The position numbers and the translations under genes are program-made. A model generated the notes under the pieces. The model did not search any database, had not been told where the DNA came from, and saw only the letters and a program-made list of their open reading frames with translations. Positions 1 to 43,992 of a stretch of 43,992 bases of DNA are shown in pieces (within the stretch, counting starts at the first letter, position 1; each line of letters begins with the position of its first letter). This DNA is from an uncultured Clostridia bacterium (GTDB taxonomy: Bacteria > Bacillota > Clostridia > Christensenellales > Borkfalkiaceae): the NCBI GenBank assembly GCA_947630115.1, contig CANRGG010000016.1, positions 1 to 43,992 on the forward strand, given 5' to 3'.

Positions 1-7
1 TTTGTAG

Positions 8-75
8 TAAAGATAATATGCCCGGGCAGGAAGATTTATTTTGTATCTTTCCTATAAATTGGGATTGTATCTTTA
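8..75. repeat. Short direct and inverted repeats downstream of rpsR
   Basis: The ten bases TTGTATCTTT occur twice (41-50 and 65-74, 24 bases apart), and TAAAGATA at 8-15 is the inverted partner of TATCTTTA at 68-75. The stretch is AT-rich compared with its surroundings and lies downstream of rpsR on its strand. No clear Rho-independent terminator is visible. It may be a regulatory or termination region for genes left of the window, but this is only inference. Confidence 0.3.
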
Positions 76-88
76 CACTTGTTTCGGG

Positions 89-460
89 TCAGTCGGCTTT
101 GAAGGGAAGAAGCGCCGCGTTGCGCGCGCGCTTGATCGCGATCGCAAGTTCTCTCTGGTGCTTCGCGCAGGTCCCCGTCATTCTGCGGGGAAGGATCTTG
201 CCGCCCTCCGCGACATATTTGCGGAGTTTGCCGATATCCTTATAGTCGATGCGCGCGCTCTTTTCCTGGCAGAAAAGGCACACCTTTTTGAAATTCTGTT
301 TCTTGAAATTCTTCTTCTGGGGACGCTCTCTGCCCTCTCTGGGCTCGCGTTCCGTTCTCTCGCCGCGATTTTCCGTCTCAGCGGCTTCCTCGGTCTCGGG
401 GACGGGCTCTGAAATCTCCGTCTCTTCCGCCTGCCGGTCCAAATTTTCGTTCTCTTCCAT
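89..460 (-). CDS. rpsR: 30S ribosomal protein S18 with acidic N-terminal extension
   Basis: S18 binds 16S rRNA together with S6 in the platform of the small subunit. The S18 core occupies about residues 49-123, with the CxxC pair C61/C64, IDYKD at 71-75, and [13 protein letters not shown] at 91-103 containing C98. Most S18 proteins have roughly 75-90 residues; this one has 123 because of an N-terminal Glu-rich, low-complexity tail of about 48 residues. The ATG is preceded by AAGGAG, so the long form looks like the true start. It is the last visible gene of rpsF-ssb-rpsR, the standard bacterial order. Identification is secure; the role of the tail is unknown. Confidence 0.95.
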
Positions 461-492
461 GATGTCTCCTTAAATGAAATTGATTCTTCCGC

Positions 493-921
493 TCAAAACG
501 GAATGTCGCCGTCGTCGTCAAACGACTGCAATGCGGGCTTTTTCTTGGCGGGCGCGCTTGCGGGAGCCGCCGGCGCGTCGAAGAGATCCTCGCCGCCGCC
601 CGCGCTCTTGGAAGTGAGAAATTCCACGTCCTGCGCGATGACGTCCACCGCCGTGCGGCGCTGCCCCTGGTTGTCCTCGTAGTTGCGGATCTGAATGCTG
701 CCCGTCACCGCCACCTTATTGCCTTTCTTGGTGAAGCGGGCAATGTTGTCGGCAAGACCGCGCCATGCCGTGACGTTGAAAAAGTCGGTCTGGCGCTCGC
801 CGTCCGCCGAGGTATACGATCTGTTCACCGCGATCGCAAAATGACAGACGCTGACTCCGCCCGCCGTTTCGGTGAGTTCGGGGTCGCGCGTCAGATTTCC
901 GATCAAAAATACCTTGTTCAT
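493..921 (-). CDS. ssb: Single-stranded DNA-binding protein
   Basis: SSB coats single-stranded DNA during replication, repair and recombination, and recruits partners through its acidic tip. The 142-residue protein starts MNKVFLIGNLTRDPEL, typical of SSB, and has an OB fold over about residues 1-105. A short Ala/Pro/Lys-rich linker follows, then the conserved acidic C-terminus DDDGDIPF. Length matches housekeeping SSBs of Firmicutes. It sits 13 bases after rpsF and before rpsR, and a GAGGAAG Shine-Dalgarno precedes the ATG. Expression is expected from the rpsF promoter. Confidence 0.96.
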   Translation of the reverse strand: MNKVFLIGNLTRDPELTETAGGVSVCHFAIAVNRSYTSADGERQTDFFNVTAWRGLADNIARFTKKGNKVAVTGSIQIRNYEDNQGQRRTAVDVIAQDVEFLTSKSAGGGEDLFDAPAAPASAPAKKKPALQSFDDDGDIPF

Positions 922-934
922 TTGCTTTTCTTCC

Positions 935-1219
935 TCAATCTAACTTTGTGATCATGCGGCGCAAAACATCGCTCGAGATCCCCGCAACGCGGTCGAGCTC
1001 GGCAACGACGGCTCCCTCCGCAGCGAACGTCATGAGCGCGAAGAACGCCTCGGACTTGAAACGGATGGGATAGCTGGTCTTTCTGACGCCCCATTTATCG
1101 AGGCTCTCGACGCTGCCGCCCATGGACGCGACGATATCGGTGTACTTTTTGAGTTCCGCCTCCCGCGCTTCCTCCGTCAACTCGCTGTTGAGCAGAATGA
1201 GCATTTCGTACTTCTGCAT
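935..1219 (-). CDS. rpsF: 30S ribosomal protein S6
   Basis: S6 pairs with S18 on 16S rRNA. The protein has 94 residues with the S6 opening MQKYEMLILLN, a central KWGVRKTSYPI segment and a C-terminal DVLRRMI segment. A longer reading from 1246 is open, but the ATG at 1219 has a strong GGAGGTG ribosome binding site directly upstream and matches the family start, so it was chosen. It is the first gene of the rpsF-ssb-rpsR operon and follows a sigma-A promoter and a short hairpin leader. Confidence 0.96.
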   Translation of the reverse strand: MQKYEMLILLNSELTEEAREAELKKYTDIVASMGGSVESLDKWGVRKTSYPIRFKSEAFFALMTFAAEGAVVAELDRVAGISSDVLRRMITKLD

Positions 1220-1242
1220 TTTTTCACCTCCCGGTCTATTCG

Positions 1243-1261
1243 GCATACCGCAAGGGTATGC
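1243..1261 (-). promoter_or_regulatory. Hairpin in the rpsF leader, candidate S6:S18 autoregulatory site
   Basis: A 7-bp perfect stem (1243-1249 with 1255-1261, loop of five) lies in the roughly 50-base rpsF leader between promoter and Shine-Dalgarno. rpsF leaders in many bacteria carry an RNA motif bound by the S6:S18 complex that has a conserved CCG. A CCG does follow the stem here, but agreement with that motif was not tested. Confidence 0.45.
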
Positions 1262-1278
1262 AAGGCTTTTGTTTTATT

Positions 1279-1307
1279 ATTTTACTATATTTTTCCGCGC
1301 AAGTCAA
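1279..1307 (-). promoter_or_regulatory. Sigma-A promoter of rpsF-ssb-rpsR
   Basis: The -35 TTGACT (1302-1307) and -10 TAAAAT (1279-1284) are separated by 17 bases. Transcription would start near 1272, giving a leader of about 50 bases. Confidence 0.8.
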
Positions 1308-1334
1308 CGCGTTTTTATGCCGTTTCAAAAATTT

Positions 1335-2687
1335 TCACGATTTTGCGGAAAATGAGCGCGCCCTTTTGAGAAGTTTTTCCCGTTTGTTCAGGCTTCCGTC
1401 CTGCACGCAGCCGTCAAAGAGCTCCCGCAAAACTTCGCCGATCCGCTGCGGTTCGACGCCCGCCCGCAGAAGATCGTCCCCGTCGATCCGAAGCTCGCCA
1501 AGGCAAAGCGGCGCGCCCTCTTTTTCCATCTTTTGGCGGACGGCTTGCCACTTCGTGACGCAGGGCGCCTCGGAAAGATCGTCCTTGCAGGCGGAAAAAT
1601 CCGCCTGTTTGAGCAGGAGAAGCTCTTCGAGCAGCGGAAGATCGTCCGCAAGTTCGCGGCGGACCTTGCTCTCTTTCATTTGCAGATTATAGTCCCGCAT
1701 GTGGAGCCTGACGAGCTGCGCCGTCGTCTCGATGAGCTTTTTGGGCGCCTTCCAGCGGGTGAGGATCTCTTTGGCGATCCGCGCGCCCTCCTCGGGGTGC
1801 TCGTGGAAATTCCCGTCCCGAAAATAGCAGAAGGGTTTGCCGACGTCATGCAACAGCGCCGCAAAGCGGATCCGGGGATCGCTGTAACGGACGCAGCGCA
1901 GGGAATGCTCCAAAACGTCGTGGTCGTGGAAATCGGGGCGCTGCAAGATCCCCTCTCCGCGGGCGAGTTCGGGCAGGATCTCCTTCAAGACCCCCGTCGA
2001 TTCCAGAATTTTCAATCCGCGGTAAGGTCCGTCCTTTTCGCCGTGCTTTCCGTCGGCATGGAGCAGAAGATCCATCTCGGTGAAGATCCGCTCGGGGACG
2101 ATGTCGGCGATGAGCCCGCAGTTCCCTTTTGCGCCCGAAAGGCATTCCTTGTCCGGCGAGAAGCCGATCTGCGCCGCGATCCGCGCAAGCCGCAAGAGTC
2201 TCAATCCGTCTTCGCCAAACACTTTTTCGGCGGGCGCGACGGTGCGGAGGATCTTTCGCTCAATGTCGCCGATCCCGCCGAGCGGGTCGACGAATTCCCC
2301 CTGTTTGACGTCGTAATAGACGGCGTTGGCGCAAAAATCCCGCCGCCGCGCGTCGAGGGCGATGTCCTCCGTAAAGACGGTCTCGCTCGGGCGGTGCTCG
2401 CCGCGGACGTACCGGTCGGAGCGGAAGCGGGTGAATTCATAGCCCCGTCCCCCGTCGTCCTCGAGTTTGACCGTTCCCGTGTTGCGGTAGACGGCGCGCA
2501 CCGAAAAACCGCACTTCTCCGCCGCGGCGATCAGCTCATCCTCCGTGCAAGGAGAGGCGAGATCGAAGTCGGGGGTCTCTCCCAAAATGCCGAGGAGAAA
2601 ATCCCGCACGCTGCCGCCGACAAGATAGAGCGGCTTTCCCGTTTCCTGCGCGAGCTTTTGCAAACTTTCGGGCAAAAACGCTTTCAT
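1335..2687 (-). CDS. cca: CCA tRNA nucleotidyltransferase (HD-domain type)
   Basis: This class II nucleotidyltransferase adds or repairs the CCA end of tRNAs; a poly(A) polymerase role is the alternative within the family. The 450-residue protein has the GGSVRD motif at 24-29 and the metal-binding DFDL at 40-43. RRDFCANA at 115-122 is the family RRDxxxNA block with Cys where Thr is usual. An HD phosphohydrolase-like domain follows with H280-D281 in LLHDVGKP. The frame stays open upstream to 3680, but that part is antisense to the next gene. The ATG at 2687 is preceded by a strong AGGAGGG site. It diverges from the lipid-kinase gene. Confidence 0.93.
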   Translation of the reverse strand: MKAFLPESLQKLAQETGKPLYLVGGSVRDFLLGILGETPDFDLASPCTEDELIAAAEKCGFSVRAVYRNTGTVKLEDDGGRGYEFTRFRSDRYVRGEHRPSETVFTEDIALDARRRDFCANAVYYDVKQGEFVDPLGGIGDIERKILRTVAPAEKVFGEDGLRLLRLARIAAQIGFSPDKECLSGAKGNCGLIADIVPERIFTEMDLLLHADGKHGEKDGPYRGLKILESTGVLKEILPELARGEGILQRPDFHDHDVLEHSLRCVRYSDPRIRFAALLHDVGKPFCYFRDGNFHEHPEEGARIAKEILTRWKAPKKLIETTAQLVRLHMRDYNLQMKESKVRRELADDLPLLEELLLLKQADFSACKDDLSEAPCVTKWQAVRQKMEKEGAPLCLGELRIDGDDLLRAGVEPQRIGEVLRELFDGCVQDGSLNKREKLLKRARSFSAKS

Positions 2688-2716
2688 AGCTCCCTCCTGA
2701 AATTTTTCCCGCAAAC

Positions 2717-2745
2717 AGTATATCAAATTCCGAAAAAAATTGCAA
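2717..2745 (-). promoter_or_regulatory. Sigma-A promoter of cca
   Basis: The -35 TTGCAA (2740-2745) and -10 TATACT (2717-2722) are 17 bases apart. Its -35 is the same six base pairs used by the divergent promoter on the other strand. Confidence 0.75.
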
Positions 2746-2768
2746 TTATCGGAAAGAAGTTGTATAAT
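2740..2768 (+). promoter_or_regulatory. Sigma-A promoter of the lipid-kinase/phosphatase pair
   Basis: The -35 TTGCAA (2740-2745) and perfect -10 TATAAT (2763-2768) are 17 bases apart. The expected start of transcription near 2775 leaves a leader of only about 15 bases. Confidence 0.8.
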
Positions 2769-2789
2769 GGAACCGAGAGATCGGAAAAA

Positions 2790-3653
2790 ATGTATTGTTT
2801 TATTGCCAAACCGCCCCAAAAGAAACAGACAGGGCTGTATGAAGAGATCAAACGCACCATGAAAGAGCGCGGGCTTCCCTATGAATTTTTCGTCACGACC
2901 CGCAAGGGCGAGGCAAAGGAGCTCTCCACCCGCTGTTCCGCCGAAAAGGGGAACGTCGTCGTTGCGGTCGGCGGGGACGGCATGCTCAACGAAGTCCTCG
3001 AGGGGCTCTGTCCAGAAAATGCGGCGCTCGGGCTCATTCCCGCGGGCACGGGGAACGATTTTGCAAAGAGCGCGAAGATCCCGGAAGGGATCGCCGCCCT
3101 TTCCCTGCTGCTGGAAAGGGACCCTCTGCCCACCGATTATCTCTCCTTTCCGGAAGGCAGGCGCTCTTTGAACATTGCGGGGATCGGCATCGACGTCGAC
3201 ATTCTGAGACGCTGCGAAAAGATGAAGCGGCTCCATTCCAAGAGCAAATATTTTCTCTCCCTGCTCCATTCGCTCATCACCTACCGGGGCACGGAGATGA
3301 AGATCTGCGCGGACGGGGAGATCTTCGAAGGAAAAATGCTGCTCGCCGCGGTCTGCAACGGAACGCAGTTCGGCGGGGGGATCCCCATCTGCCCGCCCGC
3401 CAAGATCGACGACGGATCTGCCGATCTGGTGCTCGTCGAGATCCCGAGCCGCCTGAAAATCCTGCCCGCCCTCGTAAAGCTCATGCACGGGAAGGTGCTC
3501 TCTCTCCCCTTCGCCCGCCATCTGCGGTGCAAACGGGTCTCCTTTTCCCAAAACGTCCCCTTTTTCGCCCAATACGACGGCGAACTCTATGAGACGCGGC
3601 AATTCGAAGCGACCCTTGAAACGGGGCTTTTCATGTTCCGAGGTGAAGAATGA
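2790..3653 (+). CDS. Diacylglycerol kinase family lipid kinase (DagK/YegS type)
   Basis: Members phosphorylate diacylglycerol or related lipids at the membrane, feeding phospholipid recycling. The 287-residue protein has the nucleotide-binding GGDGMLNEV at 61-69 and GTGNDFA at 86-92, followed by the C-terminal lipid-kinase beta domain. Length is normal for the family (about 290-310). The ATG at 2790 was chosen because the family N-terminus begins there and the promoter lies just upstream; the open frame further upstream is antisense to cca. The stop overlaps the next ATG as ATGA, implying translational coupling. Substrate is not determined. Confidence 0.88.
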   Translation: MYCFIAKPPQKKQTGLYEEIKRTMKERGLPYEFFVTTRKGEAKELSTRCSAEKGNVVVAVGGDGMLNEVLEGLCPENAALGLIPAGTGNDFAKSAKIPEGIAALSLLLERDPLPTDYLSFPEGRRSLNIAGIGIDVDILRRCEKMKRLHSKSKYFLSLLHSLITYRGTEMKICADGEIFEGKMLLAAVCNGTQFGGGIPICPPAKIDDGSADLVLVEIPSRLKILPALVKLMHGKVLSLPFARHLRCKRVSFSQNVPFFAQYDGELYETRQFEATLETGLFMFRGEE

Positions 3654-4702
3654 ATCTCCCGAAACGAATTCTCGACGCAATCCCGGCGGCGGTGATCGTG
3701 CTCGACCGGAATTTGAGAGTAAAATATCTGAACCGCGCCTTCCGCGGCTATTTTCCGCATGCCCGCGGGAAGGGCACCCTCCGCGACGTGACGGGCTGCG
3801 GCGAGGCCGCCTGCTCGGACGGCGGAAAATGCGCGTTCTGCCCGCTGCGGCTCCTCTTTACCGAGGCGGCGCAGAGCGGCGGCAGCGCCTTCCGAAAATT
3901 GCTCCTCCGCAACCCCGAGGGGGAGAGCATTCCCCTGCAGGTCAAGGTCTCGCCGCTCGGGAAATATCTTCTCGGCGTGGTGGACGGCTCCTATGAGAGC
4001 GAGATCGCGCGGGAAATGCACAGCGCGCAGGACATCCAGCAGCGGCTCCTTCCGCCCGCAAAGGGACCCGGGAACGTCCCCTATTCCTTCCTGTTCCTCC
4101 CCTGCCGGGAGATCGGCGGCGATCTGCCCGACGTCTATGAGACGGGGGGCGAGACAGCGGCGCTCCTTGCGGACGTCTCGGGGAAAGGCATTTCGGCGGG
4201 CATGCTGTCCGCGTTCGTCAAGGCGGGCTGGGACAGAGCGGAACCCTCCCCCGCAAAGGCCCTCCGCGGACTCAATCTCAAATTTCAGGAGCTCAATCTC
4301 GACGAAAGATCGTACGTCACGGCGGCGGCGATCAAGCTGGAAAAGCAGGCTTCCCGGATCCGGTACTGCATGGCGGGACACAACGCCCCGCTGCTTTTGA
4401 AGAGCGGGAACCGGATCGACGAGATCGTGATGAGCGCGCCCCCCGTCTCCAACTGGATGCCCGATTTCGGCTATGAGGACCGGTATTTGTCCTATCAACG
4501 GGGGGACATTTTGGTCATGCTCACGGACGGTGTGACGGAGAGCCGCAACGAAAAGGGAGAGGAATTTTCCCTCGAACGGGTGGAGGCGATCTTGCAGAAG
4601 TCCTATTCCGCCGAGAAATTCATCGAAAAACTGCGGCAGGCGCTCGAAGCGTTCTGCGGAAAGTTCGACGACGATCTCACCGCCATCGCCTTCGACCTTT
4701 GA
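3650..4702 (+). CDS. PAS-domain SpoIIE/RsbU-type PP2C serine phosphatase
   Basis: SpoIIE-type phosphatases dephosphorylate anti-sigma-factor antagonists and so release alternative sigma factors. The 350-residue protein has a PAS-like sensor at about 5-115 and a short coiled segment near 118-135. The PP2C domain carries GGDLPD at 156-161 (usually GGDFYD), DVSGKG at 175-180, MLTDGVTE, and DDDLTAIAFDL at the end. The PAS holds four cysteines, C50, C55, C61 and C64 (C-x4-C-x5-C-x2-C), resembling cysteine-rich PAS modules known in other SpoIIE phosphatases and histidine kinases that may bind metal or Fe-S. No transmembrane segment is seen. Its partner anti-sigma antagonist is not in the window. 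Confidence 0.85.
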   Translation: MNLPKRILDAIPAAVIVLDRNLRVKYLNRAFRGYFPHARGKGTLRDVTGCGEAACSDGGKCAFCPLRLLFTEAAQSGGSAFRKLLLRNPEGESIPLQVKVSPLGKYLLGVVDGSYESEIAREMHSAQDIQQRLLPPAKGPGNVPYSFLFLPCREIGGDLPDVYETGGETAALLADVSGKGISAGMLSAFVKAGWDRAEPSPAKALRGLNLKFQELNLDERSYVTAAAIKLEKQASRIRYCMAGHNAPLLLKSGNRIDEIVMSAPPVSNWMPDFGYEDRYLSYQRGDILVMLTDGVTESRNEKGEEFSLERVEAILQKSYSAEKFIEKLRQALEAFCGKFDDDLTAIAFDL

Positions 4703-4748
4703 TTGTTTCGGATTTTGCGCGGAAATTTTGAGGGGTAGACAATTTTCC

Positions 4749-4784
4749 GCCGCGCCGCCGCTTTTTGCGGCGGCGCGGCTTTTT
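4749..4784 (+). terminator. Rho-independent terminator of the phosphatase operon
   Basis: A perfect 13-bp GC stem (4749-4761 with 4767-4779), a TTTTT loop and a run of five T (4780-4784) follow the stop by about 45 bases. Confidence 0.92.
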
Positions 4785-4790
4785 ATAGGG

Positions 4791-4815
4791 AAAATGCGCG
4801 GCAATTTGCCGCGCA
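4791..4815 (-). terminator. Terminator of the small membrane protein gene
   Basis: On the minus strand the stem TGCGCGGC/GCCGCGCA (4795-4815) is followed by TTTT. It lies between two convergent genes. Confidence 0.75.
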
Positions 4816-4838
4816 CTTCCTCTTTTCAGAAGAAACGG

Positions 4839-5069
4839 TTACTTCTTTTTCTCTTTTTTCTCGGGCTGATCGCTTTCCTGTTTGCCCTGCTTGGACTTTT
4901 CGTTCTGCGCATTGGCACAGCCGAGCTTTTCATCCATGATCTCGTTGACTTTTTCCACGAAATCCGCCTGGCTCTTTTTGACGAGCGAGCGCATTTTATA
5001 GCTGTTCGCGACCAAAAGCGCACCGCCGACCGCGCCGATCAGCACGCCGAGACAAAACACTTTTTCCAT
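4839..5069 (-). CDS. Small single-pass membrane protein, unknown function
   Basis: The 76-residue protein has a glycine/alanine-rich hydrophobic segment at about residues 5-22, then a charged helical stretch with KSQADFVEKVNEIMDEKL, and a Lys/Gln/Glu-rich tail ending in KEKKK. This is the general plan of small YtxH-like envelope proteins, but no specific family was recognised. GGAGGAA precedes the ATG, and a terminator follows, so it appears to be a single-gene unit. The coding call rests on the ribosome binding site, the membrane segment and the terminator placement. Confidence 0.7.
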   Translation of the reverse strand: MEKVFCLGVLIGAVGGALLVANSYKMRSLVKKSQADFVEKVNEIMDEKLGCANAQNEKSKQGKQESDQPEKKEKKK

Positions 5070-5133
5070 AGTTTCCTCCGCACGGAAAACGAATATTTTC
5101 CGTTCCTTGTCAGTTTGTGAAACAACACGCCCG

Positions 5134-5706
5134 TTATTCCTCTTTCCCGCTGCGTAATTTTTCCAATTCCGCTTTGAGCCGCTCGTTCTCCCTTCTCAAA
5201 TCGACCGCCAGCCGCGAATAGAGCTCGTCGATCTCCCGTTCGAGCTTTCTTTGCAGGAAGGATTTCTCCTCGGGAAGTCCCGCCTCTCTCGCCGCCTGCG
5301 CGACCCGCTCCGGCTGCTTTTTCAGCAAATTGCGGTACTTGTTCTGCATGCGGAGCATGAGCCGCTCGTCCCCGCCGCAGACGTTGATGATGGCGCGGCG
5401 GATGGAATAGCCCTTGCTCTTTTCGGCGAGGATCTGTTTCAAAAGCTCGTCGGTCTCCTCCTCGGTGAAGGGCTTGACCACCCCCGCCGAAAGGTTCTTG
5501 CCGTCCAAAATCTTTTCGACCCGTTCGTCGCCGCGCTTCTTCAAAAAGGCATAATAGTAGTTCCGGACGCTTCCCTTTGCCCGGCTGTGTTCCCTGCCGT
5601 ATGTCTCGAAGAGATAGGAGAGGGTCTTGCCCGCATTCTTCCCCGTGTAGATGTACTCGATGAGCCCCGTCGCTTCTTCTTCGGTGTAGCCGTTGATCTT
5701 ATTCAT
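5134..5706 (-). CDS. Two-repeat Myb/SANT-like DNA-binding protein with coiled-coil tail (RsfA-like)
   Basis: The 190-residue protein contains two similar helical repeats, each beginning with a TEEE block: about residues 8-57 and 80-130. In both, conserved aromatic/basic ends (NYYYAFLKK and NKYRNLLKK) follow the third helix, as in Myb/SANT DNA-binding modules. Residues 150-187 form a heptad-like coiled coil. This matches the plan of the prespore regulator RsfA and its relatives in Firmicutes, though the target is unknown. GGGAGG precedes the ATG but lies inside a potential hairpin. The gene diverges from an unrecognised gene starting at 5772. Confidence 0.65.
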   Translation of the reverse strand: MNKINGYTEEEATGLIEYIYTGKNAGKTLSYLFETYGREHSRAKGSVRNYYYAFLKKRGDERVEKILDGKNLSAGVVKPFTEEETDELLKQILAEKSKGYSIRRAIINVCGGDERLMLRMQNKYRNLLKKQPERVAQAAREAGLPEEKSFLQRKLEREIDELYSRLAVDLRRENERLKAELEKLRSGKEE

Positions 5707-5737
5707 AACAACCTCCCTTTTCTGAGAGGGATTGTTG
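5707..5737 (-). promoter_or_regulatory. Imperfect inverted repeat covering the Shine-Dalgarno of the Myb-like gene
   Basis: In the minus-strand mRNA, AACAA-UCCC pairs with GGGA-GG-UUGUU (5708-5717 against 5728-5736). This makes nine base pairs with a two-base GG bulge and places the ribosome binding site inside the helix. As DNA it could equally be an operator for a dimeric regulator. Confidence 0.45.
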
Positions 5738-5760
5738 ACATAATTTTATCTCTTTATACA
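5734..5760 (+). promoter_or_regulatory. Possible promoter of the unrecognised gene at 5772
   Basis: A perfect -35 TTGACA stands about 5735-5740. A -10 is less clear: TACATA is at 16-base spacing and TATACA at 14. The start codon follows within about 10 bases and has no Shine-Dalgarno. Confidence 0.4.
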
Positions 5761-5771
5761 TAGAAAAAATT

Positions 5772-6647
5772 ATGCGCGTATTTTTTTTATCCGAGCAGCC
5801 CTGCGCTCTCTTTGCGGGCGGCGCCTATCTCGGGATCGTGAACGGATTCGAACGCTCCGCCGAGCTCGACCCTGCCGACGCCCTCTTTCTGGAATTTGCG
5901 CCTTCGGGCGGATACCTTCCCGTGCGCTTCGTCTTTGACGAAACCTTTCTCGTTGACCCGCCGCCGCAGATCGAGCTGTATTATTCCGAAAATTCGGTCG
6001 CGGTCCGCGCCGTGAACTTTTTGCGCGCCGACCAAACCCTCTCCGTTCTCTTTCAAAAACGCTTCGGCAAGACCCTCTTAACGCTCGTGCGGCAGGGAAA
6101 ATTGCAGCTGTATTTCGATGGACCCGTCTTTCGGATCCTCGATCTTCCCGACTGTCTTGCGGACTGCACCGCCGAAGAGATCTCCTCGGGGTATCTGCTC
6201 TGCGGGGAAAGCGCGTTTGCGCTCCTCTCCTTCGAAGGCGAGCTTACAATCCTCTCCGAGGGAAAAGTGCTCTCCAAGGAGGATCCGCTCCGCGCGGAGG
6301 TGCCCTTCCATGACTGTCTCCGCCACACGGCGATCTGCGAATGGAAAGGGGGAGAGCTGATCTCCTGCAAGATCCGCACGCCGCGCGAGCCCGTGCAGGC
6401 GACCTTTGCCCTCGCCCTCTTCGAGTCGGCGCTCATCGGCGCGGACTGCGCCCCCTTCCTCTCCCCCGCCCTTGCGGAGAAGGCCTCCTCGCTCAAAGAA
6501 TATCTCGGGGATTTCCGCTCCGTCGTTCTTTGCGACGAGCCCGACAAGATCGGGCTTGTCTATCCGCGAAGCGAACGGGTGTATGAGGTACGGTATTTCC
6601 GCGTCGAGACGGAGGAAGGAAAGATCTCGAACATCCGTCCCCTATGA
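5772..6647 (+). CDS. Protein of unknown function
   Basis: The 291-residue product was not recognised. It has no signal peptide, no transmembrane segment and no known catalytic motif. Its sequence alternates hydrophobic and polar residues, suggesting a beta-rich fold, and includes eight or more cysteines, among them CLADC near residue 130 and CALF near the N-terminus. Codon use matches neighbouring genes, with high GC at third positions, so it is probably a real gene. It is transcribed divergently from the Myb-like regulator, which may control it, and converges on the lipoprotein gene. The ATG has no clear ribosome binding site. Confidence 0.7.
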   Translation: MRVFFLSEQPCALFAGGAYLGIVNGFERSAELDPADALFLEFAPSGGYLPVRFVFDETFLVDPPPQIELYYSENSVAVRAVNFLRADQTLSVLFQKRFGKTLLTLVRQGKLQLYFDGPVFRILDLPDCLADCTAEEISSGYLLCGESAFALLSFEGELTILSEGKVLSKEDPLRAEVPFHDCLRHTAICEWKGGELISCKIRTPREPVQATFALALFESALIGADCAPFLSPALAEKASSLKEYLGDFRSVVLCDEPDKIGLVYPRSERVYEVRYFRVETEEGKISNIRPL

Positions 6648-6753
6648 AAGCAGAAAATTTGCGATGGCAAGCCGGAATATAACACATCGGGCGCCTCTTT
6701 TCAAAAACATACTTTTTTGCTGCAATTGTCTGTTGAAACCGATCTTTTGCATG

Positions 6754-6790
6754 AAAAAAGCGGCGGAAAATTACCGCCGCTTGCGCTTTT
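6754..6790. terminator. Bidirectional terminator between convergent genes
   Basis: A 9-bp stem (6758-6766 with 6774-6782) is flanked by AAAAAA on the left and, after GCGC, a run of seven T on the right. It can stop transcription of both the unknown gene and the lipoprotein gene. Confidence 0.8.
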
Positions 6791-6802
6791 TTTGCTCTTT
6801 TC

Positions 6803-7672
6803 TCAATATTTATCGACCCGCACCGAGACGATCGTGATCGGAACGTCGGAAAGGTTGTAGGTTGCGGGGATCTTCGCGTCGCGCACCGAGTCGATCGGGT
6901 CATGCTGGTTCAGAATGACGGTCGTCTCCGAGAAGAGCGGGTCGTTCCCGTCGCGCGATTCCTCATAAGCCGTGATCGCGTTGATCAACTCCTCGAGCTG
7001 GGCGTAGTCGGTCGTCCGGCCGAACGCGCAGTATTCGTTGTCCGAATAAATGCTCGAACCCGCGACGGTCGTATAGAACAAGGACGTCGCGCTGTTGTAG
7101 CGGTAAGGATCGCCGTTTTGATAGGTCTCGCTGTCGTTGCGGAGAGTGCAGACGCGGGTATCGTCCTCGCCCTTGTCCATATAATACATGACGAGGGTGC
7201 CCGCCTTGTTCTGGTACAGGCTCTTGGAATTTTTCTTGACGCCGTTCTTTTCGAATTCGCCGCGCACGGTATAGAGCGGCGTCTTGCCCTCCGCGTCCTC
7301 GAAAACGGACTGCGTGAAGGTAATGCCCTTCTCCTGTTCCAGCCTCCTGACTTCCGAGAAATAGTCCTTCTCGACGAGCTCGCCGTGTTCGTCGAGGGTG
7401 TATCCGCCGCCGAAGAGATAGCTCGAATTTTTGAAATCGTGGATGACGGTGCCGTCGTAATAGCCGGCGTCGGCAAGTTCGATAAAGTGCTGCACGGTCT
7501 GCGGCGCGCCCTGGCGCGAGAGGGTATATTCCACCTCATAGCTCTGCCCGTTGAATTCATATGTGATCGTCACTTCCGGATATTTGGTGTCGCAAGCCGC
7601 AAGCGCGAGTGCGGAAAGTGCGGCAAAAGCCGCCGCCCCCATGACGCCCAAAAACCGCCGAAACTTTTTCAT
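6803..7672 (-). CDS. Cyclophilin-type peptidyl-prolyl isomerase lipoprotein
   Basis: The 289-residue protein begins with a lipoprotein signal peptide ending in LALAAC, so C27 should be lipidated and the protein anchored outside the membrane. The segment APQTVQHFIELADAGYYDGT (about 56-75) is the classic start of the cyclophilin fold. The middle is expanded relative to small cyclophilins and lacks an obvious full active-site FHRV block (here TVIHDF), so isomerase activity is uncertain. It probably helps fold exported proteins. It has its own promoter, a GGAGG site and a terminator. Confidence 0.8.
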   Translation of the reverse strand: MKKFRRFLGVMGAAAFAALSALALAACDTKYPEVTITYEFNGQSYEVEYTLSRQGAPQTVQHFIELADAGYYDGTVIHDFKNSSYLFGGGYTLDEHGELVEKDYFSEVRRLEQEKGITFTQSVFEDAEGKTPLYTVRGEFEKNGVKKNSKSLYQNKAGTLVMYYMDKGEDDTRVCTLRNDSETYQNGDPYRYNSATSLFYTTVAGSSIYSDNEYCAFGRTTDYAQLEELINAITAYEESRDGNDPLFSETTVILNQHDPIDSVRDAKIPATYNLSDVPITIVSVRVDKY

Positions 7673-7711
7673 AACTGCCTCCTTTTTCCGAAAAAGGAAA
7701 TCTTTTCCTCT

Positions 7712-7740
7712 ATTTTACCCTGTATTTTGCGTTCCGTCAA
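7712..7740 (-). promoter_or_regulatory. Sigma-A promoter of the cyclophilin lipoprotein gene
   Basis: The -35 TTGACG (7735-7740) and -10 TAAAAT (7712-7717) are 17 bases apart. Confidence 0.75.
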
Positions 7741-7798
7741 GTGCTTTTGCGGCTTTTTGCGCCGAAATTGCGCCGCCCGCCCGAGAATTTCCCCGAAA

Positions 7799-7838
7799 AA
7801 ATGCAAAACGTCCCCCGTTTTCCGAAAACGAGGGACGT
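7799..7838 (-). terminator. Terminator after rplL
   Basis: On the minus strand, a stem of about 15 bp with one mismatch (7808-7822 with 7824-7838) is followed by TTTTGCATTTTTT. It ends the ribosomal protein cluster. Confidence 0.85.
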
Positions 7839-7853
7839 CTCTTTTTTGAAATC

Positions 7854-8231
7854 TTATTTCAGTTCTGCGACCGCGCCCGCTTCCTTGAGTTTTGCAAGCG
7901 CAGCTTCCGCGTCCGCCTTCGGGACAGCTTCTTTCAGGACGCCGAGACCTTCGACTGCCTTCTTCGCTTCCGCAAGTCCGAGACCCGTGAATTCGCGGAC
8001 CGCCTTGATGACGCCGATCTTGTTCGGGCCGATCTCTTTGAGGACGATATCGAACTCCGTCTTTTCCTCTTCCTGGGGAGCAGCTTCCGCCGCGCCGCCT
8101 GCCGCGCCGCCCGCAACTGCCACGGGAGCCGCCGCGCTCACGCCGAATTCCTCTTCGAGCGCCTTGACAAGGTCGTTGAGTTCCACGACCGTCATCGCCT
8201 TCACTTCTTCGATCAATTTCTGAATATCCAT
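7854..8231 (-). CDS. rplL: 50S ribosomal protein L7/L12
   Basis: L7/L12 forms the flexible stalk that recruits translation factors. The 125-residue protein has the N-terminal dimerisation helix ([20 protein letters not shown]), an Ala/Gly-rich hinge around residues 37-55, and the C-terminal domain with [14 protein letters not shown] and GLAEAKK. Length is standard. It follows rplJ by 29 bases, has a GGAGGAAAG site, and is followed by a terminator. Confidence 0.97.
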
Positions 8232-8260
8232 TTTTCTTTCCTCCGATTATTTTTTGAAAT

Positions 8261-8758
8261 TTACTCTTTGTTTTTTGCGATCGCGCTGAGTACATACGCG
8301 AAGTTTGCGATGGGCGACTGCAAGCAGCCGAGCATCTTTGCGATCAATACCTCTCTCGAAGGGATCGCCGCGAGCTTTTTGATCCCCTCCGCGTCCACGT
8401 AAGCGCCGCTCACGTAGCCGCTCTTCGGGACGATCTTGTCCGTCAGCGCCGGATCGTCCTTCACTGCCTTGGCAAGCGCCGAGCATGCGCTCGTCTCGTC
8501 GGGGCAGAAAATAAACGCCGTCGCGTCTTTTAAGTCGCCGTCGAATCCCGTGATCCCGAGTTCCTCAAACGCCTTGCGTACCAGGGTGTTTTTATAGACC
8601 TTGTATTCGCTGGAAATCGCGCGGAACCGGTTTCTCAGATCGGTGACTTCTTTGACCGTCAGCCGGTTGTAGTTGGCAAGGATTACCGATTTGCTTTGGT
8701 TGATCTTGTCCTTGATCTCTTCCACAACGGCCTTTTTCGCTTCAAAATTTTCCGACAT
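8261..8758 (-). CDS. rplJ: 50S ribosomal protein L10
   Basis: L10 anchors L7/L12 dimers to the 23S rRNA stalk base. The 165-residue protein starts MSENFEAKKAVVEEI, contains the family blocks LTVKEVTDLRNRFR and YKVYKNTLVRKAF, and ends in a long helix that would bind L7/L12. A longer reading from 8791 is open, but the ATG at 8758 has GGAGGAA upstream and matches the family start. It is preceded by a structured leader with its own promoter. Confidence 0.96.
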   Translation of the reverse strand: MSENFEAKKAVVEEIKDKINQSKSVILANYNRLTVKEVTDLRNRFRAISSEYKVYKNTLVRKAFEELGITGFDGDLKDATAFIFCPDETSACSALAKAVKDDPALTDKIVPKSGYVSGAYVDAEGIKKLAAIPSREVLIAKMLGCLQSPIANFAYVLSAIAKNKE

Positions 8759-8905
8759 TGTGTTCCTCCTGAAGGCTTGCGCCCGAATCAAAAACTCCGC
8801 GCCGCAGAAACGGCGCGGAGAACTCTCTTTCCGAAGAATCCTTCCTTGCCTCGACGGGATATTGAGCTTTTTTCAAAGCACCCGTTGTCTGCGGCTTGAA
8901 ATCTA
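8759..8905 (-). ncRNA. L10 leader-type regulatory region with terminator-like attenuator
   Basis: About 145 transcribed bases lie between the rplJL promoter and rplJ. They contain a perfect 10-bp stem (8795-8804 with 8811-8820) followed on the minus strand by TTTTT (8790-8794), a terminator-like element. L10 leaders in Firmicutes bind the L10-L12 complex and regulate their own operon. The full kink-turn consensus was not checked. Confidence 0.65.
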
Positions 8906-8910
8906 TCGTG

Positions 8911-8939
8911 ATTATAACAGCTTTTTTCGCCGCTGTCAA
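8911..8939 (-). promoter_or_regulatory. Consensus sigma-A promoter of rplJ-rplL
   Basis: This is a fully consensus promoter: TTGACA (8934-8939), 17 bases, TATAAT (8911-8916). It sits immediately after rplA, so rplJL can be transcribed apart from the upstream genes. Confidence 0.93.
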
Positions 8940-8946
8940 GCGTTTT

Positions 8947-9636
8947 TTACATCTTGCTGTAATTGACTTTGACGCCGGGACCCATCGTGCTCGTGAGCGT
9001 GACGCTCTTGAGATACTGTCCCTTCGCCGCCGCCGGCTTCGCCTTGACGATCGCCTCCATGAGCGCGTTGAAGTTCTCCGCGATCTTTTCGACGCCAAAG
9101 CTCTTCTTCCCGATCGGGCAGTGGATGATCGCCGTCTTGTCGAGACGATACTCGACCTTGCCGGCTTTCACTTCCGCGACCGCCTTCGCGACGTCCATCG
9201 TGACCGTGCCCGACTTGGGGTTGGGCATGAGGCCCTTGGGACCGAGCAGACGGCCGATCCGTCCGACGACGCCCATCATGTCGGGCGTGGTGATCATCGC
9301 GTCAAATCCGAACCAGTTCTCGGTCTGGATCTTCTGGATCATCTCCTCTGCGCCGACAAAGTCCGCGCCTGCCGCCTGTGCCGCGTCCGCCCGTTCGCCC
9401 TTGGCGATGACGAGCACTCGCTTCGTCTTGCCCGTGCCGTTGGGAAGGACGAGCACGCCGCGGACCTGCTGGTCTGCCTGCCTCGGGTCGATGCCGAGTC
9501 TTACATGCAGTTCGATCGTCTCGTCAAACTTCGCTTTGGCGTTGCCGAGGACGATGCCGATCGCTTCGTTTGCTTCATATTGTTTGCTGCGGTCGTACGA
9601 TTTGAGGCTTTCCGCGTATTTTTTCGCTGTTTTCAT
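8947..9636 (-). CDS. rplA: 50S ribosomal protein L1
   Basis: L1 forms the mobile stalk at the E site and often represses its own mRNA. The 229-residue protein shows the L1 signature around [20 protein letters not shown] and [15 protein letters not shown], and ends with the usual [11 protein letters not shown] motif. Length is standard. It follows rplK by 15 bases and has a GGGAGGAAG site. The start and context agree with the L11-L1 cluster. Confidence 0.97.
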
Positions 9637-9651
9637 CGCTTCCTTCCTCCC

Positions 9652-10077
9652 TTATTCCTCGACCGTGACGCCCATGCTGCGCGCCGTGCCCTTGATCATG
9701 CTGATCGCGCTTTCGAGCGTGCTGCAATTCAGATCGGGCATTTTGGTCTTTGCGATCTCTTCGACCTGCGCCTTCGTGAGCTTGCCGACCTTGACCTTGT
9801 TGGGGGTCGCGCTCGCCGTCTCGAGCCCGAGCGCCTTCTTGATGAGGACGGGCGCCGGCGGCGTCTTTAAGACGAACGTGAACGAACGGTCTGCATAGAT
9901 CGTCATGACGACGGGGATGATCAGTCCTTCCTGTCCCGCCGTCTTTGCGTTGAATTCTTTGGTAAAGCCGGGGATATTGATCCCGTGGGGGCCCAGCGTC
10001 GAACCGACGGGGGGACCGGGAGTGGCTTTGCCTGCCGGAAGCTGCAGCTTCACGACCGCTGTGATTTTCTTTGCCAT
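9652..10077 (-). CDS. rplK: 50S ribosomal protein L11
   Basis: L11 forms the GTPase-associated centre with 23S rRNA. The 141-residue protein starts [18 protein letters not shown] and has the proline-rich [16 protein letters not shown] segment, a linker, and the C-terminal domain with an [13 protein letters not shown] motif. An AAAGGAG site precedes the ATG. The 132 bases between nusG and this gene hold a small CGCGCA/TGCGCG hairpin but no clear promoter. Confidence 0.97.
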
Positions 10078-10209
10078 TTGATCTCCTTTGTGGTTTTATC
10101 GGCGGCTTGTTTGGGATTTTTCCGCCTTCCACTCTACCGAAACGCGCAAATTCTGCGCGGCTTCGCCTGCTTTTTCGGCCGGCCTTTGTCGGACCGTTTC
10201 CGATCTTTC

Positions 10210-10776
10210 TTATTCCTCTTCCGCCGGGATCTCCACCGCCGTGTCCGAGAGCTTGGTCATCTGGATATATTCGACCTCGACCTCCTGCTTTCTTCCGAAC
10301 ATGACGATCTCGACCTTGGCGCGCTGCTGTTCGTCGTTGACCTGCGCGATCGTGCCGAGGAAGCCCTCCAACGGCCCGTTGTCGATCGAAACTCTGTCCC
10401 CCGCCTTGAAATCGGCGTCCGCGACATAATCTTCGAGCCTCATCTTGCGGATCTCCTCTTCCTTCATGGGAATGGGCCTGCCCTGAGGACCGACGAAACC
10501 CGTCACGCCGCGCGTATTCGTCACCAGATACCAGATCTGGTTGGAATAGATCATCTTGATAAAGACATAGCAGGGCAGAAGTTTCCGCTCTACGACCTTT
10601 TTCTTCCCGTTCGCCTTTTCCTCGATCGTTTGTTCGGTGGGGATCTTGACGTCCACGATACTGTCGCCGAGGTTGTTGTTCTCTATGAGGCGCAGAAGGG
10701 AGTCCTTCACCATCGACTCATATCCCGAGTAAGTGTGCAGGATATACCACTGGGGCTGGGTGTCGTCCGTCGCCAT
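10210..10776 (-). CDS. nusG: Transcription termination/antitermination protein NusG
   Basis: NusG binds RNA polymerase and affects pausing, Rho termination and coupling to the ribosome. The 188-residue protein has the NGN domain starting WYILHTYSGYE and containing LLPCYVFIKM and the GVTGFVG block. A C-terminal KOW domain follows (about 125-170) with GDRVSIDNGPLEGFLGTI. It follows secE by 3 bases and has a GGAG site. The length is slightly above the usual 170-180. Confidence 0.96.
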   Translation of the reverse strand: MATDDTQPQWYILHTYSGYESMVKDSLLRLIENNNLGDSIVDVKIPTEQTIEEKANGKKKVVERKLLPCYVFIKMIYSNQIWYLVTNTRGVTGFVGPQGRPIPMKEEEIRKMRLEDYVADADFKAGDRVSIDNGPLEGFLGTIAQVNDEQQRAKVEIVMFGRKQEVEVEYIQMTKLSDTAVEIPAEEE

Positions 10777-10779
10777 ACT

Positions 10780-11085
10780 TTATGCTCCTAAATTCGTGCC
10801 GAGCCCGGACAAGAGCTCGAGAAGTTTGGAAAATCCGAAATTCACGCCTGTGACGACGACAAGGAAAATGAGCACGATGACGATGACGACGCCCGTCGCC
10901 TTGAGTGCCTGCGGAAGGGTCGGCCACGTCACCCGTTTGAGCTCCATGAACGTCTCTTTGATCTTTCTGCCCATGCGGACAAAGATATTCGGCTTCTTGT
11001 TCTTGTCTTTTTCGGGCTTTTTCGCCTTCTTTTCGACGTTTTTCGCTTTGTTCTCCGCTTCGAGAACTTCGTTCGGCTTTGCCAT
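10780..11085 (-). CDS. secE: Preprotein translocase subunit SecE
   Basis: SecE clamps SecY in the protein-export channel. The 101-residue protein has the amphipathic ELKRVTWPT motif at 48-56 and one transmembrane segment at about 64-86, as in single-span Gram-positive SecE. An unusual Lys/Glu-rich N-terminal tail of about 30 residues precedes the core. The gene order rpmG-secE-nusG is conserved in bacteria. A GGAG site lies upstream. Confidence 0.95.
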   Translation of the reverse strand: MAKPNEVLEAENKAKNVEKKAKKPEKDKNKKPNIFVRMGRKIKETFMELKRVTWPTLPQALKATGVVIVIVLIFLVVVTGVNFGFSKLLELLSGLGTNLGA

Positions 11086-11122
11086 AATTATTTTCTCCGT
11101 ATGCGCCCTTTTTCGCGCGTAT

Positions 11123-11287
11123 TTACTTGGATTCCTTATGCACCGTGTGCTTTCTGCAAACGGGGCAGTACTTTTTGAGCTCGAGGCGGTCGGGATCGTT
11201 CCTCTTGTTCTTGAAGCTGTCGTAGTTTCTGTTCTTGCATTCGGTGCATTCGAAGGTCACTTTGAGCCTCGTGGATTTAACAGCCAT
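11123..11287 (-). CDS. rpmG: 50S ribosomal protein L33
   Basis: This is a 54-residue protein of the zinc-binding type of L33. It has [20 protein letters not shown] at the start, the two cysteine pairs CTEC and CPVC, and the ending [11 protein letters not shown]. It is the first gene of rpmG-secE-nusG, which is the classical order. GGAG lies about ten bases before the ATG. All four zinc cysteines are present, so this is a C+ form. Confidence 0.96.
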
Positions 11288-11335
11288 TGCGTAAAAACTC
11301 CATAAAAAAATTTACACCCTTCGGTGCGTAATGAA

Positions 11336-11364
11336 AGTGTAACACATTCCAAGGGGCTTGTCAA
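11336..11364 (-). promoter_or_regulatory. Sigma-A promoter of rpmG-secE-nusG
   Basis: The -35 TTGACA (11359-11364) and -10 TACACT (11336-11341) are 17 bases apart. Confidence 0.85.
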
Positions 11365-11404
11365 TCGATTTTATTTGCTTTTTGCGGATTTTTTCGGAAA
11401 AAAT

Positions 11405-11767
11405 CTACTCGAAAGCGTTCTCGAAATATTCGATCTTCCCGTTTTCGACGGAGGAGACGTCAAACCGGCATTCCGGCTCCGAAAAGAGCACGCTCGCGCA
11501 GTAAAAGGCCGCGATCTTGCGATACCGCTCCCGTTTGCGGCCGTCCACCGCCTCGAAGGGCTTGCCGAACCTGTCCTGCGAGCGCGTCTTGACCTCGACA
11601 AAGCAATAGACCCCGTCCTTTTTTGCAATAATGTCCGCCTCGCCGAAGGGGGTGGTATAATTCCGCGCCACGATCTCGTATCCGCGCCTTTTTAAGTATT
11701 TTGCGGTCCGCTCTTCCCCGGCTCTTCCCAATATTTTTTTACGAAGGTCTTTCTGTGGATCTTGCAT
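11405..11767 (-). CDS. YraN/UPF0102 family endonuclease-like protein
   Basis: YraN proteins have a restriction-endonuclease-like fold, but no firmly established function. The 120-residue protein has the family start ILGRAGEERTAKYLKRRGY, then ARNYTTPFGEADII with E43 and D45, and FVEVKTRS with E58 and K60, the PD-(D/E)xK-like site. The ATG at 11767 overlaps the end of rnhB by 76 bases; a later non-ATG start is possible. The pairing with rnhB at the end of this cluster is typical of Firmicutes. Confidence 0.85.
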   Translation of the reverse strand: MQDPQKDLRKKILGRAGEERTAKYLKRRGYEIVARNYTTPFGEADIIAKKDGVYCFVEVKTRSQDRFGKPFEAVDGRKRERYRKIAAFYCASVLFSEPECRFDVSSVENGKIEYFENAFE

Positions 11768-12327
11768 ATCCCCTTCTCCCTGATCGCGTCGAGATGTTCC
11801 CGGGTGCCGTAGCCCGCGTTGCGCTCGAAGCCGTATCCGGGATATTCTTCGGCGTAACTTTCCATGAGTTTGTCCCGGTAGACCTTGGCGAGAATGCTCG
11901 CCGCGCCGATGGAGCACACGAGGGCGTCCCCTTTTATGACGCTCTTTTGCTCGCAGGCGATGTCGAGGGTCATGTTCCCGTCCGCCAAAACCATGTCGGG
12001 CGCCACTTCGAGCCCTTCGACCGCCCGCTTCATGCAGAGCCGCGTCGCCTGCAAAATGTTGATCCGGTCCACTGTCTCCCCGTCCACTTCGGCGATGGAG
12101 TAAGAGACCGCCGTCCGGCGGATCTGTTCCGCCAGCTCCTCCCGTTTCTTTTTCGTCAGTTTCTTGCTGTCGTCAATCCCGACGATCCGCTTTTCCTCGT
12201 CGAGAGGCAAAATGACCGCCGCGCAGACGACGGGGCCCGCCAAGGGGCCTCTGCCCACTTCGTCCACGCCCGCGACCGCCTTCCTCCCCCGGCTGAAATA
12301 TTCTCTTTCGTAAGTAAGTTCGTCCAT
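11692..12327 (-). CDS. rnhB: Ribonuclease HII
   Basis: RNase HII removes ribonucleotides and RNA from DNA-RNA hybrids. The 211-residue protein has the catalytic GVDEVGRGPLAGPVV block (D22, E23), the DSKKLTKKKRE segment, and the GAASILAKVYRD motif with the later active-site aspartates. The ATG at 12327 was preferred over an upstream ATG at 12369 because it fits the family start and sits 5 bases after the rbgA stop. No strong Shine-Dalgarno is seen, so translation may be coupled to rbgA. Confidence 0.94.
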   Translation of the reverse strand: MDELTYEREYFSRGRKAVAGVDEVGRGPLAGPVVCAAVILPLDEEKRIVGIDDSKKLTKKKREELAEQIRRTAVSYSIAEVDGETVDRINILQATRLCMKRAVEGLEVAPDMVLADGNMTLDIACEQKSVIKGDALVCSIGAASILAKVYRDKLMESYAEEYPGYGFERNAGYGTREHLDAIREKGICKIHRKTFVKKYWEEPGKSGPQNT

Positions 12328-12332
12328 CCGTT

Positions 12333-13190
12333 TCAAACCAATCCGACCCTTTCGAGATCTTCCGCGCAATCGAGGCAGATCTTTCCGAGCTTTCCCTTTC
12401 TCAGATCGTCCAGAACCGCCCGCTCGCCGCGCTCATAGTCGTATTCTCCGCCCCGGAGCAAAAATCTCCGCTTCTTGCAGACGCTTTCGAGCATTTCGAG
12501 CGGCTCTCCCCCCTCGATCCCGTACCGTTCCTGTAAGCCTTGCGGGTATTTTTCCCAAAGCTCGCTCAAAAGCGCGAGGGCGATCTCGTCGAGGGCGAGG
12601 ATCTCGTCGTTGATACAGCCGAGATAGGCGAGTCGCCTTGCGAGCGACTGATCGGAAAAGGAGGGCGGCATGGTGCCGGGGGTGTCCATGAGCTCGAACC
12701 CGCCGCAGCGCACCCACTGTTTGGTCTTGGTGACGCCCGCCTTGTCGCCGACCTGCGCCCTTTTCCCGCCCGAAAGGGCATTGATGAGGGTGCTCTTCCC
12801 CGTATTCGGCACGCCGGCGATCAAAAACCGCACCGGCCTTGCGCTTCCCTTCCCGGCGAGCTTTTCCCGCTTCTCCTCGCAGAGGGCCTCCATCGCCGTC
12901 TGCAAAAGGCGAGGGGTGTTCCTTCCCGAAGCGCAGGCGCAAAGCGCCGCCTTTCCGCTCTTTCTCACGAGCGCGCACAGCTCCTCCGCTTTCCCGTCCG
13001 CAAGATCGCTCTTGTTGAAAAGATAGAGGGCGGGTTTCCCCTTCACGAGAGCGGAAAGATCGGGATTATAGGATGAGGCGGGAGCGCGCGCGTCGAGCAC
13101 GAACACGACCGCGTCGCACAGCTTCAAATTTTCCTCCATGAGCCGCATTGCCTTCGCCATGTGCCCCGGATACCATTGAATGATCTTCAA
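12333..13190 (-). CDS. rbgA: Ribosome biogenesis GTPase YlqF/RbgA
   Basis: RbgA is a circularly permuted GTPase needed for late 50S assembly. The 285-residue protein starts with KIIQWYPGHMAKA. It then has the permuted motif order: NKSD at 59-62 (G4), GVPNTGKST at 126-134 (G1) and DTPG at 169-172 (G3). The frame has an ATG further upstream, but the TTG at 13190 is chosen because an AAAGGGGG site precedes it by four bases and the family N-terminus begins there. It lies between trmD and rnhB, a normal Firmicutes arrangement. Confidence 0.93.
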   Translation of the reverse strand: MKIIQWYPGHMAKAMRLMEENLKLCDAVVFVLDARAPASSYNPDLSALVKGKPALYLFNKSDLADGKAEELCALVRKSGKAALCACASGRNTPRLLQTAMEALCEEKREKLAGKGSARPVRFLIAGVPNTGKSTLINALSGGKRAQVGDKAGVTKTKQWVRCGGFELMDTPGTMPPSFSDQSLARRLAYLGCINDEILALDEIALALLSELWEKYPQGLQERYGIEGGEPLEMLESVCKKRRFLLRGGEYDYERGERAVLDDLRKGKLGKICLDCAEDLERVGLV

Positions 13191-13201
13191 AATGCCCCCT
13201 T

Positions 13202-13867
13202 TTATCGCAAAAGATCGGGGCGATTCTTCCTTGTGATCGCCACCGCCTGTTCCCGCCGCCACGCGTCGATCTTCGCATGATCGCCGCTTCGAAGCACTTC
13301 GGGGACCCGGAGCCCGCGGTATTCGACGGGACGGGTGTAGTGGGGATATTCGAGTAGGTTTTCGGAAAAGCTCTCCTGCACGAGGCTCTCGGGCGAGAGC
13401 ACCCCTTCGGCATAGCGCGCCACGCAGTCGGCAACGACCATCGCGGGAAGCTCGCCCCCCGTGAGAACATAGTCCCCGATCGAGAGCTCCTCGTCGATAA
13501 AGAGGTCGATCGCCCGCTGATCGATCCCCTCATAGTGCCCGCAAAGGAGCAAGAGATGTTCTTCTTCCACGAGAGAATAGACCATCTCCTGCCGGAACAC
13601 CTTTCCCTTGGGCGAAAGATAGATCCGGCGGGCTTTGTGATCGGGATCGATCGCCTCGATCGCGCTGCCGATGGGCTGGGCGGTCATCACGAGCCCCGCC
13701 CCCCCGCCGAAGGGATAGTCGTCGCATTTTTTCTGTTTGTTTTCGGTATAGTCGCGGATATTGACAAGCTCGATCGAGAGCTTGCCCTCTTTGACGCCCC
13801 GTCCCACAATGCTGCCGAACAGCGGGGCGAACATTTCGGGAAACAGGGTCAAAATCGTGATCTTCAT
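13202..13867 (-). CDS. trmD: tRNA (guanine-N1-)-methyltransferase
   Basis: TrmD methylates G37 of tRNAs that read CNN codons, preventing frameshifts. The 221-residue protein has ITILTLFPEMF, the DDYPFGGGAGLVM region, LLCGHYEGIDQR and IGDYVLTGGELPA, which form the SAM-binding trefoil knot. Its start overlaps the rimM stop by 4 bases (ATGA), so it is translationally coupled. Confidence 0.97.
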   Translation of the reverse strand: MKITILTLFPEMFAPLFGSIVGRGVKEGKLSIELVNIRDYTENKQKKCDDYPFGGGAGLVMTAQPIGSAIEAIDPDHKARRIYLSPKGKVFRQEMVYSLVEEEHLLLLCGHYEGIDQRAIDLFIDEELSIGDYVLTGGELPAMVVADCVARYAEGVLSPESLVQESFSENLLEYPHYTRPVEYRGLRVPEVLRSGDHAKIDAWRREQAVAITRKNRPDLLR

Positions 13868-14364
13868 CGAACCGCCACTTCCTCAAATCTTTTTTTGGAG
13901 ACAATGATCTTACCCGCGGGGGCGTCAATCCGGACGATCACGCCCTTGGCGGCGGGAAACAAGATCTCCCTGCCCTCCTTTTCGAGGGTATAGATGTCCG
14001 CCGAAGCCTGCCGGATCTCGGTCAGAGTGCCCAAAAACTCCCCCTCCTCGGTCAGAACTTCCGCACCGAGAAGGTCGGCGATGTAATAGCGTCCTTCGCC
14101 GGGGTCGGGCGCCTCGTCGCGCGGAATGAAGAGATCTTTGCCGCGCAGAAGCTCCGCCGCGTTGCGGTCGGGCACGCCGCCGAGCCCCAGAAAGACCGCG
14201 CCCGCGCCGATCCGCACGGAGAGCACCTTCCGCTCCTGCCCATCCACAAAGACCCGTTTGAGCCCCGAAAAATCTTCCGCCGTGTCAGTATAGGGTTTCA
14301 CTTTGACTTCGCCGCGGATCCCCTGCGGCTTTGCGATCGAACCGATCAGAAGCATTTTTTCCAT
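13864..14364 (-). CDS. rimM: Ribosome maturation factor RimM
   Basis: RimM assists maturation of the 30S head and binds S19. The 166-residue protein begins with the family block IGSIAKPQGIRGEVKVKPYT, then has the barrel domain, and a C-terminal PRC-type domain with RYYIADLLGAEV. The start codon overlaps the tmk stop (TGATG) and the end overlaps trmD, so tmk-rimM-trmD are tightly linked. Confidence 0.95.
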   Translation of the reverse strand: MEKMLLIGSIAKPQGIRGEVKVKPYTDTAEDFSGLKRVFVDGQERKVLSVRIGAGAVFLGLGGVPDRNAAELLRGKDLFIPRDEAPDPGEGRYYIADLLGAEVLTEEGEFLGTLTEIRQASADIYTLEKEGREILFPAAKGVIVRIDAPAGKIIVSKKRFEEVAVR

Positions 14365-14984
14365 CAGATCCCCAGCTCCTCTTTCAAAACCGCGCGGATC
14401 TCGCTCTGCGTGCGGTTTTTATCCTCTTCGCTTTTGACGATCCGAACTCTGTCCTCGGGAAAGCGCGCGAACATTTCAAAGTATTTTTCGCGGATCTTTC
14501 TCTGCCTTTCGAGCGTTTCGTACCGTTCCGTCTCGCCGCGGCGGGAAACGCGCGCCATGCCCTCCTCGGGGGACAGGTCGAGAAAGATCGTAAGATCGGG
14601 CGGAAGCGCCGCTCTTGCGGGGGCGTTGAGCGAGATCACCCATTCGGGATCGACAAGTCCGCCGTTATAGGCAAAGGAGGAAAAATAATAGCGGTCGCAG
14701 AGGACGAACGTCCCCTCTTGGAGCTTTTTTTCGATCCCATTGAAGGGATTGCGAATATGGTCGAGCCGGTCGGCCGCAAAGAGCGCCGCGATGGTGTGCT
14801 CGTCCGTCTCCAATCTGCCGCTCAAAGCGGCGCGCAGCAGGGCGCCGAAGGGAGAATCGGTCGGCTCGGACGTCAGACAGCAGGGGATCCCCCTGCCCGA
14901 AAGATATTTCAGGAGCAGTTTCGCCTGCGTGCTCTTGCCGCTGCCGTCCGTGCCCTCGAAAACGATGAATTTGCCTCTTTCCAT
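14364..14984 (-). CDS. tmk: Thymidylate kinase
   Basis: Tmk phosphorylates dTMP to dTDP. The 206-residue protein has the P-loop FEGTDGSGKST at 9-19, the substrate region LTSEPTDSPFG, and VLCDRYYFSSFAY (DRY motif), with the LID segment in SRRGETERYE. The ATG at 14984 gives the family start. It has no Shine-Dalgarno: the -10 TATAAT ends seven bases before it, so the mRNA probably begins at or one base before the AUG. It heads the tmk-rimM-trmD-rbgA-rnhB-yraN operon. Confidence 0.95.
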   Translation of the reverse strand: MERGKFIVFEGTDGSGKSTQAKLLLKYLSGRGIPCCLTSEPTDSPFGALLRAALSGRLETDEHTIAALFAADRLDHIRNPFNGIEKKLQEGTFVLCDRYYFSSFAYNGGLVDPEWVISLNAPARAALPPDLTIFLDLSPEEGMARVSRRGETERYETLERQRKIREKYFEMFARFPEDRVRIVKSEEDKNRTQSEIRAVLKEELGI

Positions 14985-14991
14985 AAATTTC

Positions 14992-15020
14992 ATTATAGCA
15001 GAAGCGGACAAACTTGTCAA
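14992..15020 (-). promoter_or_regulatory. Consensus sigma-A promoter of tmk, predicted leaderless
   Basis: Fully consensus: TTGACA (15015-15020), 17 bases, TATAAT (14992-14997) in an extended TGCTATAAT form. The start codon at 14984 lies at the expected +1. Confidence 0.92.
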
Positions 15021-15029
15021 ACAGATCGG

Positions 15030-15047
15030 GCGCACTTTGAAATGCGC
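15030..15047. repeat. Small inverted repeat between tmk and the AraC-type gene
   Basis: GCGCA (15030-15034) and TGCGC (15043-15047) flank eight bases in the middle of the 108-base divergent region. It could be an operator, but five base pairs are weak evidence. Confidence 0.25.
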
Positions 15048-15077
15048 AAAAAAAGTCAAGATTTTCGGTCGGATCTC

Positions 15078-15086
15078 TGCTATAAT
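15078..15086 (+). promoter_or_regulatory. Extended -10 promoter of the AraC-type regulator, predicted leaderless
   Basis: TGCTATAAT (15078-15086) is an extended -10; no good -35 is found at 16-18 bases. The ATG at 15093 follows after six bases, exactly at the expected +1. Confidence 0.75.
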
Positions 15087-15092
15087 TTCGGT

Positions 15093-15998
15093 ATGGAACT
15101 TGCGGAAGGGCTTTTACGAGCGCTCGATCTCATCGAGGAGGAACTCACCGAACCGATCGACTTTGAAAAGGTCGCCTCGGCGGCGCATTATTCGCGCTTT
15201 CACTTCGCGCGGCTCTTTTCGGCGGCGTTTTGCATGACGCCGGGCGAATATGTCCGTTTCCGGCGGCTCTCCCTCGCGGGAAGAGAGCTTGCCGCGGGCA
15301 AAAAGACGCTCGAAACGGCGCTCAAATACGGCTACGAGTCCCCGGAGAGCTTCGGGCGGGCGTTTTTCCGCTTCCACGGCGTTCTCCCCTCCAAGGCGAA
15401 GGGCGCCCCGCTGCGCTTCCAGCGCAAGCTCCGCAAAACAGACATTTATCAAGGAGATCCAAACAGTATGCAAAATTGCACGATCAGACAAACGTCCGCG
15501 CTCACCCTGGTGGGCTTCCGGAAAAGATTTCACGGCGTCCCCTTCGGGGATGAGCGCTTTGAACAGGAGAGCGAATTTTTCTCCTCCACTCGCGCGAAAC
15601 AGTGGCTGCTCATCGGCGCCTGTCCCGAAAAAGAGCGCGGGAAAGATTATTGCGCCGTTCTGAACGCGGACGAGGAGGGCTATGACTTCTTTTTGGGCTA
15701 CGCCCTCGACGAATGGACGAGGAAGGCGCTCTTCGATCCCGCCATTTCGGGCGTCGATTTTCTGGACCGGTTCGGCTTTGAGACGCTTTGTATTCCCGCC
15801 GCCCTCTGCGCGGTGTTCGAAACGGAGCGGCAGGACAAATTTTATCCCGTCCGATCGTTCGCGGCGCTTCGGACGGCGATCGTCTCCTATCTGCCCGAAA
15901 ACGGGTTCGTGCCCGCCAATGCGCCGGAGCTTTGCATCTATCACGGGCGGGGCGAAGCGCGCTATGTCGAGATCCGCATGCCCGTCGAAAAGCCCTGA
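15093..15998 (+). CDS. AraC-family regulator with GyrI-like effector domain
   Basis: The 301-residue protein has an N-terminal double helix-turn-helix AraC DNA-binding domain (about 6-105, with YSRFHFARLFSAAFCMTPGE and GYESPESFGRAFFRFHG). The C-terminal domain, about 127-299, resembles the GyrI/AraC effector-binding domain that binds small molecules or drugs. This is the SoxS/Rob-like order seen in many Firmicutes regulators. The frame is open far upstream, but that region is antisense to tmk. The ATG at 15093 sits at the predicted transcription start and has no Shine-Dalgarno. Target and ligand are unknown; tmk is divergent. Confidence 0.88.
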   Translation: MELAEGLLRALDLIEEELTEPIDFEKVASAAHYSRFHFARLFSAAFCMTPGEYVRFRRLSLAGRELAAGKKTLETALKYGYESPESFGRAFFRFHGVLPSKAKGAPLRFQRKLRKTDIYQGDPNSMQNCTIRQTSALTLVGFRKRFHGVPFGDERFEQESEFFSSTRAKQWLLIGACPEKERGKDYCAVLNADEEGYDFFLGYALDEWTRKALFDPAISGVDFLDRFGFETLCIPAALCAVFETERQDKFYPVRSFAALRTAIVSYLPENGFVPANAPELCIYHGRGEARYVEIRMPVEKP

Positions 15999-16014
15999 AA
16001 CGCCTTTTCCCCGC

Positions 16015-16043
16015 TTGCATTTCTTTTCGGAACGTGCTATAAT
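16015..16043 (+). promoter_or_regulatory. Sigma-A promoter of the oligoendopeptidase gene
   Basis: TTGCAT (16015-16020), 17 bases, and TATAAT (16038-16043), the latter preceded by TGC as an extended -10. Confidence 0.83.
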
Positions 16044-16075
16044 AAGAGGAAAAGAACAATAAGGAAGGAACGATC

Positions 16076-17755
16076 ATGATTTTCAGCGAGATCCCCTATG
16101 CCCGCCCCGATTTTGCGGCGCTGACGGAAGAAGTCAAAAGTTTTATGGAACGTTTCCCCAAGGCGAAAAACTTCGAGGAGGCGAAAAAGATCTACGAGGA
16201 CAACGATGAAGCATTGAGAAAGGCGATGATGATGTCCACGATCGCCTCGATCCGCAACTCCCTCGACACGCGCGACGAATTTTATCAAGCCGAGATGAAC
16301 TATTTCTATGAGGAGAGCCCCAAACTCGAACTCATCTTGAAGGACGCGGGCGAGCTCGTCCTTGCCTCCCCCTTCAAGGCGGATTTCGAAGAACTCTACG
16401 GCAAAGATTTCACGCGCAGCCTCGAGGCGCAAAAGAAGCTCTCCGATCCCTGCGTCGTCGAGGACAAGGTGCAGGAGGCGAAACTTTCGCAGGAATATCA
16501 GGCGACGGTCGCCGGCTGCAAGACGAATTTCCGCGGCGAAGAGTGCAACTTCTACGGGCTGCTCCGCCACATGCTCTCGACCGACCGCGCGGAGCGCAAG
16601 GAGGCCTTCCTCGCCTGGGCCGACCTTTACAAGAGCGTTTCGGATCGGCTCGACGATTTTTACGACCGTCTCGTCGCCCTCCGCAAGGGCATGGCGAAAA
16701 AGCTCGGCTTTTCCTCCTATGTCGAGATGGCCTATCTTCTCAACAGCCATTACTACTACGGCGCGAAGGAAGTCGCCGCATTCCGCAAGCAGGTCGTCGA
16801 CGTCGTGGTGCCGCTTGCCGCAAAGCTCTATGAGGCGCAGAAAATGCGGCTCGGAGTGGAAAAGCTTTTCTACTACGATGAGCAGCTCTGCTTCCCCGAC
16901 GGCAACGCCGCGCCGATCGGCGGGACGGACGATCTTGTCAGAAGCGCGCAGGAGATGTATCATGCGATCTCGAAGGAGACGGGCGAATTTTTCGACTTCA
17001 TGGTGGAAAACAAGCTGTTTGACCTCGAAACGCGGCCCGGAAAGCAGCTCGGCGGATATTGCACGATGATCCCCGTTCTGAACGCGCCCTTTATCTTCTC
17101 CAACTTCAACAAGAGCTCGGCAGACGTGGACGTGCTCACCCATGAGGCGGGGCACGCGTTCCAGGCGTACACCGCGGCGAAGTTTTTGCCCGCGTCGGGT
17201 CTCGTCTGGTCCACGAACGAGATCAGCGAAATCCACTCCATGACGATGGAGCACTTCGCCTATCCCTATATGGACAAATTCTTCGGCAAAAACTCCGACA
17301 AATACCGCTATGCCCATCTTTCCGAAGCCGTCAAAGTAATGCCCTATCTTTGCCTTGTCGATCATTTCCAGCACGAGGTCTTTGCGCATGACTACAACGC
17401 AAAGGAGCGCCGCGCCTGCTGGAGACGGCTCGAAAAGATCTATCTGCCCTGGCGGGACTATGACGGCAACGAATTTCTCGAAGAAGGAGGATTCTGGATG
17501 CAGAAGCCGCATATTTTCGTCAGCCCGTTCTATTATGTGGACTATGCCCTGGCGCAGACGGGCGCGTTTGAATACTATGTCCGCGGCAAACAGGATTTTT
17601 CCGCGGCCTGGGCGGATTATTATAGGCTCTGCAAGGCGGGCGGCTCGAAGCCGTATTTCGAGCTTCTGCACTATGCGAACCTCTCCAATCCCTTCGAAGA
17701 GGGCACCCTCGAAAAGGTGATCGCGCCGATCAGAAAGGAACTTCTTCCCGAATAA
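16076..17755 (+). CDS. pepF: M3-family oligoendopeptidase (PepF-like)
   Basis: M3 peptidases are cytoplasmic zinc enzymes that cut short peptides. The 559-residue protein has the HEAGH zinc motif at 356-360 and the downstream helix SEIHSMTMEHF that supplies the third zinc ligand. Length fits the M3B oligoendopeptidase group (about 560-600). There is no signal peptide. AAGGAAGGAA precedes the ATG. It stands alone between its own promoter and a terminator. The exact subgroup is inferred. Confidence 0.9.
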   Translation: MIFSEIPYARPDFAALTEEVKSFMERFPKAKNFEEAKKIYEDNDEALRKAMMMSTIASIRNSLDTRDEFYQAEMNYFYEESPKLELILKDAGELVLASPFKADFEELYGKDFTRSLEAQKKLSDPCVVEDKVQEAKLSQEYQATVAGCKTNFRGEECNFYGLLRHMLSTDRAERKEAFLAWADLYKSVSDRLDDFYDRLVALRKGMAKKLGFSSYVEMAYLLNSHYYYGAKEVAAFRKQVVDVVVPLAAKLYEAQKMRLGVEKLFYYDEQLCFPDGNAAPIGGTDDLVRSAQEMYHAISKETGEFFDFMVENKLFDLETRPGKQLGGYCTMIPVLNAPFIFSNFNKSSADVDVLTHEAGHAFQAYTAAKFLPASGLVWSTNEISEIHSMTMEHFAYPYMDKFFGKNSDKYRYAHLSEAVKVMPYLCLVDHFQHEVFAHDYNAKERRACWRRLEKIYLPWRDYDGNEFLEEGGFWMQKPHIFVSPFYYVDYALAQTGAFEYYVRGKQDFSAAWADYYRLCKAGGSKPYFELLHYANLSNPFEEGTLEKVIAPIRKELLPE

Positions 17756-17777
17756 ATATCAAAATGGGATAAACGGA

Positions 17778-17813
17778 CGCGGCGGCTTGAAAATCAAGCC
17801 GCCGCGCTTTTTT
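17778..17813 (+). terminator. Terminator of the oligoendopeptidase gene
   Basis: A 13-bp stem (17778-17790 with 17794-17806) is followed by a run of six T (17808-17813). It lies between convergent genes and may also affect mutY. Confidence 0.88.
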
Positions 17814-17815
17814 AA

Positions 17816-18832
17816 TCAATCTTGTCCGATCCACTCGAAAAACGCCTTGAACGCAGAAGGGACCGCATATTTTTCCCGGATCTCCTCCCGATCCGCCCAG
17901 ACAAACTGCGGAAAGAATTCCCTTGCCCGGACGAGCCGCCCCGTCATCTGCCATTCGATGTGGGTAAAGACATGTTTGGCGCGCTTGGTGCAGGCGACTT
18001 TGCCGAAGTCCGGCGGCTCCTCCCCAAAACAGGGAAACTGCCACAGCCCCGCAAGGAGCCCGCCTTCCGCCCGCTTTTCCAGCGCGTATTTCCCCTCTCT
18101 TTCAAGCACAAGGACAAAAAGTTTTTCGATTTTTCTCTCCTTTTTTTCGCTGCGGACGGGGAAGCTCGCCTCCTGCCCGTCCAGGTGGGCGCGGCAGATC
18201 TTTTCCCAAGGGCAGCGCGGACAGAGAGGCTCGCCGTTCGGGACGCAGACGATCGCCCCGAGCTCCATGAGCGCCTGGCAAAAGTCCCCCGCCTCTTCGG
18301 GATAGACCGCTCGGAGCGCTTCGGCGAAAAGTTTCCGCGTTTTCGGCTCGTCGATGTTCTCTTCGCTTTTCAGAAGTCTTGTCAGAATGCGCAGCACGTT
18401 TCCGTCCACCGCGGGGCAAGGCTTGCGGAAGGCGATGGAGAGGATCGCCCCCGCCGTGTAGTCTCCGACGCCCGGAAGGGCGCGGATCCCCTTGAAATCG
18501 CGGGGAAAGCCGCTCTTTGCGATGATCTCCGCGGCTTTTTTGAGGTTCCTCGCGCGGGAATAGTATCCGAGTCCCTCCCAGGCCTTCAGAACGTCCTCCT
18601 CGCTTGCCGCGGCGAGTGCCGCCGCCGTGGGGAATTTCTCCAAAAAGGCGGGATAGTACCCCTTCACCATCTCGACCCGCGTCTGTTGCAGCATGATCTC
18701 GCTCACCAGAATGCGATAGGGATCCTCCGCGCCCCGCCAGGGAAGGGCGCGTTTGGAAACGCCGTACCATTCCAGAAGGAGCGGCACGGCGCTTTTCAGC
18801 AAATCAAAAAGTTCGTCGGAAAGTTTTTCCAT
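17816..18832 (-). CDS. mutY: A/G-specific adenine glycosylase
   Basis: MutY removes adenine mispaired with 8-oxoguanine. The 338-residue protein has the SEIMLQQTRV block with the catalytic Glu, the helix-hairpin-helix ALPGVGDYTAGAI, and AVDGNV with the catalytic Asp. It also has four Fe-S cysteines spaced C-x7-C-x2-C-x5-C (the textbook first gap is x6), and a C-terminal NUDIX-like domain with the GLWQFP block. Its start overlaps the fhs stop (TGATG), so it is the last gene of the purine/fhs operon by position, although its repair role is unrelated. Confidence 0.95.
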   Translation of the reverse strand: MEKLSDELFDLLKSAVPLLLEWYGVSKRALPWRGAEDPYRILVSEIMLQQTRVEMVKGYYPAFLEKFPTAAALAAASEEDVLKAWEGLGYYSRARNLKKAAEIIAKSGFPRDFKGIRALPGVGDYTAGAILSIAFRKPCPAVDGNVLRILTRLLKSEENIDEPKTRKLFAEALRAVYPEEAGDFCQALMELGAIVCVPNGEPLCPRCPWEKICRAHLDGQEASFPVRSEKKERKIEKLFVLVLEREGKYALEKRAEGGLLAGLWQFPCFGEEPPDFGKVACTKRAKHVFTHIEWQMTGRLVRAREFFPQFVWADREEIREKYAVPSAFKAFFEWIGQD

Positions 18833-20496
18833 CAGAACAGCCCCGAGATGACGCCGTTTTCGTCGACGTCGATCTTCTCCGCGGCGGGAACTTTGGGAAG
18901 CCCCGGCATCGTGAGAATGCTCCCCAAAAACACGACGAGAAAGCCCGCGCCCGCTGACATTTTGACGGAGCGCACCGTCACGGTAAATCCCCGCGGCGCG
19001 CCGAGTTTTGCGGCGTCGTCCGAAAAAGAGTACTGCGTCTTTGCCATGCAGACCGGCGTTTTCGTAAAGCCGAGCGCATTCAGCCGCGCGATCCCCTCCT
19101 CTGCTTCGGGGGTGTAGACGACGCCCCGCCCGCCGTAGACCTTGGTCACGACGGCCGCGATCTTCTCCTTGATGGAGCCGTCGAGGTCATAGCAGAAGCG
19201 GAAATCATTGGGCTCTTCGGTGAGGCGCACCACCTCTTCGGCGAGCGCCGTGCCGCCCTTACCGCCCTCCGCCCAGACGGTGGAGAGCTTGACGTCGACG
19301 CCGAGTTCCCGGCAGCGGTCCATGACGAGCGAAATTTCGGCGTCGGTGTCCGCGGGAAAACGGTTGATCGCGACGATGGCAGGCAGGCGGAACACGTTCT
19401 GAAGATTGGAGACGTGCCGCAAAAGATTGGGGAGCCCCCGTTCGAGCGCGGAAAGATCCTCCCGTCCGAGCTCGCTCTTATCGAGCCCGCCGTGCATTTT
19501 GAGGGCGCGCACCGTCGCGACGACGACCGCCGCCGACGGCTTCAATCCCGCCATGCGGCATTTGATGTCGAGAAATTTCTCCGCGCCGAGGTCAGCGCCG
19601 AAGCCTGCCTCGGTGACGACGTAATCGAAGAGTTTGAGCGCGGTCTTGGTCGCCGCGACCGAGTTGCAGCCATGCGCGATGTTCGCAAACGGTCCGCCGT
19701 GCACGAACGCCGGCGTGCCTTCGAGCGTCTGCACAAGATTGGGTTTCAAAGCGTCCTTCAAGAGCGCACACATGGCGCCCGCCGCCTTGAGATCCCCCGC
19801 CGTGACGGGATGATCATCCTTTGTATAGCCGACGATAATGCGCGAGAGCCGCTCCTTGAGGTCAAAGATGGAGGTCGAGAGGCACAAGACCGCCATGACC
19901 TCGCTCGCGACGGTGATCTCGAAGCCGTCCTTTCTCGGCACGCCGTTCTTGCCGCCGCCCAAGCCGTCCTCGAGATAGCGCAGCTGCCGATCGTTCATAT
20001 CGACGCAGCGTTTGATGACGATCTTCTCGGGGTCGATCTGTAATTCGTTCCCTTGATAGATATGATTGTCGAGCATGGCGCAGAGCAGGTTATTCGCCGC
20101 GCCGATTGCATGAAAATCTCCGGTAAAATGCAGGTTGATGTCCTCCATGGGCACGACCTGCGCGTATCCGCCGCCCGCGGCGCCCCCCTTCATGCCGAAA
20201 ACCGGTCCGAGCGAGGGCTCCCGCAGGGCGACGGCCGCCTTTTTCCCGATCCTTGACAGCCCGTCCGCAAGCCCGATCGTCGTCGTGGTCTTGCCTTCGC
20301 CCGCGGGCGTGGGGGTGATCGCCGTCACGAGAATGAGTTTCCCCTCCTTCCCGGGACGCTTCATGACGTCGAGCGAGACCTTCGCCTTCGTCTTGCCGCA
20401 ATATTCGAAATCATCCTCACTCAGACCCGCTTTTTTTGCGATTTCGCCGATTTTCTGGATTTTCGCCTCCTGTGCAATCTCAATGTCTGTTTTCAC
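18832..20496 (-). CDS. fhs: Formate-tetrahydrofolate ligase
   Basis: Fhs makes 10-formyl-THF from formate, THF and ATP. The 554-residue protein has the P-loop [16 protein letters not shown], the [20 protein letters not shown] region, and the [13 protein letters not shown] segment; length is standard (about 556). The start is GTG at 20496, with AAGGA upstream. It lies 48 bases after purL in the purine operon. This makes sense because 10-formyl-THF is used by PurN and the AICAR transformylase encoded upstream. It can also serve acetogenic or serine-linked one-carbon flow. Confidence 0.96.
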
Positions 20497-20544
20497 TTTT
20501 CCGATCCTTTTTCATCTGGTATTTCGGGGCTTTTCCGCCCCCTT

Positions 20545-23500
20545 TCATCCGCGGAAATATTTCACCGCGCTTTCGAACAGTTTCATGTCATACTCTCCGG
20601 GCACGTTGCGATAGAGCCCCGCTCCCGTGCGCTCGGCATGCCCCATCTTCCCGAACACTCTTCCGTCGGGGGAGAGGATCCCCTCGACCGCGCCCGCACT
20701 GCCGTTCGGGTTGAAATGCACGTCCATCGTCGCCTTTCCCTCGAAATCGACATATTGGGTCATGATCTGCCCGTTTTCGGCGAGCTGTTTCAGGAGCGCG
20801 TCGCTTGCGATGAACTTTCCTTCGCCGTGGGAGATGGGCACCGAGACGATCTGCCCGACTTTCATGCCCGAAAGCCAGGGGCTTTTCACGGAGCTGACCC
20901 GAACGTTCACGATCCGCGACTGGTGGCGCGCGATGTCGTTATAGGTGAGGGTGGGGAAGCTCTCGTCGGGGTCGGTGATCTTGCCGAAGGGAACGAGCCC
21001 GAGTTTGATGAGCGCCTGAAATCCGTTGCAGATCCCGCCCATAAGCCCGTCGCGCGACGAGAGCAGGGCCTCGATCTCGCGCTTGACCTCCTCGCTCCGG
21101 AAAAACGCCGTGATGAACTTGCCCGAGCCGTCCGGCTCGTCTCCGCCCGAAAATCCGCCCGGGATAAAGACAATCTGGCTCTCTTGGATCTTCTTTGCAA
21201 AGGCCTCCACCGAGCGAGCGACTTCCTCCGCGCTGCGGTTTTTGAGCACGAAGATCTCCGCCTTCGCGCCCGCGTCCCCGAACGCCTTCGCCGTGTCATA
21301 CTCGCAGTTCGTCCCAGGGAACACGGGGATCAGAACCTGCGGCCGAGCGCATTTGCAGGCCGCGGCATATCTTTCCGGCTTTCCCGGATAGGTGTACGTC
21401 TCCGCATTCTCCCGCCGGGGACGGATATTACAGGAATAGACGGGCTCCAACTTCTCCTCATAGATCTTTTGCAGCTCCTCCAGCGGAAGGACCTCGCCGC
21501 CCATGCGGATGGAAGCCTCCTTTGTGACCTTCCCGAGAAGTTCGCCCGCCGCCGCGTCTTCCGAAAGTTCCAGAAGGAACGCACCGTAGGCATAGCCGAA
21601 GAGATCTTCGTCCTTCTTTTCGATCGAAAAGCCCAAGCGGTTGCCGAGGCAGCATTTCAGGATCCCCTCCGCGACGCCACCGAAGGTGCAGGTGTAGGCG
21701 GAGACCGCCTTTTTCTCCCGCAAGAGCTTTGTGACCGTCTTGAAATTTTTGAGGAGCGAGCCCGGCTCGGGCAGGCCGTTTTCGTCGTATTTGGGTTTCA
21801 GAAGATATACGCTGTGCCCCGCCGCCTTGAATTCGGGCGAGACGACCTCCCCCGCCTTGCCCGTCGTCACCGCGAACGAGACGAGAGTGGGCGGTACGTC
21901 GATCTGTTCGAAGGTGCCCGACATCGAGTCCTTCCCGCCGATCGCCGCGATCCCGAGATCCATCTGCGCCCGGAACGCGCCGAGAAGCGCCGAAAAAGGC
22001 TGTCCCCAGCGTTTGGGGTCATGCCCGGGCTTTAAGAAATACTCCTGGAAGGAGAGATAGACGTCTTGAAATTCCGCCCCGCTGGCGACGAGCTTGCTCG
22101 CACTCTCGACGACCGCCAGATACGCCCCGTGATAGGGACTTTTCTCCGCGATATAGGGATTGGCGCCCCAGCTCATGAAGGAGACGGTGTCCGTGTGCCC
22201 CTTTTCCGCCGAAATGAGATGGACCATCGCCTGGGGCGGGGTCATCTGATACTTTCCGCCGAAAGGCATGAGGACGGTCCCCGCGCCGATCGTCGAGTCA
22301 AACCGCTCCGAAAGCCCGCGCCGTGAACAGATATTGAGATCTCCCGCAAGCGCGCGCATTCTCTCCGAAAAGCTCCCCTTCGCCGTCCTTTGGAAGGGTT
22401 TGAGGGGCTGCGTCTCGATCTTGATGTGCTTTTCCGCGCCGTTGCTCGAAAGGAACTTGCGGGAGAGCGAGACGATCTTTTTCCCGCGCCATTTCATGAC
22501 GAGCCGCGGCTCCTCCGTCACCGTCGCGACGACGGTCGCTTCGAGGTTTTCTTCGCCCGCGAGCTCGATAAACCGCTCGGCTTTGTCGCTCTCGACAACG
22601 ACCGCCATGCGCTCCTGCGATTCGGAGATCGCAAGCTCCGTCCCGTCGAGCCCCTCGTATTTTTTGGGGACGAGATCGAGGTCGATCTCGAGCCCGTCGG
22701 CAAGTTCGCCGATCGCGACGGACACGCCGCCCGCGCCGAAGTCGTTGCAGCGCTTGATGAGAAGAGAGGTCTCCTCATTGCGGAACAGCCGCTGGAGCTT
22801 GCGCTCCTCGGGCGCGTTGCCCTTCTGCACCTCCGCGCCGCAGTGGGTGAGCGATTCAAGGGTGTGCGATTTGCTCGAACCCGTCGCGCCGCCGCAGCCG
22901 TCTCTGCCCGTTCTGCCGCCGAGCAGGATCACCTTGTCTCCCGGCACGGGCGCTTCCCGCCGCACGTTCTTTTTGGGCGCCGCCGCGATGACCGCGCCGA
23001 TTTCAAGCCGCTTTGCGACATACCCTTCGTGATAGATCTCATCGACCTGCCCGGTGGCAAGCCCGATCTGGTTTCCGTAAGAGGAATAGCCCGCCGCGGC
23101 AGTCGTGACGATCTTCCGCTGGGGCAGTTTTCCCTTCAACGTCTCCTTGACGGGAACGAGCGGATTTCCCGCGCCCGTCAGCCGCATGGCGGCATAGACA
23201 TAGCTCCTTCCCGAGAGCGGATCGCGGATCGCCCCCCCGACGCAGGTCGCCGCGCCCCCGAAGGGCTCGATCTCCGTCGGATGATTGTGCGTCTCGTTCT
23301 TGAAAAGAAGCAGCCAATCCTCCTCTTTTCCGTCGTGATCCACCTTGATCTTGACCGTGCAGGCGTTGATCTCCTCGCTTTCATCGAGGTTTTTCAAAAG
23401 CCCCCGCTTTTTGAGGACTTTCGCCGCGATCGTGCCGATGTCCATGAGAGTTACCGGCTTCGTCCGCCCGATCTCCTTCCGCGCGGCAAGGTATTCCTCA

Positions 23501-24231
23501 TAGGTCTTTTGGAGCAAGGGATCGGCAAATTCCACCCGATCGACCGTCGTCAGAAAGGTCGTGTGGCGGCAATGATCGGACCAATAGGTGTCGAGCACGC
23601 GGATCTCGGTGAGGGTCGGCTCCCGCCCCTCGCTCCGGAAATATTCCTGGCAAAACGCCGCGTCGTCGCAGTCCATCGCGAGCCCCAGCTTTCCGACAAA
23701 TTCGCCGAGTTCTTCCCTCGAAAGCCCGTTGAAGCCGTGCAGAACCTCCACATCGGCGGGAACGGGATGGGAAATTTTCAATGTTTCGGGCAGTTTCAGC
23801 TCCGCCTCGCGGCTCTCCACGGGGTTGATGACGTACCGCTTGACCGTTTCGAGCTGCTCCTCCGTCAGACCCCCATAGATCGCGTAGATCTTCGCCGTGC
23901 GGATGACGGGCCGCTTGTCCTTGGAAAGGAGCTGGATGCACTGCGCGGCGGAGTCCGCCCTTTGATCGAACTGTCCCGGAAGATATTCGGCCGCAAACAC
24001 CTTGGCGCCTTTAAGATCCACCGTCTCGTTCGCGGTGTCCGTCTGCGGCTCGGAAAAGACCGTCTTGACCGCGCGGCGGAAGAGCTCCTCCGAAAGGTCC
24101 TCCGCGTCGTAGCGGTTGAGAATGCGCACTTTTTTCACGTCGAGCTCTAAAAGCTCTCTGCAATCGGAAAGGAGGGCGCGCGCCTCGTTGTCGAACCCCT
24201 CCTTCTTCTCCACATAAATTCTGTAAACCAT
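20545..24231 (-). CDS. purL: Phosphoribosylformylglycinamidine synthase, single-chain (large PurL)
   Basis: This enzyme converts FGAR to FGAM using glutamine. The 1228-residue protein has an N-terminal PurS-like part, the synthetase core (DTYWSDHCRHTTF, NETHNHPTEIEPFGGAATC, and a second PurM-like half with AIGGKDSMSGTF), and a C-terminal class I glutaminase (FPGTNCEYD with the nucleophile Cys, SHGEGKF). This is the long form of Proteobacteria, Bacteroides and many Clostridia, rather than the PurS/PurQ/PurL set of Bacillus. The ATG at 24231 has AGAGGA upstream and starts 2 bases after purD. Confidence 0.96.
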   Translation of the reverse strand: MVYRIYVEKKEGFDNEARALLSDCRELLELDVKKVRILNRYDAEDLSEELFRRAVKTVFSEPQTDTANETVDLKGAKVFAAEYLPGQFDQRADSAAQCIQLLSKDKRPVIRTAKIYAIYGGLTEEQLETVKRYVINPVESREAELKLPETLKISHPVPADVEVLHGFNGLSREELGEFVGKLGLAMDCDDAAFCQEYFRSEGREPTLTEIRVLDTYWSDHCRHTTFLTTVDRVEFADPLLQKTYEEYLAARKEIGRTKPVTLMDIGTIAAKVLKKRGLLKNLDESEEINACTVKIKVDHDGKEEDWLLLFKNETHNHPTEIEPFGGAATCVGGAIRDPLSGRSYVYAAMRLTGAGNPLVPVKETLKGKLPQRKIVTTAAAGYSSYGNQIGLATGQVDEIYHEGYVAKRLEIGAVIAAAPKKNVRREAPVPGDKVILLGGRTGRDGCGGATGSSKSHTLESLTHCGAEVQKGNAPEERKLQRLFRNEETSLLIKRCNDFGAGGVSVAIGELADGLEIDLDLVPKKYEGLDGTELAISESQERMAVVVESDKAERFIELAGEENLEATVVATVTEEPRLVMKWRGKKIVSLSRKFLSSNGAEKHIKIETQPLKPFQRTAKGSFSERMRALAGDLNICSRRGLSERFDSTIGAGTVLMPFGGKYQMTPPQAMVHLISAEKGHTDTVSFMSWGANPYIAEKSPYHGAYLAVVESASKLVASGAEFQDVYLSFQEYFLKPGHDPKRWGQPFSALLGAFRAQMDLGIAAIGGKDSMSGTFEQIDVPPTLVSFAVTTGKAGEVVSPEFKAAGHSVYLLKPKYDENGLPEPGSLLKNFKTVTKLLREKKAVSAYTCTFGGVAEGILKCCLGNRLGFSIEKKDEDLFGYAYGAFLLELSEDAAAGELLGKVTKEASIRMGGEVLPLEELQKIYEEKLEPVYSCNIRPRRENAETYTYPGKPERYAAACKCARPQVLIPVFPGTNCEYDTAKAFGDAGAKAEIFVLKNRSAEEVARSVEAFAKKIQESQIVFIPGGFSGGDEPDGSGKFITAFFRSEEVKREIEALLSSRDGLMGGICNGFQALIKLGLVPFGKITDPDESFPTLTYNDIARHQSRIVNVRVSSVKSPWLSGMKVGQIVSVPISHGEGKFIASDALLKQLAENGQIMTQYVDFEGKATMDVHFNPNGSAGAVEGILSPDGRVFGKMGHAERTGAGLYRNVPGEYDMKLFESAVKYFRG

Positions 24232-24233
24232 GA

Positions 24234-25508
24234 TTATTCCTCTTTGAGCGCCGCAAGCGCACGCGCGCCGATGTCGCTCCGTCTGTAAGCGTTTTGAAAG
24301 AAGATCCTGTCCGCCAGGGCATAGGCGTTTTTCACCGCCGTGGGAAGATCCGCCGCCCGCGCAACCGCGCCGAGCACTCTGCCCCCGCTCGTCAGCAGTT
24401 TTCCCTCCGAAAGTTTCGCGCCCGCGATGTCGATCTCCTCCCCTTCCTTCGTGTCGGGAAGGGAGATCTCGAAGCCCGTCCGGTAGGAAAGAGGGTAGCC
24501 CTCGCTCGCCAGCACGACGCAGCAGGCCGCGCCCTTTGAAAATTTCACCATCTCTTTGGTCAGCGTTCCGTTCCGGCAAGCCTGCATGATGGAAAGCAGA
24601 TCGCTTTCGAGAAGGGGCAGCACGACCTGCGTCTCGGGATCGCCGAACCGGCAATTATATTCGATGACCTTGGGTCCCGCCTTCGTGAGCATGAGCCCGA
24701 AATAGAGACAGCCCCGGAACGGTCTGCCCTCCTTTCTCATCGCCTCGACGGTGGGCAGGAAGATCTTCTCCATGCAAACGTCCGCGATCTCCTTCGTGTA
24801 GTAGGGATTGGGCGCGATCGTTCCCATGCCGCCCGTGTTCAGCCCCCGGTCGCCGTCCTGTGCGCGCTTATGATCCATCGAAGAGACCATGGGCACGACG
24901 GTCTTTCCGTCCGTGAAGGAGAGGACGGACACCTCCGGCCCCGTCAGAAATTCTTCGATGAGGATCCGGCTGCCGCTTGCGCCGAACACCTTGTCGATCA
25001 TCATGTCCCGGACCGCCTTTTCCGCCTCTTCGAAGTTCTGCACGATGATCGCGCCCTTCCCGAGCGCGAGCCCGTCCGCCTTGACGACAACGGGATACGC
25101 CGTCTCTTTCAGATAGGAAAGCGCGCTTGCGGGATCGTCGAAGATCCTGCTCTCCGCAGTCGGGATCCCGTATTTTTTCATGAGATCTTTGGAAAAGATC
25201 TTGCTCCCCTCGAGGATCGCCGCATTCGCCCGCGGTCCGAAGCAGGGCACGCCGATCTCTTCCAGCCGGTCCACACACCCCAAAACGAGGGGATCGTCGG
25301 GAGTGACGACGGCAAAATCCGGTCTCTTTTCCTTCGCAAAGGAGACGATCCCGTCAAGATCGGTCGCTTTGACGGGGAAACACTCCGCGTCCGCCGCAAT
25401 GCCGCCGTTCCCGGGCAGGCACCAGATCTTTTGGACCGATCCGTTCTTTTTGAGCGCTTTGATGACGGCATGCTCCCTTCCGCCGCCGCCGATCACGAGA
25501 ATGTTCAT
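24234..25508 (-). CDS. purD: Phosphoribosylamine-glycine ligase
   Basis: PurD joins phosphoribosylamine and glycine to give GAR. The 424-residue ATP-grasp protein starts NILVIGGGGREHAVI, contains VVVKADGLALGKG and the family signature RFGDPETQVVLP. The ATG at 25508 has AAGGGGG upstream; the frame is open further upstream only as an antisense shadow. It lies between the AICAR transformylase and purL genes with very small gaps. Confidence 0.97.
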   Translation of the reverse strand: MNILVIGGGGREHAVIKALKKNGSVQKIWCLPGNGGIAADAECFPVKATDLDGIVSFAKEKRPDFAVVTPDDPLVLGCVDRLEEIGVPCFGPRANAAILEGSKIFSKDLMKKYGIPTAESRIFDDPASALSYLKETAYPVVVKADGLALGKGAIIVQNFEEAEKAVRDMMIDKVFGASGSRILIEEFLTGPEVSVLSFTDGKTVVPMVSSMDHKRAQDGDRGLNTGGMGTIAPNPYYTKEIADVCMEKIFLPTVEAMRKEGRPFRGCLYFGLMLTKAGPKVIEYNCRFGDPETQVVLPLLESDLLSIMQACRNGTLTKEMVKFSKGAACCVVLASEGYPLSYRTGFEISLPDTKEGEEIDIAGAKLSEGKLLTSGGRVLGAVARAADLPTAVKNAYALADRIFFQNAYRRSDIGARALAALKEE

Positions 25509-25524
25509 AAAAACCCCCTTTTTT

Positions 25525-26709
25525 TCAGTGATGGAACAGCCTGAGCCCCGTAAAGCACAGGACCATGCCGTGACGGTCCGCCGCCTCGATGACGAGATCG
25601 TCCCGGACCGACCCGCCCGGTTCGGCGACATAGGTAACGCCGCTCTTTGCCGCGCGGTCGAGATTGTCCGCAAACGGGAAGAACGCGTCGCTCCCGAGCG
25701 AAACACCCTTGATCGTTTTCAGATACGCCTCCCGCTCCTCCTTCGGAAAGGGCGCGGGACGCACCGCAAAGTGGTTGCGCCAGACCTTTTCGCCCAAGAC
25801 CTCCTCCGCCTCGTCCGAAAGATACAGGTCGATGATGTTGTTCTTCTCGGGCCGCCCGACCCCCTCCGCAAAGCAAAGATCGAGCACCTTCGGGTGCTGC
25901 CGCAAGTGCCAAAGATCGGCCTTCTGCGCCGCGAGCCGGGTGCAGTGGATACGGGACTGCTGCCCCGCGCCGACGCCGATCGCCTGTCCGTCCGCGGCAA
26001 AGCAGACCGAATTGCTCTGCGTATATTTGAGGGTGATGAGCGAGACGAGAAGATCGACCGCCTTTTCCTCGGGCAGCTCCCGTTTCTTCGAAACAATGTT
26101 GGAAAGCAGTTCCCGTCCGATCTTGCAGTCGTTTCGCTTCTGCTCGAAGGTCACCCCGAACACCTGCTTTCTTTCCAGCGCCTCGGGAACATAATCCTTG
26201 TCGATCTTCAGGATGTTGTATCCCCCCTTGCGCTTTTCTTTGAGGATTTTGAGGGCTTCCGGGGAATAGGCGGGCGCGATGATCCCGTCCGACACCTCCC
26301 GCGAGATGAGTTTCGCCGTCACTTCGTCGCATTCGCCGGAGAGGGCGATGAAATCCCCGAACGAGCTCATGCGGTCCGTCCCTCTCGCGCGCGCATAGGC
26401 GCAGGCCAAGGGAGAGCCGTCGAGCCCCTCGATGTCGTCGACAAAGCATGCCCGCTTCAATTCCTCGGAGAGTTTCTTTCCCGTCGCCGCCGAAGTCGGG
26501 GAGACGTGCTTGAAACTCGCCGCGCAGGGAAGGTTGGTGCTCTCGCTCAATTCTTTGACGAGCTGCCAGGAATTGAACGCGTCGAGAAAGTTGATGTATC
26601 CCGGTCTGCCGTTCAAGATCTCGACGGGAAGTTCCCCGCCGTTTTCCATAAAGATGCGCGCGGGGATCTGGTTGGGGTTACAGCCGTATTTCAATGTGAA
26701 TTCTTTCAT
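25525..26709 (-). CDS. purH: Stand-alone AICAR transformylase (PurH transformylase domain only)
   Basis: It transfers the formyl group of 10-formyl-THF to AICAR, giving FAICAR. The 394-residue protein corresponds to the C-terminal domain of bifunctional PurH and lacks the N-terminal IMP cyclohydrolase domain. The catalytic Lys-His pair lies in SFKHVSPTSAATG, and QSNSVCFAADGQAIGVGAGQ and SDAFFPFADNLDRAAKSGV are clear family blocks. Such stand-alone proteins are known in some Clostridia. The cyclohydrolase step is supplied by the upstream purO, four bases away. Confidence 0.93.
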   Translation of the reverse strand: MKEFTLKYGCNPNQIPARIFMENGGELPVEILNGRPGYINFLDAFNSWQLVKELSESTNLPCAASFKHVSPTSAATGKKLSEELKRACFVDDIEGLDGSPLACAYARARGTDRMSSFGDFIALSGECDEVTAKLISREVSDGIIAPAYSPEALKILKEKRKGGYNILKIDKDYVPEALERKQVFGVTFEQKRNDCKIGRELLSNIVSKKRELPEEKAVDLLVSLITLKYTQSNSVCFAADGQAIGVGAGQQSRIHCTRLAAQKADLWHLRQHPKVLDLCFAEGVGRPEKNNIIDLYLSDEAEEVLGEKVWRNHFAVRPAPFPKEEREAYLKTIKGVSLGSDAFFPFADNLDRAAKSGVTYVAEPGGSVRDDLVIEAADRHGMVLCFTGLRLFHH

Positions 26710-26712
26710 ATG

Positions 26713-27426
26713 TCATCTCGTAAATTTATTATAGAGAACCGATTCGGTTGTTCCGTCTTTCAAGTCGATCGCCCGCAGATAGAGCGAAATTTTATTGTCC
26801 GGATCGAGCGCGTTCCAGATCGTCTCGCCGAAATCTTTCAGATCGTCCGGCACAAAGATCCTTCTCGGCTCGCCCGTGAACGAGGGAAGGGGCTCGCCGT
26901 TTCCCTCATAGGTATGCAGAAAGTGCCCGAAGCCCTTGACGGGCTCGTAGGCAAAGAAGAACCGATCGCAGGCGCCGTCCGTTCCGTCCGCGCTCTTCAA
27001 AATGGACATTTCATAGGAAAATCTCCCCTCCGTGTGCAGGATCGCGCTGATCCGCGGGGTGAAATTGGGAGCGTCCGGCTCGAATTTCCGCCTCATGAGC
27101 CCGTGCCGGAAGCAGTGCCCCGCTTTGAGCGACTCCTCGATGGTATCCGTCTGGTCGCCGTTCGTGACGATCGTGTCCTTTCCGACGGTCTTGACGGGAG
27201 AATAGATGATGAGGGAGGGATCCTCCAATTTTAAAGGATCAAAGGGCTCCGTTCTGAGCTCCCCATTCAGCTCCCGGAACACGCGGTTGCGGCTGTTTGC
27301 GCTCCTTCCCATGATAAAATAGACAAAAACCGCCCGTTTCCCGTCCGCCGTGAGCCCGACCGCAATGCCGCGCCCCGGATAGGGATTACTTGCCAAAAGA
27401 TCCTTCAATTCAAACGTCTTGTTCAT
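26713..27426 (-). CDS. purO: IMP cyclohydrolase, archaeal PurO type
   Basis: PurO closes the ring of FAICAR to make IMP. The 237-residue protein has the family blocks NPYPGRGIAVG, FIMGRSANSRNRVF, DPSLIIYSP, IVTNGDQTDTI, FEPDAPNFTPRI and HTYEGNGEPLPSF. This is the N-terminal-nucleophile fold first described in archaea and unrelated to the PurH cyclohydrolase. Its place next to the cyclohydrolase-less AICAR transformylase fits exactly. AAAGGAG precedes the ATG, which overlaps the purN stop by 4 bases. Annotation by motif memory is good, but activity is inferred. Confidence 0.88.
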   Translation of the reverse strand: MNKTFELKDLLASNPYPGRGIAVGLTADGKRAVFVYFIMGRSANSRNRVFRELNGELRTEPFDPLKLEDPSLIIYSPVKTVGKDTIVTNGDQTDTIEESLKAGHCFRHGLMRRKFEPDAPNFTPRISAILHTEGRFSYEMSILKSADGTDGACDRFFFAYEPVKGFGHFLHTYEGNGEPLPSFTGEPRRIFVPDDLKDFGETIWNALDPDNKISLYLRAIDLKDGTTESVLYNKFTR

Positions 27427-28034
27427 TTTTGCTCCTTTGCAATCTCTTTTGCGATCTTTTCGATCGCCTCGGGGAAGATGACCCATTCCGCCTCGCGCAT
27501 GACCCGCTTTTGCAGAATTTCGGGGGTGTCCCCCTCTTTGACTTCCACCGCCTTTTGCGCGACGATCGGCCCGCCGTCGCATTCCTTGGTGACAAAATGC
27601 ACCGTCGCGCCCGTGACCTTCACGCCCGCCTTCAAGGCGGCCTCATGCACATACAGCCCGTACATGCCCTCGCCGCCGAAACTCGGCAAGAGCGCGGGAT
27701 GGATGTTGAGGATCCGGCCCTCGAATTCCTTCACGAAATCTTCGCTCAAGATCGTCAAAAATCCCGCCAGGACGACGAGCCCGATCTGATGTGCTTTGAG
27801 GCAGGCGATCATCTCCCGCTCCCGCTGTTTGCGGTCGGGGAACCCCTTCTTGTCGAACACCGCCGTCTCGATCTTGTAATTTTCTGCGCGTTTCAAGGCA
27901 TAGGCGTCCGCCTTGTCGGCGATCATGAGCGACAGCTCCCCGTGCGGAAGCATGCCCGCCTCGGCGGCGTTCACAATCGCCTGAAAATTCGTTCCGCCCC
28001 CCGAACAGAGGACGGCGATTTTAACTTTTTCCAT
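27423..28034 (-). CDS. purN: Phosphoribosylglycinamide formyltransferase
   Basis: PurN formylates GAR with 10-formyl-THF. The 203-residue protein begins with the family block VKIAVLCSGGGTNFQAI, and has VVLAGFLTILS, the catalytic ILNIHPALLPSF with Asn/His, and TGATVHFV and DGGPIVAQ. The ATG at 28034 lies four bases after the purM stop and matches the family start. It overlaps purO by 4 bases. Confidence 0.95.
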   Translation of the reverse strand: MEKVKIAVLCSGGGTNFQAIVNAAEAGMLPHGELSLMIADKADAYALKRAENYKIETAVFDKKGFPDRKQREREMIACLKAHQIGLVVLAGFLTILSEDFVKEFEGRILNIHPALLPSFGGEGMYGLYVHEAALKAGVKVTGATVHFVTKECDGGPIVAQKAVEVKEGDTPEILQKRVMREAEWVIFPEAIEKIAKEIAKEQK

Positions 28035-28038
28035 CTCT

Positions 28039-29079
28039 TTAAGGGACGAGCTCCACGCCGTCCTGGCTCTTGACGATCTCGCCGAGCACATATGCCTCTT
28101 CGCCGTGCGCCCGCAGAATTTCAAGCGCGCGCGATACGTCCTCTTTCCGCACGATCACGCTCATCCCGACGCCCATGTTGAAGGTATTGAACATGTCGTG
28201 TTCGGAGATGTTCCCCCTCTTCTGGATGAGGGAAAAGACGGGCGGAATTTTGACGTCGCTCTTTTTGATCCGGACGCCCAGCCCTTTCGGGATCGAGCGG
28301 GGCATATTCTCGTAAAAACCGCCGCCCGTGATGTGCGAAACGCCCAGCACTTCGACCTCTTTCAAGAGGGCGAGCACGCTCTTGACGTAAATTTTCGTGG
28401 GTGCGAGCAGCACTTCGCCCAGCGATCTCCCGCCGAGCTCCGCAACGGGCGCTTTCAAATCGCAATGTTCGACGTCGAACACTTTCCTCACGAGCGAAAA
28501 GCCGTTCGAATGCACCCCTGACGAGGGCAGCGCGAGCATGACGTCCCCTGCCCGCATTTTGTTCTTGTCGATGATCGCGCTCCTGTCCGCGACGCCGACG
28601 GTGAAGCCCGCAAGGTCGTACTCCTCCTCGGGCATGGTGCCGGGATGTTCGGCGGTCTCTCCGCCGATGAGCGCGCAGCCCGCCTGCACGCAGCCCTCCG
28701 CGACGCCCCCGACGATCGTGGCGATCTTCTCGGGCACGTTCTTCCCGCAGGCGATATAGTCGAGAAAGAAGAGCGGCTTTGCGCCGCAGCAGACGACGTC
28801 GTTCACGCACATGGCAACGCAGTCGATCCCGATCGTGTCATGCTTGTCGAGCAGGATGGCAAGCCGCAGCTTGGTGCCGACGCCGTCCGTCCCCGAGACG
28901 AGCACGGGGTCCTTGATCCCGTCAAGACAGAGCGGGAACAGCCCGCCGAAGCCGCCGATGTCCGCCTTGCCGTCCGGCATGGTGCGCGCGACGTGCTTTT
29001 TCATGAGCTCCACCGCCCGATATCCCGCGGTGATATCCACGCCCGCCTCTTTATAGCTTTCCGAATAGCTTTTTTCCAT
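28039..29079 (-). CDS. purM: Phosphoribosylaminoimidazole synthetase (FGAM cyclo-ligase)
   Basis: PurM cyclises FGAM to AIR. The 346-residue protein has DPVLVSGTDGVGTKL, GIDCVAMCVNDVV, LIGGETAEHPGTM and the SHITGGGFYEN block. Two ATGs compete: 29085 overlaps the purF stop but has GAGGA directly touching it, whereas 29079 has GAGGA six bases upstream. The latter spacing is better and was chosen. Confidence 0.96.
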   Translation of the reverse strand: MEKSYSESYKEAGVDITAGYRAVELMKKHVARTMPDGKADIGGFGGLFPLCLDGIKDPVLVSGTDGVGTKLRLAILLDKHDTIGIDCVAMCVNDVVCCGAKPLFFLDYIACGKNVPEKIATIVGGVAEGCVQAGCALIGGETAEHPGTMPEEEYDLAGFTVGVADRSAIIDKNKMRAGDVMLALPSSGVHSNGFSLVRKVFDVEHCDLKAPVAELGGRSLGEVLLAPTKIYVKSVLALLKEVEVLGVSHITGGGFYENMPRSIPKGLGVRIKKSDVKIPPVFSLIQKRGNISEHDMFNTFNMGVGMSVIVRKEDVSRALEILRAHGEEAYVLGEIVKSQDGVELVP

Positions 29080-29081
29080 TG

Positions 29082-30548
29082 TCATTCCTCGCTTTCGTTT
29101 TGACTTTGAAATTTCGGGTTCTCGCTGATGGGACGCTCCAAACGCTCAAACCTGCTCTTATCGCTCATCGTGGGCTCTTCGGTCGGATAGTTCCCGTCGA
29201 AGCACGCGGTGCAAAAGCCGCTCCCGTCCCCGCCCGTGAGGAGCGAGACCTTCGAAAGGTCGAGATAGCCCAAAGAGTCTGCGCCGAAGATTTTTGCGAT
29301 CTCCTCTACCGTGTGATGACAGGCGATGAGGTTCTCGCGCGAGTCGATGTCCGTCCCATAGTAGCAGGGGTTCTTGAAGGCGGGCGCAGAGGAGAGCAGA
29401 TGCACTTCCTTCGCCCCCGCGTCGCGGAGAAGTTTGACGATCCTGCCGCACGTCGTCCCGCGGATGATGCTGTCGTCGACGAGGATGACCCGCTTGCCTT
29501 CGATCGCCGAACGCAGGACGTTGAGCTTGATGCGCACCTTGTCCTCGCGCGCCTTCTGTCCGGGCGCGATGAACGTCCTGCCGATGTATTTGTTCTTGAT
29601 AAAGCCGATCCCGTACGGGATCCCCGAAGCCTGCGCATAGCCGAACGCCGCGTCCAGCCCCGAATCGGGCACGCCGACGACGATGTCTGCGTCGATCTTG
29701 TACTGCTGCGCAAGGAACGCCCCCGCCTGTTTTCTCGCCTCATGGACGCTCTTGCCGTCGATGACCGAGTCGGGCCGGGCGATATACAAAAATTCGAAGG
29801 CGCAGAAGGTCTTTTTCTCCTTCCCGCAGTGGGTGCGGTCCTCCGTGATCCCGTCCTTGGTAAAGACGAGCATTTCCCCGGGCTCGATATCGCGGACGAG
29901 CTTCGCCCCCACCGCGTCGAGCGCGCAGGACTCGGAGGCGATGATATACGCCCCGTCCTCCCTCACGCCATAGCAGAGCGGCCGGAACCCGTGCGGGTCG
30001 CGCACGGCGATGAGTTTGCTCGGCGACATGACGACGAGGGAATACGCCCCTTTGAGCCTGTCCATCGCGGCCTGGACCGCCTTCTCGATCGAATGGGTCT
30101 TGACCCGCTCCTTGGTGATGATATAGGAGATGACCTCGGTGTCCGTCGTCGTGTGGAAGATACTGCCCTCGTTTTCGAGTTCCGAGCGGAGCTCATAGGA
30201 GTTGACGAGGTTGCCGTTGTGCGCCAGCGCCATGTTCCCCTTGAGATGGTTGACGACGATCGGCTGGGCGTTCTCCCGGCCGCCGCCGCCCGTCGTGGAA
30301 TAGCGGACGTGCCCGATCGCCATGTTTCCCTCGCCGAGCTTTTCGAGCCGCCGCGCATTGAACACGTCGTTCACGAGCCCCGAGTCCTTATAAGAGCGGA
30401 ACACGCCGTCGTTGTTGACGACGATCCCCGCCGATTCCTGCCCGCGGTGCTGCAGGGCGAACAGCGCATAGTATGCCGTGCTCGCGACGTCCTGCACCCC
30501 GGGCGCGAAAATTCCAAGCACGCCGCATTCTTCATGAATTTCAGACAT
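29082..30548 (-). CDS. purF: Amidophosphoribosyltransferase
   Basis: PurF makes phosphoribosylamine from PRPP and glutamine, the first committed step. The 488-residue protein has a short leader MSEIHEE before CGVLGIF, so Cys8 should become the N-terminal nucleophile after processing. It has the PRPP site VILVDDSIIRGTT. Cysteines in FCAFEFLY, NPCYYG and GFCTACF match the Fe-S ligands of the Bacillus-type enzyme, which is oxygen-sensitive. Gaps to purC and purM are small. Confidence 0.97.
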   Translation of the reverse strand: MSEIHEECGVLGIFAPGVQDVASTAYYALFALQHRGQESAGIVVNNDGVFRSYKDSGLVNDVFNARRLEKLGEGNMAIGHVRYSTTGGGGRENAQPIVVNHLKGNMALAHNGNLVNSYELRSELENEGSIFHTTTDTEVISYIITKERVKTHSIEKAVQAAMDRLKGAYSLVVMSPSKLIAVRDPHGFRPLCYGVREDGAYIIASESCALDAVGAKLVRDIEPGEMLVFTKDGITEDRTHCGKEKKTFCAFEFLYIARPDSVIDGKSVHEARKQAGAFLAQQYKIDADIVVGVPDSGLDAAFGYAQASGIPYGIGFIKNKYIGRTFIAPGQKAREDKVRIKLNVLRSAIEGKRVILVDDSIIRGTTCGRIVKLLRDAGAKEVHLLSSAPAFKNPCYYGTDIDSRENLIACHHTVEEIAKIFGADSLGYLDLSKVSLLTGGDGSGFCTACFDGNYPTEEPTMSDKSRFERLERPISENPKFQSQNESEE

Positions 30549-30609
30549 GATGTGTTGTCCTTCTTTTCGTAAGGTTTTCCGGGCGGTTCCCCGCCCCTTG
30601 TCCGCAAGA

Positions 30610-31323
30610 TCAGTTCTTTTCGCTGACGCGCTTGAAGATCTCCCGGTATGCGTCCTCCACCCCGCCGAGATCGCGGCGGAAGCGGTCTTTGTCAAGTTTT
30701 TCACCCGTCTTTGCGTCCCAGAACCGGCAGGTATCGGGCGAGATCTCGTCCGCCAGCACGATCGTCCCGTCCCCGAGTCTGCCGAACTCGAGCTTGAAGT
30801 CGATGAGCCGCACGCCGAGCTCGGAAAAGTATTCTTTGAGCACGCCGTTGACCCGGAACGCATAGGTCTTGATCGTCTCGATCTCCTCCTTCGTCGCAAG
30901 ATGAAGGGCGAGCGCATGATAGCTGTTGATCAGCGGGTCGTCGAGCGCGTCGCATTTATAGGAAAACTCGATGGTCGGCTCGTCGAACACGATCCCCTCT
31001 TCGACGCCGTAACGCTTTGCGAAGGATCCCGCAGAGACGTTGCGCACGATGACTTCGAGCGGGACGATCTTCACCTTTTTGACGAGGGTGTCGCGCTCGG
31101 AAAGTTCTTCGACAAAATGGGTGGGCACTCCTCGCTGTTCGAGGAGCCTCATCAGCATGTTGGACATCTTGTTGTTCACGACGCCTTTCCCCGCGATCGT
31201 GCCCTTTTTCAGTCCGTTGAACGCCGTCGCGTCGTCCTTGTAAGAGACGATGCAAAGGTCCTCCCGGTCGGTCGCAAAGACCTTTTTCGCCTTGCCCTCA
31301 TAGAGCTGTTCTCTCTTTTCCAT
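30610..31323 (-). CDS. purC: SAICAR synthetase
   Basis: PurC joins CAIR and aspartate to form SAICAR. The 237-residue protein starts with YEGKAKKVF and contains the [14 protein letters not shown] block, the [17 protein letters not shown] signature, LIDFKLEFG and the [13 protein letters not shown] signature. Length is normal. It is the second enzyme gene of the operon, after purE. Confidence 0.97.
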
Positions 31324-31353
31324 GACTTTTATCTCCTTAAAAATCTGAATTTC

Positions 31354-31845
31354 TTATTTGTTTTTCTCTTGCAGCGCAGCGTCCTTTGCAAGAACCTGTT
31401 CCGCCGCCTTTTCCCGCGCGGCGAGAAGCCGGCGAGAGAGCTGCTTGTCCTCAAGCGCGAAGATCTCCGCCGCGAGATACGCCGCGTTTTTCGCCCCGTC
31501 GATCGCGACCGTCGCGACCGGGATCCCCGGGGGCATCATGACGGTGGAAAGGAGGGCGTCCATGCCGCCGAGGGGACCGCTCTTGATGGGGATCCCGATG
31601 ACGGGCAGCACCGTCCCCGCCGCGATCGCCCCCGCAAGGTGCGCCGCCATGCCCGCCGCGCAGAGGATCGCCCCGAAGCCCTTCTCCGCCGCTTCCGCCG
31701 CGAATTTTCTCGCCTCTTCCGGCGTTCTGTGCGCCGAAAAGATATGCGCCTCATAGGGAACGCCGAGTTCTTCGAACACCGCAAACGCCTTTTCCACCAC
31801 GGGAAGATCGGAATCGCTCCCCATGATCACCGCCGCTTTTTTCAT
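31354..31845 (-). CDS. purE: N5-carboxyaminoimidazole ribonucleotide mutase
   Basis: The 163-residue protein has IMGSDSDLPVV and IFSAHRTPEE, which mark a class I PurE (N5-CAIR mutase, normally paired with PurK), and GAAGMAAHLAG-like and GIPI-SGPLGGMDALLS segments. No purK is in the window. Its ATG overlaps the TGA of a 38-codon upstream ORF, and GGAGG lies ten bases upstream. It is the first enzyme gene of the purine operon. Confidence 0.96.
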   Translation of the reverse strand: MKKAAVIMGSDSDLPVVEKAFAVFEELGVPYEAHIFSAHRTPEEARKFAAEAAEKGFGAILCAAGMAAHLAGAIAAGTVLPVIGIPIKSGPLGGMDALLSTVMMPPGIPVATVAIDGAKNAAYLAAEIFALEDKQLSRRLLAAREKAAEQVLAKDAALQEKNK

Positions 31846-31958
31846 CCTTGCAAGACCTCCGTATAAGCAAAAGGGCAGTTCTTCGTCGCAAAGAAAACTG
31901 CCTCTTGAAACTCCTTGATTTGTCTCTCCGCGGCAAGCGGAGGAAAGAACTTTTTCAT
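31842..31958 (-). CDS. Putative 38-residue leader peptide heading the purine operon
   Basis: A 38-codon ORF begins MKKFFPPLAAERQIKEFQEA and ends in EVLQG; its TGA overlaps the purE ATG as ATGA. Its ATG lies six bases after a perfect TATAAT, at the expected transcription start, with no Shine-Dalgarno, matching three other leaderless starts in this window. Third-position GC is lower (about 54% by hand count) than in neighbouring genes, so it may be a regulatory leader peptide rather than an ordinary protein. Two hairpins lie in it: CUCCGC/GCGGAG (31942-31926) and a longer GGCAGUU/AACUGCC. No homologue was recognised. Either a small regulatory protein or an attenuation device is possible. Confidence 0.55.
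   Translation of the reverse strand: MKKFFPPLAAERQIKEFQEAVFFATKNCPFAYTEVLQG
31856..31943 (-). promoter_or_regulatory. Candidate translational/transcriptional attenuator of purE
   Basis: CCUCCG at 31943-31938 is exactly complementary to CGGAGG at 31861-31856, the purE Shine-Dalgarno. The same CCUCCG can instead pair locally with GCGGAG. A second stem GGCAGUU/AACUGCC is followed by CUUUU, a weak terminator-like end. Mutually exclusive pairings are inferred from base complementarity. Confidence 0.5.
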
Positions 31959-31964
31959 GTCCCT

Positions 31965-31993
31965 ATTATATAACGCGCGGGCATGGAAGTCAA
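31965..31993 (-). promoter_or_regulatory. Sigma-A promoter of the purine operon
   Basis: TTGACT (31988-31993), 17 bases, TATAAT (31965-31970). Transcription should start at or next to the ATG of the leader ORF at 31958. No purine riboswitch is recognised in the leader. Confidence 0.87.
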
Positions 31994-31996
31994 GTA

Positions 31997-32023
31997 AAAT
32001 GAGCCCCTTTCGAGAAGGAACTC
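31997..32023 (-). terminator. Possible terminator after the short-chain dehydrogenase gene
   Basis: On the minus strand GAGUUCCUU pairs with AAGGGGCUC (32023-32015 with 32009-32001), using two G-U pairs, and is followed by AUUUU. The G-U pairs exist only in the minus-strand RNA, which fits the direction of the upstream gene. It ends just before the purine promoter. Confidence 0.5.
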
Positions 32024-32073
32024 AAAGTGAAAATGTTCATCGGAGAAATTGACCGCTTCTCACAAAAGCGCTC

Positions 32074-32958
32074 TTATTTTTGATTGAACTTCTTGCGGAC
32101 GAGCCAATCGGTGAAGCGCTCGGGGAGCATTTTATAGGCATAGCGCAGGACGTTGTTCTTTCCGCCCGCGGCAAAGACGGGAGGCGGGTTTTTCCGCTCG
32201 GCGAGTTTGATGATCGAATCCGCGACGAGCGAGGAGGTCATGCCCCCCTGCTCCATGTTGGCGAGCGCCGCCGAAGCCTTCTTGACGGAGGAGGAATAGC
32301 CCTTGCTCTCCTCCTCGTTGTAGATCCTGCGGCTGTAAGTGAAGTCGGTCGCCGTGCCGCCGGGGAGCAGCGCGCACACCCGCACCCCGTGCGGGCGCAG
32401 TTCGAGGTCGGCTTCCCGCGCGAGCATTGCAAGCGCCGCCTTCGAGGAGGAATAAAAGCCGTCAAAGGGAATGGGCATCTCCCCGCCGAGGGAGCCCACG
32501 AGCACCACCCTACCGCCCCGTTTTTTGAGATAGGGCGCGCCGGCGCGGATCGCCTCGATCGCGCCGAAATAGTTGACTTCGAACAGATAGCGATAGTCCC
32601 CGCTCTTCGCATGTTCGAGGGGAGCCGCCATCGAAAATCCCGCCGAATAGATCAGAAGATCGAGCGCGCCCGACTCTGCGCAGATCTCCTCGATCGCCTT
32701 TTCGATCTCCCCCTCCTGCGCGGCGTCTGCGGTGAGCGACTGCACCCGCTCGCCCTTGAAGGGCGTCCTCGAAATGTTGTAGACGCGGTAGCCTTTTGCG
32801 GAGAGTTTGAGCGCCGTCTCCCGGCCGATCCCCGAGGAGCCTCCGACGATGATCGCGCTCTTTCTTGCCGAAGGGGCGGAAGATCTTCTCTCCTCTCCCT
32901 CTTTTTCGGGCGTATTGCCTGTTTCCGGATTCTTTTCCATATCCGAAAGTTTGGACAT
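32074..32958 (-). CDS. Short-chain dehydrogenase/reductase
   Basis: The 294-residue protein has a classical Rossmann SDR core: VGGSSGIG at 38-45, YSAG at 104-107, NYFG at 129-132, and the catalytic S156, Y169 and K173 (YSSSK). A charged, low-complexity N-terminal tail of about 33 residues precedes it. C-terminal residues 250-294 carry extra basic helices (KNNVLRYAYKMLPERFTDWL) typical of SDRs related to 3-ketodihydrosphingosine reductase. Substrate is unknown. No Shine-Dalgarno is obvious; the ATG at residue 7 is an alternative start. It follows a ZIP transporter gene by 100 bases on the same strand. Confidence 0.85.
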   Translation of the reverse strand: MSKLSDMEKNPETGNTPEKEGEERRSSAPSARKSAIIVGGSSGIGRETALKLSAKGYRVYNISRTPFKGERVQSLTADAAQEGEIEKAIEEICAESGALDLLIYSAGFSMAAPLEHAKSGDYRYLFEVNYFGAIEAIRAGAPYLKKRGGRVVLVGSLGGEMPIPFDGFYSSSKAALAMLAREADLELRPHGVRVCALLPGGTATDFTYSRRIYNEEESKGYSSSVKKASAALANMEQGGMTSSLVADSIIKLAERKNPPPVFAAGGKNNVLRYAYKMLPERFTDWLVRKKFNQK

Positions 32959-33033
32959 TGCCGTAAATTTTTATGCAAATCCCCAAAAATTTCCGATCCA
33001 TCCAAGCGGCTGCGATCTTGCGGCAACAAAGCG

Positions 33034-33059
33034 AAAAAATCAAGCGACGGAAAGCGCTT
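33034..33059 (-). terminator. Weak terminator-like element overlapping the end of the ZIP transporter gene
   Basis: On the minus strand AAGCG and CGCTT (33059-33055 with 33046-33042) flank eight bases and are followed by GATTTTTT. The stem is only five base pairs, so the next gene may still be co-transcribed. Confidence 0.3.
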
Positions 33060-33829
33060 TACCCCAAGGCGACGTCGAGGATCATCATGAGGCAGAAGCC
33101 CGCGATCACCCCCGCGCTTGCAAGCGATTTATTGCCCGAAAAGCATTCGGGAATGAGCTCGGAACAGACCACCGCGACCATCGCCCCCGCCGAAAAGGCG
33201 AGCGCCCAGGGCATGAGCCCGACGATGAACGTCGCCGCAAGCGCCCCCGCAAGGCAGGCGGGGATTTCCACCGCCCCCGACCCCTGCGAAAACAGAAACG
33301 CCTTCAAAGGGCTCATTCCCTGCGCCCGGAGCGGGAACGCCACGCACATCCCCTCGGGAAAATTCTGGACGGCGATGCCCACCCCGAGCAGGACCGCCGA
33401 AAGAAGGGCCCCCGGCACGCCCGCGCACTGCGCGAACGCCACTCCGACCGCCATGCCTTCGGGCACGTTATGTAAGGTGACGGCAAAATACAGAAGCGCC
33501 GACTTCCTGTCGCTGCCCTGCAAAAACCGCCGCGTGCGGGAAAGAGCGAGATCGCTCAGCACGATGAAGGCCCCGCCGAGCAAAAATCCGAGCGTGACGG
33601 TCGCATAGGGCGGCAGCGCGCCGTCATAGTCGATCGCGGGAAGGAGCAGCGAAAAAAAGCTCGCCGCGATCATGATCCCCGCCGCCGCGCCCGTGAGCAA
33701 CGTGAGGAAATTCTGATTGATCTTTTTGGAAAAAAACACGAACAGCGCACCCAGCGCCGTGAATGCGTACATGAAGAGCGAAAGCAGAAACGCCTGCAAG
33801 ACGGGATCGAGATCCAGAAACCATTGCAT
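33059..33829 (-). CDS. zupT: ZIP-family metal transporter (ZupT-like)
   Basis: ZIP proteins import Zn2+ and other divalent metals. The 256-residue protein has about eight hydrophobic segments and the two metal-site motifs: HNVPEG at 120-125 and QNFPEG at 155-160. In the second, Gln replaces the usual His, which may change metal preference. The ATG at 33829 was chosen over an upstream reading because of GGGGG eight bases before it. A perfect TATAAT at 33907-33912 overlaps the edge of a long palindrome, suggesting metal-dependent control. Confidence 0.85.
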   Translation of the reverse strand: MQWFLDLDPVLQAFLLSLFMYAFTALGALFVFFSKKINQNFLTLLTGAAAGIMIAASFFSLLLPAIDYDGALPPYATVTLGFLLGGAFIVLSDLALSRTRRFLQGSDRKSALLYFAVTLHNVPEGMAVGVAFAQCAGVPGALLSAVLLGVGIAVQNFPEGMCVAFPLRAQGMSPLKAFLFSQGSGAVEIPACLAGALAATFIVGLMPWALAFSAGAMVAVVCSELIPECFSGNKSLASAGVIAGFCLMMILDVALG

Positions 33830-33906
33830 TTGTAAAACCCCCGTATCCTGCGCTTTTCGGGCGGTTTTTTCCCGCAAAGAGAAATGCCGCGGCGCGCAGT
33901 CACTTC

Positions 33907-33949
33907 ATTATACGCCCGCCGCCCTTTTTTCGGTGAAAAAAGGGCGGCG
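33907..33949 (-). promoter_or_regulatory. Promoter/operator region of the ZIP transporter gene
   Basis: A perfect -10 TATAAT (33907-33912) lacks a -35 at normal spacing. Just upstream lies a perfect 14-bp inverted repeat (33918-33931? with 33936-33949 by eye; arms GCCGCCCTTTTTTC and GAAAAAAGGGCGGC). No T-run follows it in either direction, so it is more likely an operator than a terminator. Confidence 0.5.
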
Positions 33950-34040
33950 GCAAAGGCTTCGACAAAAGCTCTGACAAAATTCCGGCAAAGGCTCCGGCAA
34001 AAAGCCGACGAATTTGGCAAAAGTTCCGGCAAAAATCCTG
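33948..34040. repeat. Degenerate 11-12-bp tandem repeat
   Basis: About eight imperfect copies of a unit close to GGCAAAGGCTCC follow one another, among them GGCAAAGGCTTC, GACAAAAGCTCT, GGCAAAGGCTCC and GGCAAAAGTTCC. They lie between the palindrome upstream of the ZIP transporter gene and the terminator of the galactokinase-like gene. The array could be a relic of slippage or a multi-site binding region. Confidence 0.55.
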
Positions 34041-34049
34041 AAATAGAGC

Positions 34050-34078
34050 AAAAAATCCCCCAGGGAAAACTCCCAGGG
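34050..34078 (-). terminator. Terminator of the galactokinase-like gene
   Basis: On the minus strand CCCUGGG repeats pair across an AGUUUU loop (three plus three G-C pairs around a U-U mismatch) and are followed by GATTTTTT. It begins just after the stop codon at 34084. Confidence 0.6.
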
Positions 34079-34083
34079 AAAAG

Positions 34084-35253
34084 TTAAACTTTGATTTCGC
34101 AGGCGCCCTCTTCCCGGACAGTGGAGAGGATCACGCTCTCCCGCCCGAACAGGCGCGCCATCGAGCGGAAATATCCCTGCGCTTCCTCCTCCCGGACGAC
34201 GGAGACCACCGTCCCCGTGCCGCGAAGAAGATTGCAGGCGCCGTCTTTGATGAGGTATTCGCTCAGTTTCATCGCAACGGCGACCGGGCTCTCCGCCTTG
34301 CCCGTCCCCTCCTGAAGATCGCAAAGGGCGCTCTTGCCGCTTTCGGCGATCTCCCGCAAAAATCCGTCCTTGTCGCCGCGAAGCAGGGCTTCGGCGGCCC
34401 GTTCGGCCCGCTCGTTCTCCTCGAAGTAGTCGAAGGCGCGCAGGATCGCTCCGTCGCTCACCTTTCTGCGCAGCAGGGTGAGATCGGAGCACATCTCCCG
34501 GAAGGAGACCTCCTCGATCCGCCGTTTGCCGTAATATGCCGCCGCCTCGCCGAGCTGCTTGCCCGCTCGCTGGAAAAAGGCGGCGCGGTCGTCCTCCCCT
34601 GCGCGGATCAGCACGACGCAATACCCCTCCGGCGCGGGCAGACGCTTGAAATGCGGAGTCCCGCGGGAAGTGTCGAGCAACGAAAAGCCCCCGGCGATGG
34701 ACGCCGCCTGTTCGGCGAGCCCGCCCGGCTTCCCGAAATAGACATTTTCCGCATACTGCCCCGCGCTCGCCTTCTCCCCCGCGGAGAGTTTCCCGTCGAG
34801 ATAGAGGACGTTCACGATCTCCGCGATGAGGGACTCAAACGCCGCGCAGGAGCCCGCCGGCTCCAATACGCCGCTCTGGATACAGGCGGAAAATCCCCCG
34901 AAGGAGTAGCCGTGTTTTTTGAGATAGCCAAGAACGCCGCGGAAAAGGGCGACGGGCTTTCCCTTCTCCCGCTCGCGGCTTTCCAGATCGTGCACTGAAA
35001 AGCGGACGGGCAGAGCCCCCTCCGATCTGATCTCCGCCATGCCGTCCCGGCGGGCCTCCGCGACGCACAAAACGTCGCAGGAAAGGGCGCAGGAGAGCGT
35101 TTTCCCGTGGTCGAAATGGGAATAGGCGCCCAAGATCTCCGTCCTTCCCGGGGCGGAGAACCAATGGGACGGCGCCCGCTGATATTCGGAGCGGAAATAT
35201 GCGGCGAGATTCTCCCTCCGCTCCTCTTCTTTGTCGATCCAATAGACGGACAT
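34084..35253 (-). CDS. Galactokinase-like GHMP kinase with altered motifs
   Basis: The 389-residue protein resembles clostridial galactokinase-like GHMP kinases: its N-terminal motif is APGRTEILGAYSHFDHG at 34-50 (usual form GRTEIxGNHTDHNHG). The central ATP loop, normally GSGLSSSAAFE, is EPAGSCAAFE at 131-140, and the C-terminal GGGFGG motif is RGTGTVV at 344-350. These changes suggest a different substrate or loss of kinase activity. The start at 35253 lies six bases after a perfect TATAAT and has no Shine-Dalgarno, so it is predicted leaderless. No galactose genes are nearby. Confidence 0.75.
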   Translation of the reverse strand: MSVYWIDKEEERRENLAAYFRSEYQRAPSHWFSAPGRTEILGAYSHFDHGKTLSCALSCDVLCVAEARRDGMAEIRSEGALPVRFSVHDLESREREKGKPVALFRGVLGYLKKHGYSFGGFSACIQSGVLEPAGSCAAFESLIAEIVNVLYLDGKLSAGEKASAGQYAENVYFGKPGGLAEQAASIAGGFSLLDTSRGTPHFKRLPAPEGYCVVLIRAGEDDRAAFFQRAGKQLGEAAAYYGKRRIEEVSFREMCSDLTLLRRKVSDGAILRAFDYFEENERAERAAEALLRGDKDGFLREIAESGKSALCDLQEGTGKAESPVAVAMKLSEYLIKDGACNLLRGTGTVVSVVREEEAQGYFRSMARLFGRESVILSTVREEGACEIKV

Positions 35254-35259
35254 ATTCCG

Positions 35260-35289
35260 ATTATATCACATTTGGAGGGAAAAGCGCAA
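35260..35289 (-). promoter_or_regulatory. Promoter of the galactokinase-like gene, predicted leaderless
   Basis: TATAAT (35260-35265) ends six bases before the ATG at 35253. A poor -35 TTGCGC (35284-35289) is at 18 bases. Confidence 0.7.
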
Positions 35290-35303
35290 GTAAATTCGCC
35301 TTT

Positions 35304-35331
35304 TTGCAAAGACGGAAAGAACGGATAAATA
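35304..35331 (+). promoter_or_regulatory. Possible promoter of the polysaccharide deacetylase gene
   Basis: TTGCAA (35304-35309) and TAAATA (35326-35331) are 16 bases apart. The match is weak and no alternative is better. Confidence 0.35.
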
Positions 35332-35361
35332 AAAACCGCAAAGTTGCGGCAAACTTCGGTT

Positions 35362-36048
35362 ATGCAAAGAAAATTTCTTGCGCCCGCGCTCATTCTGGTG
35401 GCGCTTTTGACTCTGCTCGCCTTTCTCGGCATGCGCGCCGCGTCGTCGGCGCCCGCCATGAGCCTTGCCGAAGAGCAAAAGGAAGTCTATCTCACCTTCG
35501 ACGACGGTCCGAGCACCGTCGTCACCTCGCGCGTTCTCGACACGCTCAAAGAGGAGAACGTTCCGGCGACGTTTTTCATCGTCAGCGACCGTGTGGAGGG
35601 CCGGGAGGAAGTTCTGAAACGGATCGCGGCGGAAGGGCATACCCTCGGCGTGCACTCCGCCTCGCACGATTACGCCCGCATTTACGCCTCCGACGCGTCC
35701 CTTCTGAAAGACATCTCATCCTGCGCCGCGTGCATCTCCCGCGTGACGGGGATCGTCCCGAAAGTCTACCGCTTCCCTGGCGGCGGCATGGGCGACATGG
35801 CGCATAGACGGGCGCTCGTGAAAAAGCAGGGCTATCGGATCGTCCAATGGAACGCCGTCTGCGGCGACGAGGAGATCTGGCACGCCTCCGCCGACACGCT
35901 CGTCAAGGAGACCGTCAAAACTTCGCAGGGCAAGCAGCCCGTCGTCCTGCTTTTGCACGATTCCGCCTCGCATAAGGCGACCGCCGAGGCGCTCCCCGGG
36001 ATCATCGCCTACTTCCGTGAGAACGGATATCTCTTCTGCAAATTCTGA
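35362..36048 (+). CDS. NodB-domain polysaccharide deacetylase, membrane-anchored or secreted
   Basis: These enzymes remove acetyl groups from peptidoglycan or other wall glycans. The 228-residue protein has an N-terminal signal/anchor helix (about 4-25), then the NodB motifs TFDDGP at 45-50, HSASH with H98 and H102 as metal ligands, RFPGG at 137-141, and a C-terminal LLLHDS. No Shine-Dalgarno is seen at the ATG; a TTG at 35344 is an alternative start. A small CCGCA/TGCGG hairpin lies just upstream. It may act in wall or spore cortex remodelling. Confidence 0.87.
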   Translation: MQRKFLAPALILVALLTLLAFLGMRAASSAPAMSLAEEQKEVYLTFDDGPSTVVTSRVLDTLKEENVPATFFIVSDRVEGREEVLKRIAAEGHTLGVHSASHDYARIYASDASLLKDISSCAACISRVTGIVPKVYRFPGGGMGDMAHRRALVKKQGYRIVQWNAVCGDEEIWHASADTLVKETVKTSQGKQPVVLLLHDSASHKATAEALPGIIAYFRENGYLFCKF

Positions 36049-36072
36049 AAGCGCCCCTTAAAACGGCCTTGC

Positions 36073-36101
36073 GCGTTCCGCTTGACGGAGCGCGTTTTTT
36101 C
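36073..36101 (+). terminator. Terminator of the deacetylase gene, overlapping the next promoter
   Basis: A 9-bp stem with one G-U pair (36073-36081 with 36087-36095), a five-base loop and six T (36096-36101). The -35 box of the next gene lies in its loop and right arm. Confidence 0.8.
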
Positions 36102-36111
36102 TGCTATAATG
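36083..36111 (+). promoter_or_regulatory. Sigma-A promoter of the M6 protease gene
   Basis: TTGACG (36083-36088), 17 bases, TATAAT (36106-36111) preceded by TGC as an extended -10. The U-run of the terminator forms part of the spacer. Confidence 0.83.
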
Positions 36112-36135
36112 CCGAAAAACCGTCGGAGATGTCGG

Positions 36136-37866
36136 ATGAAAAAATTCGCAAGTCTTGTTTTATCGCTCTTTCTCGCGCTTTCCTGCGTCGCATGCGCCGC
36201 CGATCCGCCCCCCACCGCGCAGGATCCTCTCCCTTCCGAACCTTCGGAGCCCGCAGAGCCCTCAAAGCCGTCGGAGCCGTCCGAGCCGGAACCCGAGCCC
36301 GTCGAGCCTTCGGAGCCGTCAAAACCTTCGGAGCCGGAGCAGGAAAAGATCGTCTACAAGGAAGTCTCCCAAAAGATCGAGCGCTGTTCGGGGGCGGAGA
36401 TCTTCGTGAAGGCGAGGGCGAATGCGGCGATCAAACTCGAGATCCACTATTTCGACGCGGACAAGGGGCTTTGGCTGAGGGGAGAGCTGGAGGGCGAGTC
36501 GGACGCGACGGGCGCGCTTGCGCTCAGTTTCCCCCTGCCCGAAGGGGCGACGGAGATCCGGGTGCGGATCGTGACCTGTCTTGTGTTCGACAAAGCGGCG
36601 CAGGAGCGGGTCAAAGCGGAGGCGGAGATCGAAAAGATCGAATTTTCAGAGCCCGCCGAAAAGCAGCCCCTCCTCACTCCGCCCGTGCGGGAGATCCATT
36701 CGACGATGCCATCCGTGGGAGAAGTGCGCTCGCTTGCGGTCTTTATCGAGTTCCCGGACAGAAAATTCGTCGATCCCCTTCCGAAGGAACGGCTTCAAGC
36801 GGAGCTGTTCGGCGAGGGCGAGCCGTCCTTGTTCCCCTATGAAAGCCTGTCCGCCTGGTTTGACCGCGCCTCTTACGGCAATCTGTCCCTCTCGGGCGAC
36901 GTCCTTTTCTATGAATGCAAGGCGCCCGTCTCCTCCTATCTCGGCGAAAATCATGAAAAACTGCTCATGGAGGTCCTCCGCGGGCTGGACGATCAGATCG
37001 ACCTCTCCGACTACGATTCGGACAAAAACGGCGCGCCCGACCAACTCGCCTTCGTGATCCCCGTTTACGGCGACGCGGAACTTTCCGCCTTCTGGTACAG
37101 CGCAACCTATACCTGGTACGAAAATCTTTCCTTCCGCATAGACGGGGAACAGATCGAGCAATACGTCGCGCTCGACGCCGCTCCGTCCGAGGCCGATCTT
37201 ACCTATCTCAAATCCTCTCTGATCCACGAGATCGGGCACTGCATGGGGCTGCCCGACTACTACAAATACAACGGCGCCGAGGATTGGGAGGGCTTCCACG
37301 GCGGCGCGGGATACGCCTGCCTGGATGACGCTCTCGGCGACTTCTGCGGCTTCTCCAAACTGATGTACGGCTGGTTCCGCGAGGGAGAGGCGCTCTTTTA
37401 TTCGGGCGCCGGGGAGGAGACCTTCTCCCTCTATTCCCTCTCCGAGCGCGCGAGCTGTCTGATCCTCCCCATCGACGAGCCCTTCTCCTTCTTCTCGGAG
37501 TACTTTGTCGTCGAATTCATCACGCCGACCGAAAACAACAGCATTCTCGGCAGCTATGCGGCGGGCGCGGGGGGCGTGCGGATCTTCCATGTGCAGGCGG
37601 AGACGGCGATCATGGATTGGGGAACAAAAGAGCTCAAATACAACAATTACTCGCGCTATTATCTCGGCGACGACAAGATCCGCGTGCTCCGCCTCGTCAA
37701 CGACGGGCACGGCTTCTACCAAAAGGGAGACGTCTGTACCTTCGGGACGGAAAACTTCGCCGCCTATGACAAGAACGGCGACCAGACGATCGACACGGGA
37801 TACACCGTCAGGATCGGCGCGGCGGAGGGCAAGACACAGACCGTCACGGTCACGAGAAAAATCTGA
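36136..37866 (+). CDS. M6-family (immune inhibitor A-like) metalloprotease lipoprotein
   Basis: The 576-residue protein has a signal peptide with a possible lipidation Cys in SCVACAA, then a Ser/Glu/Pro-rich linker of about 45 residues (repeats of EPSEPSKPSEP type) that could span the wall. A beta-rich region follows, and then an M6-like catalytic domain with HEIGHCMGLPD, H364 and H368 being zinc ligands and E365 the base. It is probably displayed on the cell surface and degrades extracellular proteins or peptides. GGAG precedes the ATG. A terminator shared with the convergent ATPase gene follows. Confidence 0.87.
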   Translation: MKKFASLVLSLFLALSCVACAADPPPTAQDPLPSEPSEPAEPSKPSEPSEPEPEPVEPSEPSKPSEPEQEKIVYKEVSQKIERCSGAEIFVKARANAAIKLEIHYFDADKGLWLRGELEGESDATGALALSFPLPEGATEIRVRIVTCLVFDKAAQERVKAEAEIEKIEFSEPAEKQPLLTPPVREIHSTMPSVGEVRSLAVFIEFPDRKFVDPLPKERLQAELFGEGEPSLFPYESLSAWFDRASYGNLSLSGDVLFYECKAPVSSYLGENHEKLLMEVLRGLDDQIDLSDYDSDKNGAPDQLAFVIPVYGDAELSAFWYSATYTWYENLSFRIDGEQIEQYVALDAAPSEADLTYLKSSLIHEIGHCMGLPDYYKYNGAEDWEGFHGGAGYACLDDALGDFCGFSKLMYGWFREGEALFYSGAGEETFSLYSLSERASCLILPIDEPFSFFSEYFVVEFITPTENNSILGSYAAGAGGVRIFHVQAETAIMDWGTKELKYNNYSRYYLGDDKIRVLRLVNDGHGFYQKGDVCTFGTENFAAYDKNGDQTIDTGYTVRIGAAEGKTQTVTVTRKI

Positions 37867-37890
37867 AAATTTATCGGTTTTCATCGAAAA

Positions 37891-37920
37891 AAACGGGGAG
37901 ACAGCGTCGTCTCCCCGTTT
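37891..37920. terminator. Bidirectional terminator between the protease and ATPase genes
   Basis: A 12-bp stem (37891-37902 with 37909-37920) with a six-base loop is followed by T-rich sequence on both strands (TTTTGTTTG on plus, TTTTTTT on minus). Confidence 0.88.
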
Positions 37921-37933
37921 TGTTTGTCGTTTT

Positions 37934-40561
37934 TTAGCCTCTCCGCAAAGCCGTCCGCCGCCTGCGGAATTTTGCGCAAAGAGCGGGCAGCCGTTTTTTG
38001 ATCTCCCCGATGGGGACGATTGCAACCGAACAGAGGGCGACCGCCAGCCATTGGACGGGGGTCAGTGCCGTGAGGGAGAACGCCGTGCGAAGGAAGGGCA
38101 GGAGCACGAGGGCGGCGTTCAGAACGATCCCGAGGGCGACGGTCCAAAGAAGCGCCTTGTTGGAGAAAAATTCTTTGATACCGGTGCCGCCCTCCTCCTT
38201 TCTCACGTTGAAGGCGTGGAACAGTTCGAGTAGGGAGAGCGTCAGAAAGGCGCAGGTGCTGGCGACGCCATTCCCCCAATGCCGCACGCCGTAGACGAAC
38301 AGTCCGACGACGAGCGCCGTCTGGATGAGCCCGAACAGGAGCACTGAAAAGAGGGCGCGCCGCGAAAAGATCTCGTCGATCGAGACGGGCGGCCGCTTCA
38401 TCGAGCCCTCCGTCCGCTCTACGCCGAGGGCGAGCACGGGCAGCGAGTCGGTGATGAGATTGATCCAGAGCAGCTGGGTCGAGGTGAGAAAGTCGTACCG
38501 CCAAAGAAACAGCGTGGCGATGAGCACGGCGAGCACTTCGGCAAGGTTGGTGCTCAAAAAGAAGGAGATCGTCTTTTTGACGTTGGAAAAGACGTTCCGT
38601 CCCTCCTCCACCGCGCCGACCATCGTCGAAAAATCGTCGTCCGTGATGACCATATCCGCGGCGTTCTTGGTGACGTCCGTCCCCGACCCCATCGCGACGC
38701 CGATGTCCGCCGCGCGCACCGACGGGGCGTCGTTCACGCCGTCGCCCGTCATCGCGACGACCTCTCCCCGTTTTTGCAGGGCCTTGACGATCTCGAGCTT
38801 ATGCTTGGGCGTCACCCGTGCATAGACGGCATACCGATCCGCACGCGCTGCAAGATCTTCCCCCTCCCCGTCAAGCATTTCGCCCGTCGCAACTTCGTCC
38901 GGCGAGTCCGCGATCCCGAGCCGCCGGGCGATCGCGAGCGCGGTCTCCGCGCTGTCGCCCGTGATCATGACCGTCCGGATCCCCGCGGCTTTGCAGGAGG
39001 CGACCGCCTCTTTCACCCCCTCCTTGGGCGGATCGTACATCGCCGCGATCCCCAAGAAGGTGAGGCCGCTCTCCTCCACTTTCCCGTCGTATCTTCCCTC
39101 CGCAAAGGCGAGCACCCGCATGGCCTGCCGGGAAAATTCGGCGATCGACCGTTTGATCCGCTCCCTGTCGGCGGGCGTCATCTCCCTCTCGAGCGCGCCG
39201 TCTGCGATCTTGTCGCATTTTCCGAGCAGCACGTCCGCGCCGCCCTTGACGAACAATTTCGCCCCGGCCGCGCCTTCCGGCTTTGCCGCGACGCTCATCA
39301 TCTTGCGCTCCGAAGAGAAGGGAATGCCGCCGAGTACGGCGCCCTTCGCCTCGAAGCGGCAGCGATCGGCATATTCTGCGAGCGCGATCTCCGTCGGATC
39401 TCCCACATAGCCGCCGGGGCTGCCCTTCACGGTATGGCAGAAGCGGAAACAGGTCAGAAGCCGCTTTTGCCCTTCCGTCGCCGCGAACGGTTCCGCGCCG
39501 CGCCGGGAAAAGTCGGTCTTGACCGCCTCGACCGTCATCCGGTTTTTGGTGAGCGTCCCCGTCTTGTCCGAACAGATACAGGTGCAGCTCCCCAGCGTTT
39601 CGACCGCCGAGAGCTTGCGCATGACCGCCCGCGCCTTGGACATCCTCACGACGCCCATCGCGAGGATGATCGTGACGACCGCGCCCATGCCCTCGGGGAT
39701 CGCCGCGACCGCCACCGCGACCGCCGTCATGAGATTGTCGAGAAAACTCACGCGGCGGGCGAGAAGTCCCCCCAAAAAGAGGACCGCCGCCACCGAAAGC
39801 ACCGTCGCCGAGATGATCTTCCCGAGCTTTGCGATCGTCTTGTCGAGCGGCGTCGGATTGGGCGCGGATTCGTGCAGAAGGCGGGCGATCGCCCCCATCT
39901 CCGTCCGCATTCCCGTGCCCGTCACGACGCAGCGCGCGTTGCCGCTCACGCAAAAAGTGCCAAGATGGGCCTCGTTCGTCCGTTCGAGCAGGGCGGCTTT
40001 CTGCACGATGCAGTCCCGCTTGGAAACAGGCTTGCTCTCCCCCGTCAGGGCGGATTCGTCCACCCGGAAGTTCTCGCTCTGCAAGATCCTGCAATCGGCG
40101 GGCACCCGGTCCCCCTCTTCGAGCTCGATGACGTCCCCGGGAACGAGCAGCGCCGCGTCGATCTTTTCGATCCGCCCGCTCCGGATCGCCTTCGCCGTCG
40201 AGTGGGAGAGCTTTTTGAGCTTTTCGATCGCCGCGTCTGCGCGGTATGATTGGATGAACCCCACAACGGCGTTCAATAAAATGATAAAGAGCAAGATCCC
40301 GGTGTCGGCGATCTCGTTCAAGTCCCGTGTGACGTAGGCGAGCGCCCCCGACAGCATCGCCGCGCAGATGAGGATGATCGTCATGAGATCTTTGAACTGC
40401 GCGAAAAAAAGCAGCGGAAGGCTGCGCTTTTTCCCCTCTTTGAGCCGGTTTTCGCCGTATTCCGCAAGCCGCCGCTCCGCCTCCTCCCGTGGAAGGCCCG
40501 CCTCGCCCGTGCGAAGAGTCTCCAAGACTTCCGCCTTGGACAGTTTGTACAATTCTTTCAT
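37934..40561 (-). CDS. P-type Ca2+-transporting ATPase
   Basis: It pumps Ca2+ (possibly another cation) out of the cell using ATP. The 875-residue protein has the N-terminal cation-ATPase domain, TGES, the M4 motif PEGMGA (usually PEGLPA; the Glu is kept), the phosphorylation site DKTGT with D332, MITGDSAETA and TGDGVNDAPS. The M5 segment holds NLAE and M6 holds NLITD, which match Ca2+ ligands of SERCA-type pumps. Ten hydrophobic segments fit the family. The ATG at 40561 has no clear Shine-Dalgarno; the palindrome CGGACGTCCG lies about 18 bases upstream. Confidence 0.9.
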   Translation of the reverse strand: MKELYKLSKAEVLETLRTGEAGLPREEAERRLAEYGENRLKEGKKRSLPLLFFAQFKDLMTIILICAAMLSGALAYVTRDLNEIADTGILLFIILLNAVVGFIQSYRADAAIEKLKKLSHSTAKAIRSGRIEKIDAALLVPGDVIELEEGDRVPADCRILQSENFRVDESALTGESKPVSKRDCIVQKAALLERTNEAHLGTFCVSGNARCVVTGTGMRTEMGAIARLLHESAPNPTPLDKTIAKLGKIISATVLSVAAVLFLGGLLARRVSFLDNLMTAVAVAVAAIPEGMGAVVTIILAMGVVRMSKARAVMRKLSAVETLGSCTCICSDKTGTLTKNRMTVEAVKTDFSRRGAEPFAATEGQKRLLTCFRFCHTVKGSPGGYVGDPTEIALAEYADRCRFEAKGAVLGGIPFSSERKMMSVAAKPEGAAGAKLFVKGGADVLLGKCDKIADGALEREMTPADRERIKRSIAEFSRQAMRVLAFAEGRYDGKVEESGLTFLGIAAMYDPPKEGVKEAVASCKAAGIRTVMITGDSAETALAIARRLGIADSPDEVATGEMLDGEGEDLAARADRYAVYARVTPKHKLEIVKALQKRGEVVAMTGDGVNDAPSVRAADIGVAMGSGTDVTKNAADMVITDDDFSTMVGAVEEGRNVFSNVKKTISFFLSTNLAEVLAVLIATLFLWRYDFLTSTQLLWINLITDSLPVLALGVERTEGSMKRPPVSIDEIFSRRALFSVLLFGLIQTALVVGLFVYGVRHWGNGVASTCAFLTLSLLELFHAFNVRKEEGGTGIKEFFSNKALLWTVALGIVLNAALVLLPFLRTAFSLTALTPVQWLAVALCSVAIVPIGEIKKRLPALCAKFRRRRTALRRG

Positions 40562-40578
40562 ACGATAAGGTATGAATG

Positions 40579-40588
40579 CGGACGTCCG
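40579..40588. repeat. Perfect 10-bp palindrome upstream of the ATPase gene
   Basis: CGGACGTCCG is self-complementary and lies between the upstream terminator and the ATPase start. It could be an operator. Confidence 0.35.
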
Positions 40589-40594
40589 ATTATG

Positions 40595-40633
40595 AAAAAA
40601 ACCGCCGCGCCCCCGCAAATGCGGGGGCGCGGC
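40595..40633 (-). terminator. Terminator of the surface protein gene
   Basis: A perfect 13-bp stem (40604-40616 with 40621-40633), loop AAAT, then GG and a run of about seven T on the minus strand. Confidence 0.92.
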
Positions 40634-40663
40634 TTCAAATTTCTCGAATTTTCAATTTTTCAA

Positions 40664-42730
40664 TTATTCGCGCAGTCTGAGCTTCCGCTTGCGGACGAAA
40701 TACCACACGAGCACCCCCGCGCCGGCGGCGCAGAGGACGCCGAAACAGATCGCAAGGATGAGATAGAGGGTCGCATGGCTGTCGCTTGCGAAGAGGAACC
40801 GGGCCTCGAGCAGATCGCCCGCCTCGAATTCGATGTATCGGCGGAGGGTCTCCCCGTCGGTCTCCCCCTTCCGTTCAAAGGAAACTTCCCGGAGCGAGCC
40901 GTCCTTTGCGGCGCGCAAAAGGGTCAGATCTTCGTCGAGCAGGCTGTCCGGAAGATACATCCGCACCGAAAAATTCTTCTCCTCCGCGCCGCCCGGGCCG
41001 GGGAAGAAGGTCAGCGTGAAAGCCCGTTCGACGTTCAGCCCGTCGCCGGGGTCCGTCTTGCTCTCCGCAGTCGTGTCGGTCAAAGAAAAATCCCATTCGG
41101 GGGAAATGCCGCCCTCGCAAAAAACGGTGAAGGAAAGATCTCCCGTCTTGCCCTCGAACCGGTCCGAATAGACCAAAAGCCGGGTCTTGATCGTCCCCTC
41201 CGAGAGCTCATAGTCCCGCTCGTTCTGCAAGAGGAAGGAGATCTCCACCGAATAGACCCCGAAGGGAAGGGCGGCAAAGTCGATCGCCTTCCCATCGATC
41301 TTCGGCTCGGGGATGATCTCGGGCTTATCTTTCCAATCGGGCAGAAAGGCATAGACGCCGAGCGCGGGGCTCTCGCCCTGCATGATCGAAACTTCTTGCG
41401 CCGTAAAAGCCGTCACGTCGATGTAGCGGCGGGAGATCTGCACGCCCGCCCGGGCGGAAAGTTCCCCGCAGGAGACCGTCACAAAGGCAAGATCCCCTTC
41501 CCGTTCGGAAAGATCGCCCGAAAGGGTGTAAAATTCGTCGATATAGTCCTCGCCGCACTTTTTCGCCGTCTCCTCGGACGTCTGGCAGATCTCGCGGGAG
41601 CGCCCGTCGTCGAACGTCCCCGTCACCGTGAGCTGGGAGGGGAGGGCGTCGAGCGGGGTGTCCGCATAGACTGTGGCGCCGCGCGAAAAGGTTGCGCTCA
41701 AGGAGAGGAGCGAGGGCTTTTCGACCGTCACCGGAAAGGTCGTCGAAATGCCGCTCTCCGTCGTCAGGGAAATCTCGTTCTCGCCGATCTTCAATCCTCC
41801 CTCGGGCGCGGAAAGGACGTAGGAGCCGATCTCCCCCGAATAAGGGGCGCCGTTCACGTTGGTTCCCGAAAGGACGATCCCCTCTTTCAGGGTTTCGAGA
41901 TCGCTCGTCGGGAAGATCTTCCGCTCCGAAAGGTATTCCGCCCGGACGGCCGCAAGGGGGGCGAGGGCGAGATACCAGCCGTCTCCCCGCCTTTCGGCGA
42001 TATAATTCTGATCGTCGGGCACAAATTTCCCGTCTCCCGTTCCTTCGGCGAATTTCTCCTCCTTGGAGACGACCCCAACGCCCGCTCTGCCCGTAAAATC
42101 GGACGTTTTGATAAAGTTATGATTGGTGAGGAAAAGGTTGTCCGCCTCGCCGTTCCCGTTTGTGTTGCCTTCGACCGTGACCGCGCCCGCGAGCGAGAGA
42201 GTGCCGCCGCAATAGATCCCGCCGCCCTCGTCCGCCTTATTGTTCTCGATCCCGACGTCGCCGCTCAAATGGACGCTGCCCTTTGCGCCGATGTCGATCC
42301 CGCCGCCCTGCTCCGCGTTTCCGCCGGTGATCTTGCCCCCCTCCTGCCGGGAGAACAGGGTGAGCGTGCCGTCCGCCGAGAGCACCGAACCCTTTTTGCC
42401 CGCCGCAAGAGACAGGGTGTGCCCGTCGAGCGAGATCGACTTGCTCTCCCCCTGCGCGACCGCGACCGTCTTTTCCGCCGCGCAGTCCGCAAGCAGGACC
42501 AGACATTTCCCGTCCGTCCATGCCTTGATCGCCTGTTCGAGCGTTTGATATTCCGTCCTTCCCGAAGCGTCCTCCGCCCCGTTCTGGACGGCAGCTGCCG
42601 CCCCGTCCGCGGCAAGCGCGGAAACGGCGCCCGAAAGCGCGGGCGTTCCCGCCGCGGCGAGCCCGACCGCAAAAAATCCGGTCAAGAGAAGCGCCGCTGC
42701 CTTCGATTTTCTGTCCTTGCGGAATCTCAT
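40664..42730 (-). CDS. Large cell-surface protein with C-terminal membrane anchor
   Basis: The 688-residue protein starts with a basic, hydrophobic signal peptide (cleavage probably near SALAAD, about 41). Residues 60-220 show Gly-rich repeats (SLDGHTLSLAAGKKGS, GGGIDIGAKGSVHLSG, GGGIYCGGTLSLAG) typical of a right-handed beta helix. A region near 345-375 (LSQLTVTGTFDDGR-like) resembles a bacterial Ig-like domain. The C-terminus has one transmembrane helix at about 656-677 followed by RKRKLRLRE, which stops transfer, so most of the protein faces outside. No LPxTG motif is seen. An adhesin or wall-binding role is inferred. Confidence 0.8.
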   Translation of the reverse strand: MRFRKDRKSKAAALLLTGFFAVGLAAAGTPALSGAVSALAADGAAAAVQNGAEDASGRTEYQTLEQAIKAWTDGKCLVLLADCAAEKTVAVAQGESKSISLDGHTLSLAAGKKGSVLSADGTLTLFSRQEGGKITGGNAEQGGGIDIGAKGSVHLSGDVGIENNKADEGGGIYCGGTLSLAGAVTVEGNTNGNGEADNLFLTNHNFIKTSDFTGRAGVGVVSKEEKFAEGTGDGKFVPDDQNYIAERRGDGWYLALAPLAAVRAEYLSERKIFPTSDLETLKEGIVLSGTNVNGAPYSGEIGSYVLSAPEGGLKIGENEISLTTESGISTTFPVTVEKPSLLSLSATFSRGATVYADTPLDALPSQLTVTGTFDDGRSREICQTSEETAKKCGEDYIDEFYTLSGDLSEREGDLAFVTVSCGELSARAGVQISRRYIDVTAFTAQEVSIMQGESPALGVYAFLPDWKDKPEIIPEPKIDGKAIDFAALPFGVYSVEISFLLQNERDYELSEGTIKTRLLVYSDRFEGKTGDLSFTVFCEGGISPEWDFSLTDTTAESKTDPGDGLNVERAFTLTFFPGPGGAEEKNFSVRMYLPDSLLDEDLTLLRAAKDGSLREVSFERKGETDGETLRRYIEFEAGDLLEARFLFASDSHATLYLILAICFGVLCAAGAGVLVWYFVRKRKLRLRE

Positions 42731-42759
42731 TTGTGTTTCCTCGGCAAAATTCTGTTTTT

Positions 42760-42788
42760 ATTATAGCGCATGCGCGGAGAAAATGCAA
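42760..42788 (-). promoter_or_regulatory. Sigma-A promoter of the surface protein gene
   Basis: TTGCAT (42783-42788), 17 bases, TATAAT (42760-42765). Confidence 0.83.
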
Positions 42789-42805
42789 GCGAATCGCCCC
42801 AATTC

Positions 42806-42832
42806 GCATAATTGCCACGCTTTTTCAAATAC
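42806..42832 (+). promoter_or_regulatory. Weak forespore-type promoter candidate of the gerA-like gene
   Basis: GCATA (42806-42810), 15 bases and CAAATAC (42826-42832) loosely resemble sigma-F/G elements. The ATG follows after seven T, with no Shine-Dalgarno. The match is poor. Confidence 0.25.
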
Positions 42833-42839
42833 TTTTTTT

Positions 42840-43992
42840 ATGACGATCACGGGAAAGCTCGAAAAAGATATAGCGGCATTCAAAAAGATCCTCGACGCGG
42901 AGGACATTCTCACCTTTGATTTCGTTTCAGAGAGCGGACAGGCCTTCTGCGCGATCTTTGCCGATCCCGTCACCGACAAGGAGCTTCTGGGCGAACAGGT
43001 CGTCCGTCCCCTTCTCTGCTATGAGGGCGCGCCGACCGCCGAGGAAGTGGGAAAAAAGATCACCTCTCCCGAGCGGAGGACGGAAAAAGAGCTTTCAAAG
43101 CTCTCCGAAGAGGTGCTCGCGGGCAATCCCGTCCTCTTTTTCGAGGGCATGGACGAGGCGATCATCGTCGGCACCAAGAAAGTGTTCGTCCGCGCCGTCG
43201 CGGAGCCCTCCACCGACGTCGCCGTCAAGGGCCCGCGCGAAGGGTTCATCGAGGACGTCAAGATCAACACTTCTCTCATCCGCCGCCGCCTCAAATCGCC
43301 CGATCTCAAGATCGAGTTTTTGAACGTCGGACGGCGGTCGCAGACTTTCGTTGCGGTCTGCTATCTCGACGGGATCACCGTCAAAAAAACGGTGGAAGAG
43401 GTCAAAAAACGGCTGGAAGAGATCGACATCGACTACGTTGCCGACTCCTCCTATCTCACCCATTTCCTCTCTTCCCGCCCCTATTCCCTGCTGAAACAGA
43501 TCGGCACGACCGAAAAGCCGGACATTTTCTGCGCAAAACTTGCGGAGGGCAGGGTGGGACTTCTCGTGGACGGCTCCCCTATCGCCCTCACCGCGCCCTA
43601 TCTTCTCGTGGAGGATTTCCAATCGAGCGAGGATTACTTCGTGCCGCCTTACCGCGCCACGTTTACTCGAATTCTGCGGATCCTCGCCCTCGTCGTCGCG
43701 ATCTATCTGCCCGCCTTTTACATCTCGGGACAGCTCTATAAATTGCAGTTGTTCCCCGTGAAACTTTTGCTCACCATCGCGGGCGCCATCCGCGATATTC
43801 CCTTTTCGCCCTCGCTCGAAATGCTGCTCGTCCTGTTCGTGCTCGAGGTCTTGAACGAGGCAAGTATCCGAATGCCCAAGTATGTCGGCATGGCGCTCTC
43901 GGTGGTCGGCGCGCTGGTTTTGGGAGAGACGGCGGTCAGCGCCGGCTTCGTCTCGACGCCGGCGATCATCATCATCGCATTCAGCGGGATCG
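42840..43992 (+). CDS. GerA-family spore germinant receptor subunit, partial
   Basis: GerA/KA subunits are inner-membrane parts of the germinant receptor that triggers spore germination. The first 384 residues are present and the gene runs off the right end. The family signature GPREGFIEDVKINTSLIRRR is followed by LKSPDLKIEFLNVGRRSQ. Three or more transmembrane segments begin after about residue 280 (ILRILALVVAIYLPAFYI and later). No stop codon occurs in the window. It diverges from the surface protein gene. Family assignment is firm; the receptor type is not. Confidence 0.93.
   Translation, partial: MTITGKLEKDIAAFKKILDAEDILTFDFVSESGQAFCAIFADPVTDKELLGEQVVRPLLCYEGAPTAEEVGKKITSPERRTEKELSKLSEEVLAGNPVLFFEGMDEAIIVGTKKVFVRAVAEPSTDVAVKGPREGFIEDVKINTSLIRRRLKSPDLKIEFLNVGRRSQTFVAVCYLDGITVKKTVEEVKKRLEEIDIDYVADSSYLTHFLSSRPYSLLKQIGTTEKPDIFCAKLAEGRVGLLVDGSPIALTAPYLLVEDFQSSEDYFVPPYRATFTRILRILALVVAIYLPAFYISGQLYKLQLFPVKLLLTIAGAIRDIPFSPSLEMLLVLFVLEVLNEASIRMPKYVGMALSVVGALVLGETAVSAGFVSTPAIIIIAFSGI

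Follow-up and report, generated by a model that had tools for sequence, protein, structure and literature searches.

A conserved, putatively leaderless ORF that stops at a terminator-like hairpin ahead of purE in one genus of Clostridia

Upstream of purE in the genus of an uncultured Clostridia bacterium (family Borkfalkiaceae), a short ORF begins with an ATG at the predicted transcription start and ends, in its own frame, at a terminator-like hairpin. Comparison of related leaders shows an ATG at +1 in nearly all of them, an in-frame stop at the hairpin, a hairpin that recurs from genome to genome, and a peptide that is not conserved. We favour, with a little better than even confidence, the reading that this leader is a translation-coupled transcription attenuator with a leaderless leader ORF and a logic like that of pyrBI.

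Results

The window (the whole 43,992-nucleotide stretch of DNA that was analysed; the features of the locus are all on its minus strand) contains a promoter, TTGACT-17-TATAAT, at 31965..31993, with TTGACT at 31993-31988 and TATAAT at 31970-31965. Six bases, AGGGAC, separate TATAAT from an ATG at 31958-31956, and the transcription start predicted from the promoter is the A of this ATG, at 31958. The ATG opens a 38-codon, apparently leaderless leader ORF (31842..31958) whose TGA, lying within an ATGA, overlaps the ATG of purE (31354..31845; PF00731 and TIGR01162). The original prediction had described this promoter spacing, the ATG, the 38 codons and the overlap of stop and start, and all of them are exact on the minus strand. 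The overlap is weak evidence taken alone, since purE begins ATGA and any ORF reaching that frame ends there. Pfam and NCBIfam searches with the window's leader ORF gave no match.

Two hairpins lie in the leader. The first, CTCCGC-TTGCC-GCGGAG, is small (31926..31942; -9.3 kcal/mol), falls within the leader ORF, is common at the same place in the leaders of relatives and might possibly serve as a polymerase pause hairpin. The second, likewise inside the ORF, is the terminator-like hairpin at 31871..31906 (-14.0 kcal/mol), with a core GGCAG...CTGCC at 31902-31874 and a T-rich tail, TTGCTTATA; it is of moderate strength, and it was absent from the results of a simple terminator scan (8 sites found, 6.1 expected). 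Between this hairpin and purE lies GGAGG, the Shine-Dalgarno-like site of purE, at 31856..31860. The next gene of the operon is purC (30610..31323; PF01259), and the gene families downstream, by profile matches, are PurE, PurC, PurF-like, PurM-like and PurN-like, together with a separate IMP cyclohydrolase-like protein and an AICAR formyltransferase. The latter two are encoded by separate genes, at 26713-27582 (PF07826) and 25525-26709, with no fused PurH, and the archaeal PurO models match the IMP cyclohydrolase-like protein only below their cut-offs. Promoters of the form TTGAC-N16-19-TATAAT occur 4 times in the window, compared with a mean of 0.00 in 100 shuffles. A TTGACA-17-TATAAT promoter at 8939-8911 directly precedes a Ribosomal protein L10 leader (RF00557; 8780-8912, minus strand; 54.1 bits).

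purE was present in 46/61 genomes of a search for relatives and in 75/103 genomes of the genus. The genus leaders compared here number 74, 27 in a first set and 47 in a second, one further locus (G085) having been dropped with its purE cut at a contig end; thirteen loci from other families of the order (L026, L029, L030, L101-L110) serve as outgroups. In 71/74 genus leaders (26/27 in the first set and 45/47 in the second) an ATG begins at the predicted +1, the seventh base downstream of TATAAT, and comparison of the purE upstream regions of relatives thus upholds the short ORF at +1 as a feature kept in the genus. When the first set is anchored on TATAAT, each column of the ATG holds 1.77 bits; among the six bases before it, -3 holds 1.39 bits, -1 holds 1.09 and the rest 0.30 to 0.83, and apart from the ATG few leader columns of this set are conserved. 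The three exceptions lie in one clade, two of them (L016, L228) being without the +1 ATG and the third (L212) without a promoter at threshold. In L016 and L228 GGA stands where the ATG would be, with promoter and hairpin both kept; the frame of L228 is still open up to a stop in the hairpin loop.

A +1 ATG at a TTGAC/TATAAT promoter was not found outside the genus, either at 80 loci of named genomes or at the thirteen outgroup loci. The 80 loci include 36 with a promoter at threshold and 8 with an ATG at 5-7 bases. Six of those eight belong to the genus (L111, L113, L114, L116, L163, L169), and the remaining two (L115, L136) have weaker promoters. purE itself has no match in 28/103 genus genomes, and its lack in 15 of the 60 near-complete ones suggests that part of the genus consists of purine auxotrophs.

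All 76 leaders that have a promoter, 73 of them from the genus, carry a hairpin with a T-rich tail in the stretch from promoter to purE, by a permissive finder that accepts at least 4 T in 8 and whose counts stand without a shuffle control. A stricter terminator finder gave a terminator in 49/71 leaders and missed 22, the window's among them. Measured from the loop centre of this hairpin, the first stop in frame with the ATG lies between -34 and +6 nt in 23/26 ORFs of the first set, compared with 2/26 and 3/26 for the other two frames. Those limits were chosen after seeing the first set and were applied unchanged to the second, in which, with the limits so fixed beforehand, 41/45 comply against 7/45 and 11/45 for the other frames, and none of the 45 stops earlier. 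With the upper limit set at +10, all 71 ORFs divide into 0 that stop early, 67 that stop at the hairpin and 4 that stop beyond it. Shuffles gave means of 26.6, 17.4 and 27.0 for the same three classes and a largest hairpin count of 27/71, and shuffling only the pre-terminator part gave means of 23.4, 26.6 and 21.0 and a largest middle count of 35; odds from these shuffles overstate the case because the sequences are related, a relatedness that the frame controls share.

The 67 stops at the hairpin comprise 47 at its foot and 20 in its loop (the stop of L197, at -23.5 from the loop centre, is inside the limits), and the ORFs concerned end 33 to 126 nt before purE. All three stop codons are used, with 31 TAG, 26 TGA and 14 TAA among the 71 ORFs. 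By the stricter finder, the stop lies at most 6 nt from the stem or inside it in 37/49 leaders, whereas terminators starting at most 6 nt after a stop make up 5/46 of gene-end terminators in 284 kb of the window's genome, the search having begun 30 nt before the stop in leaders and 20 nt before it for genes; when the eight leader values below -20 are left out, 29/41 are still within 6 nt. Leaders therefore have their stops closer to the terminator than is usual at gene ends in this organism. In six leaders (L011, L021, L022, L213, L219, L222) the terminator is another, stronger one (GGGGGCAATTCTATCC... or nearly so); these keep the +1 ATG, and the loop centre follows their stop by 24 to 28 nt.

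Four ORFs pass the hairpin, namely those of the window (L001), L027, L205 and L218. They end +4, +4, +4 and -3 nt from the start of purE, so that a ribosome translating them would cross the hairpin as well. The pass-through form needs four changes on our tree, a quick one in which 11/74 inner branches are starred and 14/77 rows have a short or missing purC; on this tree the overlap with purE appears to be real but uncommon and to have arisen separately, and from these sequences we take it to be a derived minority form. The overlap of stop and start with purE, exact in the window, is accordingly not general, occurring in 3/71 leaders (L001, L027, L205). The original prediction had gone on to propose that translation of the ORF governs entry into purE, an idea that gives way here: the conserved stop lies at the terminator-like hairpin instead, which makes read-through of the hairpin by polymerase the likely point of control, not entry of ribosomes into purE. 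Pure translational coupling, in which ribosomes finishing the leader ORF would re-start at purE, fits the ATGA overlap in the window, L027 and L205, but we think it unlikely, because 67/71 ORFs end as early as the hairpin, purE is preceded by a GGAGG of its own, and an overlap comes easily given ATGA. In the window's species the overlap of TGA and ATG may nonetheless add translational coupling.

The original prediction had also pointed to three other loci with an ATG at +1, and TATAATN6ATG does occur 4 times in the window, compared with a shuffle mean of 0.04. The other three loci open ORFs of 114, 301 and 389 codons and therefore look like leaderless genes; their -35 matches are poor (4/6 and 3/6 at the two that were scored). 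Across the window's genome TATAATN6ATG occurs 38 times and its reversed-pattern control 0 times, and TATAAT-to-ATG spacings of 0-15 pooled give 223 occurrences, compared with 62 for the reversed control, so that the fifteen spacings other than six average about 12 each. An ORF of at least 67 codons is opened at 22 of the 30 TATAATN6ATG loci examined in this genome, which appears to use leaderless starts widely.

The same genome has 107 promoters of the form TTGAC-N16-19-TATAAT, and among the roughly 100 consensus promoters listed, 9 have an ATG at the seventh base. Six of these nine open ORFs of 204 to 418 codons, and two open short ORFs, the window's leader and a 6-codon ORF at L065. An ATG at +1 without a long gene is found at 2, at most 3, of the roughly 100 promoters listed, and judged from these an ATG at +1 is not a general promoter feature of the window's genome. 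It is conceivable that selection holds the ATG for the sake of transcription initiation or a stable 5' end, with the ORF incidental, given that transcripts usually begin with A and that the first set also shows a bias at -3 (G) and -1 (C/T). We give this little credence, however, as it leaves the stop of that one frame at the hairpin unexplained, along with the scarcity, at the genome's other consensus promoters, of +1 ATGs that open no long gene.

In 14 non-overlapping pairs of leader ORFs of equal length, differences at codon positions 1:2:3 stand at 59:62:68, compared with 19:19:69 in the purE starts of the same 14 pairs. Conservation with synonymous substitutions, by which the original prediction proposed to judge the ORF in relatives, thus fails for the peptide, and the amino-acid-level conservation expected of a peptide- or codon-sensing leader was not seen in these pairs. 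The peptide is by this comparison not what selection keeps; it is the start and the stop that look to be under selection.

Discussion

How might a leader with a fixed start, a fixed stop and a free peptide control a purine operon? We propose that RNA polymerase would start at the A of the ATG, so that a ribosome could load on the bare 5' end once it has emerged. If the first ribosome keeps up, it would reach the stop, which lies at the foot of the terminator hairpin or in its loop, or, in the window's genome, run through the hairpin to the start of purE. A ribosome at the hairpin would block its folding and the polymerase would read on into purE; a polymerase that outruns the ribosome would let the hairpin form, and transcription would end. 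Since the start is fixed, the stop is fixed at the terminator and the peptide is free, it is the position of the ribosome that would matter. The signal would most likely be the relative speed of polymerase and ribosome, such that low purine nucleotides slow the polymerase and turn the operon on; purine supply is our best guess, and base composition lends it no support. We infer the transcription start, translation, termination and the direction of control from sequence, and the signal least surely.

Low UTP turns on E. coli pyrBI, and pyrE is a further near system. The pyrL ORF of pyrBI crosses its terminator, as the ORFs of the window, L027, L205 and L218 cross their hairpin, and in both pyrBI and this genus a leader ORF would be translated to or across an intrinsic terminator before a nucleotide-synthesis operon. 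In pyrBI, a ribosome close behind the polymerase prevents the terminator hairpin (PMC10135430). The leader studied here differs in that its ORF is apparently leaderless, the operon is for purines, there is no nucleotide bias, the stop is mostly at the hairpin and coupling is not expected in the phylum. It shares with pyrBI-type systems a terminator between promoter and first gene (by the permissive finder) and an ORF that runs to or across the terminator. A nucleotide-specific pausing sequence was not found, there being no purine bias beyond that of coding sequence: the leaders are 57.3% purine up to the hairpin, near the 58.2% of the purE start, in contrast to pyrL with 49% U. As it has no such sequence, we do not file the leader as a member of the pyrBI type, although it may work like one.

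A leaderless ORF in such a role has a possible counterpart elsewhere. Canestrari et al. 2020 reportedly describe leaderless poly-cysteine short-ORF attenuators in mycobacteria. Judged by that title, the two arrangements have in common a short leaderless ORF, putatively so here, at the start of an operon, and they differ in that the mycobacterial ORFs sense cysteine through their codons, whereas here the peptide is unconserved and the stop is linked to a terminator hairpin. In the open-licence literature searched, by title and abstract opening, we found no leaderless or leader-peptide attenuator of a purine operon; on leaderless starts in Clostridia one paper came up, on start sites in C. difficile. 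That a stop codon can act on a terminator is known from E. coli, where shortening the distance from stop to terminator from 28 to 5 bp brought termination down from about 90% to <10%, and where termination was maximal with the stop beyond 27 nt (PMC4824070). Those stop-repressed terminator reporters resemble our leaders in having a stop within a few nt of the stem; they were built in an engineered long gene, whereas here we deal with a putatively leaderless leader of a natural operon. Against an attenuator stands a phylum-level classification that places Bacillota among the species in which polymerase runs ahead of ribosomes (PMC13323073). The missing nucleotide bias, the moderate hairpin of the window, missed by both the simple scan and the stricter finder, and the unremarkable fold of its whole leader also count against it.

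It is also possible, though improbable, that the ribosome turns the operon off, with the 5' end (AUGAAAAG...) acting as an antiterminator with the 3' arm of the terminator and a ribosome on the AUG breaking that pairing. In 12/25 leaders the first 25 nt do form a more stable pairing with the 3' arm than do about 97% of their shuffled versions. But the antiterminator was set aside as a candidate structure, own partners (mean -12.2 kcal/mol) showing no excess over those of other genomes (-11.7 kcal/mol; permutation p 0.18), and a stop at the foot of the hairpin puts the ribosome on the 5' arm, where it would hinder the terminator. A second candidate, a helix closing the 5' end onto the stretch before the hairpin, appears in single folds and was likewise rejected, being missing from the consensus fold of 26 leaders, which contains the small hairpin and the terminator only. 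The window's leader as a whole folds no better than shuffles (z 0.13), and the pre-terminator parts of 67 related leaders fold somewhat better (mean z -1.07), largely through the small hairpin.

The attenuator as we propose it shares its place with a known riboswitch in some relatives. The original prediction had set a translated leader in place of a purine riboswitch, and for the window this stands: no purine riboswitch turned up in it, no Rfam family matches its leader, RF01750 (ZMP/ZTP) was found neither in the window at gathering score nor in 31700-32100 at E up to 5, nor in the window's genome under stricter filters, and the ORF is conserved. As a general contrast it does not, as RF01750 does lie before purE in 6/74 genus leaders (L008, L012, L203, L215, L216, L230) and at 4/13 of the outgroup loci examined (L026, L029, L030, L101). 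In those six leaders it sits between promoter and purE, just before the terminator; the window's leader and the remaining genus leaders that were scanned lack it, and the putatively leaderless ORF is present either way, all six having the +1 ATG and stopping in frame between 0.5 and 8.5 nt beyond the loop centre. The distribution is patchy, since RF01750 at purE needs four changes on the tree, on which gain and loss are indistinguishable. RF01750 was found in 12 of 36 other genus genomes, at purE in two of them and at other places in ten. The next long ORF after the ten that lie away from purE (L091-L100) is the same protein in 8/10; the one tested, that of L092, is pyruvate formate-lyase-activating protein (TIGR02493), and the others of the eight look alike.

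To start translation on a bare 5' AUG, a ribosome needs formylated initiator tRNA and GTP-loaded IF2. One might therefore speculate that the leaderless start is itself the sensor, reading one-carbon and purine status through translation initiation and largely replacing the ZTP riboswitch, a reading to which we assign a low probability. The ZTP riboswitch senses a related shortage through RNA, and if translation favours read-through, a sensor working through initiation would be opposite in sign.

Sensing of the peptide or of particular codons, by an arrest peptide or by trp-like attenuation, is very unlikely. A subset of the ORFs shares the look MNRA...KRG...FVRS, but this candidate was rejected on the codon-position differences, in which constraint from the RNA hairpins could mask some signal. 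Within pairs from the subset, residue-changing codons amount to 10/13 (L195/L226), 10/12 (L196/L210) and 7/11 (L191/L220), although to only 1/4 in L007/L204. The least probable reading is a new or degenerate riboswitch in the leader that controls the hairpin, which could draw on RF01750 being at the same place in six leaders and on the folding of the pre-terminator parts, but which sits poorly with the lack of any Rfam match in the window's leader, a consensus fold limited to the small hairpin and terminator, and the few conserved columns.

If the attenuator reading is right, evolution would here be keeping the start and stop of a leader ORF and not its content, with ribosome position as the signal. 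Translation-coupled attenuation would then operate in a phylum classed as one of runaway transcription, and leaderless initiation would gain a use as a fast loading device. The genus would also offer a case of a leaderless leader that shares the place ahead of one gene with a metabolite riboswitch in a few genomes and in most has that place to itself.

Short ORFs at +1 ahead of other genes may be more widespread in the window's genome. At L065 (G000:C2:74710-74724) the 6-codon leaderless ORF, MKNIEE, has a good promoter, and the gene that follows is presumably rpmH, from its look by eye. A 47-codon ORF at L082 (G000:C12:6876-6890) has its ATG six bases after TATAAT, with a poor -35, and ends 18 nt before a 447-codon ORF, which we take by eye to be dnaA. 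L068 and L084, leaderless-looking ORFs with 9 and 21 codons, either share an ATGA with the ORF that follows or stop 1 nt short of it.
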